NCBI GenBank assembly: GCA_947499725.1 | Contig: CANMPK010000001.1 | Location: 248,001-312,000, forward strand | Source of the DNA: an uncultured Paracoccaceae bacterium | GTDB lineage: Bacteria; Pseudomonadota; Alphaproteobacteria; Rhodobacterales; Rhodobacteraceae | Reading direction: 5' to 3' | Length of the DNA stretch: 64,000 nt | In this document: positions 1 through 64,000 of the stretch, one piece after another | Position numbering within the stretch: the stretch's first letter is position 1 | Layout of the letters: each line of letters begins with the position of its first letter | Notes under the pieces: model-generated | What the model saw: the letters and a program-made list of their open reading frames with translations, nothing else | What the model was told of the DNA's origin: nothing | Database searches by the model: none | Made by a program: the position numbers and the translations under genes

Positions 1-240
1 CGTGCGCAGGGCTATATCGAGATCGAAGTAGAACGCACGCTTTTGGGCCGTATCCGTATTGAAGCGGATGGCGTTTTGCACGAGCGAGAGATCATTCTCA
101 ATCGCCGTAGCTATGAGATTTTGCGAGATTTTTCAGAACCTTATATAAATCACGCCGTCCCGCCACCGAAAGAAGAAAACGCGCCTCCACCACCGCGACC
201 TCATGGGCCACCACCCGGGGGGTTGTTCAAATATGAATAA
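1..240 (+). CDS. C-terminal part of an unrecognised protein
   Basis: Only the 3' end is present. The frame is open from base 1 and stops with TAA at 238-240, leaving 79 residues. I do not recognise the family. The first half is charged and looks beta-rich (for example VERTLLGRIRIEADG). The last third is a proline-rich tail of about 20 residues (PPPKEENAPPPPRPHG), typical of a flexible surface or linker end. The stop overlaps the next start by 8 bases, so it is probably cotranscribed with the membrane HTH regulator that follows. The 5' end and function cannot be judged from this window. Confidence 0.6.
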   Translation, partial: RAQGYIEIEVERTLLGRIRIEADGVLHEREIILNRRSYEILRDFSEPYINHAVPPPKEENAPPPPRPHGPPPGGLFKYE

Positions 241-751
241 GTTTGTGGGGGGGACCAAAGGGCAGAGGCTGCTTGTCGGATTGATCATCGTGCAGGGCGG
301 TTGTGCGTTGTTCTTTGTTCTAGAGATTATCCTGACCATTCTGGGCGCGCGCGCGACGCCGATCAGTTGGCATATCCGCGAGCTGCTAGAGATTGGCGCT
401 GCGGTGGGATTGATCCTGGGGACCACCTTGGGGTTGATCGCTTTGCGGGCGGCCATGCGACAGCGTGCTGTCGCCGAGGAGAGCCTGCGTGTGGTGCGTT
501 CGGCTTTTCGGGACCATGTGTTTGAGCAATTCACACACTGGGGCCTGACGAGCGCTGAGGCAGATGTGGCGCTGTTTACGTTGAAGGGGCTTTCCGTTGC
601 AGAGATCGCGGGGCTGCGTGAGACGTCAGAAGGCACCGTAAAAGCGCAGAGCAATGCGATCTATCGCAAGGCGGGCGTCAGCAGTCGCGCGCAACTCTTG
701 AGCCTGTTCATCGAAGATATGATGGACGAGGGTTCTGATCTAAGCGATTGA
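233..751 (+). CDS. membrane-anchored LuxR-type HTH transcriptional regulator
   Basis: The 172-residue protein has two hydrophobic segments near the N-terminus (about residues 9-34 and 43-62) and a C-terminal LuxR/GerE-type helix-turn-helix (about residues 106-160, with LTSAEADVALFTLKGLSVAEI and then GTVKAQSNAIYRKAGV). There is no receiver or autoinducer domain, so any signal would act at or in the membrane. The ATG at 233 is chosen because a G-rich Shine-Dalgarno sits about ten bases upstream; an in-frame ATG at 203 lies deep in the previous gene. It overlaps the upstream proline-tailed gene by 8 bases and converges with the DUF2237 gene, overlapping it by 12 bases. Its targets are unknown. 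Confidence 0.85.
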   Translation: MNKFVGGTKGQRLLVGLIIVQGGCALFFVLEIILTILGARATPISWHIRELLEIGAAVGLILGTTLGLIALRAAMRQRAVAEESLRVVRSAFRDHVFEQFTHWGLTSAEADVALFTLKGLSVAEIAGLRETSEGTVKAQSNAIYRKAGVSSRAQLLSLFIEDMMDEGSDLSD

Positions 752-1111
752 ATGTTCTTGTAAAACTCGCAAGGGCACGATGTCTAAGGCGCGGCCATGT
801 GTGGCTTGAAGATCCACCTTCGGAGCGCAGCCTTCATCATGAGCCTGCAAGAAACGAGCTGCGCAGAGGCACCATTTGTCGCCCGGATTGAGACCCTGAA
901 AATTATACTCTGGTCGCGGGGTAGATAGGTCGTTTCCGACGTATTTACTGTAGGCCAAAAACTCTGCCGTCATGACCGCGCAGACCGTGTGGCTGCCGTG
1001 ATCTGCATCGCAGATATTGCAATGGCCATCACGGAAGAAACCGGTTTTTGGCTCGTTAGAACAAAGGGTTAGCTCACCACCCAGAACGTTGACTGCGGGA
1101 TCTTTTTCCAT
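740..1111 (-). CDS. DUF2237 family protein
   Basis: This 123-residue protein matches the DUF2237 family over its full length. Typical segments are NVLGGELTLCSNEPKTGF near the N-terminus, then GSHTVCAVMTAEFLAYSK, NDLSTPRPEYNFQGL and DKWCLCAARFLQAHDEG. The conserved cysteines (CSN, CNIC, TVCAV, WCLC) are all present. The family has no firmly established function. It lies 18 bases downstream of pth on the same strand and may be cotranscribed. Its 3' end overlaps the convergent LuxR-type gene. Confidence 0.87.
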   Translation of the reverse strand: MEKDPAVNVLGGELTLCSNEPKTGFFRDGHCNICDADHGSHTVCAVMTAEFLAYSKYVGNDLSTPRPEYNFQGLNPGDKWCLCAARFLQAHDEGCAPKVDLQATHGRALDIVPLRVLQEHSIA

Positions 1112-1129
1112 GGGAATAGCCTGATGCGG

Positions 1130-1810
1130 TTATTTGAATTTGTCTATCAACTTTTGCATCGAAGACCGTGTGTCTTCAGATGGGACATCTTCCTTGGGCG
1201 TTTCGGCTGGCTTTGGCTTGGCTTTGCCCGTGGAAGAGCGGGGTGGGGCGACGCGTAGGGCGACTGCATTCATGAATTTCGCGCTGTCATCTTGCGCCAA
1301 ATGGGCTGCGCCGTCGCTGATACCGCGTTGCAAATCGTCCAGCCAGTCATGGTCTGATTTTGAAAAATCCCTTAAAACATAACCACTTACAGCATCTTTG
1401 TGACCGGGGTGACCGATGCCAAGGCGGACGCGATCATAGGCGGGGCTGATATGTTGGTGGATGGAGCGCAAACCGTTGTGGCCCGCGTGTCCGCCGCCGG
1501 ATTTGACGCGGCATTTTCCGGGGGCGAGGTCGAGCTCGTCGTGGAAGACAACCACATCTGTGCTGTCGAGCTTGTGAAAGCGCATGGCCTCGCCAACCGC
1601 TTGGCCAGAGAGGTTCATGAAGGTTTCTGGTTTTAGAAGAATGACTTTGGTGCTGCCAAATTTCCCCTCGGAGACAAGGCCTTGGAACTTTTTGCGCCAA
1701 GGGGAAAAGCCATGATCTTCCGCAATGCGGTCCAGAGCCATGAAGCCGATATTGTGGCGGTTGCCTGCGTATTTTGGGCCGGGGTTGCCGAGGCCGACGA
1801 AGAGTTTCAT
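1130..1810 (-). CDS. pth: peptidyl-tRNA hydrolase
   Basis: Pth cleaves peptidyl-tRNA released from stalled ribosomes and recycles the tRNA in the cytoplasm. The 226-residue protein opens with [20 protein letters not shown], which includes the catalytic histidine of the NRHN motif. The catalytic aspartate motif VVFHDELDL and the [13 protein letters not shown] segment follow. The core ends around residue 185; a lysine/proline-rich extension of about 35 residues follows, as is common in alphaproteobacteria. It lies upstream of the DUF2237 gene with an 18-base gap. The next upstream gene on this strand, rplY, is 946 bases away, an unusually wide gap. Confidence 0.97.
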
Positions 1811-2522
1811 GGCGCCTTATCCGTATATTTGGTCGCTGTGGTTGATCTGAGTTTTACGCGGGCAGGGGCGGAAAAGCGAGGGGGATTTGGAAAGGGCGTG
1901 TCTAGGGCTACGGGCGCTGCGTTCATCTTTCGCAAAGGTGGCAATTCGCGCCTTTCAGGTGCTGAAATGTACAATTGGGGTTGTGGGGGAGGAGGCGAGA
2001 GAGTGGGCCTGTCTAGAGCGGTGTGAGGAGGCGCGTGTTGGGAGCCTCCGGCGGAGGTATTTGGGTCAAGAAGAAGCGAGTTTGTTTTCGTAAAATTCGG
2101 AGTGGTTCGCGACTGGAAGGGTGGGGGTGTGCGCGATGCATTAAGGGAAATTTTACGGTGGTGTTTTTAGAGTGTGTGAAGAGGCCCCAAAAAGGCGGGC
2201 GGTTGTCTTTGGGCGTTCTGGGTTTCTGACGGTGATATTGATGAATGGAGGTGCGGTTGTGGCGCTACTTGGGGATTGAAGAGGGTTCGAAGGCCGCGGT
2301 GGCGCAAGGAACTTGGTGTGCGTTTTTGGGATAGGAATGTAGATCGGCTATTTGGGAATCTATGAATTTGGGACTGGCTAAGGTCTGATCCAGTGGCTTG
2401 GCGTCTGATAGGGGCTGTGAGGCGGTGGGTTGAATGCGGTTTGAGCAGATGCCTTGATGTTGATAAAGATGCCTTGCTGATGGCGCCGTGCTTTTGGCCC
2501 TTGGGTTAATAGCATACGGGTT

Positions 2523-2600
2523 CATAGCTTTCGGGGCTGGCGTTCAGGTCTGGCGTGGGGGGCTGGCTTTCGGGCTTGGCTTTCGGGTCTGGCGTTCGGG
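2523..2600. repeat. 13-base tandem repeat, six copies
   Basis: Six head-to-tail 13-base units can be read with no gaps: CATAGCTTTCGGG, GCTGGCGTTCAGG, TCTGGCGTGGGGG, GCTGGCTTTCGGG, CTTGGCTTTCGGG and TCTGGCGTTCGGG. A seventh, diverged copy (AATAGCATACGGG, 2508-2520) lies two bases further left. The consensus is roughly KCTGGCKTTCGGG. The period is not a multiple of three and no gene covers it, so it does not encode a protein repeat. Confidence 0.85.
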
Positions 2601-2663
2601 AATGAGCCGCGATGCGGCTTTAAGGGCATTCTCCCCAGCACCTTCCTTTAAGCGATTTCCTGT

Positions 2664-2729
2664 AAGCGTTTTTTCCTAAACGCTTTACTCAAAAGAAAAA
2701 CGCGGCCCCCAAAACTGAGAACCGCGTTT
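2664..2729 (-). terminator. tandem hairpins, terminator of rplY
   Basis: Read on the minus strand just after rplY, arms AAACGCGG and CCGCGTTT (2698-2729) form an 8-base-pair stem followed by TTTTTCTTTT, a standard intrinsic terminator. A second perfect 8-base-pair hairpin (AAGCGTTT/AAACGCTT, 2664-2685, loop of six) follows without a long T tract. Together they should end rplY transcription and insulate the gap that follows. Confidence 0.8.
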
Positions 2730-2756
2730 GAATTGTCTGCAGGTGCAGGAAAGGGC

Positions 2757-3401
2757 TTATGCCTCTTCTGCTGTTTCCGCTTCTGGTGCTTCTGCTTCTG
2801 CTGCATCGTCTTCGTCGTCTGCCGAACGCAGGGAAGATGGTGCAGAGATGTTGCCGATCACGAAGTCACGGTCGATTGTTGGCTTTGCGCCTTCTGGCAG
2901 AGTAACTTGAGAGATGGTGAATGTGTCACCAACGTCTTTGTCTGCCAGATCTACAACGATGGATTCTGGGATGTCGCCTGCGGTGACTTCCAGTTCAACT
3001 TCGTTACGCACAACAGTCAGAACGCCGCCTTTTTTGATGCCAGGCGCTACTTCTTCGTTCACGAACTCAACAGGGATGTAGAGTTTGATTTTAGAAGTAC
3101 GCTTCAGGCGCAGCAGGTCCAGGTGTGTTGGCAGGTCTTTTACCACGTGGCGCTGAACGCCGCGGCAGATCACACGTACGTCTTCTTGACCTTCGATCTT
3201 CAGGTTGAAGAGTGTGGAAAGGAAGCGGCCGTCTTTCAGTTTCTTAAACAGAACGTTGAAAGGGATCTGGATTGCTTGTGGATCGGCGTCACCACCGTAA
3301 ACAACACCAGGAACGTAACCATCGCGACGTGCTTGACGAGCGGCGCCCTTGCCTGTCCCCGTACGGACCTCGGCGTTTAGATCAGGGATCTGTCCAGCCA
3401 T
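2757..3401 (-). CDS. rplY: 50S ribosomal protein L25/Ctc
   Basis: This 214-residue protein is the long (TL5/Ctc) form of L25, which binds 5S rRNA. The N-terminal L25 domain (about residues 1-95) starts [20 protein letters not shown] and contains [10 protein letters not shown]. The C-terminal beta domain (about 100-190) includes VPVEF-type strands ([20 protein letters not shown]) and [11 protein letters not shown]. An acidic alanine/glutamate tail closes the protein. The start ATG has a good GGAGAA site. It is transcribed alone, with a double hairpin behind it. Confidence 0.96.
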
Positions 3402-3509
3402 TTGAATTCTCCAATATGTTTAGGGCGGGGTTCCTCCAAGGCTGTAACCCCGCGTGAAGCGCTGCCCATAGCGTAGATTCGGAGATTTGAAAAGGTGGTT
3501 TTGGCCAGT

Positions 3510-4142
3510 TTAGGCCTGTTTTTCTGCGGTTTCGGGCTGTAAATGCCCGCCGGCCTTGCGGATACGGTCGTAGAGCGCGAATTCGGCTGCGCGCACATGG
3601 CGCAAATGGTCTTCAACCTCTGACGACAAAGGGGCCTCGCGCTGGGGGGAGGGGTTTTTGATGGCGGGGGCAATATGCTGGCCAAACCGGTCTGAGAGGA
3701 AGCTGCGGATGGTTTCCTGCGCTTCGTAGGCGAACACATGTTCCAGGGGCAGATGCCCGTCGGACATGGTGAGGAAATTGTATTGGCTGCCAATTGCACA
3801 AAAGCTGGGTTGCGGGTTTTGTAGGACGCCGCGCACGAAGTCATCAAAGCTCATGCTGGAGGAGGTGTCAGAGGCAAAGCGGCTTTTGGGGGCTGTGCGG
3901 TATCTGTACCAACTGCGGATTTGCTCGATCGGGTCGCGCATGATGGCCATGCGTTCGGGGTGAAGATCAAAGGAGTCTGCCAGAAACGGCACGAGTTTGC
4001 GTTGGAATTGGCCTGCTGTGAGGTGTTTGCGGCGGCGTGCAAAGACGATGTCTGCCTCGCCTCGAAGTGCAAGCTCGTATGCGGTGGAGCCTGTTTTCGG
4101 TACGGCTAAGAAAGCGAGGTTTTGTTTGATAAAGATTTGCAC
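3510..4142 (-). CDS. sulfotransferase family protein
   Basis: The 210-residue protein has the two PAPS-binding signatures of sulfotransferases. The 5'-phosphosulfate loop is near the N-terminus (FLAVPKTGSTAYELALR) and the 3'-phosphate motif is around residue 66 (MAIMRDPIEQIRSWYRYR). The rest resembles small Sulfotransfer_2-like proteins of Rhodobacteraceae. These are presumed to sulfate a glycan or other cell-envelope acceptor, but the acceptor cannot be read from sequence. The protein is short for the family, though both ends look intact. It lies alone between rplY and a small membrane protein gene on the same strand. Confidence 0.8.
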   Translation of the reverse strand: MQIFIKQNLAFLAVPKTGSTAYELALRGEADIVFARRRKHLTAGQFQRKLVPFLADSFDLHPERMAIMRDPIEQIRSWYRYRTAPKSRFASDTSSSMSFDDFVRGVLQNPQPSFCAIGSQYNFLTMSDGHLPLEHVFAYEAQETIRSFLSDRFGQHIAPAIKNPSPQREAPLSSEVEDHLRHVRAAEFALYDRIRKAGGHLQPETAEKQA

Positions 4143-4201
4143 AGCATTCCCTTTGCTCCGTTATGCGATACGGCGGGGAGTGCTGTCAAAAGAATGTGCT
4201 G

Positions 4202-4567
4202 TTAGATGAGCAACGGGCCCACCAAAAGCGCGCAGGCGGTGAGGAAGATTGCGATGATCACAAGGATCAGGCCAGCACCGGCGCGATGATAGGCGCGGGC
4301 TTTGGCGAGGGCGGCGACGTTGCGATGGGCCAGCGCTTTGCGTCGGGTGGCTTCGAAGGCGATGATCCAGAGTGTTAGGCCAAGGCCGATATTTAGCGCA
4401 AAGAGCAGGACCGAAAGCCCCGCGAGGTTAAGGGGTATGTCTTGTGGGAGGCTGGACAGTTGGCTGAGAACGACAATCGCGGCGGCGCCATTTACGACGA
4501 GGGTCGATCGGATGCTGCCTTGTGCATATTGCTGCATGAGGTCGCGATGATTGAGATGCTGTTGCAT
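4202..4567 (-). CDS. small membrane protein of unknown function
   Basis: I do not recognise the family. The 121-residue protein has three hydrophobic segments: about residues 23-42 (TLVVNGAAAIVVLSQL), 45-70 (LAGLSVLLFALNIGLGLTLWI) and 98-120 (AGLILVIIAIFLTACALLVG). A basic, alanine-rich stretch lies between the second and third. It probably sits in the inner membrane. The ATG at 4567 is preferred; a GTG nine codons upstream (4594) is also open, and neither has a strong ribosome binding site. The sulfotransferase-like gene follows on the same strand after about 60 bases. Confidence 0.6.
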   Translation of the reverse strand: MQQHLNHRDLMQQYAQGSIRSTLVVNGAAAIVVLSQLSSLPQDIPLNLAGLSVLLFALNIGLGLTLWIIAFEATRRKALAHRNVAALAKARAYHRAGAGLILVIIAIFLTACALLVGPLLI

Positions 4568-4748
4568 GGGGAACTCGATACTTGGGTGATACACTAATAA
4601 TGCAACTCATGATTGAGGGCGTTAGCTCTTTCGTCAAGCCTTGTGGGGTAAAGGTTTCTTAACTTAGTTTTATGGTAAGGAATGGGCTTGCGGGGAGTTA
4701 TGTTGTAACATATTTTGCGCGTGTAATTGGATTCTGCATGAGGGCCAC

Positions 4749-5033
4749 ATGGCCAATAATCGCGGGCGCACGAGCCTTAAGTGTAAGCGAAAGAACGATA
4801 ATCCGATGGGGGCCTATGATCGGTTGCCTGCGGATTTGCGGCATTGGGTGGCCTCGGCTGCGCTGCCGTGGCGGGCACAATCGGTGCTGAAGGCTTATGA
4901 CAAGGCGATTAAGCGCACGGGGCGGGTAGATTTGGCGATGGCGGAATTGGATCGCATCCAGCGCAATTTGCTTGCGAAGGATGCGCCCAGTGTTTGGGGG
5001 CAGGACTATCCTGCTTTGACAGAGCGCGCCTAG
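4749..5033 (+). CDS. DUF6525 family protein
   Basis: This small basic protein of 94 residues has the DUF6525 pattern common in Rhodobacteraceae: an N-terminal NRGRTSLKCKRKNDNPM segment, then AYDRLPADLRHWVASAALPW and a helical region with SVLKAYDKAIKRTGRVDLAM. The function is unknown. The high basic content at the N-terminus could suit nucleic acid binding, but that is a guess. It converges with lldD with only two bases between the stop codons. Confidence 0.8.
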   Translation: MANNRGRTSLKCKRKNDNPMGAYDRLPADLRHWVASAALPWRAQSVLKAYDKAIKRTGRVDLAMAELDRIQRNLLAKDAPSVWGQDYPALTERA

Positions 5034-5035
5034 GG

Positions 5036-6202
5036 TTACGCTTCCCAGCCGTCTGAAAAGCCTTTCGGGATCATCAGAATATCTTTGTTCACCGTGTTGA
5101 TGTCTTGGTGGCCGCAGAGGGCCATGGAGAGGTCCAGCTCGTTTTTCATGAGCTCCAGCGTTTTGGTCACGCCCGCTTCGCCCATTGCGCCAAGGCCATA
5201 GATATAGGCGCGGCCGATGTAGGTGCCTTTGGCGCCGAGGGCGATGGCTTTGAGAACATCCTGACCTGAGCGGATGCCGCTATCCAGATGGACTTCGATC
5301 TTGTCACCGACCGCGTCCATGATGGCGGGCAGGGCACGGATGGCGGACAGAGCGCCATCAAGCTGACGGCCCCCGTGGTTGGAGACGATGATGGCGTCTG
5401 CGCCGACGTTCAGGGCCTCAAGCGCGTCGCGCGCATCGATGATGCCTTTGATGATCAACGGGCCATCCCACATTTTGCGGAACTCGCGGATGCGGTCCCA
5501 GTCGAGGGCTTGGTCAAAGGATTTGGCTGTCCATTCGGACAAGGAGCTTGGATCGTTCACGCCTTTCGCATGGCCCACGATATTGCCGAAGAAGCGGCGC
5601 TTGGTGCCCAGCATTTCAAGGCCCCAAGGGACTTTGGTGGCGAGGTTTGCCATGGATTTCAGCGTGAGCTTTGGTGGGGCGGAGAGGCCGTTTTTCAAGT
5701 CTTTATGGCGTTGGCCCAAGAGTTGCAGATCAACGGTGATGACTGCAGCGGAGCACTTGGCGTCTTTGGCGCGATCAAACAGACGTTGCATGAAATCATC
5801 GTCTTTGAGGGTGTAGACCTGCATCCAGAAAGGTTTGTTGGTGTTTTCCGCCACGTCTTCGATGCTGCAAATGGACATGGTGGACAGCGTGTAGGGTACG
5901 CCGAAGTTCGCGGCGGCGCGGGCGGCTTTGATTTCACCGTCTGCGGATTGCATGCCGGTGAGGCCCACGGGCGCGAGGGCGACGGGCATGGCCACGTCTT
6001 GACCGATCATCTGCGTGGCGGTGCTGCGGCCTGTCATGTCGACGGCGACGCGCTGGCGCAGGTGCAGTTTCTGAAAGTCGGATGTGTTTTCGCGGAAGGT
6101 CTGTTCCGTCCAACTGCCGGACTCTGCGTAATCGTAGAACATGCGCGGCACGCGGCGTTCGTGGATTTTCTTGAGGTCTTCGACGCAGGTGATCACTGGC
6201 AT
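5036..6202 (-). CDS. lldD: FMN-dependent L-lactate dehydrogenase / alpha-hydroxy-acid oxidase
   Basis: The enzyme oxidises L-lactate (or a similar 2-hydroxy acid) to the keto acid, passing electrons through FMN to the respiratory chain. The 388-residue protein covers the whole alpha-hydroxy-acid dehydrogenase family. It starts PVITCVEDLKKIHERRVPRM, has the MPVALAPVGLTGM phosphate-side segment, the YTLSTMSICSIEDVAE loop, the ILIKGI-type strand (PLIIKGIIDARDA), the active-site histidine in SNHGGRQLDG and the FMN phosphate site DSGIRSGQDVLKA. It is a single gene, and an inverted repeat resembling GntR/LldR half-sites lies just upstream. Lactate is the likeliest substrate; glycolate or mandelate relatives are less likely but cannot be excluded. 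Confidence 0.9.
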   Translation of the reverse strand: MPVITCVEDLKKIHERRVPRMFYDYAESGSWTEQTFRENTSDFQKLHLRQRVAVDMTGRSTATQMIGQDVAMPVALAPVGLTGMQSADGEIKAARAAANFGVPYTLSTMSICSIEDVAENTNKPFWMQVYTLKDDDFMQRLFDRAKDAKCSAAVITVDLQLLGQRHKDLKNGLSAPPKLTLKSMANLATKVPWGLEMLGTKRRFFGNIVGHAKGVNDPSSLSEWTAKSFDQALDWDRIREFRKMWDGPLIIKGIIDARDALEALNVGADAIIVSNHGGRQLDGALSAIRALPAIMDAVGDKIEVHLDSGIRSGQDVLKAIALGAKGTYIGRAYIYGLGAMGEAGVTKTLELMKNELDLSMALCGHQDINTVNKDILMIPKGFSDGWEA

Positions 6203-6218
6203 AGGGTCAACTTTCGAT

Positions 6219-6241
6219 ATTGGTTAACTTTCATTACCAAT
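6219..6241. promoter_or_regulatory. inverted repeat upstream of lldD
   Basis: ATTGGT and ACCAAT are separated by 11 bases, 17 bases upstream of the lldD start. The half-sites resemble those known for the GntR-family LldR regulator of lactate genes, but the spacer is longer. No GntR gene is adjacent, so this is only a candidate operator. Confidence 0.45.
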
Positions 6242-6274
6242 GTGACGAGTTTCGCGCAATAGGATTTGTTTGGC

Positions 6275-6736
6275 TTACACCGGTAGAACCGTGCTGGATT
6301 TGGTTTGCCGCAGCACAAGTTGGGTGTGCGTGGATTGGATGATCCCCAAACGGTGCAGGCGTTTCATGATAAAGCTTTCCAGTTCTTCGGCATCGGTGGC
6401 CATGACTTTCAGCAGGAAATCTCTGGAGCCGGTGATGGAGGCGCATTCGACGATATGCGGCTCGTTTTGCACGAAGCGATCAAAGGCGTCGATGGTCTCT
6501 TCGCTGTGATCGATCAGGCTGAGTTGCAGGTAGGCTTGGGCGCGCAGGCCAAGGATGCGCGGGTTTAGGATGGCGGCGTAGCGATCAATCAAGCCGGCCT
6601 CTTCGAGGCGTTTGACGCGGCGCCAGCAGGGGGACGATGACAGGTTCACTTGATCTGCGAGGGCTTGCAGGCCGATTTTGCCATCGACCTGTATGATACG
6701 GAGGATTTCTCGGTCTTTTTCTTCGAGGTTTGGCAA
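6275..6736 (-). CDS. Lrp/AsnC family transcriptional regulator
   Basis: The protein starts at a TTG codon (6736-6734), because AAAGGAGGG lies seven bases upstream and the resulting N-terminus (MPNLEEKDREILRIIQ) is the standard Lrp start. The open frame extends further but without support. The 153 residues hold an N-terminal helix-turn-helix (LQALADQVNLSSSPCWRRVK, about residues 22-42) and a C-terminal RAM ligand domain (about 65-140, with AYLQLSLIDHSEETIDAF and ASITGSRDFLLKV). It is divergent from phhA, with 123 bases between the starts. Control of phenylalanine hydroxylation is a natural inference. A further Lrp-like role is possible. Confidence 0.92.
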   Translation of the reverse strand: MPNLEEKDREILRIIQVDGKIGLQALADQVNLSSSPCWRRVKRLEEAGLIDRYAAILNPRILGLRAQAYLQLSLIDHSEETIDAFDRFVQNEPHIVECASITGSRDFLLKVMATDAEELESFIMKRLHRLGIIQSTHTQLVLRQTKSSTVLPV

Positions 6737-6822
6737 ATTTTTCCCTCCTTTGGCATGGTTTGAGGTTGATTTTGCCAACACACACGGCGTTTGCCAAGCG
6801 AAAGGGGCAGATTTTTCGCCAA
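6729..6822. promoter_or_regulatory. repeated TTTGCCAA boxes in the Lrp/phhA divergent region
   Basis: TTTGCCAA occurs at 6771-6778 and 6790-6797, and a variant TTCGCCAA at 6815-6822. The inverted form TTTGGCAAA (6729-6737) covers the TTG start of the Lrp gene. Spacings between starts are 19 and 25 bases. Lrp-family proteins usually bind several phased degenerate sites, so these are candidate operators for autoregulation and phhA control. Confidence 0.5.
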
Positions 6823-6859
6823 AGCTGCGCAAAGCTTTTCTTAAACGAGGAGGAACGTT

Positions 6860-7660
6860 TTGCCGAAATCAACGAAATACAAAGCCAAGTTGCCGAATGA
6901 GGCTGGCTTTATCGCTTATACCGCCGAGGAAGATGCGGTTTGGGCGGATCTGTACAAGGCGCAGGAGGCGCCGGTGCAGCAATATATGGCGCAGCCCTAT
7001 TTGGAGGGGTTGGCTGCTTTGGATATGCCAAAGACGCGTGTGCCGCAGTGCCCTGAGATTTCAGAGGTGCTGACCGCCAAGACCGGCTGGAAGGTAACGC
7101 CTGTGCCTGCTTTGATTGGGTTTGAGCGGTTTTTTGGCATGTTGGCGGCCAAAGAATTTCCAGCAGCGTCATTTATTCGTAGCCGCGAAGATTTTGATTA
7201 CATTGAAGAACCGGATATTTTTCACGAGGTTTTTGGTCATACACCGTTATTGACGGATGCCCGTTTTGCCGAGTTCTCCCAAGCGATTGGTCAGGCGGGT
7301 TTGCAGGCGGAGAAAGCCGATTATCCCTGGCTGATCCGCCTGTATTGGTTCACGATTGAGTTCGGCCTGACGTATGAGGCGGGTGTCTTGAAGGCTTTGG
7401 GCTCTGGTTTGGCGTCATCAAAAACCGAGCTGCCGCATGCGGTGGTGTCGGGTGATCCGCAGGTGCGGGGGTTTGATGTGGTGGATATTCTGCGCACGCC
7501 GTACCGGATTGATATTCATCAGCCGGTGTATTTCGCGATTGAGCGGCTGGATGATTTGTTTGCCGCCGCAGAGCGTGATTTGATGGCAGATATTAAGGAA
7601 GCGCAGGTGCTTGGCCTGTTTGCGCCATTGTACCCGCCTGTAGATCAGGTTGCGGAATAG
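6860..7660 (+). CDS. phhA: phenylalanine 4-monooxygenase
   Basis: PhhA hydroxylates L-phenylalanine to L-tyrosine using O2, non-haem iron and tetrahydropterin. The 266-residue length matches the single-domain bacterial enzyme. The iron ligands are visible as the two histidines in DIFHEVFGHTPLL and the glutamate in YWFTIEFGLT. The substrate-side segment SFIRSREDFDYIEEPD precedes them. The start is TTG at 6860, with GAGGAGG six bases upstream giving MPKSTKYKAK; no nearby ATG fits as well. phhB follows after 11 bases, so cofactor recycling is cotranscribed. The gene is divergent from an Lrp-type regulator. Confidence 0.96.
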   Translation: MPKSTKYKAKLPNEAGFIAYTAEEDAVWADLYKAQEAPVQQYMAQPYLEGLAALDMPKTRVPQCPEISEVLTAKTGWKVTPVPALIGFERFFGMLAAKEFPAASFIRSREDFDYIEEPDIFHEVFGHTPLLTDARFAEFSQAIGQAGLQAEKADYPWLIRLYWFTIEFGLTYEAGVLKALGSGLASSKTELPHAVVSGDPQVRGFDVVDILRTPYRIDIHQPVYFAIERLDDLFAAAERDLMADIKEAQVLGLFAPLYPPVDQVAE

Positions 7661-7671
7661 GAAGACGATAG

Positions 7672-7971
7672 ATGGTTTGTTCAGTAGATACTCCGCTTTT
7701 GGATGGTGAGGTTCTGGCCGCAGGGTTGGGCGGGTTGCCCGGTTGGGCGGCGCGTGAGAACACGATTTTCAAGCGGTTTGAGTTTAAGGGTTTTGCCAAG
7801 GCGGTGCAGATGGCCAATCTGGTGGCCTGGCATTCCGATCGTATGGGGCACCATGCGGATATCAGCTTTGGCTGGGGCTATTGTGAGGTGGTTTACACCA
7901 CCCATGAAGCCGGCGGCGTGACGGCGGTTGATATTGATTGCGCGCAAAAACTAGAGGCGCTGCTTGTGTAA
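7672..7971 (+). CDS. phhB: pterin-4-alpha-carbinolamine dehydratase
   Basis: PhhB dehydrates the carbinolamine formed by PhhA, allowing the pterin cofactor to be reduced and reused. The 99-residue protein has the family core WHSDRMGHHADISFGWGY followed by EVVYTTHEAGGVTAVDIDCA, including the paired histidines of the active site and the later THEAGG histidine. It lies 11 bases downstream of phhA, the usual arrangement, and confirms the phenylalanine hydroxylase assignment. Confidence 0.95.
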   Translation: MVCSVDTPLLDGEVLAAGLGGLPGWAARENTIFKRFEFKGFAKAVQMANLVAWHSDRMGHHADISFGWGYCEVVYTTHEAGGVTAVDIDCAQKLEALLV

Positions 7972-8023
7972 GCGGCGCCTGCTGAGTGTGTAACGAGTGT
8001 TTTGGTTGATGCCTTGCTGGCGG

Positions 8024-8815
8024 TTAGGCGCGGTGCGCCCCGTCAGCAAGGGATTTTACGAAGTCCAGAACCTCGGCGACAGGTTTGCCTGCGCCGATTT
8101 CGCTGACGATGGCAGAGCCAACAACCGCGCCATCTGAGATAGACGCGATGGTTTCGGCACGCTCTGGTGTTTTGATGCCAAAGCCAACGATGATCGGCAG
8201 GTCTGTGGCGGCTTTGATGCGGGCCACTTCTGGGGCCACGTCGCCTGCTTGGGCTTCGGCCGCGCCGGTGATGCCGTTGATCGAGACGTAGTACACAAAG
8301 CCGGATGTGTTTTGCAGAACCTTTGGCAGGCGTTTGTCGTCTGTCGTTGGGGTTGCCAAACGAATGAAGTTCAGACCCGCCGCTTGGGCTGGGATGCAGA
8401 GCTCTTCGTCTTCTTCTGGTGGCAGGTCCACGACGATCAGACCATCGATGCCGGCTTCTTTTGCGTCTTTCAGGAAGGTCTCTACGCCGCGATTGTAGAT
8501 CGGGTTGTAGTAGCCCATCAGAACGATTGGCGTTGTGTCATCGGTTTTGCGGAATTCTGCAGCCAGATCGAGGGTCTTTTGCAAGCTCATGCCCACGTCC
8601 AGCGCGCGTTGGCCCGCCAGTTGGATGGTGGAGCCATCGGCCATTGGGTCGGTGAAGGGCAGGCCGAGTTCGATGATATCGACGCCCGCGGCTGGCAGGC
8701 CTTTGACCAGTTCCAAAGAGGTTTCGTAATTCGGATCACCGGCCATAACGTAGGAGACAAAAGCTTTTTTGTTGGCCGCTTTGAGTTCGGCAAATTTGGC
8801 GTCGATGCGGGTCAT
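8024..8815 (-). CDS. trpA: tryptophan synthase alpha subunit
   Basis: TrpA splits indole-3-glycerol phosphate into indole and glyceraldehyde 3-phosphate; the beta subunit then joins indole to serine. The 263-residue TIM barrel carries the catalytic glutamate and aspartate in [15 protein letters not shown], the [17 protein letters not shown] strand, the [11 protein letters not shown] loop and the phosphate-binding [11 protein letters not shown] and GAVVGSAIV segments. The ATG at 8815 has an AAGGA site. An in-frame ATG 57 bases upstream is rejected because it adds residues unlike the family. trpB and trpF are not beside it in this window; ychF is divergent. Confidence 0.97.
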
Positions 8816-9204
8816 CGGGTATTCCTTATCTCGTGTTGTCTGTGATGTGCCGCAGGTATGGGGGAAAAGCAATACTACGTTGGGTGTTTTGTGAGGGTTT
8901 CATGGCAGCAGGCGCGGTTTGGGTGCCGCGTTCGGGCATCGACCGAGCTGGAGGGCGTTTGAGGCTTGGATATGAGAGGTTTCGGTGCAAAGCCCACCTC
9001 GGTGCGTTTCGCTGAGCGGTTGCAAATCGCCCTCCTGGGGGAGGTCGGGCGATGCCCGGACGGGGCCGGGCTGGGCATATCCCCCAACATTGATGCAAAT
9101 CGGCGACCTCTTGGGGGGCTTAGGCGCCTTTGCGCGTAAGAAGCTATTGCAGGGGACCCGTGAAAGCCTTTAGAAGCAGCGCAAATTGTCTTTAGGAGGC
9201 CGCA
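8816..9204. other. 389-base trpA-ychF gap with repeat and hairpin
   Basis: No gene is supported here. A direct repeat starting TGCAAATCG occurs at 9021 and 9094, each copy leading into a CCTCNTGGGGG-like segment (imperfect). Between the copies is a GC-rich stem (ATGCCC at 9052-9057, GGGCAT at 9073-9078) with further internal pairing. The two promoters of the divergent genes must lie here, but I could not place them with confidence. The ychF ribosome binding site (TTTAGGAGG) is at about 9191-9199. Confidence 0.5.
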
Positions 9205-10302
9205 ATGGGCTTTAAAGTTGGAATTGTCGGCCTGCCGAACGTGGGTAAATCCACCACATTTAACGCATTGACCAAAACCGCTGCGGCGCAGGCGGCGAAC
9301 TTTCCGTTTTGCACCATCGAGCCAAACGTGGGCGATGTGGGCGTGCCGGATGCGCGTTTGGATCAACTGGCCGAGATTGCGCAGTCTAAGCAGATCATTC
9401 CAACACGTATGACCTTTGTGGATATCGCGGGTCTGGTGAAGGGCGCGTCTAAGGGCGAAGGTCTGGGCAACCAGTTCTTGGCGAACATTCGTGAAACCGA
9501 TGCGATTGCGCATGTTTTGCGTTGTTTTGATGATGATGACGTTACTCACGTGGATGATCGCGTTGATCCTGTGGCCGATGCAGAGACCATCGAAACAGAG
9601 CTGATGTTGGCCGATCTGGAAAGCATCGAAAAGCGTCGTGCGGGTTTGGTGCGTAAGCTGAAGGGCAACGATAAAGAAGCTAAAGAGCAGGATCGCTTGT
9701 TGGCTTTGGCGCAAGAGGCGATTGAAAACGACAAGCCTGCGCGCACGGTTGAGATTGACGCGGAAGATCAGAAGATCTGGGATGGGTTGCAGCTGTTGTC
9801 GACCAAACCGGTTTTGTACGTTTGTAACGTGGGCGAATCTGAAGCGGCTGAGGGCAATGCGCATTCGGCGGCTGTGGCTGAAATGGCGGCGGCGCAGGGC
9901 AACAGCCATGTGATTATCTCTGCGCAGATCGAAGAAGAGATCAGCCAGTTGGATGCCGAAGAGGCAGAGATGTTCCTTGGTGAGATGGGCTTGGAGGAAG
10001 CGGGCTTGGATCGTTTGATCCGCGCCGGTTACGAGCTGCTGGAGCTTGAGACCTATTTCACAGTTGGCCCCAAGGAAGCGCGTGCTTGGACGATCCGTTC
10101 CGGCACGGCTGCGCCGGCGGCGGCGGGTGTGATCCACGGTGATTTTGAACGTGGCTTTATCCGTGCAGAGACCATCGCCTATGACGACTATATTGCCTGC
10201 AAGGGTGAACAGGGCGCCAAAGAAGCCGGTAAAATGCGGGCGGAAGGCAAAAGCTATATTGTGCAAGACGGCGATGTCATGCACTTCTTGTTCAATACAT
10301 AA
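9205..10302 (+). CDS. ychF: redox-regulated ATPase YchF (Obg-family)
   Basis: YchF is a conserved cytoplasmic P-loop protein that prefers ATP and associates with ribosomes and stress responses. The 365-residue protein has G1 [14 protein letters not shown] at residues 8-21, the [20 protein letters not shown] switch region, the altered G4 motif CNVGES (NxxE in place of NKxD, the reason for ATP preference), a helical coiled-coil insert (about 130-200) and a C-terminal TGS domain (about 275-365, with [13 protein letters not shown] and [14 protein letters not shown]). The start has a strong AGGAGG. It appears to be transcribed alone. Confidence 0.97.
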
Positions 10303-10338
10303 TACTGCGCAGCCCAAGGCACTCGTCTCATAAGCTTT

Positions 10339-10362
10339 GCCTGCGCCACCACAGGGGCAGGC
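10339..10362 (+). promoter_or_regulatory. hairpin abutting the GT90 start codon
   Basis: GCCTGCGCC and GGGGCAGGC form a stem of nine pairs with one mismatch and a six-base loop, ending directly before the ATG at 10363. The only purine-rich ribosome binding sequence (AGGGGCAGG) is inside the stem. It could be a T-less end for the ychF transcript or could limit translation of the next gene. Confidence 0.45.
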
Positions 10363-11358
10363 ATGAAGCGCTGGATTGTAAAACAAAAAACGCTGTCATC
10401 TATTCGAAAGCGTATGAAACCGTTTGTGTCATCTGTCCCAAAGGTACGGGTGCGTTTCTCTTATGATTTGAAGTTTATGTACGATGTCGCCATCGAGCCG
10501 AATGGCGATGGCTATGATGTCGTTATGTTTGCGGAAAAGGTGTTTGATCGCAAAAGCTATTACAAGCTGATCCGCCACCGTATTACAGCCATGTTGTATT
10601 GGCGCATGCACGCCCAAACGGATGTGCGACGCATGGTGGGGCATTTGTCTGATGGGGATCATTGGGGGGATGCTGGGTTTTACTTTTCCAACAACCGTGC
10701 GGATCGTACCTTGTTGCCCGACTACTATTTCTACATCACGGGCGGCTTTGAAGACGTTCGCAGTACTGCGTTAACCGATGCGCAGCCTTGGGACAGCCGG
10801 AGCAGCGATCTGGTTTGGCGCGGCGGCTTGAACGGGAACTGCTTTAAAAATGTTTTGCCGGAACTGGCGGATAGCCCAGCGACGTGTCAGCGCTTGCGCA
10901 TGGCGTGGCGGGCCAAAGACACTGACCTTGATTTCAAGTTTGTGGTATCAGAGCGGGATCTGTTTTACGGGGCCTTGAATGCGGCAGGGTTTTTGGGCGA
11001 TCGTGTGCAAGCTTCGGATTGGATGGGGAAGAAGTATGCCCTTGATATTGATGGGTATTCCAACACTTGGGACAATTACTTTCACCGCATGTTGATGGGC
11101 TGCTGTGTGCTGAAGGTCGATAGCGATTTCGGCTTTCGTCAGTGGTATTACGACGACATCAAGCCGTGGGAGCATTTTGTGCCCGTGAAAGCGGACCTGA
11201 GCGATTTGGAAGAGAAGATCGCATGGGTGAAAGACAATGACACGCAGGCCAGCGAGATTGCCGCCAATGGGCAAGCGCTTGCGCGGGCCATGACCTTTGA
11301 AAGCGAGGCGCAGCGCGCTGGGGCTTTGATCGATGCCAATTGGGAGCGTTACCTTTGA
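10363..11358 (+). CDS. glycosyltransferase family 90 (CAP10-like) protein
   Basis: The 331-residue protein matches the GT90/CAP10 domain found in fungal capsule xylosyltransferases, animal protein O-glucosyltransferases and bacterial LPS-modification proteins. Typical segments are SSDLVWRGGLNG (mid-protein), FKFVVSERDLFYGALN, the sugar-nucleotide region KKYALDIDGYSNTWDNYFHR, and WYYDDIKPWEHFVPVKADLS. No signal peptide or membrane span is evident, so it is probably cytoplasmic or loosely membrane-attached. It overlaps the next gene, a UDP-xylose-synthase-like protein, by four bases, which suggests the donor could be UDP-xylose. The start is uncertain: ATG 10363 lies against a hairpin, and ATG 10414 is an alternative. 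Confidence 0.82.
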   Translation: MKRWIVKQKTLSSIRKRMKPFVSSVPKVRVRFSYDLKFMYDVAIEPNGDGYDVVMFAEKVFDRKSYYKLIRHRITAMLYWRMHAQTDVRRMVGHLSDGDHWGDAGFYFSNNRADRTLLPDYYFYITGGFEDVRSTALTDAQPWDSRSSDLVWRGGLNGNCFKNVLPELADSPATCQRLRMAWRAKDTDLDFKFVVSERDLFYGALNAAGFLGDRVQASDWMGKKYALDIDGYSNTWDNYFHRMLMGCCVLKVDSDFGFRQWYYDDIKPWEHFVPVKADLSDLEEKIAWVKDNDTQASEIAANGQALARAMTFESEAQRAGALIDANWERYL

Positions 11359-12305
11359 ATTTTGACAATCAACACGTGGTGGTTGCGGGTGGCGCAGGCT
11401 TTGTTGGCGGCCATCTTGTACGGTCATTGTTGGCGCTGGGGGCGCGGGTGACGGTGTTGGATAACTTCCACACGGGGCCGTGTGATAAGTTTGCGTCTGT
11501 TTCGAGCAGTGAGTTGCAGGTCATCGAGCATGATATCTGTGACAAAATCGATCTGAGCTTTGATTTGGTGATGAATTTGGCGTGTCCTGCCTCGCCAGAA
11601 CATTATCAGGCGGATCCTTTGCAGACATGGCGCAGTTCTGTGGTGGGCACGATGAACTTGGTGGAATTAGCGGCGTCGCAGGATGCGCGCATGGTGCATT
11701 GTTCGACCAGTGAAGTGTATGGCGATCCGTTGGTGCATCCGCAGCCGGAAACCTATTTGGGCAACGTCAGCTGTACAGGGCCTCGGGCCTGTTATGATGA
11801 AGGCAAGCGTGCCGCAGAAACGTTTTTGCTGGATATGTTCCGCGAACGCCATGTGGATGTGCGTATTGCGCGTTTGTTCAACACATATGGGCCGGAAATG
11901 GCGTTGAACGATGGGCGGGTTGTATCCAATTTTGTGGTGCAGGCGCTGCAGGGCAAAGCATTGACGGTCTTTGGCGATGGCAATCAAACGCGGTCCTTCT
12001 GCTATGTAGCGGATACGGTTGATGGTTTGTTGCAACTTGCCTATGGGCGCGGGTTGCAGGGGCAGGTGATGAACCTCGGCAATCCTGATGAGCGCAGCGT
12101 GCTAGAGATCGCGCGTATTATCAGTGACTTAACGGGGCAGCCGTTGGAGACCGTACAGATGGCCGCGGCTGTGGATGATCCGCGCCGACGGTGTCCTGAT
12201 ATCACGCGCGCGACCGAGCGGTTGGGCTGGGCACCGCGTACGTCTTTGCGCGATGGGCTGTCGCTCACGATTGATGAGTTTCGCAGTCGCATCACGCGTG
12301 GATAG
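11355..12305 (+). CDS. NAD-dependent epimerase/dehydratase, UDP-glucuronate decarboxylase-like
   Basis: This is a short-chain sugar-nucleotide enzyme of 316 residues that best fits the UDP-xylose synthase group (UDP-glucuronate to UDP-xylose). The Rossmann motif is GGAGFVGGHL. The UXS-type segment NLACPASPEHYQADPLQT follows. The catalytic serine and Tyr/Lys appear in CSTSEVYGDP and YDEGKRAAE, followed by RIARLFNTYGPEM and a C-terminal substrate region with VFGDGNQTRSFCYVADTV. The TTG at 11355 is chosen because it overlaps the GT90 stop as TTGA and has GGAG eight bases upstream; a TTG at 11340 is also open. A GDP-mannose or dTDP-sugar dehydratase is less likely. Confidence 0.82.
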   Translation: MNFDNQHVVVAGGAGFVGGHLVRSLLALGARVTVLDNFHTGPCDKFASVSSSELQVIEHDICDKIDLSFDLVMNLACPASPEHYQADPLQTWRSSVVGTMNLVELAASQDARMVHCSTSEVYGDPLVHPQPETYLGNVSCTGPRACYDEGKRAAETFLLDMFRERHVDVRIARLFNTYGPEMALNDGRVVSNFVVQALQGKALTVFGDGNQTRSFCYVADTVDGLLQLAYGRGLQGQVMNLGNPDERSVLEIARIISDLTGQPLETVQMAAAVDDPRRRCPDITRATERLGWAPRTSLRDGLSLTIDEFRSRITRG

Positions 12306-12362
12306 CGCTTTTGTTTGGAGAATCCTGTCGCTAAAAATGGTGGATAACCAACGGAGTCGCGT

Positions 12363-13289
12363 ATGTCTGACACAACCAAACTGATTATCGATACAGATCC
12401 GGGCGTGGATGACGCCATGGCGATTTTCTATGCGGCGGCGGCGCCGGATATTGAGCTGCTGGGGCTGACCTCGATCTTTGGCAATGTCACGGTTGAGATG
12501 GCAACGCGCAATGCTCTGCGCTTGGTGGAGGCGGCTGGGCTGGATATTCCGGTGGCGGCTGGGGCCAATACGCCGATGGCTTTGCCGCCCTATACACCTT
12601 CGTTCCATGTGCATGGGGATGAGGGGTTTGGCGATATTCCGGCTGAGACCCCGAAGGGCGCGGCGATCGACGAAAGCGCAGCGGATTTTCTGTGCCGCAT
12701 GGCGCGGGAACATAAGGGTGAATTGGTGCTTTGTCCGATTGGGCCTTTGACCAATGTGGCCATGGCGATCCAGCAAGACCCGGAGTTTGCGCAGAATGTG
12801 AAACGCATCGTGCTTATGGGCGGCTCTTACCGCGAAGGCGGCAATATCACGCCTTATGCCGAAGCGAATATTTACCACGATCCCCATGCGGCCGAGGTGG
12901 TCTTTGCCTCTGGTGCGCGCATTGAAATGGTGGGGCTGGATGTGACCCATCGCATCACCTGTAAGCCGGATGATTTTGAGGCGATTGCGCAGGCCTCGCC
13001 CCGTTTGGGCGGCATGTTACAGGACATGAGCCATTTCTACCTGAAGTTCTACGCCACCGTGGGCAAGCTGGACGGCTGTAGCCTGCATGATCCGGCGGCG
13101 GTGATTGCCTGCACCCATCCGCATTTGTTCACTGCAGAGGATGTGGCCATCGAGGTGACTTGCGAGGGCGAAGAGATCGGCGCAACGGTGCAATCTGCGC
13201 CGGATCGCGGCGTGACATCTGTGTATACAGCTGTTGAGGCCGCAGCGGTTAAGGACTTGTTTTTGCAGCGTTTGACGGTGCTGGATTAA
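12363..13289 (+). CDS. nucleoside hydrolase (IUNH family)
   Basis: This enzyme cleaves the N-glycosidic bond of ribonucleosides, releasing base and ribose for salvage. The 308-residue protein has the calcium-binding signature LIIDTDPGVDDAMAI at the N-terminus, GLTSIFGNVTVEMATRNAL, the ELVLCPIGPLTNVAMAI strand, IVLMGGSYREGGNITPYAEA and the late catalytic region DGCSLHDPAAV. It looks complete. Purine or pyrimidine preference cannot be set from sequence alone. The start ATG has a GGAG site; the gene seems independent of the UXS-like gene 57 bases upstream. Confidence 0.94.
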   Translation: MSDTTKLIIDTDPGVDDAMAIFYAAAAPDIELLGLTSIFGNVTVEMATRNALRLVEAAGLDIPVAAGANTPMALPPYTPSFHVHGDEGFGDIPAETPKGAAIDESAADFLCRMAREHKGELVLCPIGPLTNVAMAIQQDPEFAQNVKRIVLMGGSYREGGNITPYAEANIYHDPHAAEVVFASGARIEMVGLDVTHRITCKPDDFEAIAQASPRLGGMLQDMSHFYLKFYATVGKLDGCSLHDPAAVIACTHPHLFTAEDVAIEVTCEGEEIGATVQSAPDRGVTSVYTAVEAAAVKDLFLQRLTVLD

Positions 13290-13408
13290 GCGTCATTGGA
13301 TTGGGTGAAGGGGCAGGGCGCATGTCTGCCCGTTCGCGCGCAGGCTTTGTCAAAAAAATGCGAAAAAGCCCTTGTGCAGGGTTTTGCATATCTTTACTAC
13401 CGGTCAGC

Positions 13409-13498
13409 GGAGACGTGGCCGAGTGGTCGAAGGCGCTCCCCTGCTAAGGGAGTATACGTTAACGCGTATCGAGGGTTCGAATCCCTTCGTCTCCGCCA
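13409..13498 (+). tRNA. tRNA-Ser(GCU)
   Basis: The sequence folds as a class II tRNA. The acceptor arm is GGAGACG paired with CGTCTCC, and CCA is encoded at 13496-13498. The anticodon stem CTCCC/GGGAG encloses the loop CTGCTAA, with anticodon GCT at 13443-13445. A long variable arm follows, and then GGGTTCGAATCCC as the T arm. The long variable arm and GCT anticodon identify serine (AGC/AGU codons). Confidence 0.97.
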
Positions 13499-13608
13499 TC
13501 ACCCAAACTTGTTACTCAGTATTCGATGTTGTTTGGCCCATTTTGGGCTGTTTTTGATTGGCTTTTCCGCTTGAGCGACTGATGCTCGGACGTTGAAAGG
13601 GAAACCAA

Positions 13609-13812
13609 ATGCAAACGTTAGACAAAGACCCTCCATTTCTGGATGCGATGCGTAAACACTTATCCGAATTGCACGAAAACGGGATGGCGCTGATTTATCG
13701 AAACGAAGATGGCGTCTACGTAAAGAAACATTCAGACGGTCGTTTCGAGCAATTGCCTTACCAAGATCAGGACGAGTCGCCTTTTACAGGTGGGTGCAAA
13801 GGCGCTCGCTAA
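13609..13812 (+). CDS. small hypothetical protein
   Basis: I do not recognise the family. The 67-residue protein is hydrophilic, with a coherent segment GMALIYRNEDGVYVKKHSDG followed by RFEQLPYQDQ. Its ATG has a good AAAGGGA site nine bases upstream, which favours a real gene. No signal peptide or membrane segment is seen. It lies between tRNA-Ser(GCU) and the convergent LytTR gene, 12 bases from the latter's stop. Confidence 0.6.
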   Translation: MQTLDKDPPFLDAMRKHLSELHENGMALIYRNEDGVYVKKHSDGRFEQLPYQDQDESPFTGGCKGAR

Positions 13813-13824
13813 AGCGTTAAGCGG

Positions 13825-14718
13825 CTATTGTGCGGCGAGCTTGATGGCGTCGGCGTAAGGGGATTTGAACTTTGCCATCCCGTCTTTGATCTCGGGCACT
13901 TTGTTGCGGCTGACTGGCCAGATTTGACCGCTTTGGCCAATCATACGGGGGTTGCCGTTTTCATAGGTGATTTGCGCCATTTCCTGCCAACTGAGCCAGA
14001 CCGAGCGATGGACACGCATGCCGAGGCTTTGGTCGAGGTTTTCAGTTGCTGCTGAAAGGCTTTGGGTCAGTTGGTGCACGCCTCGATCTGTGTAGATCTT
14101 TAGGTATTTGTCTTCCACTTGGATCGCGCGAATGTTGCGTAGGCTGTCGTTGATCTGGTTTTGTGGCGCTTGTTGCGGTGCAGGAGTTTGCCAGGCCAAA
14201 GACTTGGTATCCAGCTTTAGGCCGAAGCTTGCGAATGTGGATTGGATCTGGTCGCGCTGCACTTCTAGGATGATGTAGGTCGCGCCGGATAAGATGATCA
14301 ATTTATTGACCAAATTGGCAGTAAAGGCTGCAAGTGAACCTGCGCCCGTTTCCGGTGAGGACAAAAGGGCCACAAATGTTGCGCTTATCAGAGACAGCAT
14401 CGCGGCGTTTGCTGTCCAAAAATAGAAGGTTGGGCAACCGCGTAGGGCAGCTTTGACATAGAGGGGGATGGAGAAGATCTTTGAGAATATCAGCGAGGCA
14501 AAGGCCAGACTGAGGAACATGAAGAACAACGTGCCAAAGTCATAGTGGGCCAATTTGCTTGGTCGGACGAGGGCCAGAAGAAAAGCGGTTGCAAAGGGAA
14601 CGATGACAAGCCCTCTTTTGTACAAAGAGGTAATCGTGATTTTGCGAAGGGCGTTCACCAGTTCACGCTCTTCTGCGCGTGAGAGGGATATTATTTTAGG
14701 GGCTTTGATCTTGAGCAC
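13825..14718 (-). CDS. membrane LytTR-domain transcriptional regulator
   Basis: The 297-residue protein combines an N-terminal membrane region with a C-terminal LytTR DNA-binding domain. Hydrophobic spans lie at about residues 36-52, 63-85, 98-120 and 128-150. The LytTR part (about 190-265) includes IRAIQVEDKYLKIYTDRGVH and GMRVHRSVWLSWQEM, which contain the usual HRS motif. Such proteins sense an unknown membrane or extracellular cue and bind DNA without phosphorylation. The N-terminus is charged and probably cytoplasmic. The start is taken at ATG 14718. It faces a gap of 862 bases before the sugar operon; control of that operon is not shown. Confidence 0.85.
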   Translation of the reverse strand: MLKIKAPKIISLSRAEERELVNALRKITITSLYKRGLVIVPFATAFLLALVRPSKLAHYDFGTLFFMFLSLAFASLIFSKIFSIPLYVKAALRGCPTFYFWTANAAMLSLISATFVALLSSPETGAGSLAAFTANLVNKLIILSGATYIILEVQRDQIQSTFASFGLKLDTKSLAWQTPAPQQAPQNQINDSLRNIRAIQVEDKYLKIYTDRGVHQLTQSLSAATENLDQSLGMRVHRSVWLSWQEMAQITYENGNPRMIGQSGQIWPVSRNKVPEIKDGMAKFKSPYADAIKLAAQ

Positions 14719-15580
14719 TCTTGAATTCTTTGCCGATTTTGGACGCCATGTTTGATCATAGCGTTATTTTCGGTCTCTTTTTGACACTTATTTCGGTGAG
14801 GGTGAGGGGGGCTTTGTGAGGCCTAAGCCTATTTGGACCTTTCTAACATTAAGAGGGCGATCTGCTTGATGCCGAGCCGCAGCATGGTGCATGGAAACCG
14901 GTTGCATCTCTTTTGGAGAGACCGTTCGTGGCGATTAACATAACGTTGCTCACACTTTGCGGAGCGTTGGTTGGAATGGGAAGGGGGAATTTTTTGGAAT
15001 TTGAAGCGTTACTCACGGTTTTTGGCGTTCTTCGCGAAAATGCTGTGGTGCGGAGCGCGCAATTTCGAGAGTCTTGGCGTTAGGCGGAGCCGAGCCCCCC
15101 AAAAACAGCTCGACCGCCTATGCACTGCACTTTTTGTTGGCAGTGTATCCCATCAGGACCACTTGTCGTCGGTTGTTGACGAGAATGTCCACCGGCGTCG
15201 GCCTTTTCGAATACATTGTATCCCCATTTGACTGGGCTGACGTCACCTCCTTTTCGGTAGAAGGACGGGCGCAACGGGGGGCTCTGCGCCTTTGAAGAGC
15301 TGGGGTGATTCAGGTGGGCAGACCGCGTGGACATATCGCGGTTTTCTTAAGGAAATGCGTAGAAACCCCGAAAAGGTGCCTAAAATCAGAAAAATTTATG
15401 GGTGTATCAATTCTAGATGAATTTTTGCAATAGCAAGGCTTTCGGCGGGGCCGTGAGGGGGCTTGGTGGATCAATGCGACGAATGGGCGTTTGTCGGTAA
15501 ATCTGCCGGAGTTTGCTTTATTGACGGTTACATACGCCTATGGCTTGATACCCGTCACTGGGAGGAAGGACACCGCATTT
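14719..15580. other. 862-base gap upstream of the sugar operon
   Basis: No convincing gene is seen. Frames between about 14971 and 15334 translate to short peptides without ribosome sites or recognisable families; a decayed gene is possible. The right end holds an inverted repeat AATTC-N5-GAATT (15409-15423) in AT-richer DNA, which may belong to the sugar operon promoter. A strong GGAGGAAGGA site at 15561-15570 fixes the ATG at 15581 for the first operon gene. Confidence 0.5.
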
Positions 15581-16627
15581 ATGGCAGGTTTTCCGCGTAA
15601 AACGGCGGCTCTGATTGGAGCTGGCATGGTGGCGAAAACCCACTTGGCCGCGTTGGCAGATAGCCAATGCGCTAATTTGGCATGTGTGGTGGCGCGAAGC
15701 CCTGAAAAGGCGATGGGGTTGCTATCTGAGATGACCGCGCAATATCCCAAGGGCGCGCCTGTTGTTCACATGGTGGATGCCGTGGCGGATACGTCCATTG
15801 ATTTCGCGATTGTCCTGACGCCGCCGGATGCGCGGGCTGAGATTATTCGCCCGCTGGCTGAGGCTGGCAAACATATCCTTTTGGAAAAACCGATGGGCCG
15901 CAATGCGCAGGAAGCGCGCGAGGTTGTTGAGATTTGCGAAGCGGCTGGCGTGTCGCTGGGTGTGGTCTTGCAGCACCGGATGCGCGAGAGCGCGCAGGCC
16001 GCTCGGGATTTGATTGAAAGCGGTAAGCTGGGCGCTTTGGGTGTGGTGGAAATCGCTGTGCCTTGGTGGCGCGATCAAAGCTATTATGACGAACCAGGCC
16101 GCGGCACCTATGCGCGTGATGGCGGTGGGGTGTTGATCTCGCAGGCTATACATACGCTGGATTTGGCGCTGTCTTTGGCGGGGCCGGTGGAAACGGTTCA
16201 GGCGATGGCCTCGACCACGCGGTTCCATGCGATGGAAGCGGAAGATTTTGTGACTGCGGGCTTGCGTTTCAAAGGTGGGGCGGTTGGCTCTATCGTGGCG
16301 AGTACGGCAAGTTACCCTGGTGGCGCAGAAAGCATTCGTTTGCATTTTGAAAAGAGCAGCCTGACGCTGGAAGGCGGGGCGCTGGATGTGCATTGGCGCG
16401 ATGGGCGTCATGAGGTGATTGGCGCGGCGGCTGCCACCGGTGGCGGAGCGGATCCGATGGCCTTTACGCATGATTGGCATCAAGCGGTGATTGATGATTT
16501 CGCTGCGAGCCTAGACGCGGGCCGCGCGCCTGCTATCACAGGGCGCGACGCGCTGGCTGTGCATGATTTGATTGATGCGATTGTGGAGTCTGCGGCGCAG
16601 AACACTCCGATAGAGGTAAATTCGTGA
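15581..16627 (+). CDS. Gfo/Idh/MocA family oxidoreductase (first of three)
   Basis: This NAD(P)-dependent sugar or inositol dehydrogenase-like protein has 348 residues. The nucleotide-binding motif AALIGAGMVAKTHLAAL is at the N-terminus. The conserved lysine segment HILLEKPMGRNAQEA follows at about residue 100. The C-terminal substrate domain includes GVLISQAIHTLDLALSLAG, where the histidine is the expected catalytic base. The start is set at ATG 15581, behind GGAGGAAGGA; the frame is open upstream but the family N-terminus begins here. It overlaps the next dehydrogenase by four bases and heads an operon with a CUT1 importer. The substrate is unknown. Confidence 0.92.
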   Translation: MAGFPRKTAALIGAGMVAKTHLAALADSQCANLACVVARSPEKAMGLLSEMTAQYPKGAPVVHMVDAVADTSIDFAIVLTPPDARAEIIRPLAEAGKHILLEKPMGRNAQEAREVVEICEAAGVSLGVVLQHRMRESAQAARDLIESGKLGALGVVEIAVPWWRDQSYYDEPGRGTYARDGGGVLISQAIHTLDLALSLAGPVETVQAMASTTRFHAMEAEDFVTAGLRFKGGAVGSIVASTASYPGGAESIRLHFEKSSLTLEGGALDVHWRDGRHEVIGAAAATGGGADPMAFTHDWHQAVIDDFAASLDAGRAPAITGRDALAVHDLIDAIVESAAQNTPIEVNS

Positions 16628-17649
16628 CTGAGACGAAAAAGACAGGGCTGCGCTTTGCAGCCATTGGGATTGATCACCGCCATATCTATGGCATGGCCGG
16701 CAACCTTGTGGATGCGGGGGCTGAATTTGCGGGCTGGTGGACTGAGGGTGAACCTCAGACCGTTGAGGGCTTGGTGAAGCGTTTCCCTGATGTGCCGCGC
16801 GCTGAGAGCGCTGAGGCGCTGATGCAGGATGACAGCATTGATATGATTGTGCTGGCTGGTATTCCTTCTGGCCGCGCAGGCTGGGCGGTTAAGGCGATGG
16901 ACGCGGGCAAGGATGTCATGAGTGACAAGCCGGGCTGTACGGATTTTGATCAGTTGGCTGAGTTGCGCGCGGCTGTGGCGCGCACGGGGCGCATTTGGTC
17001 GGTGAATTTCTCGGAACGTTTTGAGGTGCCTGCGGTGACCAAAGCTGCGGTGCTGGTGGCTGAAGGCGCGATTGGCAAGGTTGTTCAGACAATGGGCATG
17101 GGGCCGCATCGTTTGAACCGTGATTTGCGCGAAGACTGGTTCTTTGATCGTGAGGCCTATGGCGGGATCATCACCGATATTGCCAGCCATCAGATTGATC
17201 AGTTCCTGTTCTTTACGGGCTCTGACACTGCAGAAGTGACAATGGCCAGCGTGGGCAATTATGCCAACCCAGAGGATCCGGGTTTGCAGGACTTTGGTGA
17301 GCTGTCTTTGCGCAGCGAGTCTGGCCACGGCTATATCCGCGTGGATTGGTATACGCCGGATGCCTTGCCGACATGGGGCGATGGTCGTCTGACGATTTTG
17401 GGCACCGAAGGCTATATTGAGATGCGCAAATATGTGGATTTCGGCCATGAGGGCACGGATCATTTGATCCTTGTGAATGGCACGGAGTGTAAGCGGATCG
17501 ATGCCTCGGATGCGGGTCTGCCGTATTTCGGCAAGTTGATTGCGGATGTGCAGAACCGCACCGCCACGGCCATGCCGCAAGAGCATGTGTTTACCGTGTG
17601 CGAGCTGGCGTTGCAGGCGCAGGAACTGGCTGAGAAGGGGCGCGCATGA
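16624..17649 (+). CDS. Gfo/Idh/MocA family oxidoreductase, atypical cofactor motif
   Basis: The second dehydrogenase has 341 residues. The start is GTG, overlapping the previous stop as GTGA. The Rossmann strand is present but its glycine loop is replaced: FAAIGIDHRHIYGMAGNLVD has no GxGxxG. The usual EKP lysine motif appears as DVMSDKPGCTDFDQ. The C-terminal domain contains YGGIITDIASHQIDQFLFF, with the expected catalytic histidine. It may bind nucleotide differently or act on a product of its neighbours. It also overlaps the third dehydrogenase by four bases. Confidence 0.88.
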   Translation: MTETKKTGLRFAAIGIDHRHIYGMAGNLVDAGAEFAGWWTEGEPQTVEGLVKRFPDVPRAESAEALMQDDSIDMIVLAGIPSGRAGWAVKAMDAGKDVMSDKPGCTDFDQLAELRAAVARTGRIWSVNFSERFEVPAVTKAAVLVAEGAIGKVVQTMGMGPHRLNRDLREDWFFDREAYGGIITDIASHQIDQFLFFTGSDTAEVTMASVGNYANPEDPGLQDFGELSLRSESGHGYIRVDWYTPDALPTWGDGRLTILGTEGYIEMRKYVDFGHEGTDHLILVNGTECKRIDASDAGLPYFGKLIADVQNRTATAMPQEHVFTVCELALQAQELAEKGRA

Positions 17650-18704
17650 TCCGTGTTGCGATCATAGGCGCCGGTATTGGGGCGGAGCATTTGCAAGGCT
17701 ATCGGTCTTTGCCGGATGCCTTCCGCGTCAGCACCATTTGCGATCTGGATCGCGAGCGGGCGGCGATTGCCACGGGTGGCGATCTGGATATTCGCATCAC
17801 CGATGATTTGGACGCGGTTTTGGCGGATGACGCGATCGATTTGATCGATGTTTGCTTGCCGCCGCATCTGCATGTGCCGGTGTCTGTGAAAGCCTTGCAG
17901 GCGGGCAAACATGTGATTTGCGAGAAGCCGATTGCTCGGTCGATGGAAGAGGCGGCCACGTTGAAAGAGGCCATGGAGGCTTCGGGCAAGCGCGTCTTTC
18001 CGGTGTTTCAGTATCGCTATGGCCTTGCTTTGGATCAGTTGCGGGCTTTGTTGGCCTCTGGCTATGCGGGCAAGGCTTACGTGGCCAGCTTGGAAACCCA
18101 TTGGAACCGCGATGCAGAGTATTACGCGGTGCCGTGGCGTGGGACAGTGGAAGGTGAAGTGGGCGGGGCTTTGGTGTCTCACGCGATCCACAGCCATGAT
18201 CTGCTGTGCCATGTGTTTGGGCCAGTGGCGCAGGTGTCTGCCATGACAGACACGCGCGTGAATGACATTGAAACCGAAGACTGTGCGGCGATTACCTTCC
18301 GCATGGAGAACGGTGCTTTGGCGACCAGCTCGATCACTTTGGGCGCGGGTGATGACACCAGCCGCCTGAAGTTTTGCTTTGGGGGCTTTACCGCCGAAAG
18401 CGGCACCATGCCTTACACCCCAGCGCAGGATCGCTGGACCTTTACAGCCCGCGCGCCGGTGACACAGGCGCAGATTGATGCGGTTCTGGCTTTGGTGCCG
18501 GAGCGTCCGCAGGGATTTGCGGGCTATTTGAATTCTATCTCTGACGCGCTGAACGGGCGCGCGGGATCCGAGGTGACCTTGGCCGATGGTCAACAGTCCA
18601 TTGAATTGGCAACTGCTTTGTATTTGTCAGTTCGTGAAGACCGCTCTGTTTCGCTGCCGCTTCCATCAGGAGTGGACCTTTTGGTCAAAAAGGAAGTAGC
18701 CTAG
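17646..18704 (+). CDS. Gfo/Idh/MocA family oxidoreductase (third of three)
   Basis: The third dehydrogenase has 352 residues and a canonical cofactor loop (VAIIGAGIGAEHLQGY), the lysine motif HVICEKPIARSMEEA, and a substrate domain with GGALVSHAIHSHDLLCHVFG. The start ATG overlaps the previous stop as ATGA. It is followed after 55 bases by the solute-binding protein gene. With three paralogous dehydrogenases in a row, successive oxidation or epimerisation through keto intermediates is a reasonable inference. The exact sugar cannot be named. Confidence 0.92.
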   Translation: MIRVAIIGAGIGAEHLQGYRSLPDAFRVSTICDLDRERAAIATGGDLDIRITDDLDAVLADDAIDLIDVCLPPHLHVPVSVKALQAGKHVICEKPIARSMEEAATLKEAMEASGKRVFPVFQYRYGLALDQLRALLASGYAGKAYVASLETHWNRDAEYYAVPWRGTVEGEVGGALVSHAIHSHDLLCHVFGPVAQVSAMTDTRVNDIETEDCAAITFRMENGALATSSITLGAGDDTSRLKFCFGGFTAESGTMPYTPAQDRWTFTARAPVTQAQIDAVLALVPERPQGFAGYLNSISDALNGRAGSEVTLADGQQSIELATALYLSVREDRSVSLPLPSGVDLLVKKEVA

Positions 18705-18759
18705 CGGCAGAAGAGCAAAAATCGAAAATTGATCAAGACTTTAGGGAGGATTTAGTCTG

Positions 18760-20031
18760 ATGAAGAAGAAAACGATTTATCTGAATACCGCGTTCGCAGC
18801 GGCCTTTGGCTTTGCAGCGGCGGCGGCACATGCCGACGACGTACGTTTCATGTGCTATTCCGATGGCAATGAGTGTGAAGTCTATGAAGACGTCCTGAGC
18901 CGTTTCACAGCGGACACTGGTATCGGTGTGGCTGTTGATGTTGTGCCTTACCAAGCGATTCTGGAAAACCTGCCAGTTCAGCTGGCGGCGGGCACAGGCC
19001 CTGATATCGCGAAAGTCACCGATTTGGGTGGTTTGAACGAGTATTATCTGGATCTGGCACCACATGTGGATCGCGCTTACTGGGAAGGTTCCTTTGGCGA
19101 AACACTTGATTGGTACCGTGGCAACGCGGGTGGCGATGGCATCTATGGTATGCACAGCCAGCTGACCATCACGGGTGCTTTCGTGAACGCGACGCTGTTT
19201 GAGCAAGCGGGCGTGGATCTGCCAGCGGCAGGCGCAACTTGGGAAGAGTGGGCGGCAGCGTCCCGTGATGTTGCAAAAGCAACAGGTACAGATTTCCCAA
19301 TGGCGATTGACCGTTCCGGTCACCGTGTTGCGGGCCCAGCGATTTCTTATGGCGCCAAGCTGTTTGACGCAGATGGCAATGGCAAACTGGTGGATGATGG
19401 TTTCACAGCCTTCACACAGCAGTTCGTAGATTGGCACAATGACGGCACCATCGCGAAAGACGTATGGGCGGGCCAAGGTGGCTCTACATACCAAGACGCG
19501 GCACAAGAGTTCATCAATGGTGAGCTGGTGTTCTACTACTCTGGTTCTTGGCAAGTTGGCCGTATGGACGAGAACGTCGGCGACTTCTTTGACTGGAAAG
19601 TTGTTGGCTCTCCTTGTGGTCCAGCAGGTGCATGTTCCGGTATGCCGGGCGGCGCGGGTATCGTTGGCTTTAAGCAAACATCCCAGCCTGAAAAAGTGGC
19701 TGCTGTGATCGACTATCTGGCACAGGAAGATGTGTATGCTGAAGTGACAGCACGCACGAAGAACCTGCCAGCGCACCTGGGTGTTGCAGCGAAGGGCGTT
19801 GAGTTCCAAGACGCGTCCCCAGCAGCACAAGATGCTCTGAACGGCTTTGCTGGCGCGCTGCCAGCGGTGTCTCCGATTGCGTTCCAGTACCAAGGTTATG
19901 CTGGCAACCGCGCAATGTACGGTATCACTGTTGAGCGTATCAGTCAGGCGATCGTAGGCGAGCTGTCTGTGGCGGATGCCATGGACCGTGCGGCTGCCGA
20001 TCTGGAAGCAGCAATGGCTGAATCCAAGTAA
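18760..20031 (+). CDS. CUT1-type ABC transporter sugar-binding protein
   Basis: This periplasmic binding protein of 423 residues delivers a carbohydrate to the permeases encoded downstream. A signal peptide of about 25 residues ends AAAAHADDV, with no lipobox cysteine. The mature part is a family 1 extracellular binding protein with GTGPDIAKVTDLGGL, a YYSGSWQVG segment and PGGAGIVGF. The ATG follows AGGGAGGATTTA, a leader shared with two other genes in this window. A strong hairpin lies behind the stop, which should keep binding-protein mRNA abundant relative to the permeases. Confidence 0.94.
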   Translation: MKKKTIYLNTAFAAAFGFAAAAAHADDVRFMCYSDGNECEVYEDVLSRFTADTGIGVAVDVVPYQAILENLPVQLAAGTGPDIAKVTDLGGLNEYYLDLAPHVDRAYWEGSFGETLDWYRGNAGGDGIYGMHSQLTITGAFVNATLFEQAGVDLPAAGATWEEWAAASRDVAKATGTDFPMAIDRSGHRVAGPAISYGAKLFDADGNGKLVDDGFTAFTQQFVDWHNDGTIAKDVWAGQGGSTYQDAAQEFINGELVFYYSGSWQVGRMDENVGDFFDWKVVGSPCGPAGACSGMPGGAGIVGFKQTSQPEKVAAVIDYLAQEDVYAEVTARTKNLPAHLGVAAKGVEFQDASPAAQDALNGFAGALPAVSPIAFQYQGYAGNRAMYGITVERISQAIVGELSVADAMDRAAADLEAAMAESK

Positions 20032-20051
20032 TCGCTTGTTGTTCTGAAATC

Positions 20052-20091
20052 CTCTTGCGCCCCAGCTAGGGTGGGGCGCAAGAGACCTTTT
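20052..20091 (+). terminator. intercistronic hairpin between binding protein and permease genes
   Basis: CTCTTGCGCCCCA and TGGGGCGCAAGAG form a perfect 13-base-pair stem with a seven-base loop (20052-20084), followed by ACCTTTT. The permease start is only 16 bases further on. It is probably a partial terminator or a 3' end stabiliser that sets the binding-protein to permease ratio. Confidence 0.85.
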
Positions 20092-20107
20092 AAGCGGAGG
20101 TCAGCGC

Positions 20108-21076
20108 TTGCTTTCCATTATCTCACCTATCATGCGGATCGTTGAGATCCCCATGCTGGCGCTGCAGCGCCTGCTGGGCATCAACAAACTGGCATGGGTG
20201 TTCTTGCTGCCAAACTTGATCTTGTTTGGGCTGTTCGCCTTTTTGCCTGTGATCCTAAATATCTTTTATGCCACCACGGGTGGCGACAATGTTCTGCTTG
20301 CGGATCGTCCCTATGTGGGCGCGCGCAACTTTGGGACGTTGACAGATTGTAGTAATTTCCTTGATCCCAATTCTTGCCGAGAAGACAAATTCTGGCGCGC
20401 GGTTTGGAACACGGTTTGGTTTGTCACTTTGCAGGTTGGCTTTATGGTCGGCTTTTCCTTGCTGACAGCGATCATCCTGAACCGAGACATCCGCGCCCGC
20501 GGGTTCTTTCGGTCGGTATTCTTCTTTCCGGTGCTGTTGTCTCCGGTGGTTGTGGCGCTGGTGTGGAAGTGGATTTTGCAGCGCGAAGGCGTGTTGAATG
20601 CTTTCCTTGATTGGACAGGCGTTGGCGGGATCAACTGGCTGGTGAGCGCAGATTGGGCCTTTGGCTGGTCGGTGTTTATTTCCGTTTGGGCGCATATGGG
20701 CTTTTACACGTTGATTTTGCTGGCGGGTTTGCAGGCCATTCCGCGCGATGTGTATGAAGCGGCTTTGATGGATCGTTCGAGCCCTTGGCGCACGTTCCGC
20801 CGCATTACCTTGCCGTTGCTGTCGCCCACCATGTTGGTGGTGCTAGTACTGGCGATGATCAAAGGGGTGCAAACCTTTGATGAGGTCTATGCCTTTACGG
20901 GCGGTGGTCCGGGTACGGCGACGACATTTATTATTCAGTACATTTATGAAGAAGGCTTTGCTGGCGCGCCGCGTTTGTTTGGTCTGTCTGCTGCGGCCTC
21001 GCTGTTGGTGGCGGGTGTGCTTGTTCTGCTGACGCTTGTGCAGCTTTGGGCCAACCGGAGTAACGTCGATGGGTAA
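20108..21076 (+). CDS. CUT1 ABC transporter permease (MalF-type)
   Basis: This inner-membrane permease of 322 residues has about six membrane segments, beginning WVFLLPNLILFGLFAFLPVI. The ABC permease EAA loop is present at YEAALMDRSSPWRTFRRITL, which contacts the ATPase. The start is TTG at 20108, because GCGGAGGT lies seven bases before it and the N-terminus fits. It overlaps the second permease by eight bases. The partner binding protein is upstream, behind a hairpin. Confidence 0.93.
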   Translation: MLSIISPIMRIVEIPMLALQRLLGINKLAWVFLLPNLILFGLFAFLPVILNIFYATTGGDNVLLADRPYVGARNFGTLTDCSNFLDPNSCREDKFWRAVWNTVWFVTLQVGFMVGFSLLTAIILNRDIRARGFFRSVFFFPVLLSPVVVALVWKWILQREGVLNAFLDWTGVGGINWLVSADWAFGWSVFISVWAHMGFYTLILLAGLQAIPRDVYEAALMDRSSPWRTFRRITLPLLSPTMLVVLVLAMIKGVQTFDEVYAFTGGGPGTATTFIIQYIYEEGFAGAPRLFGLSAAASLLVAGVLVLLTLVQLWANRSNVDG

Positions 21077-22124
21077 GGTGCTTTCATTTCTGACCGCGAC
21101 ACGCGGTAAAAACGGCAAGCTGCATTGGACCGATTGGGTGTCTTATGGCTACCTGACTTTGGGTGTGTTCCTGATGTTTGGTCCGGTGCTTTGGCTGGTG
21201 ATTTCCAGCTTTAAAACCGAAGCGGATTTGCAGCGCTTTCCGCCGACCTTGCTGCCTTATGCGCAGGAAACGGTGCAGGTGGATGGCTATGACAATCCAT
21301 TGCCTTTGTTCCTGATGACAGGCGGTGATTACGAAGGTCAAACCTTGGCGCAGTTGCGCCGTGTTGGATCACAAGCGCAGATGGTTGATCCGGCCAACCC
21401 AGACGAGCGGTTGCGCGTGAATATCGCCAATCGTGAACCGGTGGAGAAGCTGCATCTGGCCACGGAAAACTACACCGAGCTGTTTGAGCGGTTTAACTTC
21501 CTGCGGTTCTTCTGGAACTCGACCTTCATTACGGTGACGGCGACGGCGATCATGTTGCTGGTGAACTCGATGGCGGCCTTTGCGCTGTCTAAGTACGAGT
21601 TCCGAGGGCGGATGACCGTGTTGCTTATGGTGATTGGGACGTTGATGATCCCGCAGACGGTTGTGTTGGTGCCCTTGTTCTTGATTGTCACAGAACTTGG
21701 CATGTTCAACTCGCTTTGGGGGGTGATTATTCCGGGGGCGGCGACGCCCACAGGGGTGTTCTTGCTGCGGCAATATATGATCACCATTCCGGATGAAATT
21801 CTGGACGCCGCCCGTATGGACAAAGCCAGTGAATGGAAAATCTTCTGGCGGATCATTGTGCCACTGTCTGCGCCTGCGATTGCGGTGCTTGCGATCCTTG
21901 CGATCATGTGGCGTTGGAATGACTTCCTATGGCCGTTGATCGTGCTGACCCAATCTGAGAACTTCACACTGCAACTTGCGCTGAACTCCTTCCAAGGGGA
22001 GCTGCAAACCGATTGGCAGTCTTTGCTGGCCATGACGGTTCTGACGTTGCTGCCGATTTCGGCCGTGTTCATGTTCTTGCAAAAATACATTGCCACCGGC
22101 ATCGCCTCGACCGGCGGTAAATAG
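21069..22124 (+). CDS. CUT1 ABC transporter permease (MalG-type)
   Basis: The second permease has 351 residues and about six membrane spans. A periplasmic region of more than 100 residues lies between the first span (LTLGVFLMFGPVLWLVISSF) and the second. The EAA motif is ILDAARMDKASEWKIFWRII. The ATG at 21069 is preferred over an upstream in-frame start because GGAG lies nine bases before it. It overlaps the first permease by eight bases and is followed by the ATPase gene after 14 bases. The two permeases should form a heterodimer. Confidence 0.93.
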   Translation: MGKVLSFLTATRGKNGKLHWTDWVSYGYLTLGVFLMFGPVLWLVISSFKTEADLQRFPPTLLPYAQETVQVDGYDNPLPLFLMTGGDYEGQTLAQLRRVGSQAQMVDPANPDERLRVNIANREPVEKLHLATENYTELFERFNFLRFFWNSTFITVTATAIMLLVNSMAAFALSKYEFRGRMTVLLMVIGTLMIPQTVVLVPLFLIVTELGMFNSLWGVIIPGAATPTGVFLLRQYMITIPDEILDAARMDKASEWKIFWRIIVPLSAPAIAVLAILAIMWRWNDFLWPLIVLTQSENFTLQLALNSFQGELQTDWQSLLAMTVLTLLPISAVFMFLQKYIATGIASTGGK

Positions 22125-22138
22125 AAAGAGAGTCTGAT

Positions 22139-23215
22139 ATGGCTACGATTGAACTAAAATCAGTCCGTAAATCCTATGGCACGGCCGAGGTGATTGAGGG
22201 CATCGATCTGCAGATCGCACATGGTGAGTTCTGCGTGTTTGTTGGCCCGTCTGGCTGTGGGAAATCCACGTTGCTGCGGATGATCTCTGGCCTTGAGAGC
22301 ATCACAGATGGGGACATTGTGATTGGCGGCGAGGTGGTGAATGACATCCCTGCGGCGGATCGCGGTTTGGCGATGGTATTCCAGTCTTATGCGCTTTACC
22401 CGCATATGACCGTGCGCCAGAACCTGTCGTTTGGTCTGGAGAACATCAACACACCAAAGGCAGAGATTGATCAGAAGATCGAGAATGTCGCCAAGATGCT
22501 GCAAATTGATCAATTGCTGGCGCGTCGTCCAAAGGATTTGTCTGGCGGTCAGCGTCAGCGTGTTGCGATTGGCCGTGCGGTTGTGCGCGAGCCACGTGTG
22601 TTCCTGTTTGACGAACCGCTGTCTAACCTTGATGCCGAGCTGCGGGTGGATATGCGCGGCGAGATCGCATCGTTGCACCGCCGTTTGGGCAACACGATGA
22701 TCTATGTGACCCACGATCAGGTTGAGGCGATGACCTTGGCGGACAAGATCGCGGTTTTGCGTTTGGGTCAGTTGGAACAGTTTGGCGCGCCGCTGGAGCT
22801 GTTTAACCGTCCGCGCAATATGTTTGTGGCGGGGTTCATTGGCTCTCCGAAGATGAATTTCATCGAAGGGCAGGTGAGTGCTGATCTGAAGATGCTGGAA
22901 TTGGCGTCTGGTGAGAAGATTGCTTTGCCAAGCAGTGGTTTTGCCATTGCCGCCGGTCAAAAGGTGACGATGGGCGTGCGCCCGACGGAGCTTCAGCCGG
23001 ATGAGACGGGCCCGATTGCTTTGTCTGTGAAATCGGTCGAGCTGCTGGGCGGTGAATCTTACATCTATGGCAGTTTGGCTAATGGCGGGGCGGTGACGAT
23101 CCATAGCCTTGGCCAGACGAGTGTTGGTTTGGGGGACACTATTCAGGTCAGCCCAAAGATCGAAGAGGTGCATCTGTTTGACACAGACAGCACGCTGAGT
23201 CTGCGTGATGAGTGA
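22139..23215 (+). CDS. CUT1 ABC transporter ATP-binding protein (MalK/UgpC-type)
   Basis: The cytoplasmic ATPase has 358 residues. Walker A is GPSGCGKSTLL, the Q loop VFQSYALYPHMTV, the signature LSGGQRQRVAIGRAV and Walker B VFLFDEPLSNLD, with the switch histidine in MIYVTHDQVEAMTLAD. The C-terminal 120 residues form the TOBE/OB regulatory region of CUT1 ATPases (KVTMGVRPTELQP). It completes the importer in one operon and is followed by a bidirectional terminator. Confidence 0.95.
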   Translation: MATIELKSVRKSYGTAEVIEGIDLQIAHGEFCVFVGPSGCGKSTLLRMISGLESITDGDIVIGGEVVNDIPAADRGLAMVFQSYALYPHMTVRQNLSFGLENINTPKAEIDQKIENVAKMLQIDQLLARRPKDLSGGQRQRVAIGRAVVREPRVFLFDEPLSNLDAELRVDMRGEIASLHRRLGNTMIYVTHDQVEAMTLADKIAVLRLGQLEQFGAPLELFNRPRNMFVAGFIGSPKMNFIEGQVSADLKMLELASGEKIALPSSGFAIAAGQKVTMGVRPTELQPDETGPIALSVKSVELLGGESYIYGSLANGGAVTIHSLGQTSVGLGDTIQVSPKIEEVHLFDTDSTLSLRDE

Positions 23216-23235
23216 CCGCGCAGGGTCAGAAATAG

Positions 23236-23265
23236 AAAACGCGGCCCAATGTGGCCGCGTTTTTT
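23236..23265. terminator. bidirectional terminator of the sugar operon and the acd operon
   Basis: AAAACGCGGCC and GGCCGCGTTTT form an 11-base-pair stem with a six-base loop. A TTTTTTGTTTTT tract overlaps and follows the right arm on the plus strand. On the minus strand the arm runs into TTTTCTATTTC. It sits between two converging operons and should end both. Confidence 0.9.
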
Positions 23266-23285
23266 GTTTTTAAGCGATTTGATTT

Positions 23286-24425
23286 TTAAACTTCGCTCAA
23301 CAGATCACGTGCGATGACCAAACGTTGGATTTCGCTTGTGCCTTCGTAGATCTGACAGATGCGGGCGTCACGGTAGATGCGCTCTGCTGGGTAGTCTTTT
23401 AGATAGCCATAGCCGCCCATGATCTGAATCGCGTCCGAACACACTTTTTCGACAATTTCAGAAGAGAAGAGCTTGGCCATGGACGCCTCGCGCAAACATG
23501 GCTCGCCTGCATCTTTTTTGGCGGCAGCCAGATACACCATCTGGCGTGCGGCTTCGATTTGTGTCGCCATATCAGCCAGTTTGAAAGACACGCCTTGGTT
23601 GGCCGCAATCGGGCTGCCAAAGGCTTGGCGTTCTGCGGCATAGTCGCGGGCCAATTCAAAGGCTTTGCGCGCCATGCCAACGGCTTGCGCGGCGATGCCA
23701 ATGCGGCCACCTTCCAGATTAGCGAGCGCGATCTTGTAACCTTCGCCTTCTGCGCCCAGCAGGTTTTCGGCCGGAATGCGCATGTCAGTGAACGACAACT
23801 GGCATGTATCTGACGAGTGGATGCCAAGCTTTTCTTCGACGCGCACGACCTCGTAGCCGGGGGTGTCTGTTTCCACCACAAAGGCGGAAATGCCTTTTTT
23901 GCCAGCAGCCTTATCGGTGACGGCAAAGACAATGATCATGTTGCCATTTTTGCCGGAGGTGATGAATTGTTTGGACCCGTTGAGCACATAGTGATCGCCA
24001 TCGCGCACGGCTGTGGTGCGCAGGTTTGAGGCATCTGAACCCGCTTGTGGTTCAGTCAGGGCAAAGCCGCCGATCCATTCACCCGATGCAAGCTTGGGCA
24101 GGTACTTTTCTTTCTGCGCCTCGGTGCCGTAGCGCTGGATTGGAACGCAACCGACTGAGGAGTGTACGGATAGAATTGTTGAGCAAGCGCCATCGCCAGC
24201 GGCAATTTCTTCCACCACAGTGGCATAGCTGACGATATCGCTGTCTAGCCCGCCGTAGTCTTCGGACACAAGCATGCCGAGAAAGCCCAATTCCCCCATT
24301 TGGGTAAGCTCTGCGCGAGGGAAGCGGTTTTCCCGGTCACGTTCTTCGGCGCCAGGCCAAAGTTGTTCTTGGGCAAATTGTCGTGCCATGTCGCGGATGG
24401 CTGTTTGGACGTCGTTTAACAGCAT
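23286..24425 (-). CDS. acyl-CoA dehydrogenase (short/branched-chain type)
   Basis: This FAD-dependent dehydrogenase introduces an alpha-beta double bond in a short or methyl-branched acyl-CoA. The 379-residue protein has the FAD segment [17 protein letters not shown], the [12 protein letters not shown] strand, and a catalytic glutamate in the usual C-terminal position ([17 protein letters not shown]). It is last in an operon after an HSD10-like SDR and a thiolase. That set covers the isoleucine steps from 2-methylbutyryl-CoA, so a 2-methylbutyryl/isobutyryl-CoA role is likely. Butyryl-CoA is an alternative. Electrons should pass to ETF. Confidence 0.9.
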
Positions 24426-24428
24426 GGG

Positions 24429-25613
24429 TTACTCCATTAGTTCAAGTGCAATGGCGGTGGCTTCGCCGCCGCCGATACAGATGCTGGCGAGGCCGCGTTT
24501 TGCGGATTTTTGACGCATTGCGTTCAGCAAGGTGACCATGATCCGTGCGCCAGACGCACCGATTGGATGGCCAAGAGCGCAAGCGCCGCCGTGAATGTTG
24601 GTGTGCTCTTCTGGGAGGCCAAGCGATTTGATTGCGGCCATGGCCACAACTGCGAAAGCTTCGTTCACTTCGAAGAGATCATAGTCGCCTAGATCGGTGC
24701 CAGTTTTCTGCAAGAGATTGGTGACAGCCCCGATCGGAGCGACTGGGAATTTGTCAGGGGCCATGCCGTTGCTGGCGTGGCCGATGATGCGGGCGAGGGG
24801 TGTTAGGCCATGGGCCTCTGCTACGGAAGCGCGGGTGAGGATCAGCGCCGCAGCCCCGTCTGAAATGGACGAGGCATTGGCTGCCGTCACTGTGCCGTCT
24901 TTGGCGAAGGCTGGGCGCAGGTTTGGTATTTTGTCACGCTTGGCGTTGCGCGGTTGCTCGTCGGTGCTGATGGTCTGGCTGTCGCGGCGGGTTTGCACGG
25001 TGACGGGGGCGATTTCATCCGTGAAATAGCCATCAGCTTGCGCGGCGAGGGCGCGATCGAGTGATTGAATGGCGTAGGCGTCTTGGGCCTCGCGGGTGAA
25101 TTGATAATCAGAAGCGCAGCGTTCCGCAAAAACGCCCATAAGCGTGCCTTTTTCATAGGCATCTTCGAGGCCGTCGAGGAACATGTGGTCTTTGACATCG
25201 CCGTGGCCCATGCGCATTCCTGAACGCGCCTTTGGCAACAGGTAGGGCGCGTTGGACATGCTTTCGGTGCCGCCGACCAATGCCATAGAGGCCGAACCGG
25301 CCACCAAAGCATCATGGGCCATCATGCTGGCCTGCATGCCGGAGCCGCACATTTTGTTGACTGTCGTGGCGCTGGATGTTTGTGCGAGGCCTGCGCCCAG
25401 AGCGACTTGGCGGGCAGGTGCTTGGCCTTGGCCCGCGCTGAGCACATTGCCGAAGACAACTTGATCGATGCTTTGGGCATCGATACCGGCTTGTGCAATG
25501 GCGGCTTTGGCGGCGACGCTGCCGAGTTCGGCAGCGGTGAGGGGACTAAGTTCTCCGCCGAGGCCGCCCATGGGGGTGCGTTTGGCGGAAAGAATGACAA
25601 TAGGGTCGCTCAT
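24429..25613 (-). CDS. acetyl-CoA acetyltransferase (thiolase)
   Basis: The 394-residue thiolase has the nucleophilic cysteine in NKMCGSGMQASMMAH, the histidine in GGACALGHPIGASGARI and the second cysteine in ASICIGGGEATAIALE. The N-terminus starts DPIVILSAKRTPMGGLGGEL. In this operon, between an SDR and an acyl-CoA dehydrogenase, it probably cleaves 2-methylacetoacetyl-CoA from isoleucine, or acetoacetyl-CoA from leucine. It starts 10 bases after the SDR stop and its own stop is three bases before the acyl-CoA dehydrogenase start. Confidence 0.93.
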   Translation of the reverse strand: MSDPIVILSAKRTPMGGLGGELSPLTAAELGSVAAKAAIAQAGIDAQSIDQVVFGNVLSAGQGQAPARQVALGAGLAQTSSATTVNKMCGSGMQASMMAHDALVAGSASMALVGGTESMSNAPYLLPKARSGMRMGHGDVKDHMFLDGLEDAYEKGTLMGVFAERCASDYQFTREAQDAYAIQSLDRALAAQADGYFTDEIAPVTVQTRRDSQTISTDEQPRNAKRDKIPNLRPAFAKDGTVTAANASSISDGAAALILTRASVAEAHGLTPLARIIGHASNGMAPDKFPVAPIGAVTNLLQKTGTDLGDYDLFEVNEAFAVVAMAAIKSLGLPEEHTNIHGGACALGHPIGASGARIMVTLLNAMRQKSAKRGLASICIGGGEATAIALELME

Positions 25614-25623
25614 GTCGGGTTCC

Positions 25624-26370
25624 TTATCGTGGGGCCATGCGCAGGGCGCCGTCTAGGCGGATGACTTCTCCGTTGAGGGTTTTGTTCTCGAAGATGTGGC
25701 GCACCATGGCGCCGTAGTCATTCGGGTCGGCGAGTTTAGAGGGGAAGGGGACCGTGGCTTCGAGGGCTTTGCGCACGTCGTCAGGTAAGCTGGCGAGCAT
25801 TGGCGTATCAAAGATGCCCGGCGCGATGGCCATGACGCGGACGCCGTCGCGCGATAGATCGCGGGCAGCTGGCAAGGTCATCGCGGCGATGGCGCCTTTG
25901 GACGCCGCATAGGCGATTTGGCCGATCTGCCCATCGTAGGCGGCAATGGAGGCGGTGTTGACGATGACACCGCGTTGGCCGTTGGCATCCGGAGCGTTGG
26001 TTAGCATTTGTGTGGCGGCGGCGCGCATCATGTTGAAGCTACCGACCACGTTTACATCCAGCACTTTACGGAAGGTGTCTGCATCATGGGGGCCTTTGCT
26101 GGAGGCGAGTTTGCCACCAGCCACAATGCCAGCGCAGTTGACCAGCCCAAAAATGCCGCCGAAGTCTTGTGCGATTTGGGCGATCAGCGCATCCACCTGC
26201 GCCGTATCAGAGACATCGCAGCCATAAGACGCAGAGCCTTCTGGTAAGCTGTCTTGCGCGACAGGGGCCAGATCGACAGCGGCCACTTTGTGTCCGGCTG
26301 ATGCCATTGCCCGTAGGGTTGCTTGGCCAAGGCCGGAAGCTGCACCGGTGATGATGATAGCGGATGTCAT
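25624..26370 (-). CDS. SDR family 3-hydroxyacyl-CoA dehydrogenase (HSD10-like)
   Basis: The 248-residue short-chain dehydrogenase has the NAD motif ITGAASGLGQATLRAM, the CDVSDTAQVDAL acidic strand, NCAGIV, and the catalytic Ser-Tyr-Lys set in VNTASIAAYDGQIGQIAYAA followed by SKGA. The C-terminus (NKTLNGEVIRLDGALRMAPR) is characteristic of type II 3-hydroxyacyl-CoA dehydrogenases, which oxidise 2-methyl-3-hydroxybutyryl-CoA in isoleucine breakdown. It is the first gene of a three-gene operon and is divergent from an AraC-type regulator with 81 bases between the starts. Confidence 0.9.
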   Translation of the reverse strand: MTSAIIITGAASGLGQATLRAMASAGHKVAAVDLAPVAQDSLPEGSASYGCDVSDTAQVDALIAQIAQDFGGIFGLVNCAGIVAGGKLASSKGPHDADTFRKVLDVNVVGSFNMMRAAATQMLTNAPDANGQRGVIVNTASIAAYDGQIGQIAYAASKGAIAAMTLPAARDLSRDGVRVMAIAPGIFDTPMLASLPDDVRKALEATVPFPSKLADPNDYGAMVRHIFENKTLNGEVIRLDGALRMAPR

Positions 26371-26416
26371 GCTGACATTTGTCCTGTCTCATTTGCTGTT
26401 CAGACAAGTTATGGCT

Positions 26417-26441
26417 TGCCAATCTGGTATACAGTGCCAAT
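26417..26441. promoter_or_regulatory. TGCCAAT direct repeats between SDR and AraC-type genes
   Basis: TGCCAAT occurs at 26417-26423 and 26435-26441, 18 bases apart, flanking TATACA (26428-26433), which could be a -10 box for the AraC-type gene. AraC-family proteins often bind direct repeats overlapping promoters. It is a candidate operator only. Confidence 0.35.
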
Positions 26442-26451
26442 AGTTCCCAAA

Positions 26452-27468
26452 ATGATGATAGAAAATGCCACCAATTCAGAATTCCCAGCGATTGCGCGGG
26501 TCTTTGTGGACGAGGTGCTCGATAGCGGGCATCGCGCTGGGATTGATGTTGCTGCTTTGCTGCATGATCTGGGATTGGCTGAGCGTGACTTGGGCGCGCT
26601 TCAACCTGTTGATTTTGCGAAGCTTTGGCTCGAGATTTCTCACCGGATCGGCGATGAGCTTTTTGGTTTGGCCAAAAGACCTATGGCACCGGGTAGTGTG
26701 ACGTTGATGGGCCATGCGGTGCGCGGGGCGAAGACCTTTGACATTGCCCTGCGGCGCGCGCTTCGGTTTTTGAAAGTGGTTCTGGAAGAGCCCTATGGCG
26801 TGGTTGAAGTGGCAGATGGGCTTTGCACCGTGCGGTTGGTGGAAACGGGGGCCGCGCGGTCTGCATTTGCCTATCGCGCCTTTTTCCTGATTTTACATGG
26901 GCTGAATTGTTGGCTTGTGCGTGAACGCATTCCCCTACGGGATATTCGGTTTCCCTGTGCAGAGCCGGTATCTGTGAATGACTATGGGGACTTCTTTGGC
27001 AAGCCAGTGGTGTTTGAGGCGGAGGCAGCCTTGATTTCCTTTGATGCCAAATACTTGCGACGCCCTGTTGGGCGCAGCGAAGAGGTACTTAAGCGGTTTT
27101 TGCGCACGACACCGGAGTCGTTTTTACGCGGCTATCGGCCTGAGTTGGGTTTGAAAGGGCGCATTCAGACAGAGTGTCTGGGCGAGGATTTCAAGGTATG
27201 GCCAACGACGGACCAAATTGCCCAGCAATTGGGCTTGTCGACGTCGACCCTGCATCGGCGGTTGCGCGATACAGGGCAGTCGATCCGCGAAATCAAAGAA
27301 GAGCGGCGGCGGTCCTTGGCGGTGCAGTTGCTTAAGACAACGAATTTACCAATCGCCGTCGTCGCCGATCGCGTGGGCTATGCCGAGCCAAGCGCCTTTC
27401 ATAGGGCGTTTGGCAAGTGGTTTTCAATGACGCCCGGCGCGATGCGGCGTAGGGGTGGGCTTACTTAA
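26452..27468 (+). CDS. AraC family transcriptional regulator
   Basis: The 338-residue protein has an N-terminal arabinose-binding-like effector domain of the PF12625 type (about residues 15-200, with MAPGSVTLMGHAVRGAKTF [sic: PMAPGSVTLMGHAV] and VRLVETG) and a C-terminal AraC double helix-turn-helix (about 245-335, with DQIAQQLGLSTSTLHRRLRD and VADRVGYAEPSAFHRAFGKW). The start is ATG 26452 or 26455; upstream sequence in frame reads back into the SDR gene. It lies between two branched-chain catabolic operons and is divergent from the SDR operon, which is its likeliest target. An acyl-CoA or acid derived from branched amino acids is a possible effector. Its stop overlaps mmsB by eight bases. 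Confidence 0.9.
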   Translation: MMIENATNSEFPAIARVFVDEVLDSGHRAGIDVAALLHDLGLAERDLGALQPVDFAKLWLEISHRIGDELFGLAKRPMAPGSVTLMGHAVRGAKTFDIALRRALRFLKVVLEEPYGVVEVADGLCTVRLVETGAARSAFAYRAFFLILHGLNCWLVRERIPLRDIRFPCAEPVSVNDYGDFFGKPVVFEAEAALISFDAKYLRRPVGRSEEVLKRFLRTTPESFLRGYRPELGLKGRIQTECLGEDFKVWPTTDQIAQQLGLSTSTLHRRLRDTGQSIREIKEERRRSLAVQLLKTTNLPIAVVADRVGYAEPSAFHRAFGKWFSMTPGAMRRRGGLT

Positions 27469-28330
27469 CCTCTCCGGCCGCCAAGGCATGGATGATGGCG
27501 GAGAAATCCAGATCGGTGTCAGACGCTTCTACGAATTCCTGATAGGCTGTGGCTGCATGTGCCCCCATTGGGGTCGTTGCACCAGCTTCGGCAGCGGCTT
27601 GTTGGCTCAGCTTAAGATCCTTGAGCATCAGGCTGGATGCGAAGCCGGGGGTGTAGTTGTTATCCGCTGGGGATTGCGGGCCTACATCAGGCACTGGGCA
27701 ATAGCTGTTCATCGCCCAGCTTTGGCCAGATGATGTGCTGACCACGTCAAACATTTTTTGACGGTCTAGGCCAAGTTTGTCAGCTAGAACAAAGGCTTCA
27801 CAGGTTGCGATCATGCTGACGCCCAAGATCATGTTGTTGCAGATCTTGGCCGCTTGGCCTGCGCCGGATTCGCCGCAATGAACGGTCTTAGCGCCCATAA
27901 TTTCGAGCAGAGGGAGCGTGCGGTCAAAGGCGGCTTGGCTGCCACCTGCCATGAAGGTCAGCGTGCCTTGGGCGGCGCCGGTGATGCCGCCGGATACTGG
28001 TGCGTCTATGGCCAGCACTTGGTGATCATTTGCCATTTCTGAGACCGCGCGGGCTGAGGCCACATCTACGGTGGAGCAATCTGCAAGCACTGCGCTTTGT
28101 GACATATGCGGCAAGATATCCGCTGCGACTTTACGCAGGATTTGCCCGTTTGGCAGCATAGTGAAAACGATGTCAGCGTTCTGTGCAGCTTCAGCGGCCG
28201 TTGCCGCCATGACAACGCCTTCGATTTGCACATCTGCCATGTCAAAACCTTGCACATTGTGCCCTGCTTTGGCGAGGTTGGCGGCCATTGGCCCACCCAT
28301 ATTTCCAAGTCCGATAAACCCGATGTTCAT
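27461..28330 (-). CDS. mmsB: 3-hydroxyisobutyrate dehydrogenase
   Basis: MmsB oxidises 3-hydroxyisobutyrate to methylmalonate semialdehyde with NAD in valine breakdown. The 289-residue protein has the cofactor motif MNIGFIGLGNMGGPMAANL, the substrate segment IDAPVSGGITGAAQGTL, the catalytic lysine region GAGQAAKICNNMILG and the late YTPGFASSLMLKDLKL segment. It starts two bases after the 3-hydroxyisobutyryl-CoA hydrolase stop, the expected pathway neighbour. mmsA, the next enzyme, is not in the window. Confidence 0.95.
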   Translation of the reverse strand: MNIGFIGLGNMGGPMAANLAKAGHNVQGFDMADVQIEGVVMAATAAEAAQNADIVFTMLPNGQILRKVAADILPHMSQSAVLADCSTVDVASARAVSEMANDHQVLAIDAPVSGGITGAAQGTLTFMAGGSQAAFDRTLPLLEIMGAKTVHCGESGAGQAAKICNNMILGVSMIATCEAFVLADKLGLDRQKMFDVVSTSSGQSWAMNSYCPVPDVGPQSPADNNYTPGFASSLMLKDLKLSQQAAAEAGATTPMGAHAATAYQEFVEASDTDLDFSAIIHALAAGEVK

Positions 28331-28332
28331 GA

Positions 28333-29370
28333 TCAGTCTCCCGTCAGATCAAGTGCCTCGTTGCCGAGTGAGCCTAGCATAAAGGTCACGTCTTGCGAGG
28401 GTAGAGTTGCGATAGTGTGTTTCCAATTCGGGGCGCCGTCTCGGTCAATGATGGCGGCGCGAATGCCCTCGAGGAAGTCGCTGTGTTCTAAGGCACGATG
28501 GACAAAGCGGAATTCCTGTTCCAGCGCTTGTTTCACCGATTGTGGCGAAGTGGGGCCGTTCAGAGTGGCCAGAGTGCAGGCCATTGCCAATGGCGCGTTC
28601 TTTTGCAGGGCTTTTTGAGCTTTTTGCAGAAGAGGGATTTCGGTGTTCTCGAGGGCTTGCAGGATGTCCGCGATAGAGTCTGCGCTGAAGGCAGCGTCTA
28701 TTTCTGCTTGGTGTTTCTGCAAGTCACTTGGGGCAGGCGATTGCGCTGCCGCCGAGATTGCGCTGACGTCGCCTGTTTCAATCAGCTTGGCTTTGAGCTG
28801 TTCCCATTGGTCGATTGCTACAAAGTGATCTGCGAAACCTGCAAAGAGTGCGTCTTGCGCGGACATTTGGGCACCTGTGACACCTAGGTAGGTGCCAATC
28901 TTACCTGGCGCCTGGGCCAGAAGGTAGGTGCCGCCGACATCCGGCAACAGGCCGATGCCGCACTCTGGCATGGCAATGCGGCTGTTTTCACAGACGATAC
29001 GGTGGCTTGCGTGGCAGCCAAGCCCAACGCCGCCGCCCATGGTGAAGCCTTGTAGAAAAGAGACAACTGGCTTTGGGTAGTCTGAAATGCGCAGGTTCAT
29101 GCGATATTCATCGCGCCAGAACGCGCGGGCAAAATCGTATTGGCCTTCTTGTCCTGTTTTATAGAGCTTGGAAATATCACCGCCCGCGCAAAAGGCGCGA
29201 TCGCCCTCGGCGTCGATCAAGATGACTGTTACATCTGGGTCGGTCTGCCATTTGATCAACGCGGCTTCGATCTGAAGGATCATGTCATAGGTCAAAGCAT
29301 TCAAGGCTTTAGGGCGTTGAAGCGTGATGCGGCCAGCTTGGCCCTCGGTGGTGATAGTAAGTTCTGTCAT
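28333..29370 (-). CDS. 3-hydroxyisobutyryl-CoA hydrolase (enoyl-CoA hydratase family)
   Basis: This crotonase-fold enzyme releases free 3-hydroxyisobutyrate from its CoA ester in valine breakdown. At 345 residues it is longer than hydratases and fits HIBCH. Family features are RPKALNALTYDM, the oxyanion segment DRAFCAGGDISKLY, QGFTMGGGVGLGCHASHRI and AMPECGIGLLPDVGGTYLL. The C-terminal helical extension, absent from simple hydratases, is present (LEQEFRFVHRALEHSDFLEG). It is paired with mmsB. The liu operon ends 127 bases upstream behind a weak hairpin. Confidence 0.93.
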   Translation of the reverse strand: MTELTITTEGQAGRITLQRPKALNALTYDMILQIEAALIKWQTDPDVTVILIDAEGDRAFCAGGDISKLYKTGQEGQYDFARAFWRDEYRMNLRISDYPKPVVSFLQGFTMGGGVGLGCHASHRIVCENSRIAMPECGIGLLPDVGGTYLLAQAPGKIGTYLGVTGAQMSAQDALFAGFADHFVAIDQWEQLKAKLIETGDVSAISAAAQSPAPSDLQKHQAEIDAAFSADSIADILQALENTEIPLLQKAQKALQKNAPLAMACTLATLNGPTSPQSVKQALEQEFRFVHRALEHSDFLEGIRAAIIDRDGAPNWKHTIATLPSQDVTFMLGSLGNEALDLTGD

Positions 29371-29451
29371 TTTTGGGCTCTATACTCGAAACGTTCGGGC
29401 AAGTTAGGGGATCGCAAGGTGGCGATCTATGGCGCGCGGTTTCTTTTCTGT

Positions 29452-29477
29452 GATAGAAAATGCCACTTTTAAGTGGC
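29452..29477 (-). terminator. hairpin behind the liu operon
   Basis: GCCACT and AGTGGC (29462-29477) form a short perfect stem. On the minus strand it is followed by ATTTTCTATC. It lies between the last liu gene and the 3-hydroxyisobutyryl-CoA hydrolase, and may separate or only attenuate the two units. Confidence 0.5.
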
Positions 29478-29497
29478 CAAGCAGAGCCCCCAGCGCC

Positions 29498-30283
29498 TTA
29501 TTGAGCCCAGCGAGGCGGGACCTTGTTAAGGAATGACTCGATCCCGTGTTTGGCTTCTTCACCTTCCCATGTATCTGCAAGTGCAATGATGCTTCGCTCG
29601 AGTGTGGCTTTGGTGATCTCTGGACCAAGACTGCGAGACAGGGCTTTTGCTGCGCCAACCGCTTTGGGGGCCGCGTTTAGGTAGGGGGTGATCTCGTCTT
29701 CGATAAGCGCATCCAATTGATCTGCGGGGACAGCTTTGGCGATGATGCCTAGGGTTTCTGCCATTGGCGCTTCGAATACACGTGCGGACATGAACACGCG
29801 GCGGGCCATGCCTTCGCCCATACGTGCGAGCACATAGGGGCTGATGGTCGCAGGGATAAGACCGAGGCGCGTTTCAGTGAGGCCGAATTTGCTGGTGTCT
29901 GCCGCCAAAGCGATGTCGCAGACGCAAGCGAGGCCAACGCCGCCGCCCATCGCGGCACCGTGGATTTTACCGATCAGAGGAGTTGGCATGATGTTGAGCG
30001 CATTGAGCATCATGGCGAGCTTGGTTGCTTCGGTGATGCGGTCCGCGCGGTTGGCTTCGATTTGGACCTTCATCCAATTCAGATCGCCGCCGGCGCAGAA
30101 GACCTTGCCCGCGCCAGACAAAACGATTGCGCGGATGTCGTCTTGGTGGCCAAGGGTTTGGGCCATGTCGGTCAGATCGGCAATCATCTGGGCAGACAGG
30201 GCGTTGCGCGTGTCTGGAAGGTTCAGCGTCACATAAGCCACGCCGCGGTCGTCTTGGTGGATGTCTAGGGTTTGGTAAGTCAT
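29498..30283 (-). CDS. methylglutaconyl-CoA hydratase-like enoyl-CoA hydratase
   Basis: The 261-residue crotonase-fold protein has LNLPDTRNALSAQMIADL, the oxyanion loop GKVFCAGGDLNWMK, and MGGGVGLACVCDIALA followed by KFGLTETRLGLIPATISPYV. In leucine breakdown the enzyme hydrates 3-methylglutaconyl-CoA to HMG-CoA, exactly between the MCC and HMG-CoA lyase steps encoded upstream. The start overlaps the HMG-CoA lyase stop as ATGA. The specificity is inferred from the operon. Confidence 0.9.
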   Translation of the reverse strand: MTYQTLDIHQDDRGVAYVTLNLPDTRNALSAQMIADLTDMAQTLGHQDDIRAIVLSGAGKVFCAGGDLNWMKVQIEANRADRITEATKLAMMLNALNIMPTPLIGKIHGAAMGGGVGLACVCDIALAADTSKFGLTETRLGLIPATISPYVLARMGEGMARRVFMSARVFEAPMAETLGIIAKAVPADQLDALIEDEITPYLNAAPKAVGAAKALSRSLGPEITKATLERSIIALADTWEGEEAKHGIESFLNKVPPRWAQ

Positions 30284-31137
30284 GCGGGCCTCGTTAGGCT
30301 TTGGGCGAAAGTTGCGGCTTTGGCCAGTTTGGTCAGATCAAGCCCTGTGTCAAAGCCCAGATCATGGATGCGTTGTGCCGCGGCTTCGGTGGCAACATTG
30401 CCTTTTGCACCTGGCGCGTAGGGGCAGCCGCCAAGGCCGGCGACAGAGCTGTCAAAGCAGCGGATGCCTTTAGAGAGGCACAGCTCAATATTGGCGAGCG
30501 CATGACCGTGGGTGTCGTGGAAATGGCCTGCGAGGTTTTGCACAGGGATAGCGTCTACGACGGCGTCGATCATTGGGGCCGTGGTTGCGGGTGTGGCAGC
30601 GCCAATGGTGTCGCCGAGGCTGATTTCATAGCAGCCCATATCAAAAAGCGCTTTGGCTGTTTTTGCGGTTTGCTCTGGCGTGATGGGGCCATCGTAAGGG
30701 CATTCGGTGACGCATGAGACGTAGCCGCGCACGGGAATGCCTGCGGTTTTGGCTTCGGCCATGATAGGCGCGAAGCGTTCGAGGCTTTCAGCGAAGGAGC
30801 AGTTGATGTTCTTTTGGCTGAACCCTTCTGAGGCGGAGGCGAAGATAGCGACTTCATCGGCTTTGGCGTCTAGGGCAGCGTGGTAGCCGCGCAGGTTGGG
30901 GGTAAGGGCGGCATAATGGATGCTTGGCTTGCGGGAGATGCCCTGCATAACTTCTGCAGCGTCTCCCATTTGCGGCACCCATTTGGGGCTGACAAAGCTG
31001 GTGGCTTCGATCTTGCTGAAGCCCACTGTTGAGAGCATGTCGATCAGTTTGATCTTATCTGCCGTTGGGATCATGCGGCTTTCGTTTTGCAAGCCATCGC
31101 GCGGGCCGACTTCGAAGAGGGTGACATGCTCAGTCAT
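30280..31137 (-). CDS. mvaB: hydroxymethylglutaryl-CoA lyase
   Basis: This enzyme cleaves HMG-CoA to acetyl-CoA and acetoacetate, the last leucine-specific step. The 285-residue TIM barrel carries the catalytic arginine and metal aspartate in EVGPRDGLQNES, the metal histidines in HFHDTHGHALANI, and the signature cysteine loop GLGGCPYAPGAKGNVATE. It overlaps the GST-like gene upstream by eight bases and the hydratase gene downstream by four. Confidence 0.96.
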   Translation of the reverse strand: MTEHVTLFEVGPRDGLQNESRMIPTADKIKLIDMLSTVGFSKIEATSFVSPKWVPQMGDAAEVMQGISRKPSIHYAALTPNLRGYHAALDAKADEVAIFASASEGFSQKNINCSFAESLERFAPIMAEAKTAGIPVRGYVSCVTECPYDGPITPEQTAKTAKALFDMGCYEISLGDTIGAATPATTAPMIDAVVDAIPVQNLAGHFHDTHGHALANIELCLSKGIRCFDSSVAGLGGCPYAPGAKGNVATEAAAQRIHDLGFDTGLDLTKLAKAATFAQSLTRPA

Positions 31138-31798
31138 CTTGTACCTCGTAGAAGTCTTGTGCGTAGAAGGTTTGCGGGCCTTCGATTTGTAAAGCTTCTT
31201 GGAAGGCAGGGCGGCCTGAAAGGCGTTGCCAGTAGGCGCGGATGTTCGGATAGCCCTCTAGGCGCACAAAGAAGGGTGCGGCGAAGAGGTTGAAGCTGAA
31301 CATGCTGTCTGCTGCGGAATAACCAGACGGCAGCAGGTAATCTTGGCGGCCTAAGGTTTCCTCGAGCGGATCAAGGGTTTTGGCCAAGCGGGCGGCGAGC
31401 AATTTCACCACCACGTCAGAGCGCATGGCTGGATCGCGTAGGAAGATCCATTGCAGGTTCAGGTTTTCGATCAGGCTTGCTTGGGTTTCTGCAAAGCTGA
31501 GCCACATCAGATAGGCCGCGCGATCTGGGTGGGTGATGTCTGGCGCAAGCCCATGTTGGGGGCGTGTTTCGCAAAGGTATTGCAGGATGGCGCTGCTTTC
31601 GAAAAGCTTTTGACCATCGATTTCCAGTGCTGGCACACGGCCGGCAGGAGAGCGTTCCAGATAATCTGGCGTGCGCATGGTTTTGTCGCCGATGCGGTAT
31701 ATTTCGCGCTCGCATGGGATGCCCATCTCGCAGAGGGTCAGCAAGACGCGGAAAGAGCGCGAATGGGGGACGTGATGCAGGATAGGTTTAGCTGTCAT
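31130..31798 (-). CDS. glutathione S-transferase family protein inside the liu operon
   Basis: The 222-residue protein has an N-terminal thioredoxin-fold GST domain (about 1-80) with SRSFRVLLTLCEMGIPCERE at the active-site end and the glutathione-binding GRVPALEIDGQKLFESSAIL segment. A helical C-terminal domain follows (about 90-210). Start and stop are embedded in the operon: it overlaps mccA by 11 bases and mvaB by eight. No GST step is known in leucine breakdown. It may detoxify a reactive unsaturated acyl intermediate or have an isomerase role; that is inference. Confidence 0.9.
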   Translation of the reverse strand: MTAKPILHHVPHSRSFRVLLTLCEMGIPCEREIYRIGDKTMRTPDYLERSPAGRVPALEIDGQKLFESSAILQYLCETRPQHGLAPDITHPDRAAYLMWLSFAETQASLIENLNLQWIFLRDPAMRSDVVVKLLAARLAKTLDPLEETLGRQDYLLPSGYSAADSMFSFNLFAAPFFVRLEGYPNIRAYWQRLSGRPAFQEALQIEGPQTFYAQDFYEVQDD

Positions 31799-33797
31799 CT
31801 TCAGTCTCCGGTTCGAGCTTGATCAAAAGCGCCGATTGGGCGACTTGATCGCCTTCGCTGCAAAGCACTTCGGCGATGATACCATCACGCGGGGCGGCCA
31901 AGCGATGCTCCATCTTCATGGCTTCCAAGATCAGTAGAGGATCGTCTTTTTTGATCGTCTGGCCTTGGGTGACGTCGACTTGTTTCACCTGACCTGGCAT
32001 AGGGGAGGTGATGGCATCGCTGGTATGGGCATCCTCTGAAGATGTCGCCAGCGGATCAGGGATCGTCAGGTGGTGGCTTTGGCCTTGGTAGAAGACTGAA
32101 AGAGCACTGCCTGTTTGGGCGATGTTGGCCGTGATGCGCGATTGATCTGTTTGTAAGGTGAAACGGGTGCTATCCTCCGTCGTGATCGTGAGATCCTGCT
32201 GCTCGCCGTTTATGGTGACTGTGAAGCGGTCTGCTGCTTGGATCGCGACTTGGGCTGACACTGGTGTGTCGTCATGCATCAAGGTGACTTGATGCTGCGC
32301 GACGTCCCAGCTGCGATAACCGGTGAGTGTATCCCATGCTGTTGGCTGAGCCTTGGGCAAAAGGCCGAGTGCTGCAATTGCCGCCAGAGATTGCACAGGG
32401 GCTGACATAGATTGCTGGCTTGTCAGCGCATCAAGGTCGCGGGCGATCAGGCCAGTGTCGACCTCGCCTTTGGCAAAGCCCGCGTGTTGGGTAAGGGCGT
32501 GCAAGAACGACAGGTTTGTGACGCAGCCAGCGACATGGCAATCTTCCAATGCTTTCGCGAGCATATTGAGCGCGGTGCTGCGGTCTGGGCCGTGTACGAT
32601 CACCTTGGCGATCATCGGATCATACCATGGGCTGATCTCATCCTGCGGGCGCACACCGCTGTCGATGCGCACGGGGGTGTTTTCGAATGTGCCGCCTTCT
32701 GGGAATTGCAGATGTGAGAGCGTGCCTGTGGCGGGTAAGAAGCCCTTGGGAACGTCTTCTGCATAGAGCCGCGCTTCGAAGGACCAGCCGGTGAGGGTGA
32801 TGTCCTCTTGCTGCATCGGAAGCGCCTCGCCCGAGGCGATGCGCAGTTGCAGTTCTACGAAATCATAGCCTGTGATGGCTTCGGAGACAGGGTGTTCTAC
32901 CTGTAGGCGGGTGTTCATTTCCATGAACCAAAACCCGTCTGTTTGCAGACCGTTGGACCCATCGACGATAAATTCTACGGTGCCAGCGCCCGCATAGTTG
33001 ATGGCTTTGGCCGCATCGACGGCAGCTTTGCCCATTGCGGTGCGTACGTCGGCAGGCATATCTGGGGCAGGGGCTTCTTCGATCACCTTTTGGTGGCGGC
33101 GTTGCAAGGAACAATCGCGCTCAAAGAAGTGCACGACATTGCCGTGGCTGTCGCCGAAGACCTGAATTTCGATGTGGCGTGGTTGGGTGATGTATTTCTC
33201 GATCAGGCAGGCTGGATCGCCAAAGCTGGCCTGTGCCTCGCGCTGGGCAGAGGCGAGTTCGGCAGTGAAATTCTTTGGGTCTTCCACCAAGCGCATGCCT
33301 TTCCCACCGCCGCCTGCGCGGGCTTTGATGAGAACTGGATAGCCGATTTTATCGGCTTCTGATGCGAGATAATCTGGGTCTTGGTTGCTGCCATGATACC
33401 CTGGCACAACAGGCACATTGGCTTGTTCCATCAAGGCTTTGGCAGCATCTTTCAGGCCCATGGCGCGGATCGCGTCGGCGCTGGGGCCAATGAATTTGAG
33501 GCCAGCTGCGGTGACGGCATCCACAAAATCGGGGTTTTCGGACAGGAAGCCATAGCCTGGGTGGATCGCTTGCGCGCCAGTGGATTTGCAGGCTGCGATG
33601 ATCTTCTCGCCCAGCAGGTAGCTTTCGCTGGCCTTTGCGCCGCCGATATGAACCGCTTCATCAGCAAGGGCTACGTGTTTGGCGCCCGCGTCTGCATCGG
33701 AATAAACAGCCACGGTTTTGATGCCCATGCGCTGGGCAGTTTGGATAACGCGGCAGGCGATTTCGCCTCGGTTGGCTATGAGGATTTTCTGAAACAT
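31788..33797 (-). CDS. mccA: methylcrotonyl-CoA carboxylase biotin-containing alpha subunit
   Basis: The subunit carboxylates its own biotin with bicarbonate and ATP, for transfer to 3-methylcrotonyl-CoA. The 669 residues comprise a biotin carboxylase N-domain (FQKILIANRGEIACRVIQTA), an ATP-grasp domain (ARAGGGGKGMRLVEDP and EMNTRLQVEHPVSEAITGYD), a BC C-domain, a linker of about 140 residues, and a C-terminal biotinyl domain with the lysine in ILEAMKMEHRLAAP. The length fits MCC better than acetyl-CoA carboxylase BC. It starts nine bases after the beta-subunit stop. Confidence 0.96.
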   Translation of the reverse strand: MFQKILIANRGEIACRVIQTAQRMGIKTVAVYSDADAGAKHVALADEAVHIGGAKASESYLLGEKIIAACKSTGAQAIHPGYGFLSENPDFVDAVTAAGLKFIGPSADAIRAMGLKDAAKALMEQANVPVVPGYHGSNQDPDYLASEADKIGYPVLIKARAGGGGKGMRLVEDPKNFTAELASAQREAQASFGDPACLIEKYITQPRHIEIQVFGDSHGNVVHFFERDCSLQRRHQKVIEEAPAPDMPADVRTAMGKAAVDAAKAINYAGAGTVEFIVDGSNGLQTDGFWFMEMNTRLQVEHPVSEAITGYDFVELQLRIASGEALPMQQEDITLTGWSFEARLYAEDVPKGFLPATGTLSHLQFPEGGTFENTPVRIDSGVRPQDEISPWYDPMIAKVIVHGPDRSTALNMLAKALEDCHVAGCVTNLSFLHALTQHAGFAKGEVDTGLIARDLDALTSQQSMSAPVQSLAAIAALGLLPKAQPTAWDTLTGYRSWDVAQHQVTLMHDDTPVSAQVAIQAADRFTVTINGEQQDLTITTEDSTRFTLQTDQSRITANIAQTGSALSVFYQGQSHHLTIPDPLATSSEDAHTSDAITSPMPGQVKQVDVTQGQTIKKDDPLLILEAMKMEHRLAAPRDGIIAEVLCSEGDQVAQSALLIKLEPETEDDS

Positions 33798-33806
33798 AGC
33801 AAAGCC

Positions 33807-35414
33807 TTACATGCGGAAGACGCCGAAGCGTGTGTCTTGAATAGGAGCGTTGAGCGCCGCGCGTAGAGACAGCGCGAGCACGTCGCGGGATTTACGGGGA
33901 TCGACGATGCCGTCGTCCCACAGGCGGGCAGCGGCATAAAGCGGGTGCGCCTGCGCTTCGAATTGATCGATGATGGGTTGCTTGAAGGCGGTTTCATCTT
34001 CAGTTGCCCAAGTGTCGCCTTTGCGTTCGATTGCGCCCCGTTTTACGGTGGCCAGAACGCCTGCGGCTTGCTCGCCGCCCATGACGCTGATGCGGCTGTT
34101 GGGCCAGCTCCAGAGGAACCGAGGGGAATAGGCGCGTCCACACATGCCGTAGTTGCCAGCCCCAAAGGAGCCCCCAACGATCATGGTGATTTTGGGCACG
34201 GCTGCGGTGGCCACGGCGGTCACCAGTTTGGCGCCGTCTTTGGCGATGCCACCGGTTTCATAGGCGCGGCCCACCATAAAGCCGGTGATGTTTTGCAAGA
34301 ACACCAGTGGGATTTTGCGTTGGCTGCAAAGTTCGACGAAATGTGCGCCTTTGACGGCGCTTTCTGAAAACAAGACGCCATTGTTGGCGATGATCCCAAC
34401 CGGCATGCCCATGACATGGGCGAAACCACAGACCAGTGATGTGCCATAGCGGGCTTTGAATTCATCAAAGCGCGAGCCATCAACAAGGCGCGCGATTACT
34501 TCGCGAATGTCATAAGGGGTTTTCAAATCAGCGGGGACGACGCCCAGCAACTCAGAAGGATCATACAGCGGGTCTTCTGGCGTTTGCAGGTTCAACTGGT
34601 TTTGCGGCGTGTGGTTTAGATTGCGCACGGCTTCGCGGGCCAGCGCCAGCGCATGGGCATCATCTTCGGCCAGATAATCCGCCACACCAGACAGGCGCGT
34701 GTGGACATCGCCGCCGCCAAGGTCTTCGGCGCTGACGACTTCGCCGGTGGCGGCTTGCACCAAGGGTGGACCGGCCAGAAAGATCGTGCCTTGCTCGCGA
34801 ACGATGATGGACACATCCGACATAGCTGGCACATAAGCGCCGCCTGCGGTGCAAGAGCCCATCACGACTGCGATTTGGGCGATGCCTTTGGCGGACATAT
34901 TGGCTTGGTTAAAGAAGATGCGCCCGAAGTGATCGCGATCTGGGAAGACCTCATCTTGGTTGGGCAGGTTGGCGCCGCCGCTATCGACCAAATAGATACA
35001 AGGCAGGTGGTTCTGCTCTGCAATCTCTTGCGCGCGCAGGTGTTTTTTGACGGTCAATGGAAAGTAGGTGCCGCCTTTGACGGTAGCGTCATTGCAGACC
35101 ACCATGACCTCTTGCCCATGCACTTGGCCGATACCGGCGATGGCACCTGCGCTGGGACAGGCGTTGTCGTACATACCATGCGCGCCAAACAGGCCAACTT
35201 CTAAGAAGGGTGAACCCGGATCGAGTAGGGCTGCGATGCGGTCACGCGGCAGCAGCTTACCGCGGCTCAGGTGGCGTTCTTTGGCTTTTGCGCCGCCGCC
35301 GTTCAATGCATGCTCTGCCGCGTCTTGGATGGTCTGCATCGCAGCTTCATGGGCCTGTTGGTTGGCCTGAAACTGCGCGGACTGCGGGGATATGGAAGAG
35401 GTGAGGACAGCCAT
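33807..35414 (-). CDS. mccB: methylcrotonyl-CoA carboxylase beta subunit
   Basis: The carboxyltransferase subunit moves CO2 from biotin to 3-methylcrotonyl-CoA, giving 3-methylglutaconyl-CoA. It has 535 residues, as usual. The N-terminal crotonase-like half contains [40 protein letters not shown] and [19 protein letters not shown]. The C-terminal half contains [20 protein letters not shown] and [16 protein letters not shown]. The start overlaps the ivd stop by one base (TAATG). Confidence 0.97.
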
Positions 35415-36577
35415 TATTGCATGCCTGCCATCAACTCGCGTCCGATCAACATGCGGCGGATTTCAGAGGTGCCCGCGCCGATTTCCATCAGCTTTGCATC
35501 ACGGAACATCCGGCTGACCGCGGTTTCGTTCATGAAACCGGTGCCGCCCATGGCCTGTACCGCTTGGTGGGCCACGTTCATAGCTTCTTCAGACGCGTAA
35601 AGCACGCAGCCCGCTGCATCTTGGCGGGTGATTTCGCCGCGATCACAGGCTTTGGCCGCTTCGTAGATGTAGGCACGGGCTGAATTGAGCTTGGTGTACA
35701 TATCGGCGATCTTGCCCTGCATCAGTTGGAAGTTCCCGATGGCTTGGCCGAATTGTTTGCGCTCTGCCACGTAGGGCATGACCTCATCCAAACAGGCGGC
35801 CATGATGCCGGTGCCGATGCCTGCGAGTACAACGCGTTCGTAATCTAGGCCAGACATCAATACCTTCACACCTCGGTTTTCCTCACCAAGGATGTTTTCA
35901 AATGGCACTTCGACGTCTTCAAACACCAGTTCGACCGTGTTGGAGCCGCGCATGCCGAGTTTGTCGAAATGTTGGGATTGGCTAAAGCCCGGCATGGATT
36001 TTTCGATCAGGAAGGCCGTGATGCCTTTGGGGCCTGCGTCTGGGTCGGTTTTGGCGTAGACGACCAAGGTGTTCGCCTCGCCGCCGTTTGTGATCCAGTA
36101 TTTGTTGCCGTTCAGGACAAAACGGTCGTTTCGCTTTTCCGCCCGCAACTGCATGCTGACCACATCAGAGCCCGCGCCCGGTTCGGACATGGCCAATGCG
36201 CCAACGCTTTTGCCGGACAGAAGATCAGGCAGGTATTTGGCTTTTTGCTCTGGTGTGGCGTTGAGTTTGATTTGGTTCACGCAAAGATTGGAATGCGCGC
36301 CGTAGCTTAGGGAAACCGAAGCCGAAGCGCGGGCGATTTCTTCAACTGCGATCACATGGGCGAGATAGCTCATACCTGCGCCGCCGTCTTCTTCTGGCAC
36401 GGTGATGCCCAGAAGGCCAAGTTCGCCCATCTCTTGCCAAAGCTCTTCAGGGAAGGTGTTTTTCGCGTCTAGCTCGGCGGCAAGAGGTTTCACACGGTCT
36501 TGTGCCCAGCGGTGCACCATATCGCGCAGGGCGTTGACGTCTTCGCCGAGGTCAAAATTCATCGAGTTGTAAAACAT
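35414..36577 (-). CDS. ivd: isovaleryl-CoA dehydrogenase
   Basis: Ivd is the FAD enzyme that oxidises isovaleryl-CoA to 3-methylcrotonyl-CoA. The ATG at 36577 is chosen because AAGGATC lies just before it and the product (387 residues) has the family N-terminus [19 protein letters not shown]. The frame extends upstream without support. The C-terminal site reads [18 protein letters not shown]: the glutamate found there in most acyl-CoA dehydrogenases is absent, as is characteristic of isovaleryl-CoA dehydrogenases, which use a glutamate elsewhere. It follows the TetR gene by 14 bases and leads the leucine enzymes. Confidence 0.96.
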
Positions 36578-36591
36578 GGTGATCCTTTCGA

Positions 36592-37185
36592 TTACGCCTG
36601 CGCGTGATAGGTGCTGCCAACGCTTTGCAGCGCGGCTTGCACGTAGCTTTCGGTGATTTCTTGCAGAGATTGTTTGCCGCTTTCGCGGTACCAAACGGTG
36701 ACCCCGCCCAGCATGGCGAGGATAGAACGCGCATGGATGGCTGGGTCGGCGAGAGTGAATTGGCCGTTCTGAGCGCCTGTATGTAAGATCATGCGCAAAG
36801 CGTTTTCATAGGCGTCGCGTTCTTTAAGAACCAGCTTGGCGCCGTCGCTGTCTAGGCTGCGTAATTCCATATAGGCGATGAAAATGTCTTCGGGGTTTTG
36901 GATGTGATAGGCCACGTGCTGGCGCACAAAGCGATCAAGCTGGGTTTCTGGTGTGGCCGCGGCATCAAGCGGCGCGATTACGAAATCATGGGCCCGTTTG
37001 AGGTTTTCCACCATCAAATCCACCAAAATCGCTTGCTTGGAGGCGAAGTGATTATACAGCCCACCCGGCTGCTTTCCGATGGCCTGCGCGATGTCGCGCA
37101 TCGACACAGCGTGATAGCCCTGCGCCGCAAAAAGGCGTTTGGCAGATTGGCGGATGGCCTGTTTGGTTTGGTGTTCTTGGCTCAT
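36592..37185 (-). CDS. TetR family regulator of the liu operon
   Basis: The 197-residue protein has an N-terminal TetR helix-turn-helix (about 10-55: KRLFAAQGYHAVSMRDIAQA, then IGKQPGGLYNHFASKQAIL) and a helical ligand and dimer domain. It is the first gene before ivd, separated by 14 bases. A perfect palindrome lies 12 bases upstream of its start, so autoregulation of the whole operon is the simplest model. The ligand is probably an acyl-CoA of the pathway; this is inferred from position. Confidence 0.9.
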   Translation of the reverse strand: MSQEHQTKQAIRQSAKRLFAAQGYHAVSMRDIAQAIGKQPGGLYNHFASKQAILVDLMVENLKRAHDFVIAPLDAAATPETQLDRFVRQHVAYHIQNPEDIFIAYMELRSLDSDGAKLVLKERDAYENALRMILHTGAQNGQFTLADPAIHARSILAMLGGVTVWYRESGKQSLQEITESYVQAALQSVGSTYHAQA

Positions 37186-37196
37186 GGTTACCCAAA

Positions 37197-37218
37197 AATG
37201 AATGACTGTTCATTCATT
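37197..37218. promoter_or_regulatory. perfect palindrome, candidate TetR operator
   Basis: AATGAATGA, four bases, then TCATTCATT form a perfect inverted repeat of nine-base arms, 12 bases upstream of the TetR start. The length and symmetry are typical of TetR-family operators. Its location would block transcription of the TetR-liu operon. Confidence 0.8.
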
Positions 37219-37282
37219 TCACGTGGGATGCGAATGTGTCCAATGAAAACAGGTCAAACAGGGAAATGACGTCGCGTATCTG

Positions 37283-37987
37283 TTATTCGACGTCTGAAAT
37301 TAGGATGTATCCGGCGCCGTAGATCGTTTTGATGATCTTGGGTTCCTTCGTGGAATCACGCAATTTGGCCCGCAATCGCGACACGCGCACATCAATGGCG
37401 CGATCAAAAGAGAACTCGTCGCTGCGGTCGCCCAGTTCCTCGCGCAATTGATCACGGGTGATCAGCCGGTTAGAGCGTTTTAGAAAGACCCGCATCAAAG
37501 CGGCTTCACTGGCTGATAGGCGGGTGTGCTCGCCGTCTTTATCGATCAGCATGAATTGATCGAGATCCAGCGTCCATCCACAGAACTTATACGTGGTGGT
37601 TTCAGACTTTTCGTCTGTTTTAGGGCCCGCACGTCGCAAGAGAGCTCTTACACGGGCCAATAATTCGGATACCTCAAAGGGTTTGGTGAGGTAATCATCG
37701 GCCCCAAGTTCCAGCCCCGCGATTTTATCTGTGATGCTAGATCGACCAGAAATCACGAGGATGGCAGTGTCTTTCTTAGTAGAAATATCGCTGAGGAGCC
37801 CCATACCGTCTTTGTCGGGCAATCCTAGATCTACGATGGATAGATCTGGATTCCATTCATCAAGGTCGCGTTCAAAATCCTGCGCTCGGCGATAGTGGCG
37901 CACGTTATAGCCGGCATCGGACAGGGTTTGACTGAGCATTTTGCGCAGATCATCGGTGTCTTCGACAAGAGAAATGCGCGCACTCAT
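37283..37987 (-). CDS. OmpR-family response regulator
   Basis: The 234-residue protein has a receiver domain (about 3-115, with the acidic pair in SLVEDTDDL, the phosphoacceptor in LSIVDLGLPDKDGMG and the lysine in DYLTKPFEVSELL) and a winged-helix domain (about 130-230, ending RTIYGAGYILIS-like: KTIYGAGYILISDVE). It overlaps the upstream kinase gene by four bases, so the two form a pair. Targets are unknown. Confidence 0.95.
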   Translation of the reverse strand: MSARISLVEDTDDLRKMLSQTLSDAGYNVRHYRRAQDFERDLDEWNPDLSIVDLGLPDKDGMGLLSDISTKKDTAILVISGRSSITDKIAGLELGADDYLTKPFEVSELLARVRALLRRAGPKTDEKSETTTYKFCGWTLDLDQFMLIDKDGEHTRLSASEAALMRVFLKRSNRLITRDQLREELGDRSDEFSFDRAIDVRVSRLRAKLRDSTKEPKIIKTIYGAGYILISDVE

Positions 37988-39903
37988 TGAGAGACCACGG
38001 TATTTAGGGCTTGTTGTAGCGCGGAAAGATCAAAGGGTTTTTGCAAAACGGTACTTACTGTTTGGGCCTGTTGGCGTTTGGGGTCTGTTGCGGGCAAGCC
38101 GGTGATAATGAGATGTGGAATCGCATTTGGCACCAAAGAGATCACATCTGTGCCAGAACCGGCCTGACCAAGATCAAGATCAGTGACCACCAGCGAAAGG
38201 CCGTCGATGGTCATAAGTTGTTGGGCTTCTGTGACAGAGGTGGCCTCGATCACGGTATGGCCATCTGCACGCAGATAGCCGCGCACGGTTTTGCGTACGC
38301 TGTCATCGTCATCCACCAAAAGAACAAGGCGGCTTTTGGTGACTTCAGCTGTTTTATAGGGAATGCGAATGATCACCTGCGCGCCGCCGGTGTCTGCATT
38401 TCGGATGCGAAGGCTGCCGCCGCTGGATTTGGCGAAGTCAAAGGCAGAGGTTAAGCCGAGCCCACGTCCGACTTGCCCTCCCTTGGTAGAAAAGAACGGA
38501 TTGAGACCGCGAGATAGGGCATCTTCGCTGAAACCTGGGCCGTTGTCTTGTATGTGGAACTCTAGCTCGGCGTTTTGAGAGCGCCCTAAGGCCACATGGA
38601 TCAGGCCTTTGCCGTCACAGGCTTCCGCCGCGTTGATCACAAGGTTCAAGATCGCATCTTGTGCAAAACCAGGATCAAGCAGCAGCATATCGTCTGGAAT
38701 ATTCGCGCTGAATTTCAGGGTCATCTGATCGGGCAGAGCAGCTTTGACCAGCTTTTCCAAACCTGCGGTGAAGGCGGACATGTTTACAGCGATGGCTTCG
38801 ACATTTCGCTGCGTGTCGATCTTGGTCAGGCTTCCGACGAGATCGCGGCCTCGGCGTGCAGCGGTTTTGATGGTTTCGCTGATGTCCTTAAGGGCAGGGT
38901 CGTTTTGGCAAAGCGTTTCCAACCTGTTTTGCTGCCCCATGATGATTGTCAGAAGGTTTGCAAAGTCGTGGGTCATAACGCTTGTGAATTGCGCTGCGAG
39001 TTCTTTGCGCCGCGCATGAGCAAGGGCTTGGCGGGCGGAAACTTCTTCTGTCACATCCGTTGAAAGCAAGTATGCCCCGCGCACCGCTTGTTGTTCATCC
39101 ATGTCGGGGCTCATGGCGAGACGTACATAGCGGCCAGATTCTTCGTCACGAAATTCAGAAACGGTTGGGCGGCCTGCTAGGATATTTTGGAAAAGCTGAT
39201 CGAAGTGGTTGAAGATATCTTCGCCTAACACCTCGCGGGCTGTGTTGCCTATGATTTCATTTGTACGGCCCGGAATGACACTGGACAGGCGGCCATTGGA
39301 TTGGGTGTAGACCCCATTGGCATCTACATGGGCGATGTGGCCCGGTGTCATGCGGTTCAGCAGGTCGAGGCGTTCGCGGCTTTCGGTGAGTTCACGTTTT
39401 GTGGTTTCCAGCGCACGTACGGTTGCTGTGAGCTCGCGGTTGGTGTGGGTTAAGGCTTCGGACTGCTGCACCAATTCGCGCGATAGATCATCCGCGTGGG
39501 ATCGAAACAAAGCGTCTTGGCGTTTGATTTCCGAGATATCCGTATAGACAGAAATCCAGCCGCCGCCATCCAGTGGGCAGCCTTCGACAGAGATGGTGGT
39601 GCCGTTGGCACGTGTCCGTTCGAAATAATGGGGCTCGAATTTTCGGGCGAGGGCGACTTTTTCGTCAACGAAGCTTTTGAGATCTTCAATGGGACCGTAT
39701 TCGCCGTTTTCAGACAAGTAGACCAAAACATCCCGAAATGCCGCACCAGGTGTGACAAGCGCCTCTGGGATTTGGAACATATCCTGAAACGGCTGATTGC
39801 AATGTACGAACTTCAGGTCATGGTCACAGATGGCAATTGCTTGCGTGATCAGATTCAAACCTGACCGGATCATGCCCGAATATGTCTGTGTGTTGTGGTC
39901 CAT
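37984..39903 (-). CDS. hybrid sensor histidine kinase with two PAS domains and a receiver
   Basis: The 639-residue protein has no clear membrane span and is probably cytoplasmic. In order: a PAS-like domain (about 15-125), a coiled coil (about 130-190), a second PAS domain (about 190-300), a HisKA-like helix with the histidine in SVMTHDFANLLTIIMG, a HATPase domain (NLVINAAEACD, DNGPGFSEDAL, GRGLGLTSAFDFAKSSGG), and a C-terminal receiver (about 525-639) with LVLLVDDDDSVRKT and VVTDLDLGQAGSG. The downstream OmpR-type gene overlaps by four bases. A phosphorelay or receiver-mediated feedback is possible. It is divergent from the HAAT operon. Confidence 0.93.
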   Translation of the reverse strand: MDHNTQTYSGMIRSGLNLITQAIAICDHDLKFVHCNQPFQDMFQIPEALVTPGAAFRDVLVYLSENGEYGPIEDLKSFVDEKVALARKFEPHYFERTRANGTTISVEGCPLDGGGWISVYTDISEIKRQDALFRSHADDLSRELVQQSEALTHTNRELTATVRALETTKRELTESRERLDLLNRMTPGHIAHVDANGVYTQSNGRLSSVIPGRTNEIIGNTAREVLGEDIFNHFDQLFQNILAGRPTVSEFRDEESGRYVRLAMSPDMDEQQAVRGAYLLSTDVTEEVSARQALAHARRKELAAQFTSVMTHDFANLLTIIMGQQNRLETLCQNDPALKDISETIKTAARRGRDLVGSLTKIDTQRNVEAIAVNMSAFTAGLEKLVKAALPDQMTLKFSANIPDDMLLLDPGFAQDAILNLVINAAEACDGKGLIHVALGRSQNAELEFHIQDNGPGFSEDALSRGLNPFFSTKGGQVGRGLGLTSAFDFAKSSGGSLRIRNADTGGAQVIIRIPYKTAEVTKSRLVLLVDDDDSVRKTVRGYLRADGHTVIEATSVTEAQQLMTIDGLSLVVTDLDLGQAGSGTDVISLVPNAIPHLIITGLPATDPKRQQAQTVSTVLQKPFDLSALQQALNTVVSQ

Positions 39904-40050
39904 GCTTCATTGATAGCACTCTAAGTGGCTTGGCGTGAAAGGAAAAAACTGACTGTTAGAATTCGTTAGGATTTTGAAAAACTCAGGAAGGCATTTAGTG
40001 TTTATGCTGAGGGAACCAGTCGAACCTGATTGGTAAGGGAGGATTTACAG

Positions 40051-42009
40051 TTGACGAAATCACAGTCAACGCAGGTGGTGTCACTGCCCCAATTGCTTGC
40101 GCGTAATGCCAAGCAGTTTCGGGATAAGACCGCCTATCGCGAGAAAGAATTTGGAATTTGGCAATCTTGGACTTGGGCTGAGGCTGCGGAAGAAATCGAA
40201 GCGCTTGCGCTTGGTTTCCTGACGCTTGGCGCAACGCCCGGAGATTATATTGCCATTATTGGTCGCAACCGTCCGGCTTTGTACTGGGCGATCGTCGCAA
40301 TTGAGAAAGTGGGCTGTGTACCGGTGCCTCTTTATCAAGATGCGGTGGCAGACGAAGTTGCCTATGCGCTGAAACACTGTGGCGCGCGCTTTGTGGTTGC
40401 AGGGGATCAAGAGCAAGTCGACAAGATCATGGACGTACGTGATGAGCTGTCGAATATCGAACATATCGTTTATCACGATGGTCGTGGCTTGCGGAAATAT
40501 GATCACACTGATCTGACATCTTATGCTGATCTGCAGGCCAAAGGCCGTGCGGAAGGCGATGCGGCAGAGTTGAAACGCCGCGAAGATGCGCTGGATTTAG
40601 ATAGTACCTGCGTGATGCTGTATACCTCTGGCACAACCAGCAAGCCGAAAGGTGTGGTGCTGTCTAATCGCAATGTGATTGAGACGGCCAAGAACTCCAG
40701 CGCCTTTGATAATCTGACGGAAAACGAAGATATCTTGGCTTACCTGCCAATGGCTTGGGTCGGGGACTTCATCTTCTCGATTGCACAGTCTTTGTGGAAT
40801 GGGTTCTGCGTGAACTGTCCTGAATCGGCTGAAACCATGCAGTCAGACTTGCGGGAAATCGGGCCGAGTTACTTCTTTGCGCCACCTGCGGTTTTTGAAC
40901 GTCAGCTGACACAGGTGATGATCCGCATGGAAGATGCGGGCAAGTTGAAGCGCAAGATGTTCCATCACTTCATGGGCGTTGCGCAGCGTGTCGGTCCGAA
41001 GGTTCTAGATGGCGAAAAGGTTTCGCCGTTGGCACGCCTAAACTACGCTTTGGCGCGGATTTTGGTGGTGGAACCATTGAAAGATACGCTGGGTATGCGC
41101 CGCATTCGTGTGGGTTATACAGCGGGTGAAGCGATTGGGCCTGAACTGTTCAATTTCTATCGTTCGCTTGGGATCAATCTAAAGCAGCTTTACGGGCAAA
41201 CCGAAGCAACGGTTTACATCACGCAACAGCCTAATGGTGAAGTTCGCAGTGACACTGTGGGCGTTCCGTCGCCGGGCGTTGAGCTGCGTATCGATGACAG
41301 CGGTGAGGTGTTCTATCGCTCTCCTGGTGTGTTTGTGGAATACTTCAACAATCCCAAAAGCACAGCAGATACCAAAGACAAAGACGGTTGGGTCGCCACA
41401 GGCGATGCGGGTTTCATTGAAGAGAAATCGGGCCATCTGCGGATTATCGATCGCGTGAAAGATGTTGGCAAAATGGCCAATGGTGCGTTGTTTGCGCCTA
41501 AGTATGTCGAAAACAAGCTGAAGTTTTATCCAGATGTTCTAGAGGCCGTGGTCTTTGGGGCAGGTGAAGAAAACTGTACTGCGTTTTTGAACATCGACCT
41601 GACGGCCGTAGGCAACTGGGCTGAGCGCAATAACATCGCCTATTCGTCTTACCAGGAACTGTCACAGCACCCGCAAGTGCTTGATATGATGGAGCAACAT
41701 GTCGCTGAAGTGAACGCGTCTATTGCAGAGGACGAGATGTTGGCAAGTTGCCAAATTCATCGCTTCCTTGTGTTGCACAAAGAGCTGGATGCCGATGACG
41801 GCGAGATGACACGCACCAAAAAAGTGCGTCGTGGTGTGATCGCTGAGAAGTTCAATGACTTGGTCACAGCGCTCTATGGAACTGAAAACAGCATCTATAC
41901 CGAGACCGAAGTCACCTATGAGGACGGTCGCAAAGGTAAGATTTCTGCGCAGCTCGAAATTCGCTCTGCTTCCGTGAACCCAATTGCTCAGAAGGTTGCT
42001 GCAGAATGA
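40051..42009 (+). CDS. AMP-dependent acyl-CoA synthetase (FadD-like)
   Basis: The enzyme activates a carboxylic acid to its CoA thioester through an acyl-AMP. The start is TTG at 40051, as AGGGAGGATTTA ends three bases before it. The 652 residues carry the phosphate loop LYTSGTTSKPKGVV, the YGQTEATVYITQQ motif, TGDAGFIEEKSGHLRIIDRV and the C-terminal lysine region MTRTKKVRRGVIAEKF. It resembles long-chain synthetases by length. It heads an operon with a HAAT importer and a PaaK-like ligase, so the substrate is probably an imported organic acid. It overlaps the next gene by four bases. Confidence 0.93.
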   Translation: MTKSQSTQVVSLPQLLARNAKQFRDKTAYREKEFGIWQSWTWAEAAEEIEALALGFLTLGATPGDYIAIIGRNRPALYWAIVAIEKVGCVPVPLYQDAVADEVAYALKHCGARFVVAGDQEQVDKIMDVRDELSNIEHIVYHDGRGLRKYDHTDLTSYADLQAKGRAEGDAAELKRREDALDLDSTCVMLYTSGTTSKPKGVVLSNRNVIETAKNSSAFDNLTENEDILAYLPMAWVGDFIFSIAQSLWNGFCVNCPESAETMQSDLREIGPSYFFAPPAVFERQLTQVMIRMEDAGKLKRKMFHHFMGVAQRVGPKVLDGEKVSPLARLNYALARILVVEPLKDTLGMRRIRVGYTAGEAIGPELFNFYRSLGINLKQLYGQTEATVYITQQPNGEVRSDTVGVPSPGVELRIDDSGEVFYRSPGVFVEYFNNPKSTADTKDKDGWVATGDAGFIEEKSGHLRIIDRVKDVGKMANGALFAPKYVENKLKFYPDVLEAVVFGAGEENCTAFLNIDLTAVGNWAERNNIAYSSYQELSQHPQVLDMMEQHVAEVNASIAEDEMLASCQIHRFLVLHKELDADDGEMTRTKKVRRGVIAEKFNDLVTALYGTENSIYTETEVTYEDGRKGKISAQLEIRSASVNPIAQKVAAE

Positions 42010-42824
42010 CACAGGTATTGGAAAGCTACCAAACAGAGGATGGCCGCACGATTGGCGATGTTGTTCTTGACCTTAAGAACATCACGCTGCGTTTTGGCGG
42101 TGTTGAGGCGATCAAGAACATCAGCTTTAACATCCGTCAGGGTGAGATCCGCGCGATTATCGGCCCGAACGGTGCTGGTAAATCCTCGATGCTGAACGTG
42201 ATCAGCGGTTTCTATACGCCACAAGAGGGTGAGGTTTGGTTTAATGGCAAACCGCGCGCGCCATTGCGCCCCTATCAAGTTGCGCGCCAAGGCATTGCGC
42301 GAACGTTTCAGAACATCGCTTTGTTTGAAGGCATGTCTGTTTTGGACAACGTGATGACGGGTCGCTTGAACCACATGAAGTCTGGCATGCTGTCGCAGGC
42401 CATTTGGAAAGGTAAGGCGGAACGCGAAGAAATCGAAAATCGTGAACGTGTTGAGCATGTGATTGATTTTCTGGAAATTCAATCGATCCGCAAAACTCCG
42501 GTTGGGCGTTTGCCTTACGGTTTGAAAAAACGCGTCGAACTGGCACGTGCTTTGGCGGCAGAGCCAAACCTGTTGCTGCTGGATGAACCGATGGCTGGCA
42601 TGAACGTCGAAGAAAAAGAGGACATGAGCCGCTTTATTCTGGATGTGAATGATGAGTTTGGCACCACAATCGCTTTGATCGAACACGATATGGGCGTGGT
42701 TATGGATCTGTCAGATCGCGTGGTCGTTATGGATTACGGCCGCAAGATTGGCGATGGCACACCGGATGAGGTGCGCAGCAATCAAGACGTGATCGACGCC
42801 TACTTGGGGGTGAGCAATGACTGA
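42006..42824 (+). CDS. HAAT ABC transporter ATP-binding protein (LivG-type)
   Basis: The 272-residue ATPase has Walker A GPNGAGKSSMLNVISG, a signature of the LivG type (RLPYGLKKRVELARALAAEP), Walker B LLLLDEPMAGMN and the switch histidine in IALIEHDMGVVMDLSDRV. An N-terminal extension of about 18 residues precedes the domain. It overlaps the ligase stop as ATGA and is followed by the permease genes. HAAT systems import branched-chain amino acids and many other acids and amides. Confidence 0.94.
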   Translation: MTQVLESYQTEDGRTIGDVVLDLKNITLRFGGVEAIKNISFNIRQGEIRAIIGPNGAGKSSMLNVISGFYTPQEGEVWFNGKPRAPLRPYQVARQGIARTFQNIALFEGMSVLDNVMTGRLNHMKSGMLSQAIWKGKAEREEIENRERVEHVIDFLEIQSIRKTPVGRLPYGLKKRVELARALAAEPNLLLLDEPMAGMNVEEKEDMSRFILDVNDEFGTTIALIEHDMGVVMDLSDRVVVMDYGRKIGDGTPDEVRSNQDVIDAYLGVSND

Positions 42825-42869
42825 CCTCGTTTACCCAATGCAATGCAATCTTTTACAGGAGGCGCACTG

Positions 42870-43865
42870 ATGTCTGCTGATTTCCTTTACGGCGTCGAAG
42901 TCGTCATCAACGGGCTTATGTCTGGCGTGATGTACGCGCTCGTGGCGCTCGGTTTCGTTCTTATTTTTAAGGCGTCCGGTATCTTTAACTTTGCGCAGGG
43001 TGTGATGGCCTTGTTCTCGGCCCTTACGTTGGTTGGGATCATGGAGGGGCAGGTGCCCTTTGCCCATCTGATCAATGCGATCTTTGGCACCCATATCCAT
43101 AACTTTGGCTGGGAAGTGCCTGCTTTGCTTGCGATTTTCCTAACCGTTCTGGTGATGGTTGCCTTCGCTTGGGCGGTGCAAAAGTTCCTGTTCCGCCATT
43201 TGGTGGGGCAAGAGCCGATCATTCTGTTCATGGCCACCATTGGCCTAGCCTATTTCCTAGAAGGCATTGGCGATCTGATGTGGGGCTCTGAAATCCGCAC
43301 ATTGGCACTGGGCTTACCACAGGGTGGCGCGCGCTTTATCGAAGATGCCACAGCGGGGCTCGGCGGAGACGACTTCTACGGCTTCTTTATCGACAAACTC
43401 GATATCGTTGCTTCTATCGTGGCGATCATTCTGGTCGCGTCGCTGGTGATCTTTAGCCAATACACGAAACATGGCCGCGCGATGCGTGCTGTCGCTGACG
43501 ATCACCAAGCCGCGCTGAGTGTGGGGATTTCCTTGAACTTCGTTTGGGTTCTTGTGTGGTCTTTGGCTGGGATCGTTGCCTTGGTGGCGGGTGTGATGTG
43601 GGGCGCGAAATCAGGGGTGCAGTTCTCACTGTCTTTGATTGCTCTGAAAGCTCTGCCTGTTCTGATGCTGGGTGGCTTTACCTCGATCCCAGGTGCGATT
43701 GTCGGTGGCTTGATCATCGGCGTTGGCGAGAAACTGTTTGAATACCTGATCGGACCAATGGTCGGCGGCGCGACAGAGAACTGGTTTGCCTATGTGTTGG
43801 CGCTCTTGTTCCTCGTATTCCGTCCGCAAGGCCTGTTCGGCGAAAAGATCATCGAAAGGGTCTGA
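42870..43865 (+). CDS. HAAT ABC transporter permease (LivH-type)
   Basis: The 331-residue inner-membrane permease has eight or so hydrophobic segments, starting NGLMSGVMYALVALGFVLIF and FNFAQGVMALFSALTLVGIM. The cytoplasmic coupling region reads YTKHGRAMRAVADDHQAALS, and the late GGFTSIPGAIVGGLIIG segment is typical of LivH. The ATG at 42870 is used because ACAGGAGG precedes it; an upstream in-frame ATG lacks support. LivM follows after three bases. Confidence 0.94.
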   Translation: MSADFLYGVEVVINGLMSGVMYALVALGFVLIFKASGIFNFAQGVMALFSALTLVGIMEGQVPFAHLINAIFGTHIHNFGWEVPALLAIFLTVLVMVAFAWAVQKFLFRHLVGQEPIILFMATIGLAYFLEGIGDLMWGSEIRTLALGLPQGGARFIEDATAGLGGDDFYGFFIDKLDIVASIVAIILVASLVIFSQYTKHGRAMRAVADDHQAALSVGISLNFVWVLVWSLAGIVALVAGVMWGAKSGVQFSLSLIALKALPVLMLGGFTSIPGAIVGGLIIGVGEKLFEYLIGPMVGGATENWFAYVLALLFLVFRPQGLFGEKIIERV

Positions 43866-43868
43866 TCT

Positions 43869-44945
43869 ATGTTTTACCGTGAAGCTGGGGACTTTAAGAC
43901 CTCATACCAAGCTGACAACCAGACTTTCCCGATCGCCTTTGATCGCTATCGCTACTGGTTTGTTCTGGCCGTTGCCTATCTGGTGATCCCGTTCATGATC
44001 AACGACTATTGGGCGAGCGCCATTCTGGTGCCATTCTTGATCTACTCGATTGCAGCGATCGGCCTGAACATTTTGACCGGATACGGTGGGCAGGTGAGCC
44101 TTGGAACCGGTGGTTTTATGGCAGTGGGCGCCTATGCTTGCTACAAGTTGATGACCGCCTTTCCAGATGTGAGCATCCTGATCCATGTGCTGTTGGCCGG
44201 CGGCATCACTGCCCTAGTCGGCGCGGCCTTTGGTTTGCCATCACTTCGGATCAAAGGGTTCTATTTGGCGGTTGCCACGCTTGCAGCACAGTTCTTTTTG
44301 GTCTGGTTGTTTAACAAGGTGGCGTGGTTCTACAACTATTCAGCCTCTGGTCAGATCAACGCACCTGAACGCACTGTGATTGGCATTGCCGTCACTGGAC
44401 CAAACGCCCCTGCATGGGCGCAATACATGGTCTGCTTGGTCTTTGTGACAGCAAGTGCCTTGATTGCCCGCAACCTGACGCGCGGTACGATTGGCCGCAC
44501 ATGGATGGCAATCCGCGACATGGATATTGCTGCTGAGATCATCGGGGTGAACCCGTTGAAAGCCAAACTGACTGCCTTTGCTGTTTCATCCTTCTTTGTG
44601 GGCATCTCTGGCGCGCTGTTCTTTGCGGTGTACCTCGGTGCGGTCGAAGTGGGCGAAGCCTTTGGCATCAATAAATCATTCCTCGTGCTGTTCATGGTTA
44701 TCATTGGCGGTTTGGGATCGATCTTCGGCTCTTTTGCGGGCGCAGCCTTTTTGGTGGTGCTGCCTGTGGCGCTGAAGGTTGTGGGCGGTGATTGGCTCGG
44801 GTGGCCCACTGATATGGTGGCGCATCTGCAGCTGGTGATTATTGGCCTTCTGATCATGTTCTTCTTGATCAAGGAACCGCACGGGCTCGCCCAGTTGTGG
44901 AAACTCGCGAAGGAGAAGCTACGTCTTTGGCCGTTCCCTTATTGA
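43869..44945 (+). CDS. HAAT ABC transporter permease (LivM-type)
   Basis: The second permease has 358 residues with a hydrophilic N-terminal segment of about 30 residues and eight or more membrane spans. Typical features are GLNILTGYGGQVSLGTGGFM, LPSLRIKGFYLAVATLAAQF and the coupling region RTWMAIRDMDIAAEIIGVNP, followed by GGLGSIFGSFAGAAFLVVL. It should pair with the LivH-type subunit. A short GC hairpin (CGGGG/CCCCG, 44970-44983) lies between this gene and the binding protein gene. Confidence 0.94.
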   Translation: MFYREAGDFKTSYQADNQTFPIAFDRYRYWFVLAVAYLVIPFMINDYWASAILVPFLIYSIAAIGLNILTGYGGQVSLGTGGFMAVGAYACYKLMTAFPDVSILIHVLLAGGITALVGAAFGLPSLRIKGFYLAVATLAAQFFLVWLFNKVAWFYNYSASGQINAPERTVIGIAVTGPNAPAWAQYMVCLVFVTASALIARNLTRGTIGRTWMAIRDMDIAAEIIGVNPLKAKLTAFAVSSFFVGISGALFFAVYLGAVEVGEAFGINKSFLVLFMVIIGGLGSIFGSFAGAAFLVVLPVALKVVGGDWLGWPTDMVAHLQLVIIGLLIMFFLIKEPHGLAQLWKLAKEKLRLWPFPY

Positions 44946-45021
44946 ACGGCTGAAGAGACACGACAAGACCGGGGCTTGCCCCGTTGGAGGAGACATCGGA
45001 CAACCAAGGGAGGATTTACCG

Positions 45022-46293
45022 ATGAAGATGAAGACCTTAGCTGCGCTGACCCTAACAGGCGCACTGACGGCTGGAATGGCAACTGCCGATCTGGTCATCC
45101 CAGATCTGAGCTATCGCACAGGCCCATATGCGGCTGGCGGCACACCTTTTTCAGACGGTTATCAGGACTATTTCAACCTGTTGAATGCCCGTGACGGTGG
45201 CATTGGCGGCGAAGAAATCCGCATCGTTTCGTGTGAGACTGGTTTTAACACAGAAAAGGGCGTTGAATGCTATGAAAGCACGAAGGCCGAAGGTGCTTTG
45301 GTGTACCAACCTCTGTCGACTGGCATCACCTATCAGCTGATCCCAAAAGCGACCGCTGATGGCATCCCGATCCACTCCATGGGGTATGGTCGTACGTCTG
45401 CTGAATCTGGTGAAGTCTTCAACTGGGTCTTCAACTATCCAGTGAACTACTGGGATGGCGCGAGCATCGCGATCAAATACCTGATGGATGAGAATGGAGG
45501 CTCTCTGGAAGGTAAAAAGATCGCGCTGATCTATCACAACTCTGGCTACGGCAAAGAGCCAATCCGTACTTTGGAAGTTTTGGCTGAACAGCATGGGTTC
45601 CAGTTGGACCTGCTGGCTGTAGACCATCCTGGCCAAGAGCAGAAATCCCAATGGCTTCAAATCCGCCGTACACGTCCAGATCATGTTCTGATGTGGGGCT
45701 GGGGCGTTATGAACCAAGTGGCCATTCAGGAAGCCGCAAACATCAACTATCCGATGGAAAACTTCATGGGCGTTTGGTGGTCCGGTGCGGAGATCGACGT
45801 GCTTCCAGCGGGTGCGGGCGCGAACGGCTATAAGTCTATGAACTTTAGCCCAATCAAAGCTTACCCAGTACTGGATGAGATCAAAGCCAAAGTCGAATTG
45901 GCAGGCGACGGCAGCAATGTAGGTTCCGTGATCTACAACCGTGGTGTTCTGGCAGCAATGTTGGCGGCAGAAGCCATTGCAAAAGCACAGGAAATTCATG
46001 GTGTTGCTGATATTACTCCAGCGATGATGCGGGATGGTATGGAAGCACTTTCCATCACGGACGAGCGTCTGGAAGAGCTCGGCATGGCCGGTATTTCCCC
46101 AGAGTTCTCTGTGTCTTGCCAAGACCACGGTGGCGCTGGCCAAGCGATCGTCCAGCAGTGGGATGCGTCCTCTCAGACGTGGAATGCTCTGACCGATTTC
46201 ATCTCATCAGACCAAGAGGTGATTGCGCCTTTGGTTGAAGCGGATGCGTCTGGCTTTGCGGCGGAAAACAATATCACGCCAGGTTGCCTGTAA
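45022..46293 (+). CDS. HAAT ABC transporter substrate-binding protein
   Basis: The 423-residue periplasmic protein has a signal peptide ending about residue 22 (TLTGALTAGMATADLV) and no lipobox. The mature part belongs to the type 1 periplasmic-binding fold used by Liv-type systems, with YRTGPYAAGGTPFSDGYQDY, RIVSCETGFNTEKGVECYES and the KKIALIYHNSGYGKEPI strand. Its ligand is unknown; the two ligases in the operon point to an acid. The ATG follows AGGGAGGATTTA at three bases. A strong hairpin follows the stop. Confidence 0.93.
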   Translation: MKMKTLAALTLTGALTAGMATADLVIPDLSYRTGPYAAGGTPFSDGYQDYFNLLNARDGGIGGEEIRIVSCETGFNTEKGVECYESTKAEGALVYQPLSTGITYQLIPKATADGIPIHSMGYGRTSAESGEVFNWVFNYPVNYWDGASIAIKYLMDENGGSLEGKKIALIYHNSGYGKEPIRTLEVLAEQHGFQLDLLAVDHPGQEQKSQWLQIRRTRPDHVLMWGWGVMNQVAIQEAANINYPMENFMGVWWSGAEIDVLPAGAGANGYKSMNFSPIKAYPVLDEIKAKVELAGDGSNVGSVIYNRGVLAAMLAAEAIAKAQEIHGVADITPAMMRDGMEALSITDERLEELGMAGISPEFSVSCQDHGGAGQAIVQQWDASSQTWNALTDFISSDQEVIAPLVEADASGFAAENNITPGCL

Positions 46294-46301
46294 TACCAGT
46301 T

Positions 46302-46331
46302 TGGGCGGCCTGATTTGGCCGCCCAGCTTTT
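46302..46331 (+). terminator. hairpin behind the HAAT binding protein gene
   Basis: TGGGCGGCC and GGCCGCCCA form a perfect nine-base-pair stem with a six-base loop, followed by GCTTTTC. It sits nine bases after the stop, within the operon, as in the CUT1 operon. Partial termination or mRNA stabilisation is likely. Confidence 0.8.
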
Positions 46332-46394
46332 CAGATTTTACATCGCTTTGACCGCGCCAAAGAGCGTGAAGAGCGTTAGATAGGACACGTAGAC

Positions 46395-47222
46395 ATGCTT
46401 GATGCTGCGGAGAGCAAAACAGACACCTTGTTAGAGGTGAACAATATCGAGGTGATCTATAATCACGTGATCCTCGTGCTAAAGGGCGTATCCCTTAGCG
46501 TGCCACAAGGCGGGATCACCGCATTGTTGGGCGGCAATGGGGCAGGGAAGACCACGACCCTTAAGGCGATTTCCAACCTTTTGCACTCTGAACGGGGCGA
46601 GGTCACCAAAGGCTCGATCTCTTATCGTGGCACAGAGGTGCAGGAGTTGGACCCAGAAGCTCTGGTGAAAAGGGGCGTTATTCAGGTGATGGAAGGCCGT
46701 CACTGCTTTGAACACCTCACGGTCGAAGAAAACCTGATGACAGGGGCCTACACACGTACGGATGGCGCTGCGGCCGTCGCGCGCGACCTAGAGATGGTCT
46801 ATGACTATTTCCCACGTCTCAAAACCCGTCGCAGTAGTCAGGCCGGCTATACCTCGGGCGGAGAGCAGCAGATGTGCGCCATTGGCCGCGCATTGATGTC
46901 ACGTCCTGAGATGATCCTTTTGGATGAACCCTCTATGGGGCTTGCGCCACAGCTGGTGGAAGAGATTTTTGAGATCGTCAAAAGCCTGAATGAAAAAGAA
47001 GGCGTGTCGTTCTTGTTGGCGGAACAAAACACCAATGTCGCCCTGCGCTATGCGCACCAAGGCTATATTTTGGAATCTGGCCGTATCGTTATGGAAGGCC
47101 CTGCGGCTGAATTGCGCGAAAACCCAGATGTGAAAGAATTCTATCTTGGCATGTCCGAGGAAGGCCGAAAGTCTTTCCGTGACGTGCGAAGTTACCGCCG
47201 CCGCAAGAGGTGGCTGGCATAA
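46395..47222 (+). CDS. HAAT ABC transporter ATP-binding protein (LivF-type)
   Basis: The 275-residue ATPase has Walker A GGNGAGKTTTLKAIS, a LivF-like signature YTSGGEQQMCAIGRALMSRP, Walker B MILLDEPSMGLAP and the late LLAEQNTNVALRYAHQGYIL segment, in which the usual switch histidine is replaced as in other LivF proteins. It partners the LivG-type ATPase. A basic tail of about 20 residues (SFRDVRSYRRRKRW) extends beyond the family core. Its stop overlaps the next start by one base. Confidence 0.93.
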   Translation: MLDAAESKTDTLLEVNNIEVIYNHVILVLKGVSLSVPQGGITALLGGNGAGKTTTLKAISNLLHSERGEVTKGSISYRGTEVQELDPEALVKRGVIQVMEGRHCFEHLTVEENLMTGAYTRTDGAAAVARDLEMVYDYFPRLKTRRSSQAGYTSGGEQQMCAIGRALMSRPEMILLDEPSMGLAPQLVEEIFEIVKSLNEKEGVSFLLAEQNTNVALRYAHQGYILESGRIVMEGPAAELRENPDVKEFYLGMSEEGRKSFRDVRSYRRRKRWLA

Positions 47223-48379
47223 TGACGGTTGTATATCACTCCCAACTCTCATCAGATGCACGCGAGGCGCAGCAATTGGAAAAATTGCAAACCCTTGCGG
47301 GCCCTGATGTACCGATCAGCAGCTTGTCCGATGTGACCAAGCTGCCCGTCACCCGCAAGGATGCCCTTTTGCAATCGCAGGCGGATAATCCGCCCTTTGG
47401 ATTGCTGAAACCCAAAGGGATGTCGCATATTTTCCAATCGCCGGGGCCAATTTACGAGCCTGGGTTTGACAGCGACGATCCTTGGCGATTTGGGCGTTTC
47501 TTGTCGGCCATTGGCGTTGGTGCGGATGATGTGGTGCAAAATACGTTTGCCTATCATTTCACGCCCGCTGGCGCGATGTTTGAAAGTGCGGCACGCGCTG
47601 CAAAGGCCGTTGTTTTCCCAGCAGGGCCTGGCAACTCAAGACAGCAGGCGCAGGTGGCTTCGGTGATTGGCACGACTGTCTATGCGGGTACGCCGGACTT
47701 CTTGCAGATCATTTTGCAAAAGGCGGACGAAGAAGGGTTTGACCTGTCCGCACTGAAACATGCGGCGGTCAGCGCAGGGCCATTGTTCCCGCAGCTGCGT
47801 CAAGCCTATGCGGATCGTGGTATTTCGTGTCGTCAGTGCTATGGCACGGCTGATGTTGGTTTGATCGCTTATGAAGCGGCTGAAATGACCGACGGTATGT
47901 TCGTGGATGACGACATTTTGCTGGAGATCGTGTCTCCAGGCACAGGCGAACCTGTGGCGGCTGGTGAAATCGGTGAGGTTGTGGTGACGGTTCTCAGTGG
48001 AGCCCATCCGATGGCACGGTTCTCGGTCGGGGATTTGAGTGCGATTGTGCCGTCTAACGGAGATGCACAGCCTCGGATCGTTGGTTGGCGCGGGCGTGCG
48101 GATCAGGCCGCCAAAGTGCGCGGCATGTTTATTCGCCCAGAGCAGGTGTCCGACTTGGTAAAGCGCCATGATGGGATCAACCGTGCGCGTGTCGAAGTGT
48201 CGACAGATGGCATGGCGGATCAGATCTTGGTGAAGCTGGAAAGCGCTTCAGGAAAAGCGGAAGACTTTTCCGCATTGGTACAAGAAACGTTGAAGCTCAA
48301 GGCGCAGATATCTGTTGTGGCGCAGGGTGAATTGCCGCGTGATGGCGTGTTGGTGTCTGATCTTCGCCCGACCGAATAA
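47222..48379 (+). CDS. PaaK-like phenylacetate-CoA ligase family protein, degenerate ATP loop
   Basis: The 385-residue protein aligns with phenylacetate/aryl-CoA ligases (GFDSDDPWRFGRFLSAIGV, FHFTP-type QNTFAYHFTPAGAMFE, CYGTADVGLIAYE, and WRGRADQAAKVRGMFIRPEQ). The adenylate-binding P-loop, normally SSGTTGxP, reads FQSPGPIYEPGFD, so the loop serine/threonine/glycine set is largely lost. It may be a CoA-transfer or binding protein rather than a full ligase, or use the loop differently. It is last in the HAAT operon, directly after the LivF-type gene. The start is ATG 47222; an in-frame start four codons upstream is less likely. Confidence 0.85.
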   Translation: MTVVYHSQLSSDAREAQQLEKLQTLAGPDVPISSLSDVTKLPVTRKDALLQSQADNPPFGLLKPKGMSHIFQSPGPIYEPGFDSDDPWRFGRFLSAIGVGADDVVQNTFAYHFTPAGAMFESAARAAKAVVFPAGPGNSRQQAQVASVIGTTVYAGTPDFLQIILQKADEEGFDLSALKHAAVSAGPLFPQLRQAYADRGISCRQCYGTADVGLIAYEAAEMTDGMFVDDDILLEIVSPGTGEPVAAGEIGEVVVTVLSGAHPMARFSVGDLSAIVPSNGDAQPRIVGWRGRADQAAKVRGMFIRPEQVSDLVKRHDGINRARVEVSTDGMADQILVKLESASGKAEDFSALVQETLKLKAQISVVAQGELPRDGVLVSDLRPTE

Positions 48380-48409
48380 AGAAAAACCTATTGGTCTGAT
48401 CCTGTGGTC

Positions 48410-49345
48410 TTATCCCAGCAGGATCAGCCAGACCGAAATCGACAGAACAGACAGGCCTGTGGCCAGCAAAACCGACGACGCCGCAACACGCATTGCGCGC
48501 CCATAGAGTGTTGCGAACATATAGGTGTTTATTCCTGGGGCAACAGCGGCACTTAAGACGGCTGCGCGCATATAAAGCTCTGGAAGGCCGATCCAGTGGG
48601 CCACAACATAGGTCATCGCGGGCTGCACAATGATAGACAGTACAGATACATAGAGAATGGTTTTTGTGTCACCCTCTGGTTTGTAGCGGCGCAGCACGCC
48701 TCCGATGGCAAAAAGCGCAACAGGCAAAGCGGTGCGCGCCAAAAGGTCCATGCTGTCTCCAAGTGCGTTTGGAACGGGAATGCCAGCCAAATTCACAAAC
48801 AACCCCAAGGAAATCGCCAAAACCAATAGGTTGCTGAACATGCCTTTCAGGATATTGCGCAGCGCTTTGCTCAGCGTGCGGCCACCTTGGCGCGCGCGCA
48901 CCATCTCCATCACTGAAATGCCGGTCCCATAACAGAGCAGCGAATGCACAGAGATAATAGCGAAGTTCGCGTTAAGCGCTTCGGCCCCGTAGGCGCGTTC
49001 GGTGATGGGGACGCCAATGAACAGTTGGTTGGAAAAGAAGGCACAAAAACCGATCACAACACAGTCTTGCCAATCCCGTTTAAAGAACAGGCGCGCGCCG
49101 ATGAAACCCATCCAGAAACAGACAAGCGCGGGCCCGTAATAGGTGATCAGCAGATCAACCGAGAAGTGTTGGTGCAAATCCAATGTTGAAATGGCGCGAA
49201 ACAGCAGTGCTGGTACAGCAAAGTTCAAGGCGAATTTCATTAAGGCATCGACATGGGTGTCGTTGATGATCTCGCGCCAGCATGCAAGGTAACCCAACCC
49301 GACAATGATAAAGACGGGCAGTACGATGTTAAAAATGTCAGCCAT
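48410..49345 (-). CDS. AEC family transporter
   Basis: The 311-residue membrane protein belongs to the auxin-efflux-carrier-like AEC family, with about ten membrane spans in two five-helix halves. Visible features are VLPVFIIVGLGYLACWREII at the N-terminus, FALNFAVPALLFRAIST, and in the second half ALPVALFAIGGVLRRYKPEG and SAAVAPGINTYMFATLYGRA. Members export or exchange organic acids such as malate or auxin-like acids; the substrate here is unknown. It starts two bases after the MBL hydrolase stop and ends the minus-strand chain. Confidence 0.9.
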   Translation of the reverse strand: MADIFNIVLPVFIIVGLGYLACWREIINDTHVDALMKFALNFAVPALLFRAISTLDLHQHFSVDLLITYYGPALVCFWMGFIGARLFFKRDWQDCVVIGFCAFFSNQLFIGVPITERAYGAEALNANFAIISVHSLLCYGTGISVMEMVRARQGGRTLSKALRNILKGMFSNLLVLAISLGLFVNLAGIPVPNALGDSMDLLARTALPVALFAIGGVLRRYKPEGDTKTILYVSVLSIIVQPAMTYVVAHWIGLPELYMRAAVLSAAVAPGINTYMFATLYGRAMRVAASSVLLATGLSVLSISVWLILLG

Positions 49346-49347
49346 AT

Positions 49348-50148
49348 TTATATCGCGTACGACAGCTTCAACCCATCAAAAGCGGGTTGAATATGCGGAG
49401 GAGTTTCCTTTGTGAGTGTTTCATAGTCCAGATCGATATGCAGGTTGGTTAGTACAGCCTGCTTCGGCGCAATGCGCTCGATCCATTCTAGGGTTTTATC
49501 TAGATGCAAATGGCTCGGATGCGGTGCGCGTCGCAGAGCATCGATGATCCAGCAGTCTAGGCCGTTCAGTTTCGGGACAATCTCCTCCGGTATGTCCGAA
49601 ACATCTGGCATGTATAGAACGTTATTCACGCGAAAGCCCAAAGCATCGATTGTGCCATGGGGCACTTTCAATGGGCTGAAGTGAATGTCACCGCCTGCGC
49701 CGGAAACTGTTGCGCCATCGTTGATGGCATTCAGCTCCAGAATTGGCGGGTAGGGCGAGCCGTCTGGTTGCACGAAGGCATAGCCAAAACGAGACAGCAA
49801 CGCGTCTTGTGTTGGACCGTCTGCCCAAACGGGCACACGCTCGCGCATGTTGAAGACGATCATGCGCAGATCGTCGATGCCGTGCACATGGTCCGCATGG
49901 GCATGGGTGAAGATCACCCCGTCCAAACGGCCAATCTCTTCGCGCAAAAGTTGCTCTCGCATATCAGGCGATGTGTCCACCAAAACGGTGGTTGTGCCCT
50001 GTGCGGATGTGCGTTCAACCAGCATGGAACAGCGTGTGCGGCGGTTCTTTGGATTGCTTGGGTCACATTCCCCCCAATGCCCGCCAATCCGCGGGACACC
50101 GCCTGAGCTGCCACAGCCCAGAATGGTGAATGTAAGAGTATCGCTCAT
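49348..50148 (-). CDS. MBL fold metallo-hydrolase (PhnP-like)
   Basis: The 266-residue protein has the metal-binding motif HAHADHVHG (residues about 81-89) in a metallo-beta-lactamase fold, plus TILGCGSSGGVPRIGGHWGE at the N-terminus and a further histidine in LKVPHGTIDALGFRVNN. It resembles the PhnP group of phosphodiesterases that act on small cyclic phosphates. Outside a phosphonate operon its natural substrate is not known. It overlaps tatD by four bases. Confidence 0.92.
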   Translation of the reverse strand: MSDTLTFTILGCGSSGGVPRIGGHWGECDPSNPKNRRTRCSMLVERTSAQGTTTVLVDTSPDMREQLLREEIGRLDGVIFTHAHADHVHGIDDLRMIVFNMRERVPVWADGPTQDALLSRFGYAFVQPDGSPYPPILELNAINDGATVSGAGGDIHFSPLKVPHGTIDALGFRVNNVLYMPDVSDIPEEIVPKLNGLDCWIIDALRRAPHPSHLHLDKTLEWIERIAPKQAVLTNLHIDLDYETLTKETPPHIQPAFDGLKLSYAI

Positions 50149-50945
50149 GCAGCCTCTGACTTTAGAACGGCTTTTGTGAACAGGCGTTCGAAATTAGATT
50201 GGGTCTGGGCTGCGAAATCTGCGTAGTCCATTCCAAAGACCTCTGCGCCCACTTGTGCGGTATGGGCCGTATATGCTGGCTCGTTGCGTTTGCCGCGATA
50301 AGGCGTTGGTGCAAGGTAAGGCGCATCTGTTTCCACAAGCACGCGATCCACTGGCGTGGCAGCGAAGATATCGCGGACCTCTTGGCTTTTCTTGAAGGTC
50401 GCGATGCCGGACATCGATAGGTAGAATCCAAGGTCTACACAGGCTTTGGCCAGTTCTGGACCAGAGCAATAGCAATGCATCACGCAGGAATAAGCGCCGT
50501 TGACATATTCTGACGACAGGATTTGCGCCATATCTTCATCTGCGGCGCGGGCATGAATAATCAAAGGCAGGCCCGTTTGGCGCGCGGCTTCGATATGCGC
50601 CAGAAGTGATTGCTTCTGAATTTCGGCGCTGTCGGCGGTGTAGTGGTAATCCAAGCCGCTTTCGCCAATGCCAACAAATTTCGGATGCGCTGCCAGTTTC
50701 ACCAATTCCTCAACCGAGACCAATGGCTCATCAGCCGCGCTCATCGGATGAGTGCCAGCCGCATAAAACACAGGCGCGTATTTCTCAGCGATTGCACGGA
50801 CTTGCGGCTCTTGGCGCAGCTTGGTGCAGATGGTGACCATGCGCGTGACACCCGCTTCGGCGGCGCGGGCAATCACATCATCCAGCTCTCCTTCGAAGTC
50901 AGGGAAATCAAGGTGGCAATGGCTGTCGGTAATCTGTGCTGTCAC
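50145..50945 (-). CDS. tatD: TatD family metal-dependent hydrolase
   Basis: TatD-family proteins are metal-dependent nucleases. The 266-residue TIM barrel has the metal motifs ITDSHCHLDFPDFEG, GESGLDYHY, HCYCSG and VETDAPYLAPTPYRGKRNEP. The GTG at 50945 is chosen because it lies two bases after the holB stop and gives the family N-terminus (VTAQITDSHCHLDF); an upstream ATG at 50984 lies inside holB and adds residues without family support. It sits between holB and an MBL hydrolase, the usual order in this group. Confidence 0.93.
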   Translation of the reverse strand: MTAQITDSHCHLDFPDFEGELDDVIARAAEAGVTRMVTICTKLRQEPQVRAIAEKYAPVFYAAGTHPMSAADEPLVSVEELVKLAAHPKFVGIGESGLDYHYTADSAEIQKQSLLAHIEAARQTGLPLIIHARAADEDMAQILSSEYVNGAYSCVMHCYCSGPELAKACVDLGFYLSMSGIATFKKSQEVRDIFAATPVDRVLVETDAPYLAPTPYRGKRNEPAYTAHTAQVGAEVFGMDYADFAAQTQSNFERLFTKAVLKSEAA

Positions 50946-50947
50946 GG

Positions 50948-52075
50948 TTAGCGGCCTAGCTGAGCTGTTTCTTGGATCTTCCAAACCGTATCCAGCACCA
51001 AGGCGGCAGGGTCAAGGTTAACCGACTGACCATGACGGCTGCGCGAAGTGATTTCAGCCGCGATCTCGGCCCATTTGCGCGTTTTATAGGCGTTGGGGGC
51101 AAGGCGCAGGAACAGATCGCCTTCGCCTTGTGCTGCTTCAATCAAAGGTGGCTGACCCGTCGCGCCGGTACGCGCTAGACGCATTAGGAACAGATCGATT
51201 AGGTTCAGCAGCAGTTCAAATTGTTCCGCAGCCCCACGCGCGGCGGCGATCTCGGCCAGTTTCAATGCCTTGGGGCGATCAATCTGCGGCAGGCCCGCGA
51301 AAAGATCCACAAGGCCGGCATAGATCGTCATGCCGCCCAGTTGCGACAAGCGGATCGCTTCGCCGACAGAACCAGCAGACAATTCCGCCATCGCCGCAGA
51401 GGCATCCGCCTCTACTTCGGCCTGCGCGAGCGCATTGGACATGTCGTCTGGCCCCAAAGGCGCAAAGCGCAACTCGCGGCAGCGCGATCGAATGGTTGGC
51501 AACAGGCGAGAGGGTTGATGCGAAATGAGTAGGATGATTGTATCCGCAGGCGGCTCTTCAAGCAGCTTCAGCAAGGCATTCGCGGCGCTGACGTTCATTT
51601 CATCTGCGCTATCCACGATGACAACCCGACGGCCCCCATCGGCCGAGGACAGCGCAAAGAAATTCTTCAGCCTGCGCACCTCATCCACAGTGATCTGCGA
51701 CTTTAGCTTTTTGGTTTTCTCATCATAGGGGCGACGTACAGCAAACAACCCCGGCTCAGATCCAGCCGCAATGCGGCGCGCCACTGGGTGTTCTGGATCA
51801 ATGTGCAAGGACTGCGCCGCCATCGGCGCATCGCTAAACATGCCGCCATCATCTTTTGGCGTGGCCAATAGAAACCGAGCGATTTGCCATGCCATAGTGG
51901 CTTTGCCCACGCCTTTTGGCCCAGTCAGCAACCAGCCGTGGTGCAAACGATCAGCGTTGAAAGCTTCTAGAAACCCGGCTTGTGCGGCGTCTTGACCGTA
52001 GATTGTCCGCGTATCTCGCGGGTGCGGAGCGCCTTCAATGCGGTCTGGTTCTGGCAGGTCGTCTTCACCGCTCAT
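50948..52075 (-). CDS. holB: DNA polymerase III delta-prime subunit
   Basis: The clamp-loader subunit has 375 residues. Its N-terminal AAA+ domain has the P-loop segment GWLLTGPKGVGKATMAWQIA, the DEAD-like RRVVIVDSADEMNVSAANAL motif, and the arginine-finger SRC motif (TIRSRCRELRF). The C-terminal helical collar follows (about 235-375). The start overlaps the tmk stop by four bases. Confidence 0.95.
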   Translation of the reverse strand: MSGEDDLPEPDRIEGAPHPRDTRTIYGQDAAQAGFLEAFNADRLHHGWLLTGPKGVGKATMAWQIARFLLATPKDDGGMFSDAPMAAQSLHIDPEHPVARRIAAGSEPGLFAVRRPYDEKTKKLKSQITVDEVRRLKNFFALSSADGGRRVVIVDSADEMNVSAANALLKLLEEPPADTIILLISHQPSRLLPTIRSRCRELRFAPLGPDDMSNALAQAEVEADASAAMAELSAGSVGEAIRLSQLGGMTIYAGLVDLFAGLPQIDRPKALKLAEIAAARGAAEQFELLLNLIDLFLMRLARTGATGQPPLIEAAQGEGDLFLRLAPNAYKTRKWAEIAAEITSRSRHGQSVNLDPAALVLDTVWKIQETAQLGR

Positions 52076-52701
52076 GAGAGGTAATCCGACACAGCCAGCT
52101 GAATGTCATGCGCGACATCTTCAATGGCTTGGCCGCCATCAATGATGCGAAACCGGTTTTTATACTGTTGGGCAAGGTCCAGAAATCCATGGCGCATTTT
52201 GACTTGCAGCTCTTGGCCGAAATCTTCAAACCGCTCTTCCGCCGTCTGACGCCCTTTGGCGCGGGAGAGACCGGTTTGTGGGTCCATATCGATCAGAATG
52301 GTCAGGTCCGGCTCGCGCTGGATCATCAGGTTGTGCAGCTTATCGACTTTTTCGCGCAAATCACCACGCGACAGTCCTTGGTACATACGTGTGCTATCCA
52401 CGAAGCGATCGCAGATCACGATTTTACCCTCTGCGAGGGCCGGTTCAATCGTGCGCTCCAAATGATCGCGGCGCGCAGCAGTAAAGAGCAACAGCTCTGT
52501 TTCAGCGGACCAACGATCTGGATCGCCTTCCAACACAAGGCTACGGATCTCTTCCGCCCCAACCGAACCGCCGGGTTCGCGCGTTAAGATCACATTGCGT
52601 CCCAAGGACGTCAGGTAGTCCACAAGCAATCGGGTCTGAGTTGATTTCCCAGACCCGTCGATACCTTCAAATGTAATGAATACGCCGTTCTGAGCGGTCA
52701 C
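52072..52701 (-). CDS. tmk: thymidylate kinase
   Basis: Tmk phosphorylates dTMP to dTDP. The 209-residue protein has the P-loop ITFEGIDGSGKSTQTRLL, the REPGGSVGAEEIR segment, the DR motif CDRFVDSTRMYQGLSRG, and the lid DPQTGLSRAKGR. It overlaps dacC by four bases and holB by four bases, in a conserved replication and envelope chain. Confidence 0.97.
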   Translation of the reverse strand: MTAQNGVFITFEGIDGSGKSTQTRLLVDYLTSLGRNVILTREPGGSVGAEEIRSLVLEGDPDRWSAETELLLFTAARRDHLERTIEPALAEGKIVICDRFVDSTRMYQGLSRGDLREKVDKLHNLMIQREPDLTILIDMDPQTGLSRAKGRQTAEERFEDFGQELQVKMRHGFLDLAQQYKNRFRIIDGGQAIEDVAHDIQLAVSDYLS

Positions 52702-53867
52702 GTTGCACCTTCTGGGGTTAATCCAAGCTGCCCCATCAAAACGGTGGTGGCTGTGCGTAACCTAACAGCAAATCCGCCAGCAGCAACATCGGCTTCTGCC
52801 ACAAGGGGGACACGGATTTCCGGCAGATCATTGGGGGTCAGCACGAGTTCGGCCAAAACTTGACCTTTGGCAATCGGCGCTTCGATTGGGCCGTTGTAGA
52901 CAACTTCGGCTTTTACATCATCTTGCCCCAGAACAGGCAGCAAGACATTTACGTCTTTTTCAGCCACCAAGCCAACGCGGGGCGCGGTGCCCATCCAGAC
53001 TTCGGCCGTCGCGACGCGTTTGCCTTCTTTCAAAAGATTGTGCTCGCTGAACTGACGGAATGCCCAATTGGTGATTTGTTCTGATACTTCAGCGCGGGCT
53101 CTAGAGCTTTCCAACCCAGAAAGCGCGAATATCACGCGGCGTTGTCCCTGACGGGCAGATCCAACCAAACCATATCCGGCCTCGTTGGTGTGGCCAGTTT
53201 TCAATCCATCCGCCCCAATTCCGAGCTTCAGAAGTGGATTGCGGTTTTGCGTGTTTTGCGGCGCACGCCCGTCAAAGGCGAATTCAGTTTCAGAGAACAT
53301 CGCATAGAACTCTGGGAACTCTGTGATCAACAAGTTCCCCAGCAACACGAGATCGCGCATGGACATGCGTTGCCCCGGCGATGGCCAACCGTTTGAATTG
53401 TCAAAAGTGGAGTTTGTCATACCCAGTTGACGGGCCTTCAGAGTCATCTGGCGGGCAAAGCCGGCCTCTGTGCCATCTGGGCTTAAGGTTTCGGCAATAA
53501 CCGCACAGGCATCATTCCCAGAAAGAACGATGATGCCTCTTAGCAGATCAGATACTTTGACACGGTCCGTGGTATCCAGAAACATTGTGGATCCACCATA
53601 GTCCATCGCATGTTGCGAAACCGGCAGGCGTTCTTCCATCGATAGGCGTCCGTCGCGGATGGCCTCGAATGCCATGTAGAGTGTCATCAATTTTGACATA
53701 GACGCCGGTGGCAAGGATTCATCGGCATTCTTGGACAGCAAAACCGTGCCTGTGGCTTGGTCCAGAACAAACGCAGCTTTCGCACGCGTTTCAAAAGCGG
53801 AGGCTGGCACGGCTAAAAGAGCCGTCGCCATAAGGGTGGCAATCAGTTGCTTTTTCATGCGGTTCAT
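52698..53867 (-). CDS. dacC: D-alanyl-D-alanine carboxypeptidase (PBP5/6-type)
   Basis: The periplasmic enzyme trims the terminal D-alanine of peptidoglycan pentapeptides. The 389-residue protein has an N-terminal signal peptide (LIATLMATALLAVPASAFET), the SxxK motif PPASMSKLMTLYMAF, SxN in VLSGNDACAVIAE, and KTG in LKTGHTNEAGYGLVG. A C-terminal beta domain follows (about 285-385) without an obvious amphipathic anchor in the last residues. The ATG at 53867 has an AAGGGAG site. It follows the SPOR protein gene by 18 bases. Confidence 0.95.
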   Translation of the reverse strand: MNRMKKQLIATLMATALLAVPASAFETRAKAAFVLDQATGTVLLSKNADESLPPASMSKLMTLYMAFEAIRDGRLSMEERLPVSQHAMDYGGSTMFLDTTDRVKVSDLLRGIIVLSGNDACAVIAETLSPDGTEAGFARQMTLKARQLGMTNSTFDNSNGWPSPGQRMSMRDLVLLGNLLITEFPEFYAMFSETEFAFDGRAPQNTQNRNPLLKLGIGADGLKTGHTNEAGYGLVGSARQGQRRVIFALSGLESSRARAEVSEQITNWAFRQFSEHNLLKEGKRVATAEVWMGTAPRVGLVAEKDVNVLLPVLGQDDVKAEVVYNGPIEAPIAKGQVLAELVLTPNDLPEIRVPLVAEADVAAGGFAVRLRTATTVLMGQLGLTPEGAT

Positions 53868-53885
53868 TCTGACGCTCCCTTTGCG

Positions 53886-54731
53886 TTAGTTGGTTACAGC
53901 ATAGGCATCGGTGAAGCCTGTTCCGTGAATTTTCTTGATCAGTGCGGCGCGCTCAGATTTTGACGTCGCTGGCCCAACGACAACGCGCCAGAAGGTTTTG
54001 CCTTTGATGGTTTGCTCTTTGACCGTTGGGACCATGCCAGCAGTGCGCATCTGTGAGGCAGCATTTTCGGCATTGGCTTTTACGCTAAAGATACCAATCT
54101 GAACGAAAGCTTTATCCAGCGTGCTGGTTGCTGCAGGTTTCGGTGTCGGGGCAGGGGCAGCGACTGGGCTTGCGGCTTCAGAGGCATCAATGGCTGCAGC
54201 CGCAGACAGAACAGGGTCCAGCGCCTCTGTTTCAACAGGGGCGGCTTCTTGAACCGTTTCTTCAATTTCCGGTGCGACTTGCTGTTCTTCTCGGCGCAAA
54301 GCCGTCACTTCAAGCTCGACCGGTTGACCCGCCAGCATAGACAGCGCCGCGGCAGCGTCAGATGACACCTGCAGGCGTGGGCCAGGAATGGCGCGCTCGC
54401 GGCGGAACAAGGCGCCAATTACAAACTTACCATTTGCCTTGTTACGAATAATCACGCGTTCAGGGTCGCCGACGTCAGGATGTGCGACCCAAACGCCGCC
54501 AAGGCTCGGGCGACCATCCCACAGGCCTGCTTCGGAAGCTGAAAAAATTTCAGGGGCTTCAACATCGCGTTCAACGATGGTTGCCGAGGTTGCATTGCTT
54601 GGCGTTCCGTCTTCATTTAGGCGCTGCGTATTGAAGCTCCCCAAAGGTTCACAGGCCGCCAAGCCCAAAACGGTTGTCGCCAAAAGCAAAGCACGCGCTG
54701 TTTTGCTTTGCGTCATTTCGAATTTCATCAT
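53886..54731 (-). CDS. SPOR-domain lipoprotein
   Basis: The 281-residue protein has a lipoprotein signal (LLLATTVLGLAACEPLG, cysteine at about residue 27), an RlpA-like or unassigned middle region (about 60-150), an alanine/proline/glutamate-rich linker (about 160-205), and a C-terminal SPOR domain (about 208-280: KAFVQIGIFSVKANAENAAS and FWRVVVGPATSKSERAALIK). SPOR domains bind glycan strands without stem peptides, mostly at the septum. Next to dacC it should act in cell-wall remodelling or division. The start has AAAGGG upstream. Confidence 0.9.
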   Translation of the reverse strand: MMKFEMTQSKTARALLLATTVLGLAACEPLGSFNTQRLNEDGTPSNATSATIVERDVEAPEIFSASEAGLWDGRPSLGGVWVAHPDVGDPERVIIRNKANGKFVIGALFRRERAIPGPRLQVSSDAAAALSMLAGQPVELEVTALRREEQQVAPEIEETVQEAAPVETEALDPVLSAAAAIDASEAASPVAAPAPTPKPAATSTLDKAFVQIGIFSVKANAENAASQMRTAGMVPTVKEQTIKGKTFWRVVVGPATSKSERAALIKKIHGTGFTDAYAVTN

Positions 54732-54920
54732 GACATGCCCTTTGCCTGAATCGCACGCCGTTATCGGCGCATTAGGATCTGCCTATGGTTGGCGACCCTT
54801 TTTGTTAACGACACTCTAGCCATTGTAACGCCTTGTGAAAAGGCCGCGCGACAGGATCGGCAAAAAATCCCCATTTTCGACTTTAAGAATCAAATCTTTG
54901 CCAGTAAATCAGGTCGCGTC

Positions 54921-55010
54921 GGAGAAGTGGCAGAGTGGTCGAATGCACCGGTCTTGAAAACCGACGAGGGTTAACGCCCTCCGTGGGTTCGAATCCCACC
55001 TTCTCCGCCA
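54921..55010 (+). tRNA. tRNA-Ser(UGA)
   Basis: This is a class II tRNA. The acceptor arm GGAGAAG pairs with CTTCTCC, and CCA is encoded at 55008-55010. The anticodon loop CTTGAAA gives anticodon TGA at 54955-54957. A long variable arm (GAGGGTTAACGCCCTC) and the T arm GTGGGTTCGAATCCCAC follow. The bottom of the anticodon stem has one C-A mismatch. It reads UCN serine codons. Confidence 0.96.
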
Positions 55011-55092
55011 TCACCACAAAAGTGATTGCTTATTTTGCAGGCGCAGCATTGATGCTCCGCATGTCAGTTTTGTGACGGATTTTAAAAAATAA

Positions 55093-55157
55093 TGTAATCT
55101 TTACAGCTTATTACAGGGCTTTTCTGTCTTTGTAGTCAGCTTGCCTACACGTGTAGG
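55093..55157. promoter_or_regulatory. two palindromes in the algD upstream region
   Basis: TGTAATCTTTACA (55093-55105; five-base arms, three-base centre) and CCTACACGTGTAGG (55144-55157; a perfect 14-base palindrome) lie between tRNA-Ser and algD, 91 bases or more upstream of the algD start. The region is AT-richer than its surroundings and must contain the operon promoter. Both are candidate operators; the cognate regulators are unknown. Confidence 0.5.
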
Positions 55158-55247
55158 GTACTTTCCCGACTTACCAATTTTGCGGCGTCGCAGCATCGTC
55201 GAAGTGAACCTGAATTCAATATTCATTTGCTTCCGTGTGAGGACGAT

Positions 55248-56567
55248 ATGGCATCAATTAGTATCTTTGGAATTGGATATGTCGGCGTGGTCGCCGCGGC
55301 ATGTTTGGCAAAAGACGGTCACAAGGTGATCGCAGTGGACGTCGACCAAGGTAAGATCGACGCAATCAATAACGGTCTGTCTCCAATCGTTGAAAACGGT
55401 TTGGACGAGCTGGTGAAAGAAACCGTCGACTCTGGCCGCCTTGAAGCGACAGACGACGTGCAATACGCCATCGACAACACATCGGCTTCTTTCGTCTGCG
55501 TGGGCACACCAAGTGCGCCAGACGGCTCTGTGGGTTTGAAATACGTCGAGATCGTATGTGAGAACATCGGTAAGGCGCTGGCCGCGAAAGAAGACTTCCA
55601 CTCTGTCATCATTCGCTCGACCATCGTTCCGGGCAGCACCGAGACCACCTGTATCCCAACCCTTGAAAAGGCCTCTGGCAAAACAGCAGGCGAGGGCTTT
55701 GGCGTAGGCTATTACCCAGAATTCCTGAGGGAAAGCACCGCGATCGAAGATTACTACGATCCGGGTCTGATCGTATTTGGTGCGCTGGAAGATAAAACAG
55801 CGGCAATCCTGACGGAAATCAACGAACAGCTGAATTGTGAAATTCACTGTGTCGACGTGCGCACAGCCGAGATGGTGAAATACACATCCAACACCTGGCG
55901 CGCGGTCAAAGTGACCTATGCCAATGAAATCGGAAACATCGCCAAAGCCTGCGGTCTGGATGGTCAGACTGTCATGGAAATCCTTTGCTCAGACACCAAG
56001 GTGAACATTTCGCCTTACTTCATGCGTCCGGGCTTTGCTTTCGGCGGGTCCTGCTTGCCGAAAGATGTGCGTGCATTGCGGCATCTGGCGCAAAGCAAAG
56101 GTGCCCCCTCTTTGCTGATGGATGCCGTTTTGCACGCCAACGAAGCGCAGATCGCAAAGGCCGAGCAGATGATCGCAGAGTCTAAGGTCAAAAAGATCGG
56201 TATGGTTGGCGTCAGCTTCAAACCGGGCACTGATGATCTGCGTGAAAGCCCATTGGCCGAATTGGCAGCGCGTCTGATCAAAAGCGGCGTGAACGTCGAG
56301 ATTTTCGATCCGTTTGTGCAAGAAGCCTATGAGAACGGTAATTCCACCGCCGGTCGCGGCAACGATGTCGTGCCTGATCTGGCGGCGCGTATCGTGCCAG
56401 AATTGGGCGCTTTGATCGAAAGCTCTGACGCAATCGTTGTCGGCAACATCTACAAAGAAGCTGTGGAAATGCTGGGCGAAGTCTCTGAAAGTAAACCGAT
56501 GTTCGATCTCACGCGCTTGCGCCGTGATCTGACAACATCCGGTGAATACGAAGGCATTTGCTGGTAA
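55248..56567 (+). CDS. algD: GDP-mannose 6-dehydrogenase
   Basis: AlgD oxidises GDP-mannose twice to GDP-mannuronate, the monomer donor of alginate. The 439-residue protein has the NAD motif ISIFGIGYVGVVAAACLAKD, YYPEFLRESTAIEDYYDPGL, the catalytic cysteine in FAFGGSCLPKDVRALRHLA, and VSFKPGTDDLRESPLAELA. The GSCLPKDVRAL form favours GMD over UDP-glucose dehydrogenase. The ATG at 55248 is used because TGAGGA precedes it; seven upstream codons are also open. It is the first gene of an alginate-type operon and is followed by alg8 within 6 bases. Confidence 0.93.
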   Translation: MASISIFGIGYVGVVAAACLAKDGHKVIAVDVDQGKIDAINNGLSPIVENGLDELVKETVDSGRLEATDDVQYAIDNTSASFVCVGTPSAPDGSVGLKYVEIVCENIGKALAAKEDFHSVIIRSTIVPGSTETTCIPTLEKASGKTAGEGFGVGYYPEFLRESTAIEDYYDPGLIVFGALEDKTAAILTEINEQLNCEIHCVDVRTAEMVKYTSNTWRAVKVTYANEIGNIAKACGLDGQTVMEILCSDTKVNISPYFMRPGFAFGGSCLPKDVRALRHLAQSKGAPSLLMDAVLHANEAQIAKAEQMIAESKVKKIGMVGVSFKPGTDDLRESPLAELAARLIKSGVNVEIFDPFVQEAYENGNSTAGRGNDVVPDLAARIVPELGALIESSDAIVVGNIYKEAVEMLGEVSESKPMFDLTRLRRDLTTSGEYEGICW

Positions 56568-56572
56568 ATCCG

Positions 56573-58039
56573 ATGCTGGGTCATATCGTATACTTCTCTG
56601 TCATTGTCCTTCTGGTGTCGCTGATCCCAGCCGAAAGGTTGGGCGCGGCCGAGGAAGCCCTGATTGTCATCGGGTTCCTGGGCGCGTGGCGCTACAGCTG
56701 GGCTTTGATCAACTTTACCAGAGCCATCTATTTCAGACGGTTTGCTTACCCAAGCCGTAAGGCGAAGGCCTTTGAAACTTACGATATGCGCCCGCGTCCG
56801 GCACATGCCTTTTTCCTAACCACAAGCTATAAGATTGAGCCGGACGTGACGATCCCCGTCTATTCCAGCGTCTTCCGCGCTGCGGCTCAATCTGAAGGTG
56901 GGGCCACCATTGTGTCATCCGTTGTGGATGGCGCAGATGAGCGGCTGATCCGCCAGATTTTCTCTTCGATGCCTGTCGACATGTCCGGTGTAAAACTGGT
57001 GGTGGACCGCATCCCAGGCACAGGCAAACGCGATGCTTTGGCCCGTGCGCTGGCTTTGATTGCCCGCGAGTGCCCGACAAAAGATGATATCGTGACCTTT
57101 GTCGATGGCGATAGCTGTGTGCCCGAAGACATCGTTGCGACTACCGCGCCTTTCTTCACCAATCCTAAAATTGGCGCGCTGACCACTGACGAAGCGGTCG
57201 ACATCCCTGACGAAGGCCTGTTCAAAGATTGGTTCGAGCTGCGCTTTGACCAACGACAGGTGATGATGTGCTCTATGGGCCTATCCAACCGCGTTCTGAC
57301 GTTGACGGGCCGTATGTCTGTCTTCCGCGCCGACCTTGCGACAGACCCTGATTTCATTCGCCTGGTGAAGGCGGATTATATCGACCACTGGCGCCTCGGC
57401 CGTGTGAACTTCCTGACCGGTGATGACAAATCCACGTGGTTCTGGCTGCTGAAAAATGGCTGGCAGTTGGCGTACTTGCCAGATGTGAAATCCGTCTCGA
57501 TGGAAACGCAGCCAAAGCCAGGTTTCTTCGACAGTGCGATCACGCTGATGGTACGCTGGTTTGGCAATATGCTGCGCACAAACGCACGCGCGCTGAAACT
57601 GCCACAGTCCAAAATCGGCCTGTTCACGTGGTGGTCGATCTTCGATCAAAACCTGTCGATTTGGACAACACTTGCAGGGCCGATCTCTGCCATTGCGGCG
57701 GCCATCTTCTTCGACCCAATTGTTATTCCCGCCTACATCGCTTGGGTAATGTTCACACGCTACATGTTTTGCTTGGCCATCTGCCTGTTCCGCGGCACCA
57801 GCTTTCCGGTCACCTATCCGTTCTTGCTGTATTTCGGCCAATTGGTCGGCGCCGCGGTCAAAAGCTTCGTGTTCTTCCGCTTGGATCGCCAGAAATGGAC
57901 CCGCCAAGCCACGGCTGGCCAGAAGAAAGCCAAGCTTCCGTTTTGGCAATCCATCCGCTTTTCAAGCTCCTTTTATCTCCACGCAATCGCGATCGGTTGG
58001 CTGTCCTTAGCCGTGCTTTTCCTGACCGGTGTCGCATAA
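56573..58039 (+). CDS. alg8: Alg8-like mannuronan synthase (GT2)
   Basis: This inner-membrane family 2 glycosyltransferase polymerises mannuronate from GDP-mannuronate. The 488 residues include two N-terminal membrane spans (IVYFSVIVLLVSLIPAERL and the following segment), a cytoplasmic GT2 domain with the metal aspartates in VTFVDGDSCVPEDIVAT, FLTGDDKSTWFWLLKNGWQL and the RW motif MVRWFGNMLRTNARAL, then about four C-terminal spans. The RWxGNMLR pattern is typical of Alg8. ATG 56573 is used; TTG 56558 overlapping algD is also possible. Neither has a strong ribosome site. Confidence 0.92.
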   Translation: MLGHIVYFSVIVLLVSLIPAERLGAAEEALIVIGFLGAWRYSWALINFTRAIYFRRFAYPSRKAKAFETYDMRPRPAHAFFLTTSYKIEPDVTIPVYSSVFRAAAQSEGGATIVSSVVDGADERLIRQIFSSMPVDMSGVKLVVDRIPGTGKRDALARALALIARECPTKDDIVTFVDGDSCVPEDIVATTAPFFTNPKIGALTTDEAVDIPDEGLFKDWFELRFDQRQVMMCSMGLSNRVLTLTGRMSVFRADLATDPDFIRLVKADYIDHWRLGRVNFLTGDDKSTWFWLLKNGWQLAYLPDVKSVSMETQPKPGFFDSAITLMVRWFGNMLRTNARALKLPQSKIGLFTWWSIFDQNLSIWTTLAGPISAIAAAIFFDPIVIPAYIAWVMFTRYMFCLAICLFRGTSFPVTYPFLLYFGQLVGAAVKSFVFFRLDRQKWTRQATAGQKKAKLPFWQSIRFSSSFYLHAIAIGWLSLAVLFLTGVA

Positions 58040-58060
58040 GTCTCTGAATTGGAACCAGAT

Positions 58061-59167
58061 ATGAGTAACGCAGAAATCACCCAATCCACCGACCAAGGCG
58101 CGCAGTCCATTCCGGATGGGTTTGTCTTTGAAGACGAGCATCCGCAACTGAAATTGCCGTTCACTGCCGCCATTGGAGACCGCAAACTCGAAGGTGAAAG
58201 CCTTTCCATCACAAAGGCGATTGTCTCAGGATTGCTGCCTCCTTTTGATGGGGAACGGGAAGAACTGGTAAGCCTGCGCTTTGATTTTGACGGTTTTTCG
58301 ATCAACATGTTTATCGAAGCTTTTGTCACGCAATCCGGCGAAAGCGACGATCCTCGTGTAACCCTACGCTTCGCAGATCCGACGGGCGAGCACCTTGCCG
58401 CTCTGCGCTACATTCTGAACAGCTTTATCGCAGGCCATGTCGTGAATATGGGGCAGCTTTTGGGCTTTACGGGCCCAACGGTTGTGAAGTCTCAACCAAA
58501 GCCGCTTGAAACACCAACCTCGCGCCGCATCATGAATGGTTTGCGCGCTGGCGCGGTCTTTGTGGCCGGTGTGACCTTGGTTTATGCAGCCACTACAGTT
58601 GTCTATAACCGTGTTGCCTTTCTGTATGAGGCCAATCCGGTGGTCTTATCCGTAGAGGGCCCTTCTTTGCGTGCCACATCGGCTGGCCAGATCACTTTTA
58701 TCAACACAGAGGCAGGGCAGGGCGATGTGGCCTATTCCATCCTGTCTACATCGGGTGATCTGCTGAGCACCCAAATGCCATGCGATTGCCAGATCGTTCT
58801 GACAGAAGGCATGACCACCGGTGCCACAGTTCTCGCGGGCGATCCGGTGCTGCAACTGGCTAATGAAGGCGCTGGCTTTGTTGGCGAAGCGACCGTTTCA
58901 GACGAAGGCATGGCACGCATCATCGCGGGCGATACGGCAGAGCTCGAAATGGCAAGTGGCCAGATCGTGCCGGTATCCCTCACCTTTAAACAAACAGCAG
59001 CTCTGGGTGGCATAGGTGTGCCAGCCAAGGTGGTTGTGTCGGAAGAATTTGAAAGCGCAACACAGTCTGGGGACGTTGGCCGTCTGCGCTTTCGAAACGG
59101 TTTCGCCGAAGATTGGCTGAAGCCGGTTGGTAACGCCATTGGCAGCCTGTTCGGAAAAGAATTTTAA
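58061..59167 (+). CDS. Alg44-like co-polymerase with degenerate PilZ-like domain
   Basis: The 368-residue protein has the Alg44 layout: an N-terminal PilZ-like domain (about 20-140), one membrane span (about 158-180, GAVFVAGVTLVYAATTVVYN), and a periplasmic HlyD-like part with ANPVVLSVEGPSLRATSAGQ and DPVLQLANEGAGFVGEA. Alg44 binds c-di-GMP and activates Alg8. Here the N-terminal RxxxR pair is missing (the segment reads EHPQLKLPFTAAIG) and the DxSxxG motif reads ESLSITKA. Response to c-di-GMP is therefore doubtful. The start is ATG 58061. It lies directly behind alg8. Confidence 0.82.
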   Translation: MSNAEITQSTDQGAQSIPDGFVFEDEHPQLKLPFTAAIGDRKLEGESLSITKAIVSGLLPPFDGEREELVSLRFDFDGFSINMFIEAFVTQSGESDDPRVTLRFADPTGEHLAALRYILNSFIAGHVVNMGQLLGFTGPTVVKSQPKPLETPTSRRIMNGLRAGAVFVAGVTLVYAATTVVYNRVAFLYEANPVVLSVEGPSLRATSAGQITFINTEAGQGDVAYSILSTSGDLLSTQMPCDCQIVLTEGMTTGATVLAGDPVLQLANEGAGFVGEATVSDEGMARIIAGDTAELEMASGQIVPVSLTFKQTAALGGIGVPAKVVVSEEFESATQSGDVGRLRFRNGFAEDWLKPVGNAIGSLFGKEF

Positions 59168-59214
59168 TTAAATCAAATACCTATCGTTGTTGCCTTCCGG
59201 AGGGGTGACAAAAA

Positions 59215-60621
59215 ATGGAGAAGGTTATGAAGGAAATTCACCCAATTATTCTGTGCGGAGGATCAGGCTCTCGTCTATGGCCTGTGTCTCGTGCACAAAG
59301 CCCGAAACAGTTCCAGCCTATCGCTGGTGCGGGCTCACTCTCGTTCTTCCAATCAACCATCCAACGCCACCGCATTGCGGGCTTTGCCAAGCCAACGGTT
59401 GTGACCGGTGTGGCCCACGCGCAAACCGTGATGCGCCAACTGGATGAGCTGCAATGTGACGCTGATGTCATTTGCGAACCTATGGGGCGTAACACAGGTC
59501 CAGCGGTGTTGGCGGCGGCAATCCATATCGCCAAAAAAGATCCAGAAGGTCTGTTGCTGGTCTTGCCATCCGATCACGTGATCACTGGCGAGTTGAACCA
59601 ACAAATCATGCAAATGCGCGAGTCTGCTGAAGCGGGGCGCATTGTGATCTTTGGTATCACCCCAGCCTATCCTGAAACCGGTTATGGCTACATCGTCGAT
59701 GGCGGGCCAATTCCAGCCTTTAGCAACCTGCACGAGGTAGAGCGTTTCGTTGAAAAGCCTCCTTTGCGCGAAGCTGCAGAACTGTTGGAGCGCGGCACAG
59801 CCTATTGGGCCTCTGGTATCTCTATGTTTACCGCATCGGAGATCATCAAAGAGATGCGCACCTACGATGAGACGACCTACAACACGGTCTTCTCTTCGAT
59901 CGATCAGGGTGAAATCAGCAATGACATGCTGTGCCTGCACCCGGATAGTTTCCGCCGTGCCACAAACGAACCAACCGAGCGTATCATCTTTGAACGTTCC
60001 AAAAAGGTTGCTCTGGCGCCACTTGATGTGGCGTGGGACGATGTGGGCTGCTGGACATCTATGCATGCCATTGGCAACGGGGATCAGCAGGGCAATGTCT
60101 TGCAAGGCGATGTTCTGGCGGTTGAAACCGAAAACGCCCTAGTGCGCGCAGACAAGCGCCTTGTGGCGGTTGTGGGCGTGTCCGATGTGATTGTGGTGGA
60201 TACCCCAGATGCGATCCTCGTGACCCAACGCGGCAAATGCCAAAGCGTGAAAAAGGTGGTTGAGGTTCTCAAAGAAGAACAGCGCCCCGAGGCTGTAGTT
60301 CCTTTGTCCAAAGACTTCCTTTGGGGCAAATCCACTCGCGTCATGCGCTCGGGCAATTTCGACATGACAGTGATCAAGATCAACCCAGGGGCCTCGATTA
60401 AGATCGATGCGATGCCAGGGCGTCAGTTGATTGCGGTTGGTGGTGACATTCAGGTCTTTGATGGCTTACGTCGCCAAGAAATCCCGATGGGTGAGCGTTT
60501 TGTTTTGCCCGCCCAAGGCCGCACCAGCCTGACCAACACCAAGACAGATTTCGTCGAAGCCTTGCTGGTCACGCTCAACAGCTCCGTTGAAAACCAAGTG
60601 CATATGGAGGCGGCGCAATAA
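59215..60621 (+). CDS. algA: mannose-1-phosphate guanylyltransferase (AlgA-like), degenerate isomerase domain
   Basis: The protein makes GDP-mannose from mannose 1-phosphate and GTP. It has 468 residues, the size of bifunctional AlgA/ManC. The guanylyltransferase motif is GGSGSRLWPVSRAQSPKQF, followed by EPMGRNTGPAVLAAA, LLVLPSDHVI, VERFVEKPP and DVAWDDVGCWTS. The C-terminal cupin region, where type II phosphomannose isomerases carry a QMHHHRxEHW metal motif, reads ASIKIDAMPGRQLIAVGGDI and has no histidines. Isomerase activity is probably lost; another gene must supply mannose 6-phosphate. The start follows GGAGGGG at nine bases. It overlaps the next gene by one base. Confidence 0.88.
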   Translation: MEKVMKEIHPIILCGGSGSRLWPVSRAQSPKQFQPIAGAGSLSFFQSTIQRHRIAGFAKPTVVTGVAHAQTVMRQLDELQCDADVICEPMGRNTGPAVLAAAIHIAKKDPEGLLLVLPSDHVITGELNQQIMQMRESAEAGRIVIFGITPAYPETGYGYIVDGGPIPAFSNLHEVERFVEKPPLREAAELLERGTAYWASGISMFTASEIIKEMRTYDETTYNTVFSSIDQGEISNDMLCLHPDSFRRATNEPTERIIFERSKKVALAPLDVAWDDVGCWTSMHAIGNGDQQGNVLQGDVLAVETENALVRADKRLVAVVGVSDVIVVDTPDAILVTQRGKCQSVKKVVEVLKEEQRPEAVVPLSKDFLWGKSTRVMRSGNFDMTVIKINPGASIKIDAMPGRQLIAVGGDIQVFDGLRRQEIPMGERFVLPAQGRTSLTNTKTDFVEALLVTLNSSVENQVHMEAAQ

Positions 60622-62129
60622 TGACGTCTCTTGCGCCATATCTTGCAGGCATCGGCCGCTCTGTTGCGGCCGGCCTTGTGGCTCTGATCTGTGCCGCGCC
60701 AGCAGGGGCAAACACGCAAGACGCCGTGGCTGCACTGTCCGAGCTTGACGCGCAAATGGCAGATGCGGCGCAATCTGATGCAACGGCAAGTTTTGCCCTG
60801 ATGCGGCCACCTGTCGATCCGGCTTTTGTACAATCGATTGATGCCCTCAAAGCAGCCCCAAAAGCAGAGGTGGTTTTAACGGATCTACGCATCATCCTTG
60901 CGCAAATGTCTCGTTCAGCAGGGGCAAATAACCAACTTTTGGTTCTGCGCGCCCAAGCCGCAGAGCAACCCAAAGCCCTGACAATCAAAAGCGGCACACT
61001 GTTTCTGGAGGATTTGAAGCAGATCGTGCAAACTCAGTATCCAGATGCGGGTTTGTTAGACGACACCGGCTTTCATGCGCCGATCGTCGTGTGGTCTGAT
61101 GCAACTTTGGTCTTACCCGACACAGCTCAGCTTGATCTAAATCGCTCTTCTGGCGCCTTTTTGGCCAGCTTTGGCAAACTGCAGATCAGCGGCGCAAGCA
61201 TCGCAGGGGTAGGGGCGGCAAACCCAAAGGTTGAAGCCTTCCGTCCGTTTGTCGCTGTGCTGGGCACTGGTTGGGCGGATATTGCTAACGGGCATTTCAG
61301 CAATCTAGGTTTTGGAAAAACAGCCGCCTTTAGTGGCGTCTCTGTGATTGGTGGCGGTTTGTTCCGCGCCCCAGAGCCAAGCAAAGTCATGAACTCTGTT
61401 TTTGAAAACATCGGCAGCCTGTCGGTACTAGGGGCAGAGTCACCAATTATTGAAAACAACGCTTTCCTGTCTGCCACGGATATACCTTTGACATTGCGCA
61501 AAGGCACTGACGCGCAGATCACTGGCAATCTCTTTCTGAGCTCTGAAGGCAAATCTGCATTGCGGCTGTCTGAAGGTATCAAAAACAGCACCATAACTCG
61601 AAATACATTCCTACAAGGCGTAGGGAATGGCATCGAACTGGTCGGGGCTGGCGTACAGACCAAGATCAGCGACAATATGATTTGGGGGCACGGCGGGGCA
61701 GGGATTTCGATCGACCGCTCCGATTGCGTCGCCATCACGAACAACAGCATCTTGCGCAGCGGCAAAAAGGGGATCTCCTTAAAAACATCCCGCAACGCAC
61801 AAGTTGCACAAAATCAGCTTTTCAAAGGCCGCAGCAGCGCCATCCAAGTGTCAGAGCAGCCGGAAGGCGCCCAAACACAGATCCACAACAATCTGATCGT
61901 GCAAAACCGTATTGGCCTGTCGCTGATCGGCGCGGCGGATGTGGCGTTGCAAGGCAACGATTTAACTCTGCAATTCCCACGTTTGCTTGAAGGCGACATT
62001 GCTTTCCAAGCAGGCCCGCTCTTGCAAGATCTCAAAGGGGCAGAGGCCATTCATCTGGCATCGACAAGCCTATCGCTCGCGGGGCTTGAACCCATGTCCT
62101 GTCCATCCCCTCAAGGTGAAGAAAGTTAA
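60621..62129 (+). CDS. AlgG-like periplasmic beta-helix protein lacking the DPHD motif
   Basis: The 502-residue protein has a signal peptide (VALICAAPAGANTQ) and a right-handed parallel beta-helix from about residue 180 onwards (repeats such as NSVFENIG, NNAFLS, GNLFLS, RNTFLQG, NNSILRSG). The N-terminal half matches AlgG around ALTIKSGTLFLEDLKQ, APIVVWSDATLVLP and GAFLASFGKLQISG, then EAFRPFVAVLGTGWADIANG. AlgG epimerises mannuronate to guluronate using a DPHD motif. At the matching place this protein reads ATDIPLTLRKGTDAQITGN, with no DPHD. It is probably a non-catalytic scaffold or a different activity. It lies between algA and algI. Confidence 0.8.
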   Translation: MTSLAPYLAGIGRSVAAGLVALICAAPAGANTQDAVAALSELDAQMADAAQSDATASFALMRPPVDPAFVQSIDALKAAPKAEVVLTDLRIILAQMSRSAGANNQLLVLRAQAAEQPKALTIKSGTLFLEDLKQIVQTQYPDAGLLDDTGFHAPIVVWSDATLVLPDTAQLDLNRSSGAFLASFGKLQISGASIAGVGAANPKVEAFRPFVAVLGTGWADIANGHFSNLGFGKTAAFSGVSVIGGGLFRAPEPSKVMNSVFENIGSLSVLGAESPIIENNAFLSATDIPLTLRKGTDAQITGNLFLSSEGKSALRLSEGIKNSTITRNTFLQGVGNGIELVGAGVQTKISDNMIWGHGGAGISIDRSDCVAITNNSILRSGKKGISLKTSRNAQVAQNQLFKGRSSAIQVSEQPEGAQTQIHNNLIVQNRIGLSLIGAADVALQGNDLTLQFPRLLEGDIAFQAGPLLQDLKGAEAIHLASTSLSLAGLEPMSCPSPQGEES

Positions 62130-62131
62130 TT

Positions 62132-63574
62132 ATGGTCTTTTCATCTGAATCTTTTCTCTTTCTCTTTTTACCAGCCTTTCTGGCGCTCTATTACCTGACG
62201 CCGTCTCGGTTCCGCTCTTTCACCATCTTGTTTGGCAGCTACCTGTTCTATGCGTGGTGGCGCGTTGACTTCCTTGGCTTGCTCTTCTTGACCACGGCTT
62301 TTGCATACTTGATTGGCCAGAAAGTTTCGCAACACCGCGGCACACCGCGCGGGCAGCTTTATCTGACCATCGGCATCATCGGCTGTTTGGGCGTGCTGGG
62401 TATCTTCAAATACCTGAACTTCTTTATCGATAGCTTTGCTATGCTTGTGGGCACAGACGCGGCTGGGCTGGGTATTCACTGGCACCTAATCCTGCCGATT
62501 GGGATTTCCTTCTACGTGTTCCAAGCGCTCAGCTATCTGATCGATGTGAACCGCGGCGACGCCACAGCAGACGCCAGCTTCATCGACTTTGCTGCCTTCA
62601 TAGCGCTCTTCCCGCAGCTGATCGCGGGGCCAATCCTGCGTTACAAAGACCTAGAAGATCAGTTCCGCGAGCGTCAGCACAGTGTCGAGCTGTTCTGTGA
62701 CGGTCTGGCACGTTTCCTGATTGGTTTGGCCAAGAAAGTTCTGCTGGCTGACGCCGTCGCGCCTCTGGCAGATGTGGTGTTCGGCGCAGACAGCCCTGGC
62801 ATGATGATCGCTTGGGCCGGCGCCATGGCCTATATGTTGCAGCTTTATTTTGACTTCTCGGGCTATAGCGATATGGCGATTGGTCTGGGTAAGATGATGG
62901 GCTTCCGCTTTCTGGAAAACTTCCGCTTCCCCTATATCAGCCGCTCGATCACCGAGTTCTGGCGCCGTTGGCATATCTCTTTGTCCAACTGGCTGCGCGA
63001 TTACCTCTACATCTCGCTCGGCGGCAACCGCAAAGGGCCAACACGCACCTATTTTAACTTGATGGCGGTGATGGTGCTGGGCGGTCTATGGCACGGCGCG
63101 AACTGGACCTTCGTGCTCTGGGGCTTCTGGCATGGCGGTCTTCTGGCAGCAGAGCGTTTCACAGGCTGGGACAAACGCGCCAAAGATCACTGGTATGCGC
63201 TACCGATGACGCTGTTCTTCGTGCTGATCGGTTGGGTCATGTTCCGCGCTACCCATGTGGGCGAAGGTTTTGCGGTCTATGCAGGGCTATTCGGATTTAA
63301 CGGTCTCTGGGGCGATACAGCTTTGTTTTACGAGATCACCCGTGAAAGCATCTCTTTCGCTTTGATCGCCGCAGTTGTTGTCTTCATCGAGCCACGCCTC
63401 TTTGCCTTCTTCTCCAAAGATGATGGCGTATCCGTGGGCAGCGATGGCAGCGCCGTCGCCACTGGCTCAACTGTGCAAGCGCTGGGCGTCGTTGCGGCGG
63501 GTATCTTCGGGGCGCTCGCGATCCTGAAGCTGGCCGAGCAAAGCTTCTCTCCTTTCCTGTATTTCCAATTCTAA
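62132..63574 (+). CDS. algI: AlgI-like MBOAT O-acetyltransferase
   Basis: The 480-residue inner-membrane protein belongs to the MBOAT family that passes acetyl groups to periplasmic alginate acetylation proteins. It has about ten or more membrane spans. Features include FLLPAFLALYYLTPSRFRSF (first spans), LPIGISFYVFQALSYLIDVN, FPQLIAGPILRYKDLEDQF, ITEFWRRWHISLSNWLRDYL, and the active histidine region LGGLWHGANWTFVLWGFWHG. It starts two bases after the AlgG-like stop. Confidence 0.94.
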   Translation: MVFSSESFLFLFLPAFLALYYLTPSRFRSFTILFGSYLFYAWWRVDFLGLLFLTTAFAYLIGQKVSQHRGTPRGQLYLTIGIIGCLGVLGIFKYLNFFIDSFAMLVGTDAAGLGIHWHLILPIGISFYVFQALSYLIDVNRGDATADASFIDFAAFIALFPQLIAGPILRYKDLEDQFRERQHSVELFCDGLARFLIGLAKKVLLADAVAPLADVVFGADSPGMMIAWAGAMAYMLQLYFDFSGYSDMAIGLGKMMGFRFLENFRFPYISRSITEFWRRWHISLSNWLRDYLYISLGGNRKGPTRTYFNLMAVMVLGGLWHGANWTFVLWGFWHGGLLAAERFTGWDKRAKDHWYALPMTLFFVLIGWVMFRATHVGEGFAVYAGLFGFNGLWGDTALFYEITRESISFALIAAVVVFIEPRLFAFFSKDDGVSVGSDGSAVATGSTVQALGVVAAGIFGALAILKLAEQSFSPFLYFQF

Positions 63575-63584
63575 GAGGTTGATT

Positions 63585-64000
63585 GTGTCTTATCGTCTAG
63601 CCCTAAAACTGACATTGCCAATCGCCTTCTTCGGCTATGCGGCCTTTGCCAATGTGGCGCTGTTTCAATCTGATCTGGAAAAGCCTGATCTGGGCTCCGT
63701 CTTTAACGGAGGCGTCAGCAAATCCATCGATACGCTCTACCGCGGAAACCTACCACACCGTGACACAGCGGTCGGTTGGATCGGCGCCGCCCGCTACGTT
63801 CTTCTAAGTGAAGGCCGCGATGGCGTGGTCGACGGTAAAAACGGCTGGCTCTTTTCTGATGAAGAATACCGCCCAGTGGCGAGCGAAGGCCAAGACATTG
63901 CCGAGGCGATGAGCTTTATCACCGACGCCAAAGTCCAACTGGCCGAGGCAGGCGCGACATTGGTGATGGTGCCGCTGCCAAGCAAGTTGGACATTTCAGA
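63585..64000 (+). CDS. AlgJ/AlgX-like alginate O-acetyltransferase, 5' part
   Basis: The gene runs off the window; 138 codons are visible. The start is GTG at 63585, with AGAGG about eight bases upstream, giving MSYRLALKLTLPIAFFGYAA, an N-terminal membrane anchor. The following sequence (DGVVDGKNGWLFSDEEYRP and AEAGATLVMVPLPSKLDIS) matches the start of the SGNH-like ALGX/ALGJ domain. It should acetylate mannuronate residues in the periplasm with acetyl groups from AlgI. The catalytic motifs lie beyond the window. Confidence 0.85.
   Translation, partial: MSYRLALKLTLPIAFFGYAAFANVALFQSDLEKPDLGSVFNGGVSKSIDTLYRGNLPHRDTAVGWIGAARYVLLSEGRDGVVDGKNGWLFSDEEYRPVASEGQDIAEAMSFITDAKVQLAEAGATLVMVPLPSKLDIS

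Follow-up and report, generated by a model that had tools for sequence, protein, structure and literature searches.

The locus examined here raises the question of why a bacterium would keep, within an alginate-type gene cluster, a relative of the epimerase AlgG that lacks the DPHD motif of that enzyme. The window, a stretch of 64,000 nucleotides from an uncultured Paracoccaceae bacterium, encodes such a protein of 502 residues (Table 1). An earlier note, made from sequence alone, had claimed that its N-terminal half aligns with AlgG, that DPHD is absent, and that a version of AlgG acting only as a scaffold is plausible.

Table 1. Coordinates of the genes and residues discussed in the text, with the evidence for each.
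Feature	Coordinates	Strand	Evidence or remark
algD, GDP-mannose 6-dehydrogenase	55227..56567	+	best PDB match 1mfz, 428 bits
alg8, GT2 synthase	56558..58039	+	DGD and other polar residues kept
alg44-like	58049..59167	+	PilZ 13.5 bits (under cut-off) and HlyD-like part; lacks the RxxxR pair
algA/manC, mannose-1-phosphate guanylyltransferase / isomerase family	59215..60621	+	362.7 bits; NCBIfam cut-off 372.95
AlgG-like beta-helix protein without DPHD, 502 aa	60621..62129	+	ATG start; ORF, profile and fold evidence
Former catalytic coil, residues 285-297 ATDIPLTLRKGTD, replaces VYGIDPHDRS	61473..61511	+	alignment, codons read
Arg315, K/R in 38/44 of DPHD-less clade, Ile in 15/15 DPHD rows	61563..61565	+	column conservation
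Glu318, replaces AlgG Arg345	61572..61574	+	alignment
Cys369, 44/44 in clade, also in two alphaproteobacterial DPHD AlgG	61725..61727	+	alignment
C-terminal motif GND-x-x-x-QFPR-x-x-x-GD, residues 445-459	61953..61997	+	alignment
Cys494, 42/44 in clade	62100..62102	+	alignment
algI-like MBOAT protein	62132..63574	+	family match; polar residues kept
algJ-like, continues past window end	63579..64000	+	family match

The first claim held. The product contains GAFLASFGKLQISG and EAFRPF, both of which align with AlgG, and is likely to begin with a signal peptide (residues ~1-30, inferred). The NCBIfam AlgG model NF038177 matches it at 36.8 bits (E 1.8e-9), far under the 700-bit cut-off, a score that was reached in none of the 295 family genomes. 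The PDB structures of AlgG (4ozz and 4nk6) were matched at E values of 3e-6 to 5e-6 when the single sequence was searched and at 3e-39 with a profile of 20 clade members. Fold comparison of the predicted model (residues 63-450, N-terminal part included) returned AlgG as its four best matches and placed it nearest to 4nk6 (Z 35.9, 2.3 Å over 370 residues), against Z scores of 26.9 for AlgE4, 26.3 for NosD, and 24.3 for the RbmB lyase. Lyases among the structures and families compared scored under AlgG by both profile and fold; unlisted families were not covered. The protein is an AlgG homologue, and among the candidates compared AlgG, not a lyase, is both its nearest sequence family and its nearest fold. 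It shares with AlgG the N-terminal part, the right-handed beta-helix, FRPF, the Asn ladder, and location in an alg cluster, and differs from it in lacking YGxDPHD and Arg345, in a one-residue deletion, and in its C-terminal GND..QFPR..GD tail. Identity as NosD (PF05048) or a Beta_helix Pfam member was rejected because AlgG was better by profile and fold and the neighbors are alg genes; the best PF05048 stretch spans only residues 336-448.

The absence of DPHD also held when the orthologues were aligned. Tyr314 and the catalytic His of the AlgG DPHD motif have been described (PMC4444821); AlgG residues His319, Asp320, and Arg345 we take to be the catalytic positions, and Asp317 appears, as D317A, in the title of a PDB entry. 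The segment IPLTLR-KG of the window protein (residues 288-295) aligns with YGIDPHDRS of AlgG, with one residue deleted at the second Asp; Tyr314 is replaced by Ile288, Asp317 by Thr291, and His319 by Arg293, and Asp320 is gone. We compared 47 homologues, 44 of them distinct at <=90% identity (the near-duplicates being L087, L038, and L141, whose cluster L176 repeats). Neither Tyr314 (0/47) nor His319 (0/47) is retained in any of them, Asp317 is found in 1/47 and Arg345 in 3/47, and the Asp320 column is a gap in 47/47. The His319 column holds R or K in 14/47 and S, T, A, V, L, I, Q, or D in the remaining 33. Tyr314 and Arg345 are kept in 15/15 comparison rows bearing DPHD; the same figure for Asp317, His319, and Asp320 holds by construction, since these rows were chosen by that motif. 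As an unpicked control, YGxDPHD was present in 11/11 sequences above the NCBIfam AlgG cut-off. All five catalytic columns have been lost throughout the clade and not in one genome alone, beyond what chance would produce.

Could the chemistry be supplied from elsewhere? Between columns 240 and 400 no His or Tyr column reaches 18/44 in the clade and no acidic column exceeds 26/44, the partly conserved acids near the former site being columns 263 (26/44), 379 (22/44), and 386 (25/44). With no such column strongly conserved, there is no clear replacement site, although replacement from another coil was judged by column conservation only, without superposition of side chains. A still-active epimerase, with its chemistry carried out by Arg293, Arg315, or residues of a neighboring coil, would be consistent with Arg293 at the His column, with R or K there in some homologues, and with K/R at column 315. 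We nevertheless regard it as very unlikely, given that the His column holds other residues in 33/47, that both Tyr314 and Arg345 are gone, and that no clear replacement was recovered.

What the clade does conserve is of a different kind. Lys or Arg occupies columns 286 (30/44), 315 (38/44), 335 (26/44), 383 (33/44), and 388 (37/44), the last shared with the DPHD rows; the window protein itself has T286 and G335. Charged conservation new to the clade in columns 240-400 is thus mostly Lys/Arg, which would suit the binding of a polyanion. This remains only a possibility without binding data, as does the inferred role of Arg315 as a putative polymer-binding residue. A disulfide between Cys369 and Cys494 can be tentatively inferred. 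Asp447 is conserved in 39/44, and the C-terminal motif that contains it is strongly conserved in the clade and recognizable in the DPHD-bearing AlgG of Rhizobium gallicum.

On the AlgG tree the 44 DPHD-less sequences form one side of a branch with 100/100 support. They come from Rhodobacterales records and at least one Rhizobium plasmid (12 plasmid records matched, four of which were examined). Marine laboratory strains with the cluster include Loktanella salsilacus, Marinovum algicola, and a Cognatishimia isolate. The 20-member alignment was too diverse to yield a search pattern; an alignment of seven closer members led to 30 named loci, and a scan of genome contigs with the single protein gave no match. 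L023 of G159, a gene truncated by the end of its contig, was excluded from all counts, and L058 (YGVDPHD) and three AlgG-like proteins without DPHD that fall outside the clade (L035, L157, and L158) were excluded from both sets. L157 (G750) and L158 (G754) score 65.8 and 71.8 bits with NF038177, have lost the His column, and read YGVDAAD and YAIDISN at the place of DPHD; G754 additionally carries a normal AlgG (L153). As these motifs differ from those of the clade, the loss there is of another form. With the His gone in two proteins outside the clade as well, losses of DPHD may be commoner and have other meanings. In the open-access literature, most subscription journals not being covered, we found no paper on a DPHD-less AlgG clade.

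The gene is patchily distributed, occurring in 3/9 genomes of the genus and, by long matches, in 20/295 of the family, and median identity within the clade is low (32.1% over 561 pairs, versus 61.7 in Pseudomonas-type clusters, with AlgD at 71.5 versus 74.6). Both patterns could favor a third reading, that of a weakly constrained relic left behind in decaying clusters. Against it, long open frames were found in all 20 family members (the G082 match shows one TAG only if read past the gene), the Asn ladder, Cys pair, and C-terminal motif are kept, and neighboring genes keep their polar residues; we consider a relic very unlikely. The median ratio of AlgG to Alg8 divergence (1.74 in the clade versus 1.83 in Pseudomonas-type clusters) and that of AlgG to AlgA (1.29 versus 1.62) give no clear sign of relaxed evolution, whereas the lower AlgG identity at similar AlgD identity points the opposite way. 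Because the two measures disagree, faster evolution was not counted as a mark of lost catalysis.

A second epimerase elsewhere in the genome was also sought. Codons for DPHD matched 22 times in the genome of the window, 14 of them reading DPHD within a frame of >=60 residues, and none of these 14 shows YG-x-DPHD by eye. The YG-x-DPHD codon pattern was absent from 22 clade genomes (0/22) and recovered in 2/2 positive controls. An epimerase of the DGHD type, as in L035, would evade both searches.

The surrounding genes describe an alginate-type cluster with intact-looking AlgD, Alg8, and AlgI, in which residues of the catalytic type are present in the synthase. The algD product matches GDP-mannose 6-dehydrogenase well ahead of the next candidate, a UDP-glucose dehydrogenase (258 bits), and the true start of the gene probably lies a few codons inside the open frame. 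Polar residues common to the clade and Pseudomonas-type sets number 46 in AlgD, 54 in Alg8, and 76 in AlgI, so that the loss in AlgG looks specific. In most clade loci algA lies upstream of the algG-like gene and algI or a small Sel1 gene downstream; beyond the end of the window follow genes for a small Sel1 protein, an AlgX-like protein, AlgF, a large Sel1 protein, and an AlgL-like protein.

Other components are altered. PilZ domains bind c-di-GMP through the residues of RxxxR and DxSxxG. By eye, the RxxxR pair of Alg44 is present in 0/32 clade rows, L113 retaining only its first R, versus 4/4 Pseudomonas-type rows, and DxSxxG is not recognizable in the Alg44-like protein of the window. In the AlgL-like proteins encoded by these clusters the PL5 His is missing; in one row the motif reads NLRGW. 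A search of the genome for the AlgE porin family PF13372 gave no hit, although a diverged porin could have escaped it. With AlgL and Alg44 altered and no AlgE porin found, the polymer and its export might differ from those of known alginate. The changes in AlgL and Alg44, together with the new Lys/Arg columns and the partial conservation of acids at columns 379 and 386, would favor a beta-helix repurposed as another polymer-acting enzyme (a lyase, hydrolase, or other) whose polymer is not mannuronan. We find this unlikely, as columns 240-400 offer no better-conserved His, Tyr, or acid, AlgG is the nearest fold by a wide margin over AlgE4 and RbmB, AlgD is nearest to GDP-mannose dehydrogenase, and the polar residues of Alg8 are kept.

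A parallel for the retention of a periplasmic protein without its chemistry comes from AlgX, known as a terminal alginate O-acetyltransferase (4knc, 7ula). The AlgX triad is kept in 17/17 clusters of the DPHD-less clade that have AlgI, that of the window included. Where AlgI is absent, His and Ser are lost in 24/24, replaced by R/K/Q and E/D; this second periplasmic enzyme has been retained after loss of its triad. The triad-less protein still matches AlgX (4knc, Z 34.5, 3.5 Å over 386 residues; Foldseek E 1e-29; profile E 5e-45). These 24 form one clade on the AlgG tree, and we count one event rather than many independent ones (the contig of L170 has no AlgX, and the row shown for it is AlgJ). 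The rule is limited to the DPHD-less clade because R. gallicum L143, a DPHD row, breaks it, having an intact AlgX yet no AlgI found within its 25 kb.

We propose that the AlgG-like protein is likely a pseudo-epimerase, kept to guide the polymer within a system that secretes polymannuronate; its inactivity, its binding of polymer, and the identity of the polymer are all inferred. The C5-epimerase site would have disappeared from a lineage of AlgG relatives, probably in a single event, and the protein would have been kept because AlgG has a second job: to hold or guide the nascent polyanion through the periplasm to the exporter, protected from degradation. The scaffold-only reading of the earlier note is supported to this extent, since the gene is retained in an operon beside an intact-looking synthase and a sister branch retains AlgX after triad loss, the scaffold role itself remaining inferred. 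Pseudomonas without AlgG yields only unsaturated oligomers, whereas with mutated AlgG mannuronan is possible (PMC4444821). With the catalytic residues gone, these bacteria may make polymannuronate without guluronate, unmodified by a protein that would only guide or support it; the presence of AlgI, AlgJ, AlgF, and AlgX leads us to propose that the polymer is O-acetylated. AlgI, AlgJ, or AlgF is dispensable for secretion (PMC9734138). In P. aeruginosa AlgG did not pull down AlgK (PMC9734138), and the docking partner of AlgG is therefore unknown.

AlgG mutants producing mannuronan have been made in the laboratory (Gimmestad 2003 and others, cited in PMC4444821); they likewise keep AlgG, and an all-mannuronate polymer is expected in both cases. 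The present case differs in being natural and clade-wide, with loss of epimerase inferred without activity data. Atypical operons in which algKE or modification loci are lost have been described in some bacteria (PMC7112194). That work considers which genes are present, and its relevant sections are silent on loss of catalytic residues in a retained AlgG or AlgX.

A bolder reading, toward which the balance tips only slightly, is that of a natural polymannuronate secretion system in a marine lineage, in which the enzymes that modify the polymer in the periplasm have become structural parts, with the AlgG site, the AlgX triad (in the branch without an acetyl donor), the AlgL His, and the Alg44 c-di-GMP arginines all lost. 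If it is true, evolution would have uncoupled scaffolding from catalysis in both AlgG and AlgX. A 2015 review knew of no mannuronan producer in nature; clusters with a DPHD-less AlgG predict such producers, and pure or acetylated mannuronan from a marine source would have potential use as a material.

Loss of the epimerase site runs through an entire clade of retained AlgG relatives. Alignment of the catalytic coil set IPLTLR-KG of the window protein (502 residues) against YGIDPHDRS of AlgG. Columns were counted over 47 rows lacking the DPHD motif, 44 of them at <=90% identity. Tyr314 and His319 (AlgG numbering) were retained in none of the 47, Asp317 in one and Arg345 in three, and the Asp320 column was a gap in every row. 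All five catalytic columns were intact in the 15 DPHD-bearing rows (15/15); these were chosen by that motif, so only the Tyr and Arg columns provide a free test. In a sample of 398 genomes from the phylum, 11 sequences passed the AlgG cut-off, and all 11 contain YGxDPHD. The earlier note's claim that the window protein lacks DPHD therefore held, and the orthologue alignment it suggested showed the loss to be clade-wide. Within columns 240-400 (window protein numbering), Lys or Arg was newly conserved in the clade at 286 (30/44), 315 (38/44), 335 (26/44) and 383 (33/44) and retained at 388 (37/44), the window's own residues being T286, R315, G335, K383 and K388. Acids occupied 263 (26/44), 379 (22/44) and 386 (25/44), and no His or Tyr column in this range reached 18/44.

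The likeness to AlgG that the same note proposed was also upheld. The single sequence matched AlgG in a PDB search (E 3e-6 to 5e-6) and scored 36.8 bits against the NCBIfam AlgG model, far under its 700-bit cut-off. When a profile was built on 20 relatives, its match to AlgG reached E 3e-39; NosD and AlgE-type epimerases followed at 4e-8 and weaker. In the suggested structure-prediction check, the AlphaFold model (pLDDT 87.3, pTM 0.87) had AlgG as its top four structures; 4nk6 gave Z 35.9 (2.3 A over 370 residues), whereas AlgE4, the next fold, gave 26.9.

An IQ-TREE analysis of 59 rows separated the 44 DPHD-less from the 15 DPHD-bearing rows by one branch (support 100/100). The tree is unrooted and leaves the direction of change unresolved, and placement of the long branches L142 (Rhizobium), L022 and L019 is unsure. 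Since AlgE epimerases also have DPHD (PMC4444821), loss of the motif is the simpler reading. An Asn ladder is common to both sets; Cys369 (44/44), Cys494 (42/44) and a GND..Q.P...GD tail are added in the clade. Cys and tail are also present in two DPHD-bearing alphaproteobacterial AlgG, L143 and L156, a pattern consistent with descent of the clade from a working AlgG, although the unrooted tree does not fix that direction. Motif loss is not unique to the clade, since two AlgG-model matches outside it lack the His: L157 (YGVDAAD, genome G750) and L158 (YAIDISN, genome G754, which also holds a normal AlgG).

Long DPHD-less relatives occur in 20 of the 295 genomes of the family, own genome counted and G159, whose gene is truncated by the edge of its contig, excluded; two genomes carry AlgG-like YGIDPHD genes (L024, L026), and the remaining eight matched genomes gave short beta-helix matches only. 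Within the genus, 3/9 genomes have a DPHD-less relative. One genome of the genus has a near-duplicate of the gene from Cognatishimia sp. 1_MG-2023, from which we infer that the window is probably of Cognatishimia origin. A search of 289 genomes from the class gave L058 as the highest-scoring match apart from the window (95.8 bits, YGVDPHD), the rest being weaker. Thirty named loci from a search of genome contigs are Rhodobacterales members by title, one being given as 'Alphaproteobacteria' only. Twelve plasmid records matched, and the motif was read in four: DPHD is absent in Loktanella salsilacus, Tateyamaria omphalii and Rhizobium sp. T136 and present in Rhizobium gallicum. Two loci of the window's family, L166 (G040) and L167 (G234), have AlgG-like genes with intact YGIDPHD; in the 19-kb stretches around them, blast with the alg proteins of the window recovered no further alg gene. 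A further AlgG-like beta-helix of the family reads YGVDGHDD; close to it is an Alg8-like synthase (31% identity), and the two possibly belong to another uronan system.

Coordinates of the genes discussed
Gene	Locus	Position	Strand
AlgG-like protein	window	60621-62129	+
Alg44-like protein	window	58049-59167	
AlgL-like protein of the window's cluster	L003	167-1198	
Large haemagglutinin-like filamentous protein, 2720 aa	L003	4044-12206	
Large haemagglutinin-like filamentous protein	L003	14176-15999	
AlgG-like beta-helix with YGVDGHDD (genome G271)	L035	1291-3132	
Triad-less AlgX-like proteins	L089-L107, L113, L117, L144, L178, L179		

The host cluster reads algD, alg8, alg44-like, algA, algG-like, algI, algJ, a small Sel1 protein, algX-like, algF, a large Sel1 protein, algL-like and a LuxR regulator. 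Two filamentous proteins follow it, the longer with an HNH-type-looking C-terminal domain (by eye, without a family search). AlgD matched GDP-mannose 6-dehydrogenase (1mfz) over its full length at 428 bits, with UDP-glucose dehydrogenase next at 258. A blast comparison of 34 loci (33 DPHD-less plus L143, some truncated by contig ends) recovered AlgA in 33, Alg8, AlgX and the large Sel1 protein in 32 each, AlgD and Alg44 in 31 each, AlgL in 30, AlgF in 10 and AlgI in nine. Polar residues invariant across the clade and DPHD-type sets (one clade exception at most) numbered 54 in Alg8, 46 in AlgD and 76 in AlgI, so the synthase side has apparently not decayed. We infer a mannuronate polymer cluster that looks functional, the identity of the polymer being itself an inference.

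In clusters without AlgI, AlgX is a second enzyme retained without its catalytic His and Ser. AlgX requires D174, H176 and S269 (PMC4148444). Its D-x-H and GTS were kept wherever the cluster has AlgI (17/17; 10/10 and 7/7 further distinct), and its His and Ser were lost in all DPHD-less clusters without AlgI (24/24; 22/22 and 2/2), with R (22), K (1) or Q (1) at the His position, E or D at the Ser position and the triad Asp retained. Because these 24 form one clade of the AlgG tree, a single triad-loss event followed by long retention is indicated. An AlgI homologue was absent from 8/10 genomes searched among those with AlgI-less clusters; the other two have one elsewhere (55-57% identity). 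The triad-less AlgX continues to match AlgX by profile (E 5e-45) and fold (Z 34.5, 3.5 A over 386 residues; Foldseek E 1e-29). This is consistent with Pseudomonas, where AlgI, AlgJ or AlgF is dispensable for secretion (PMC9734138).

Other components are also altered. The AlgL-like proteins have NLRAW (NLRGW in locus L094) at the place of the PL5 lyase NHxYW, in 30/30 clade rows and 4/4 further distinct rows with letters there; equivalents of Arg249 and Tyr256 are retained (by eye), and R. gallicum AlgL keeps NHRYW. The H202A variant of P. aeruginosa AlgL has undetectable activity in vitro yet is normal in cells (PMC8829089). The PilZ RxxxR pair is missing from the Alg44-like protein in 32/32 clade rows, an EHP motif adjoining its place in all 32, and a search of the whole window genome for the AlgE porin family (PF13372) gave no match. 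These changes suggest that the polymer could differ from plain mannuronan. A comparison of evolutionary rates had a mixed outcome.

The retained AlgG relative has genuinely lost its epimerase site, throughout the clade. The scaffold-only role that the earlier note considered plausible is supported by this loss and by retention of the protein in a working-looking cluster; that role, epimerase inactivity and the identity of the polymer are all inferred. Published work states that no natural mannuronan producer is known (PMC4444821), and the prediction of a mannuronan cluster runs counter to that statement. The non-catalytic role of AlgG becomes testable in natural proteins.
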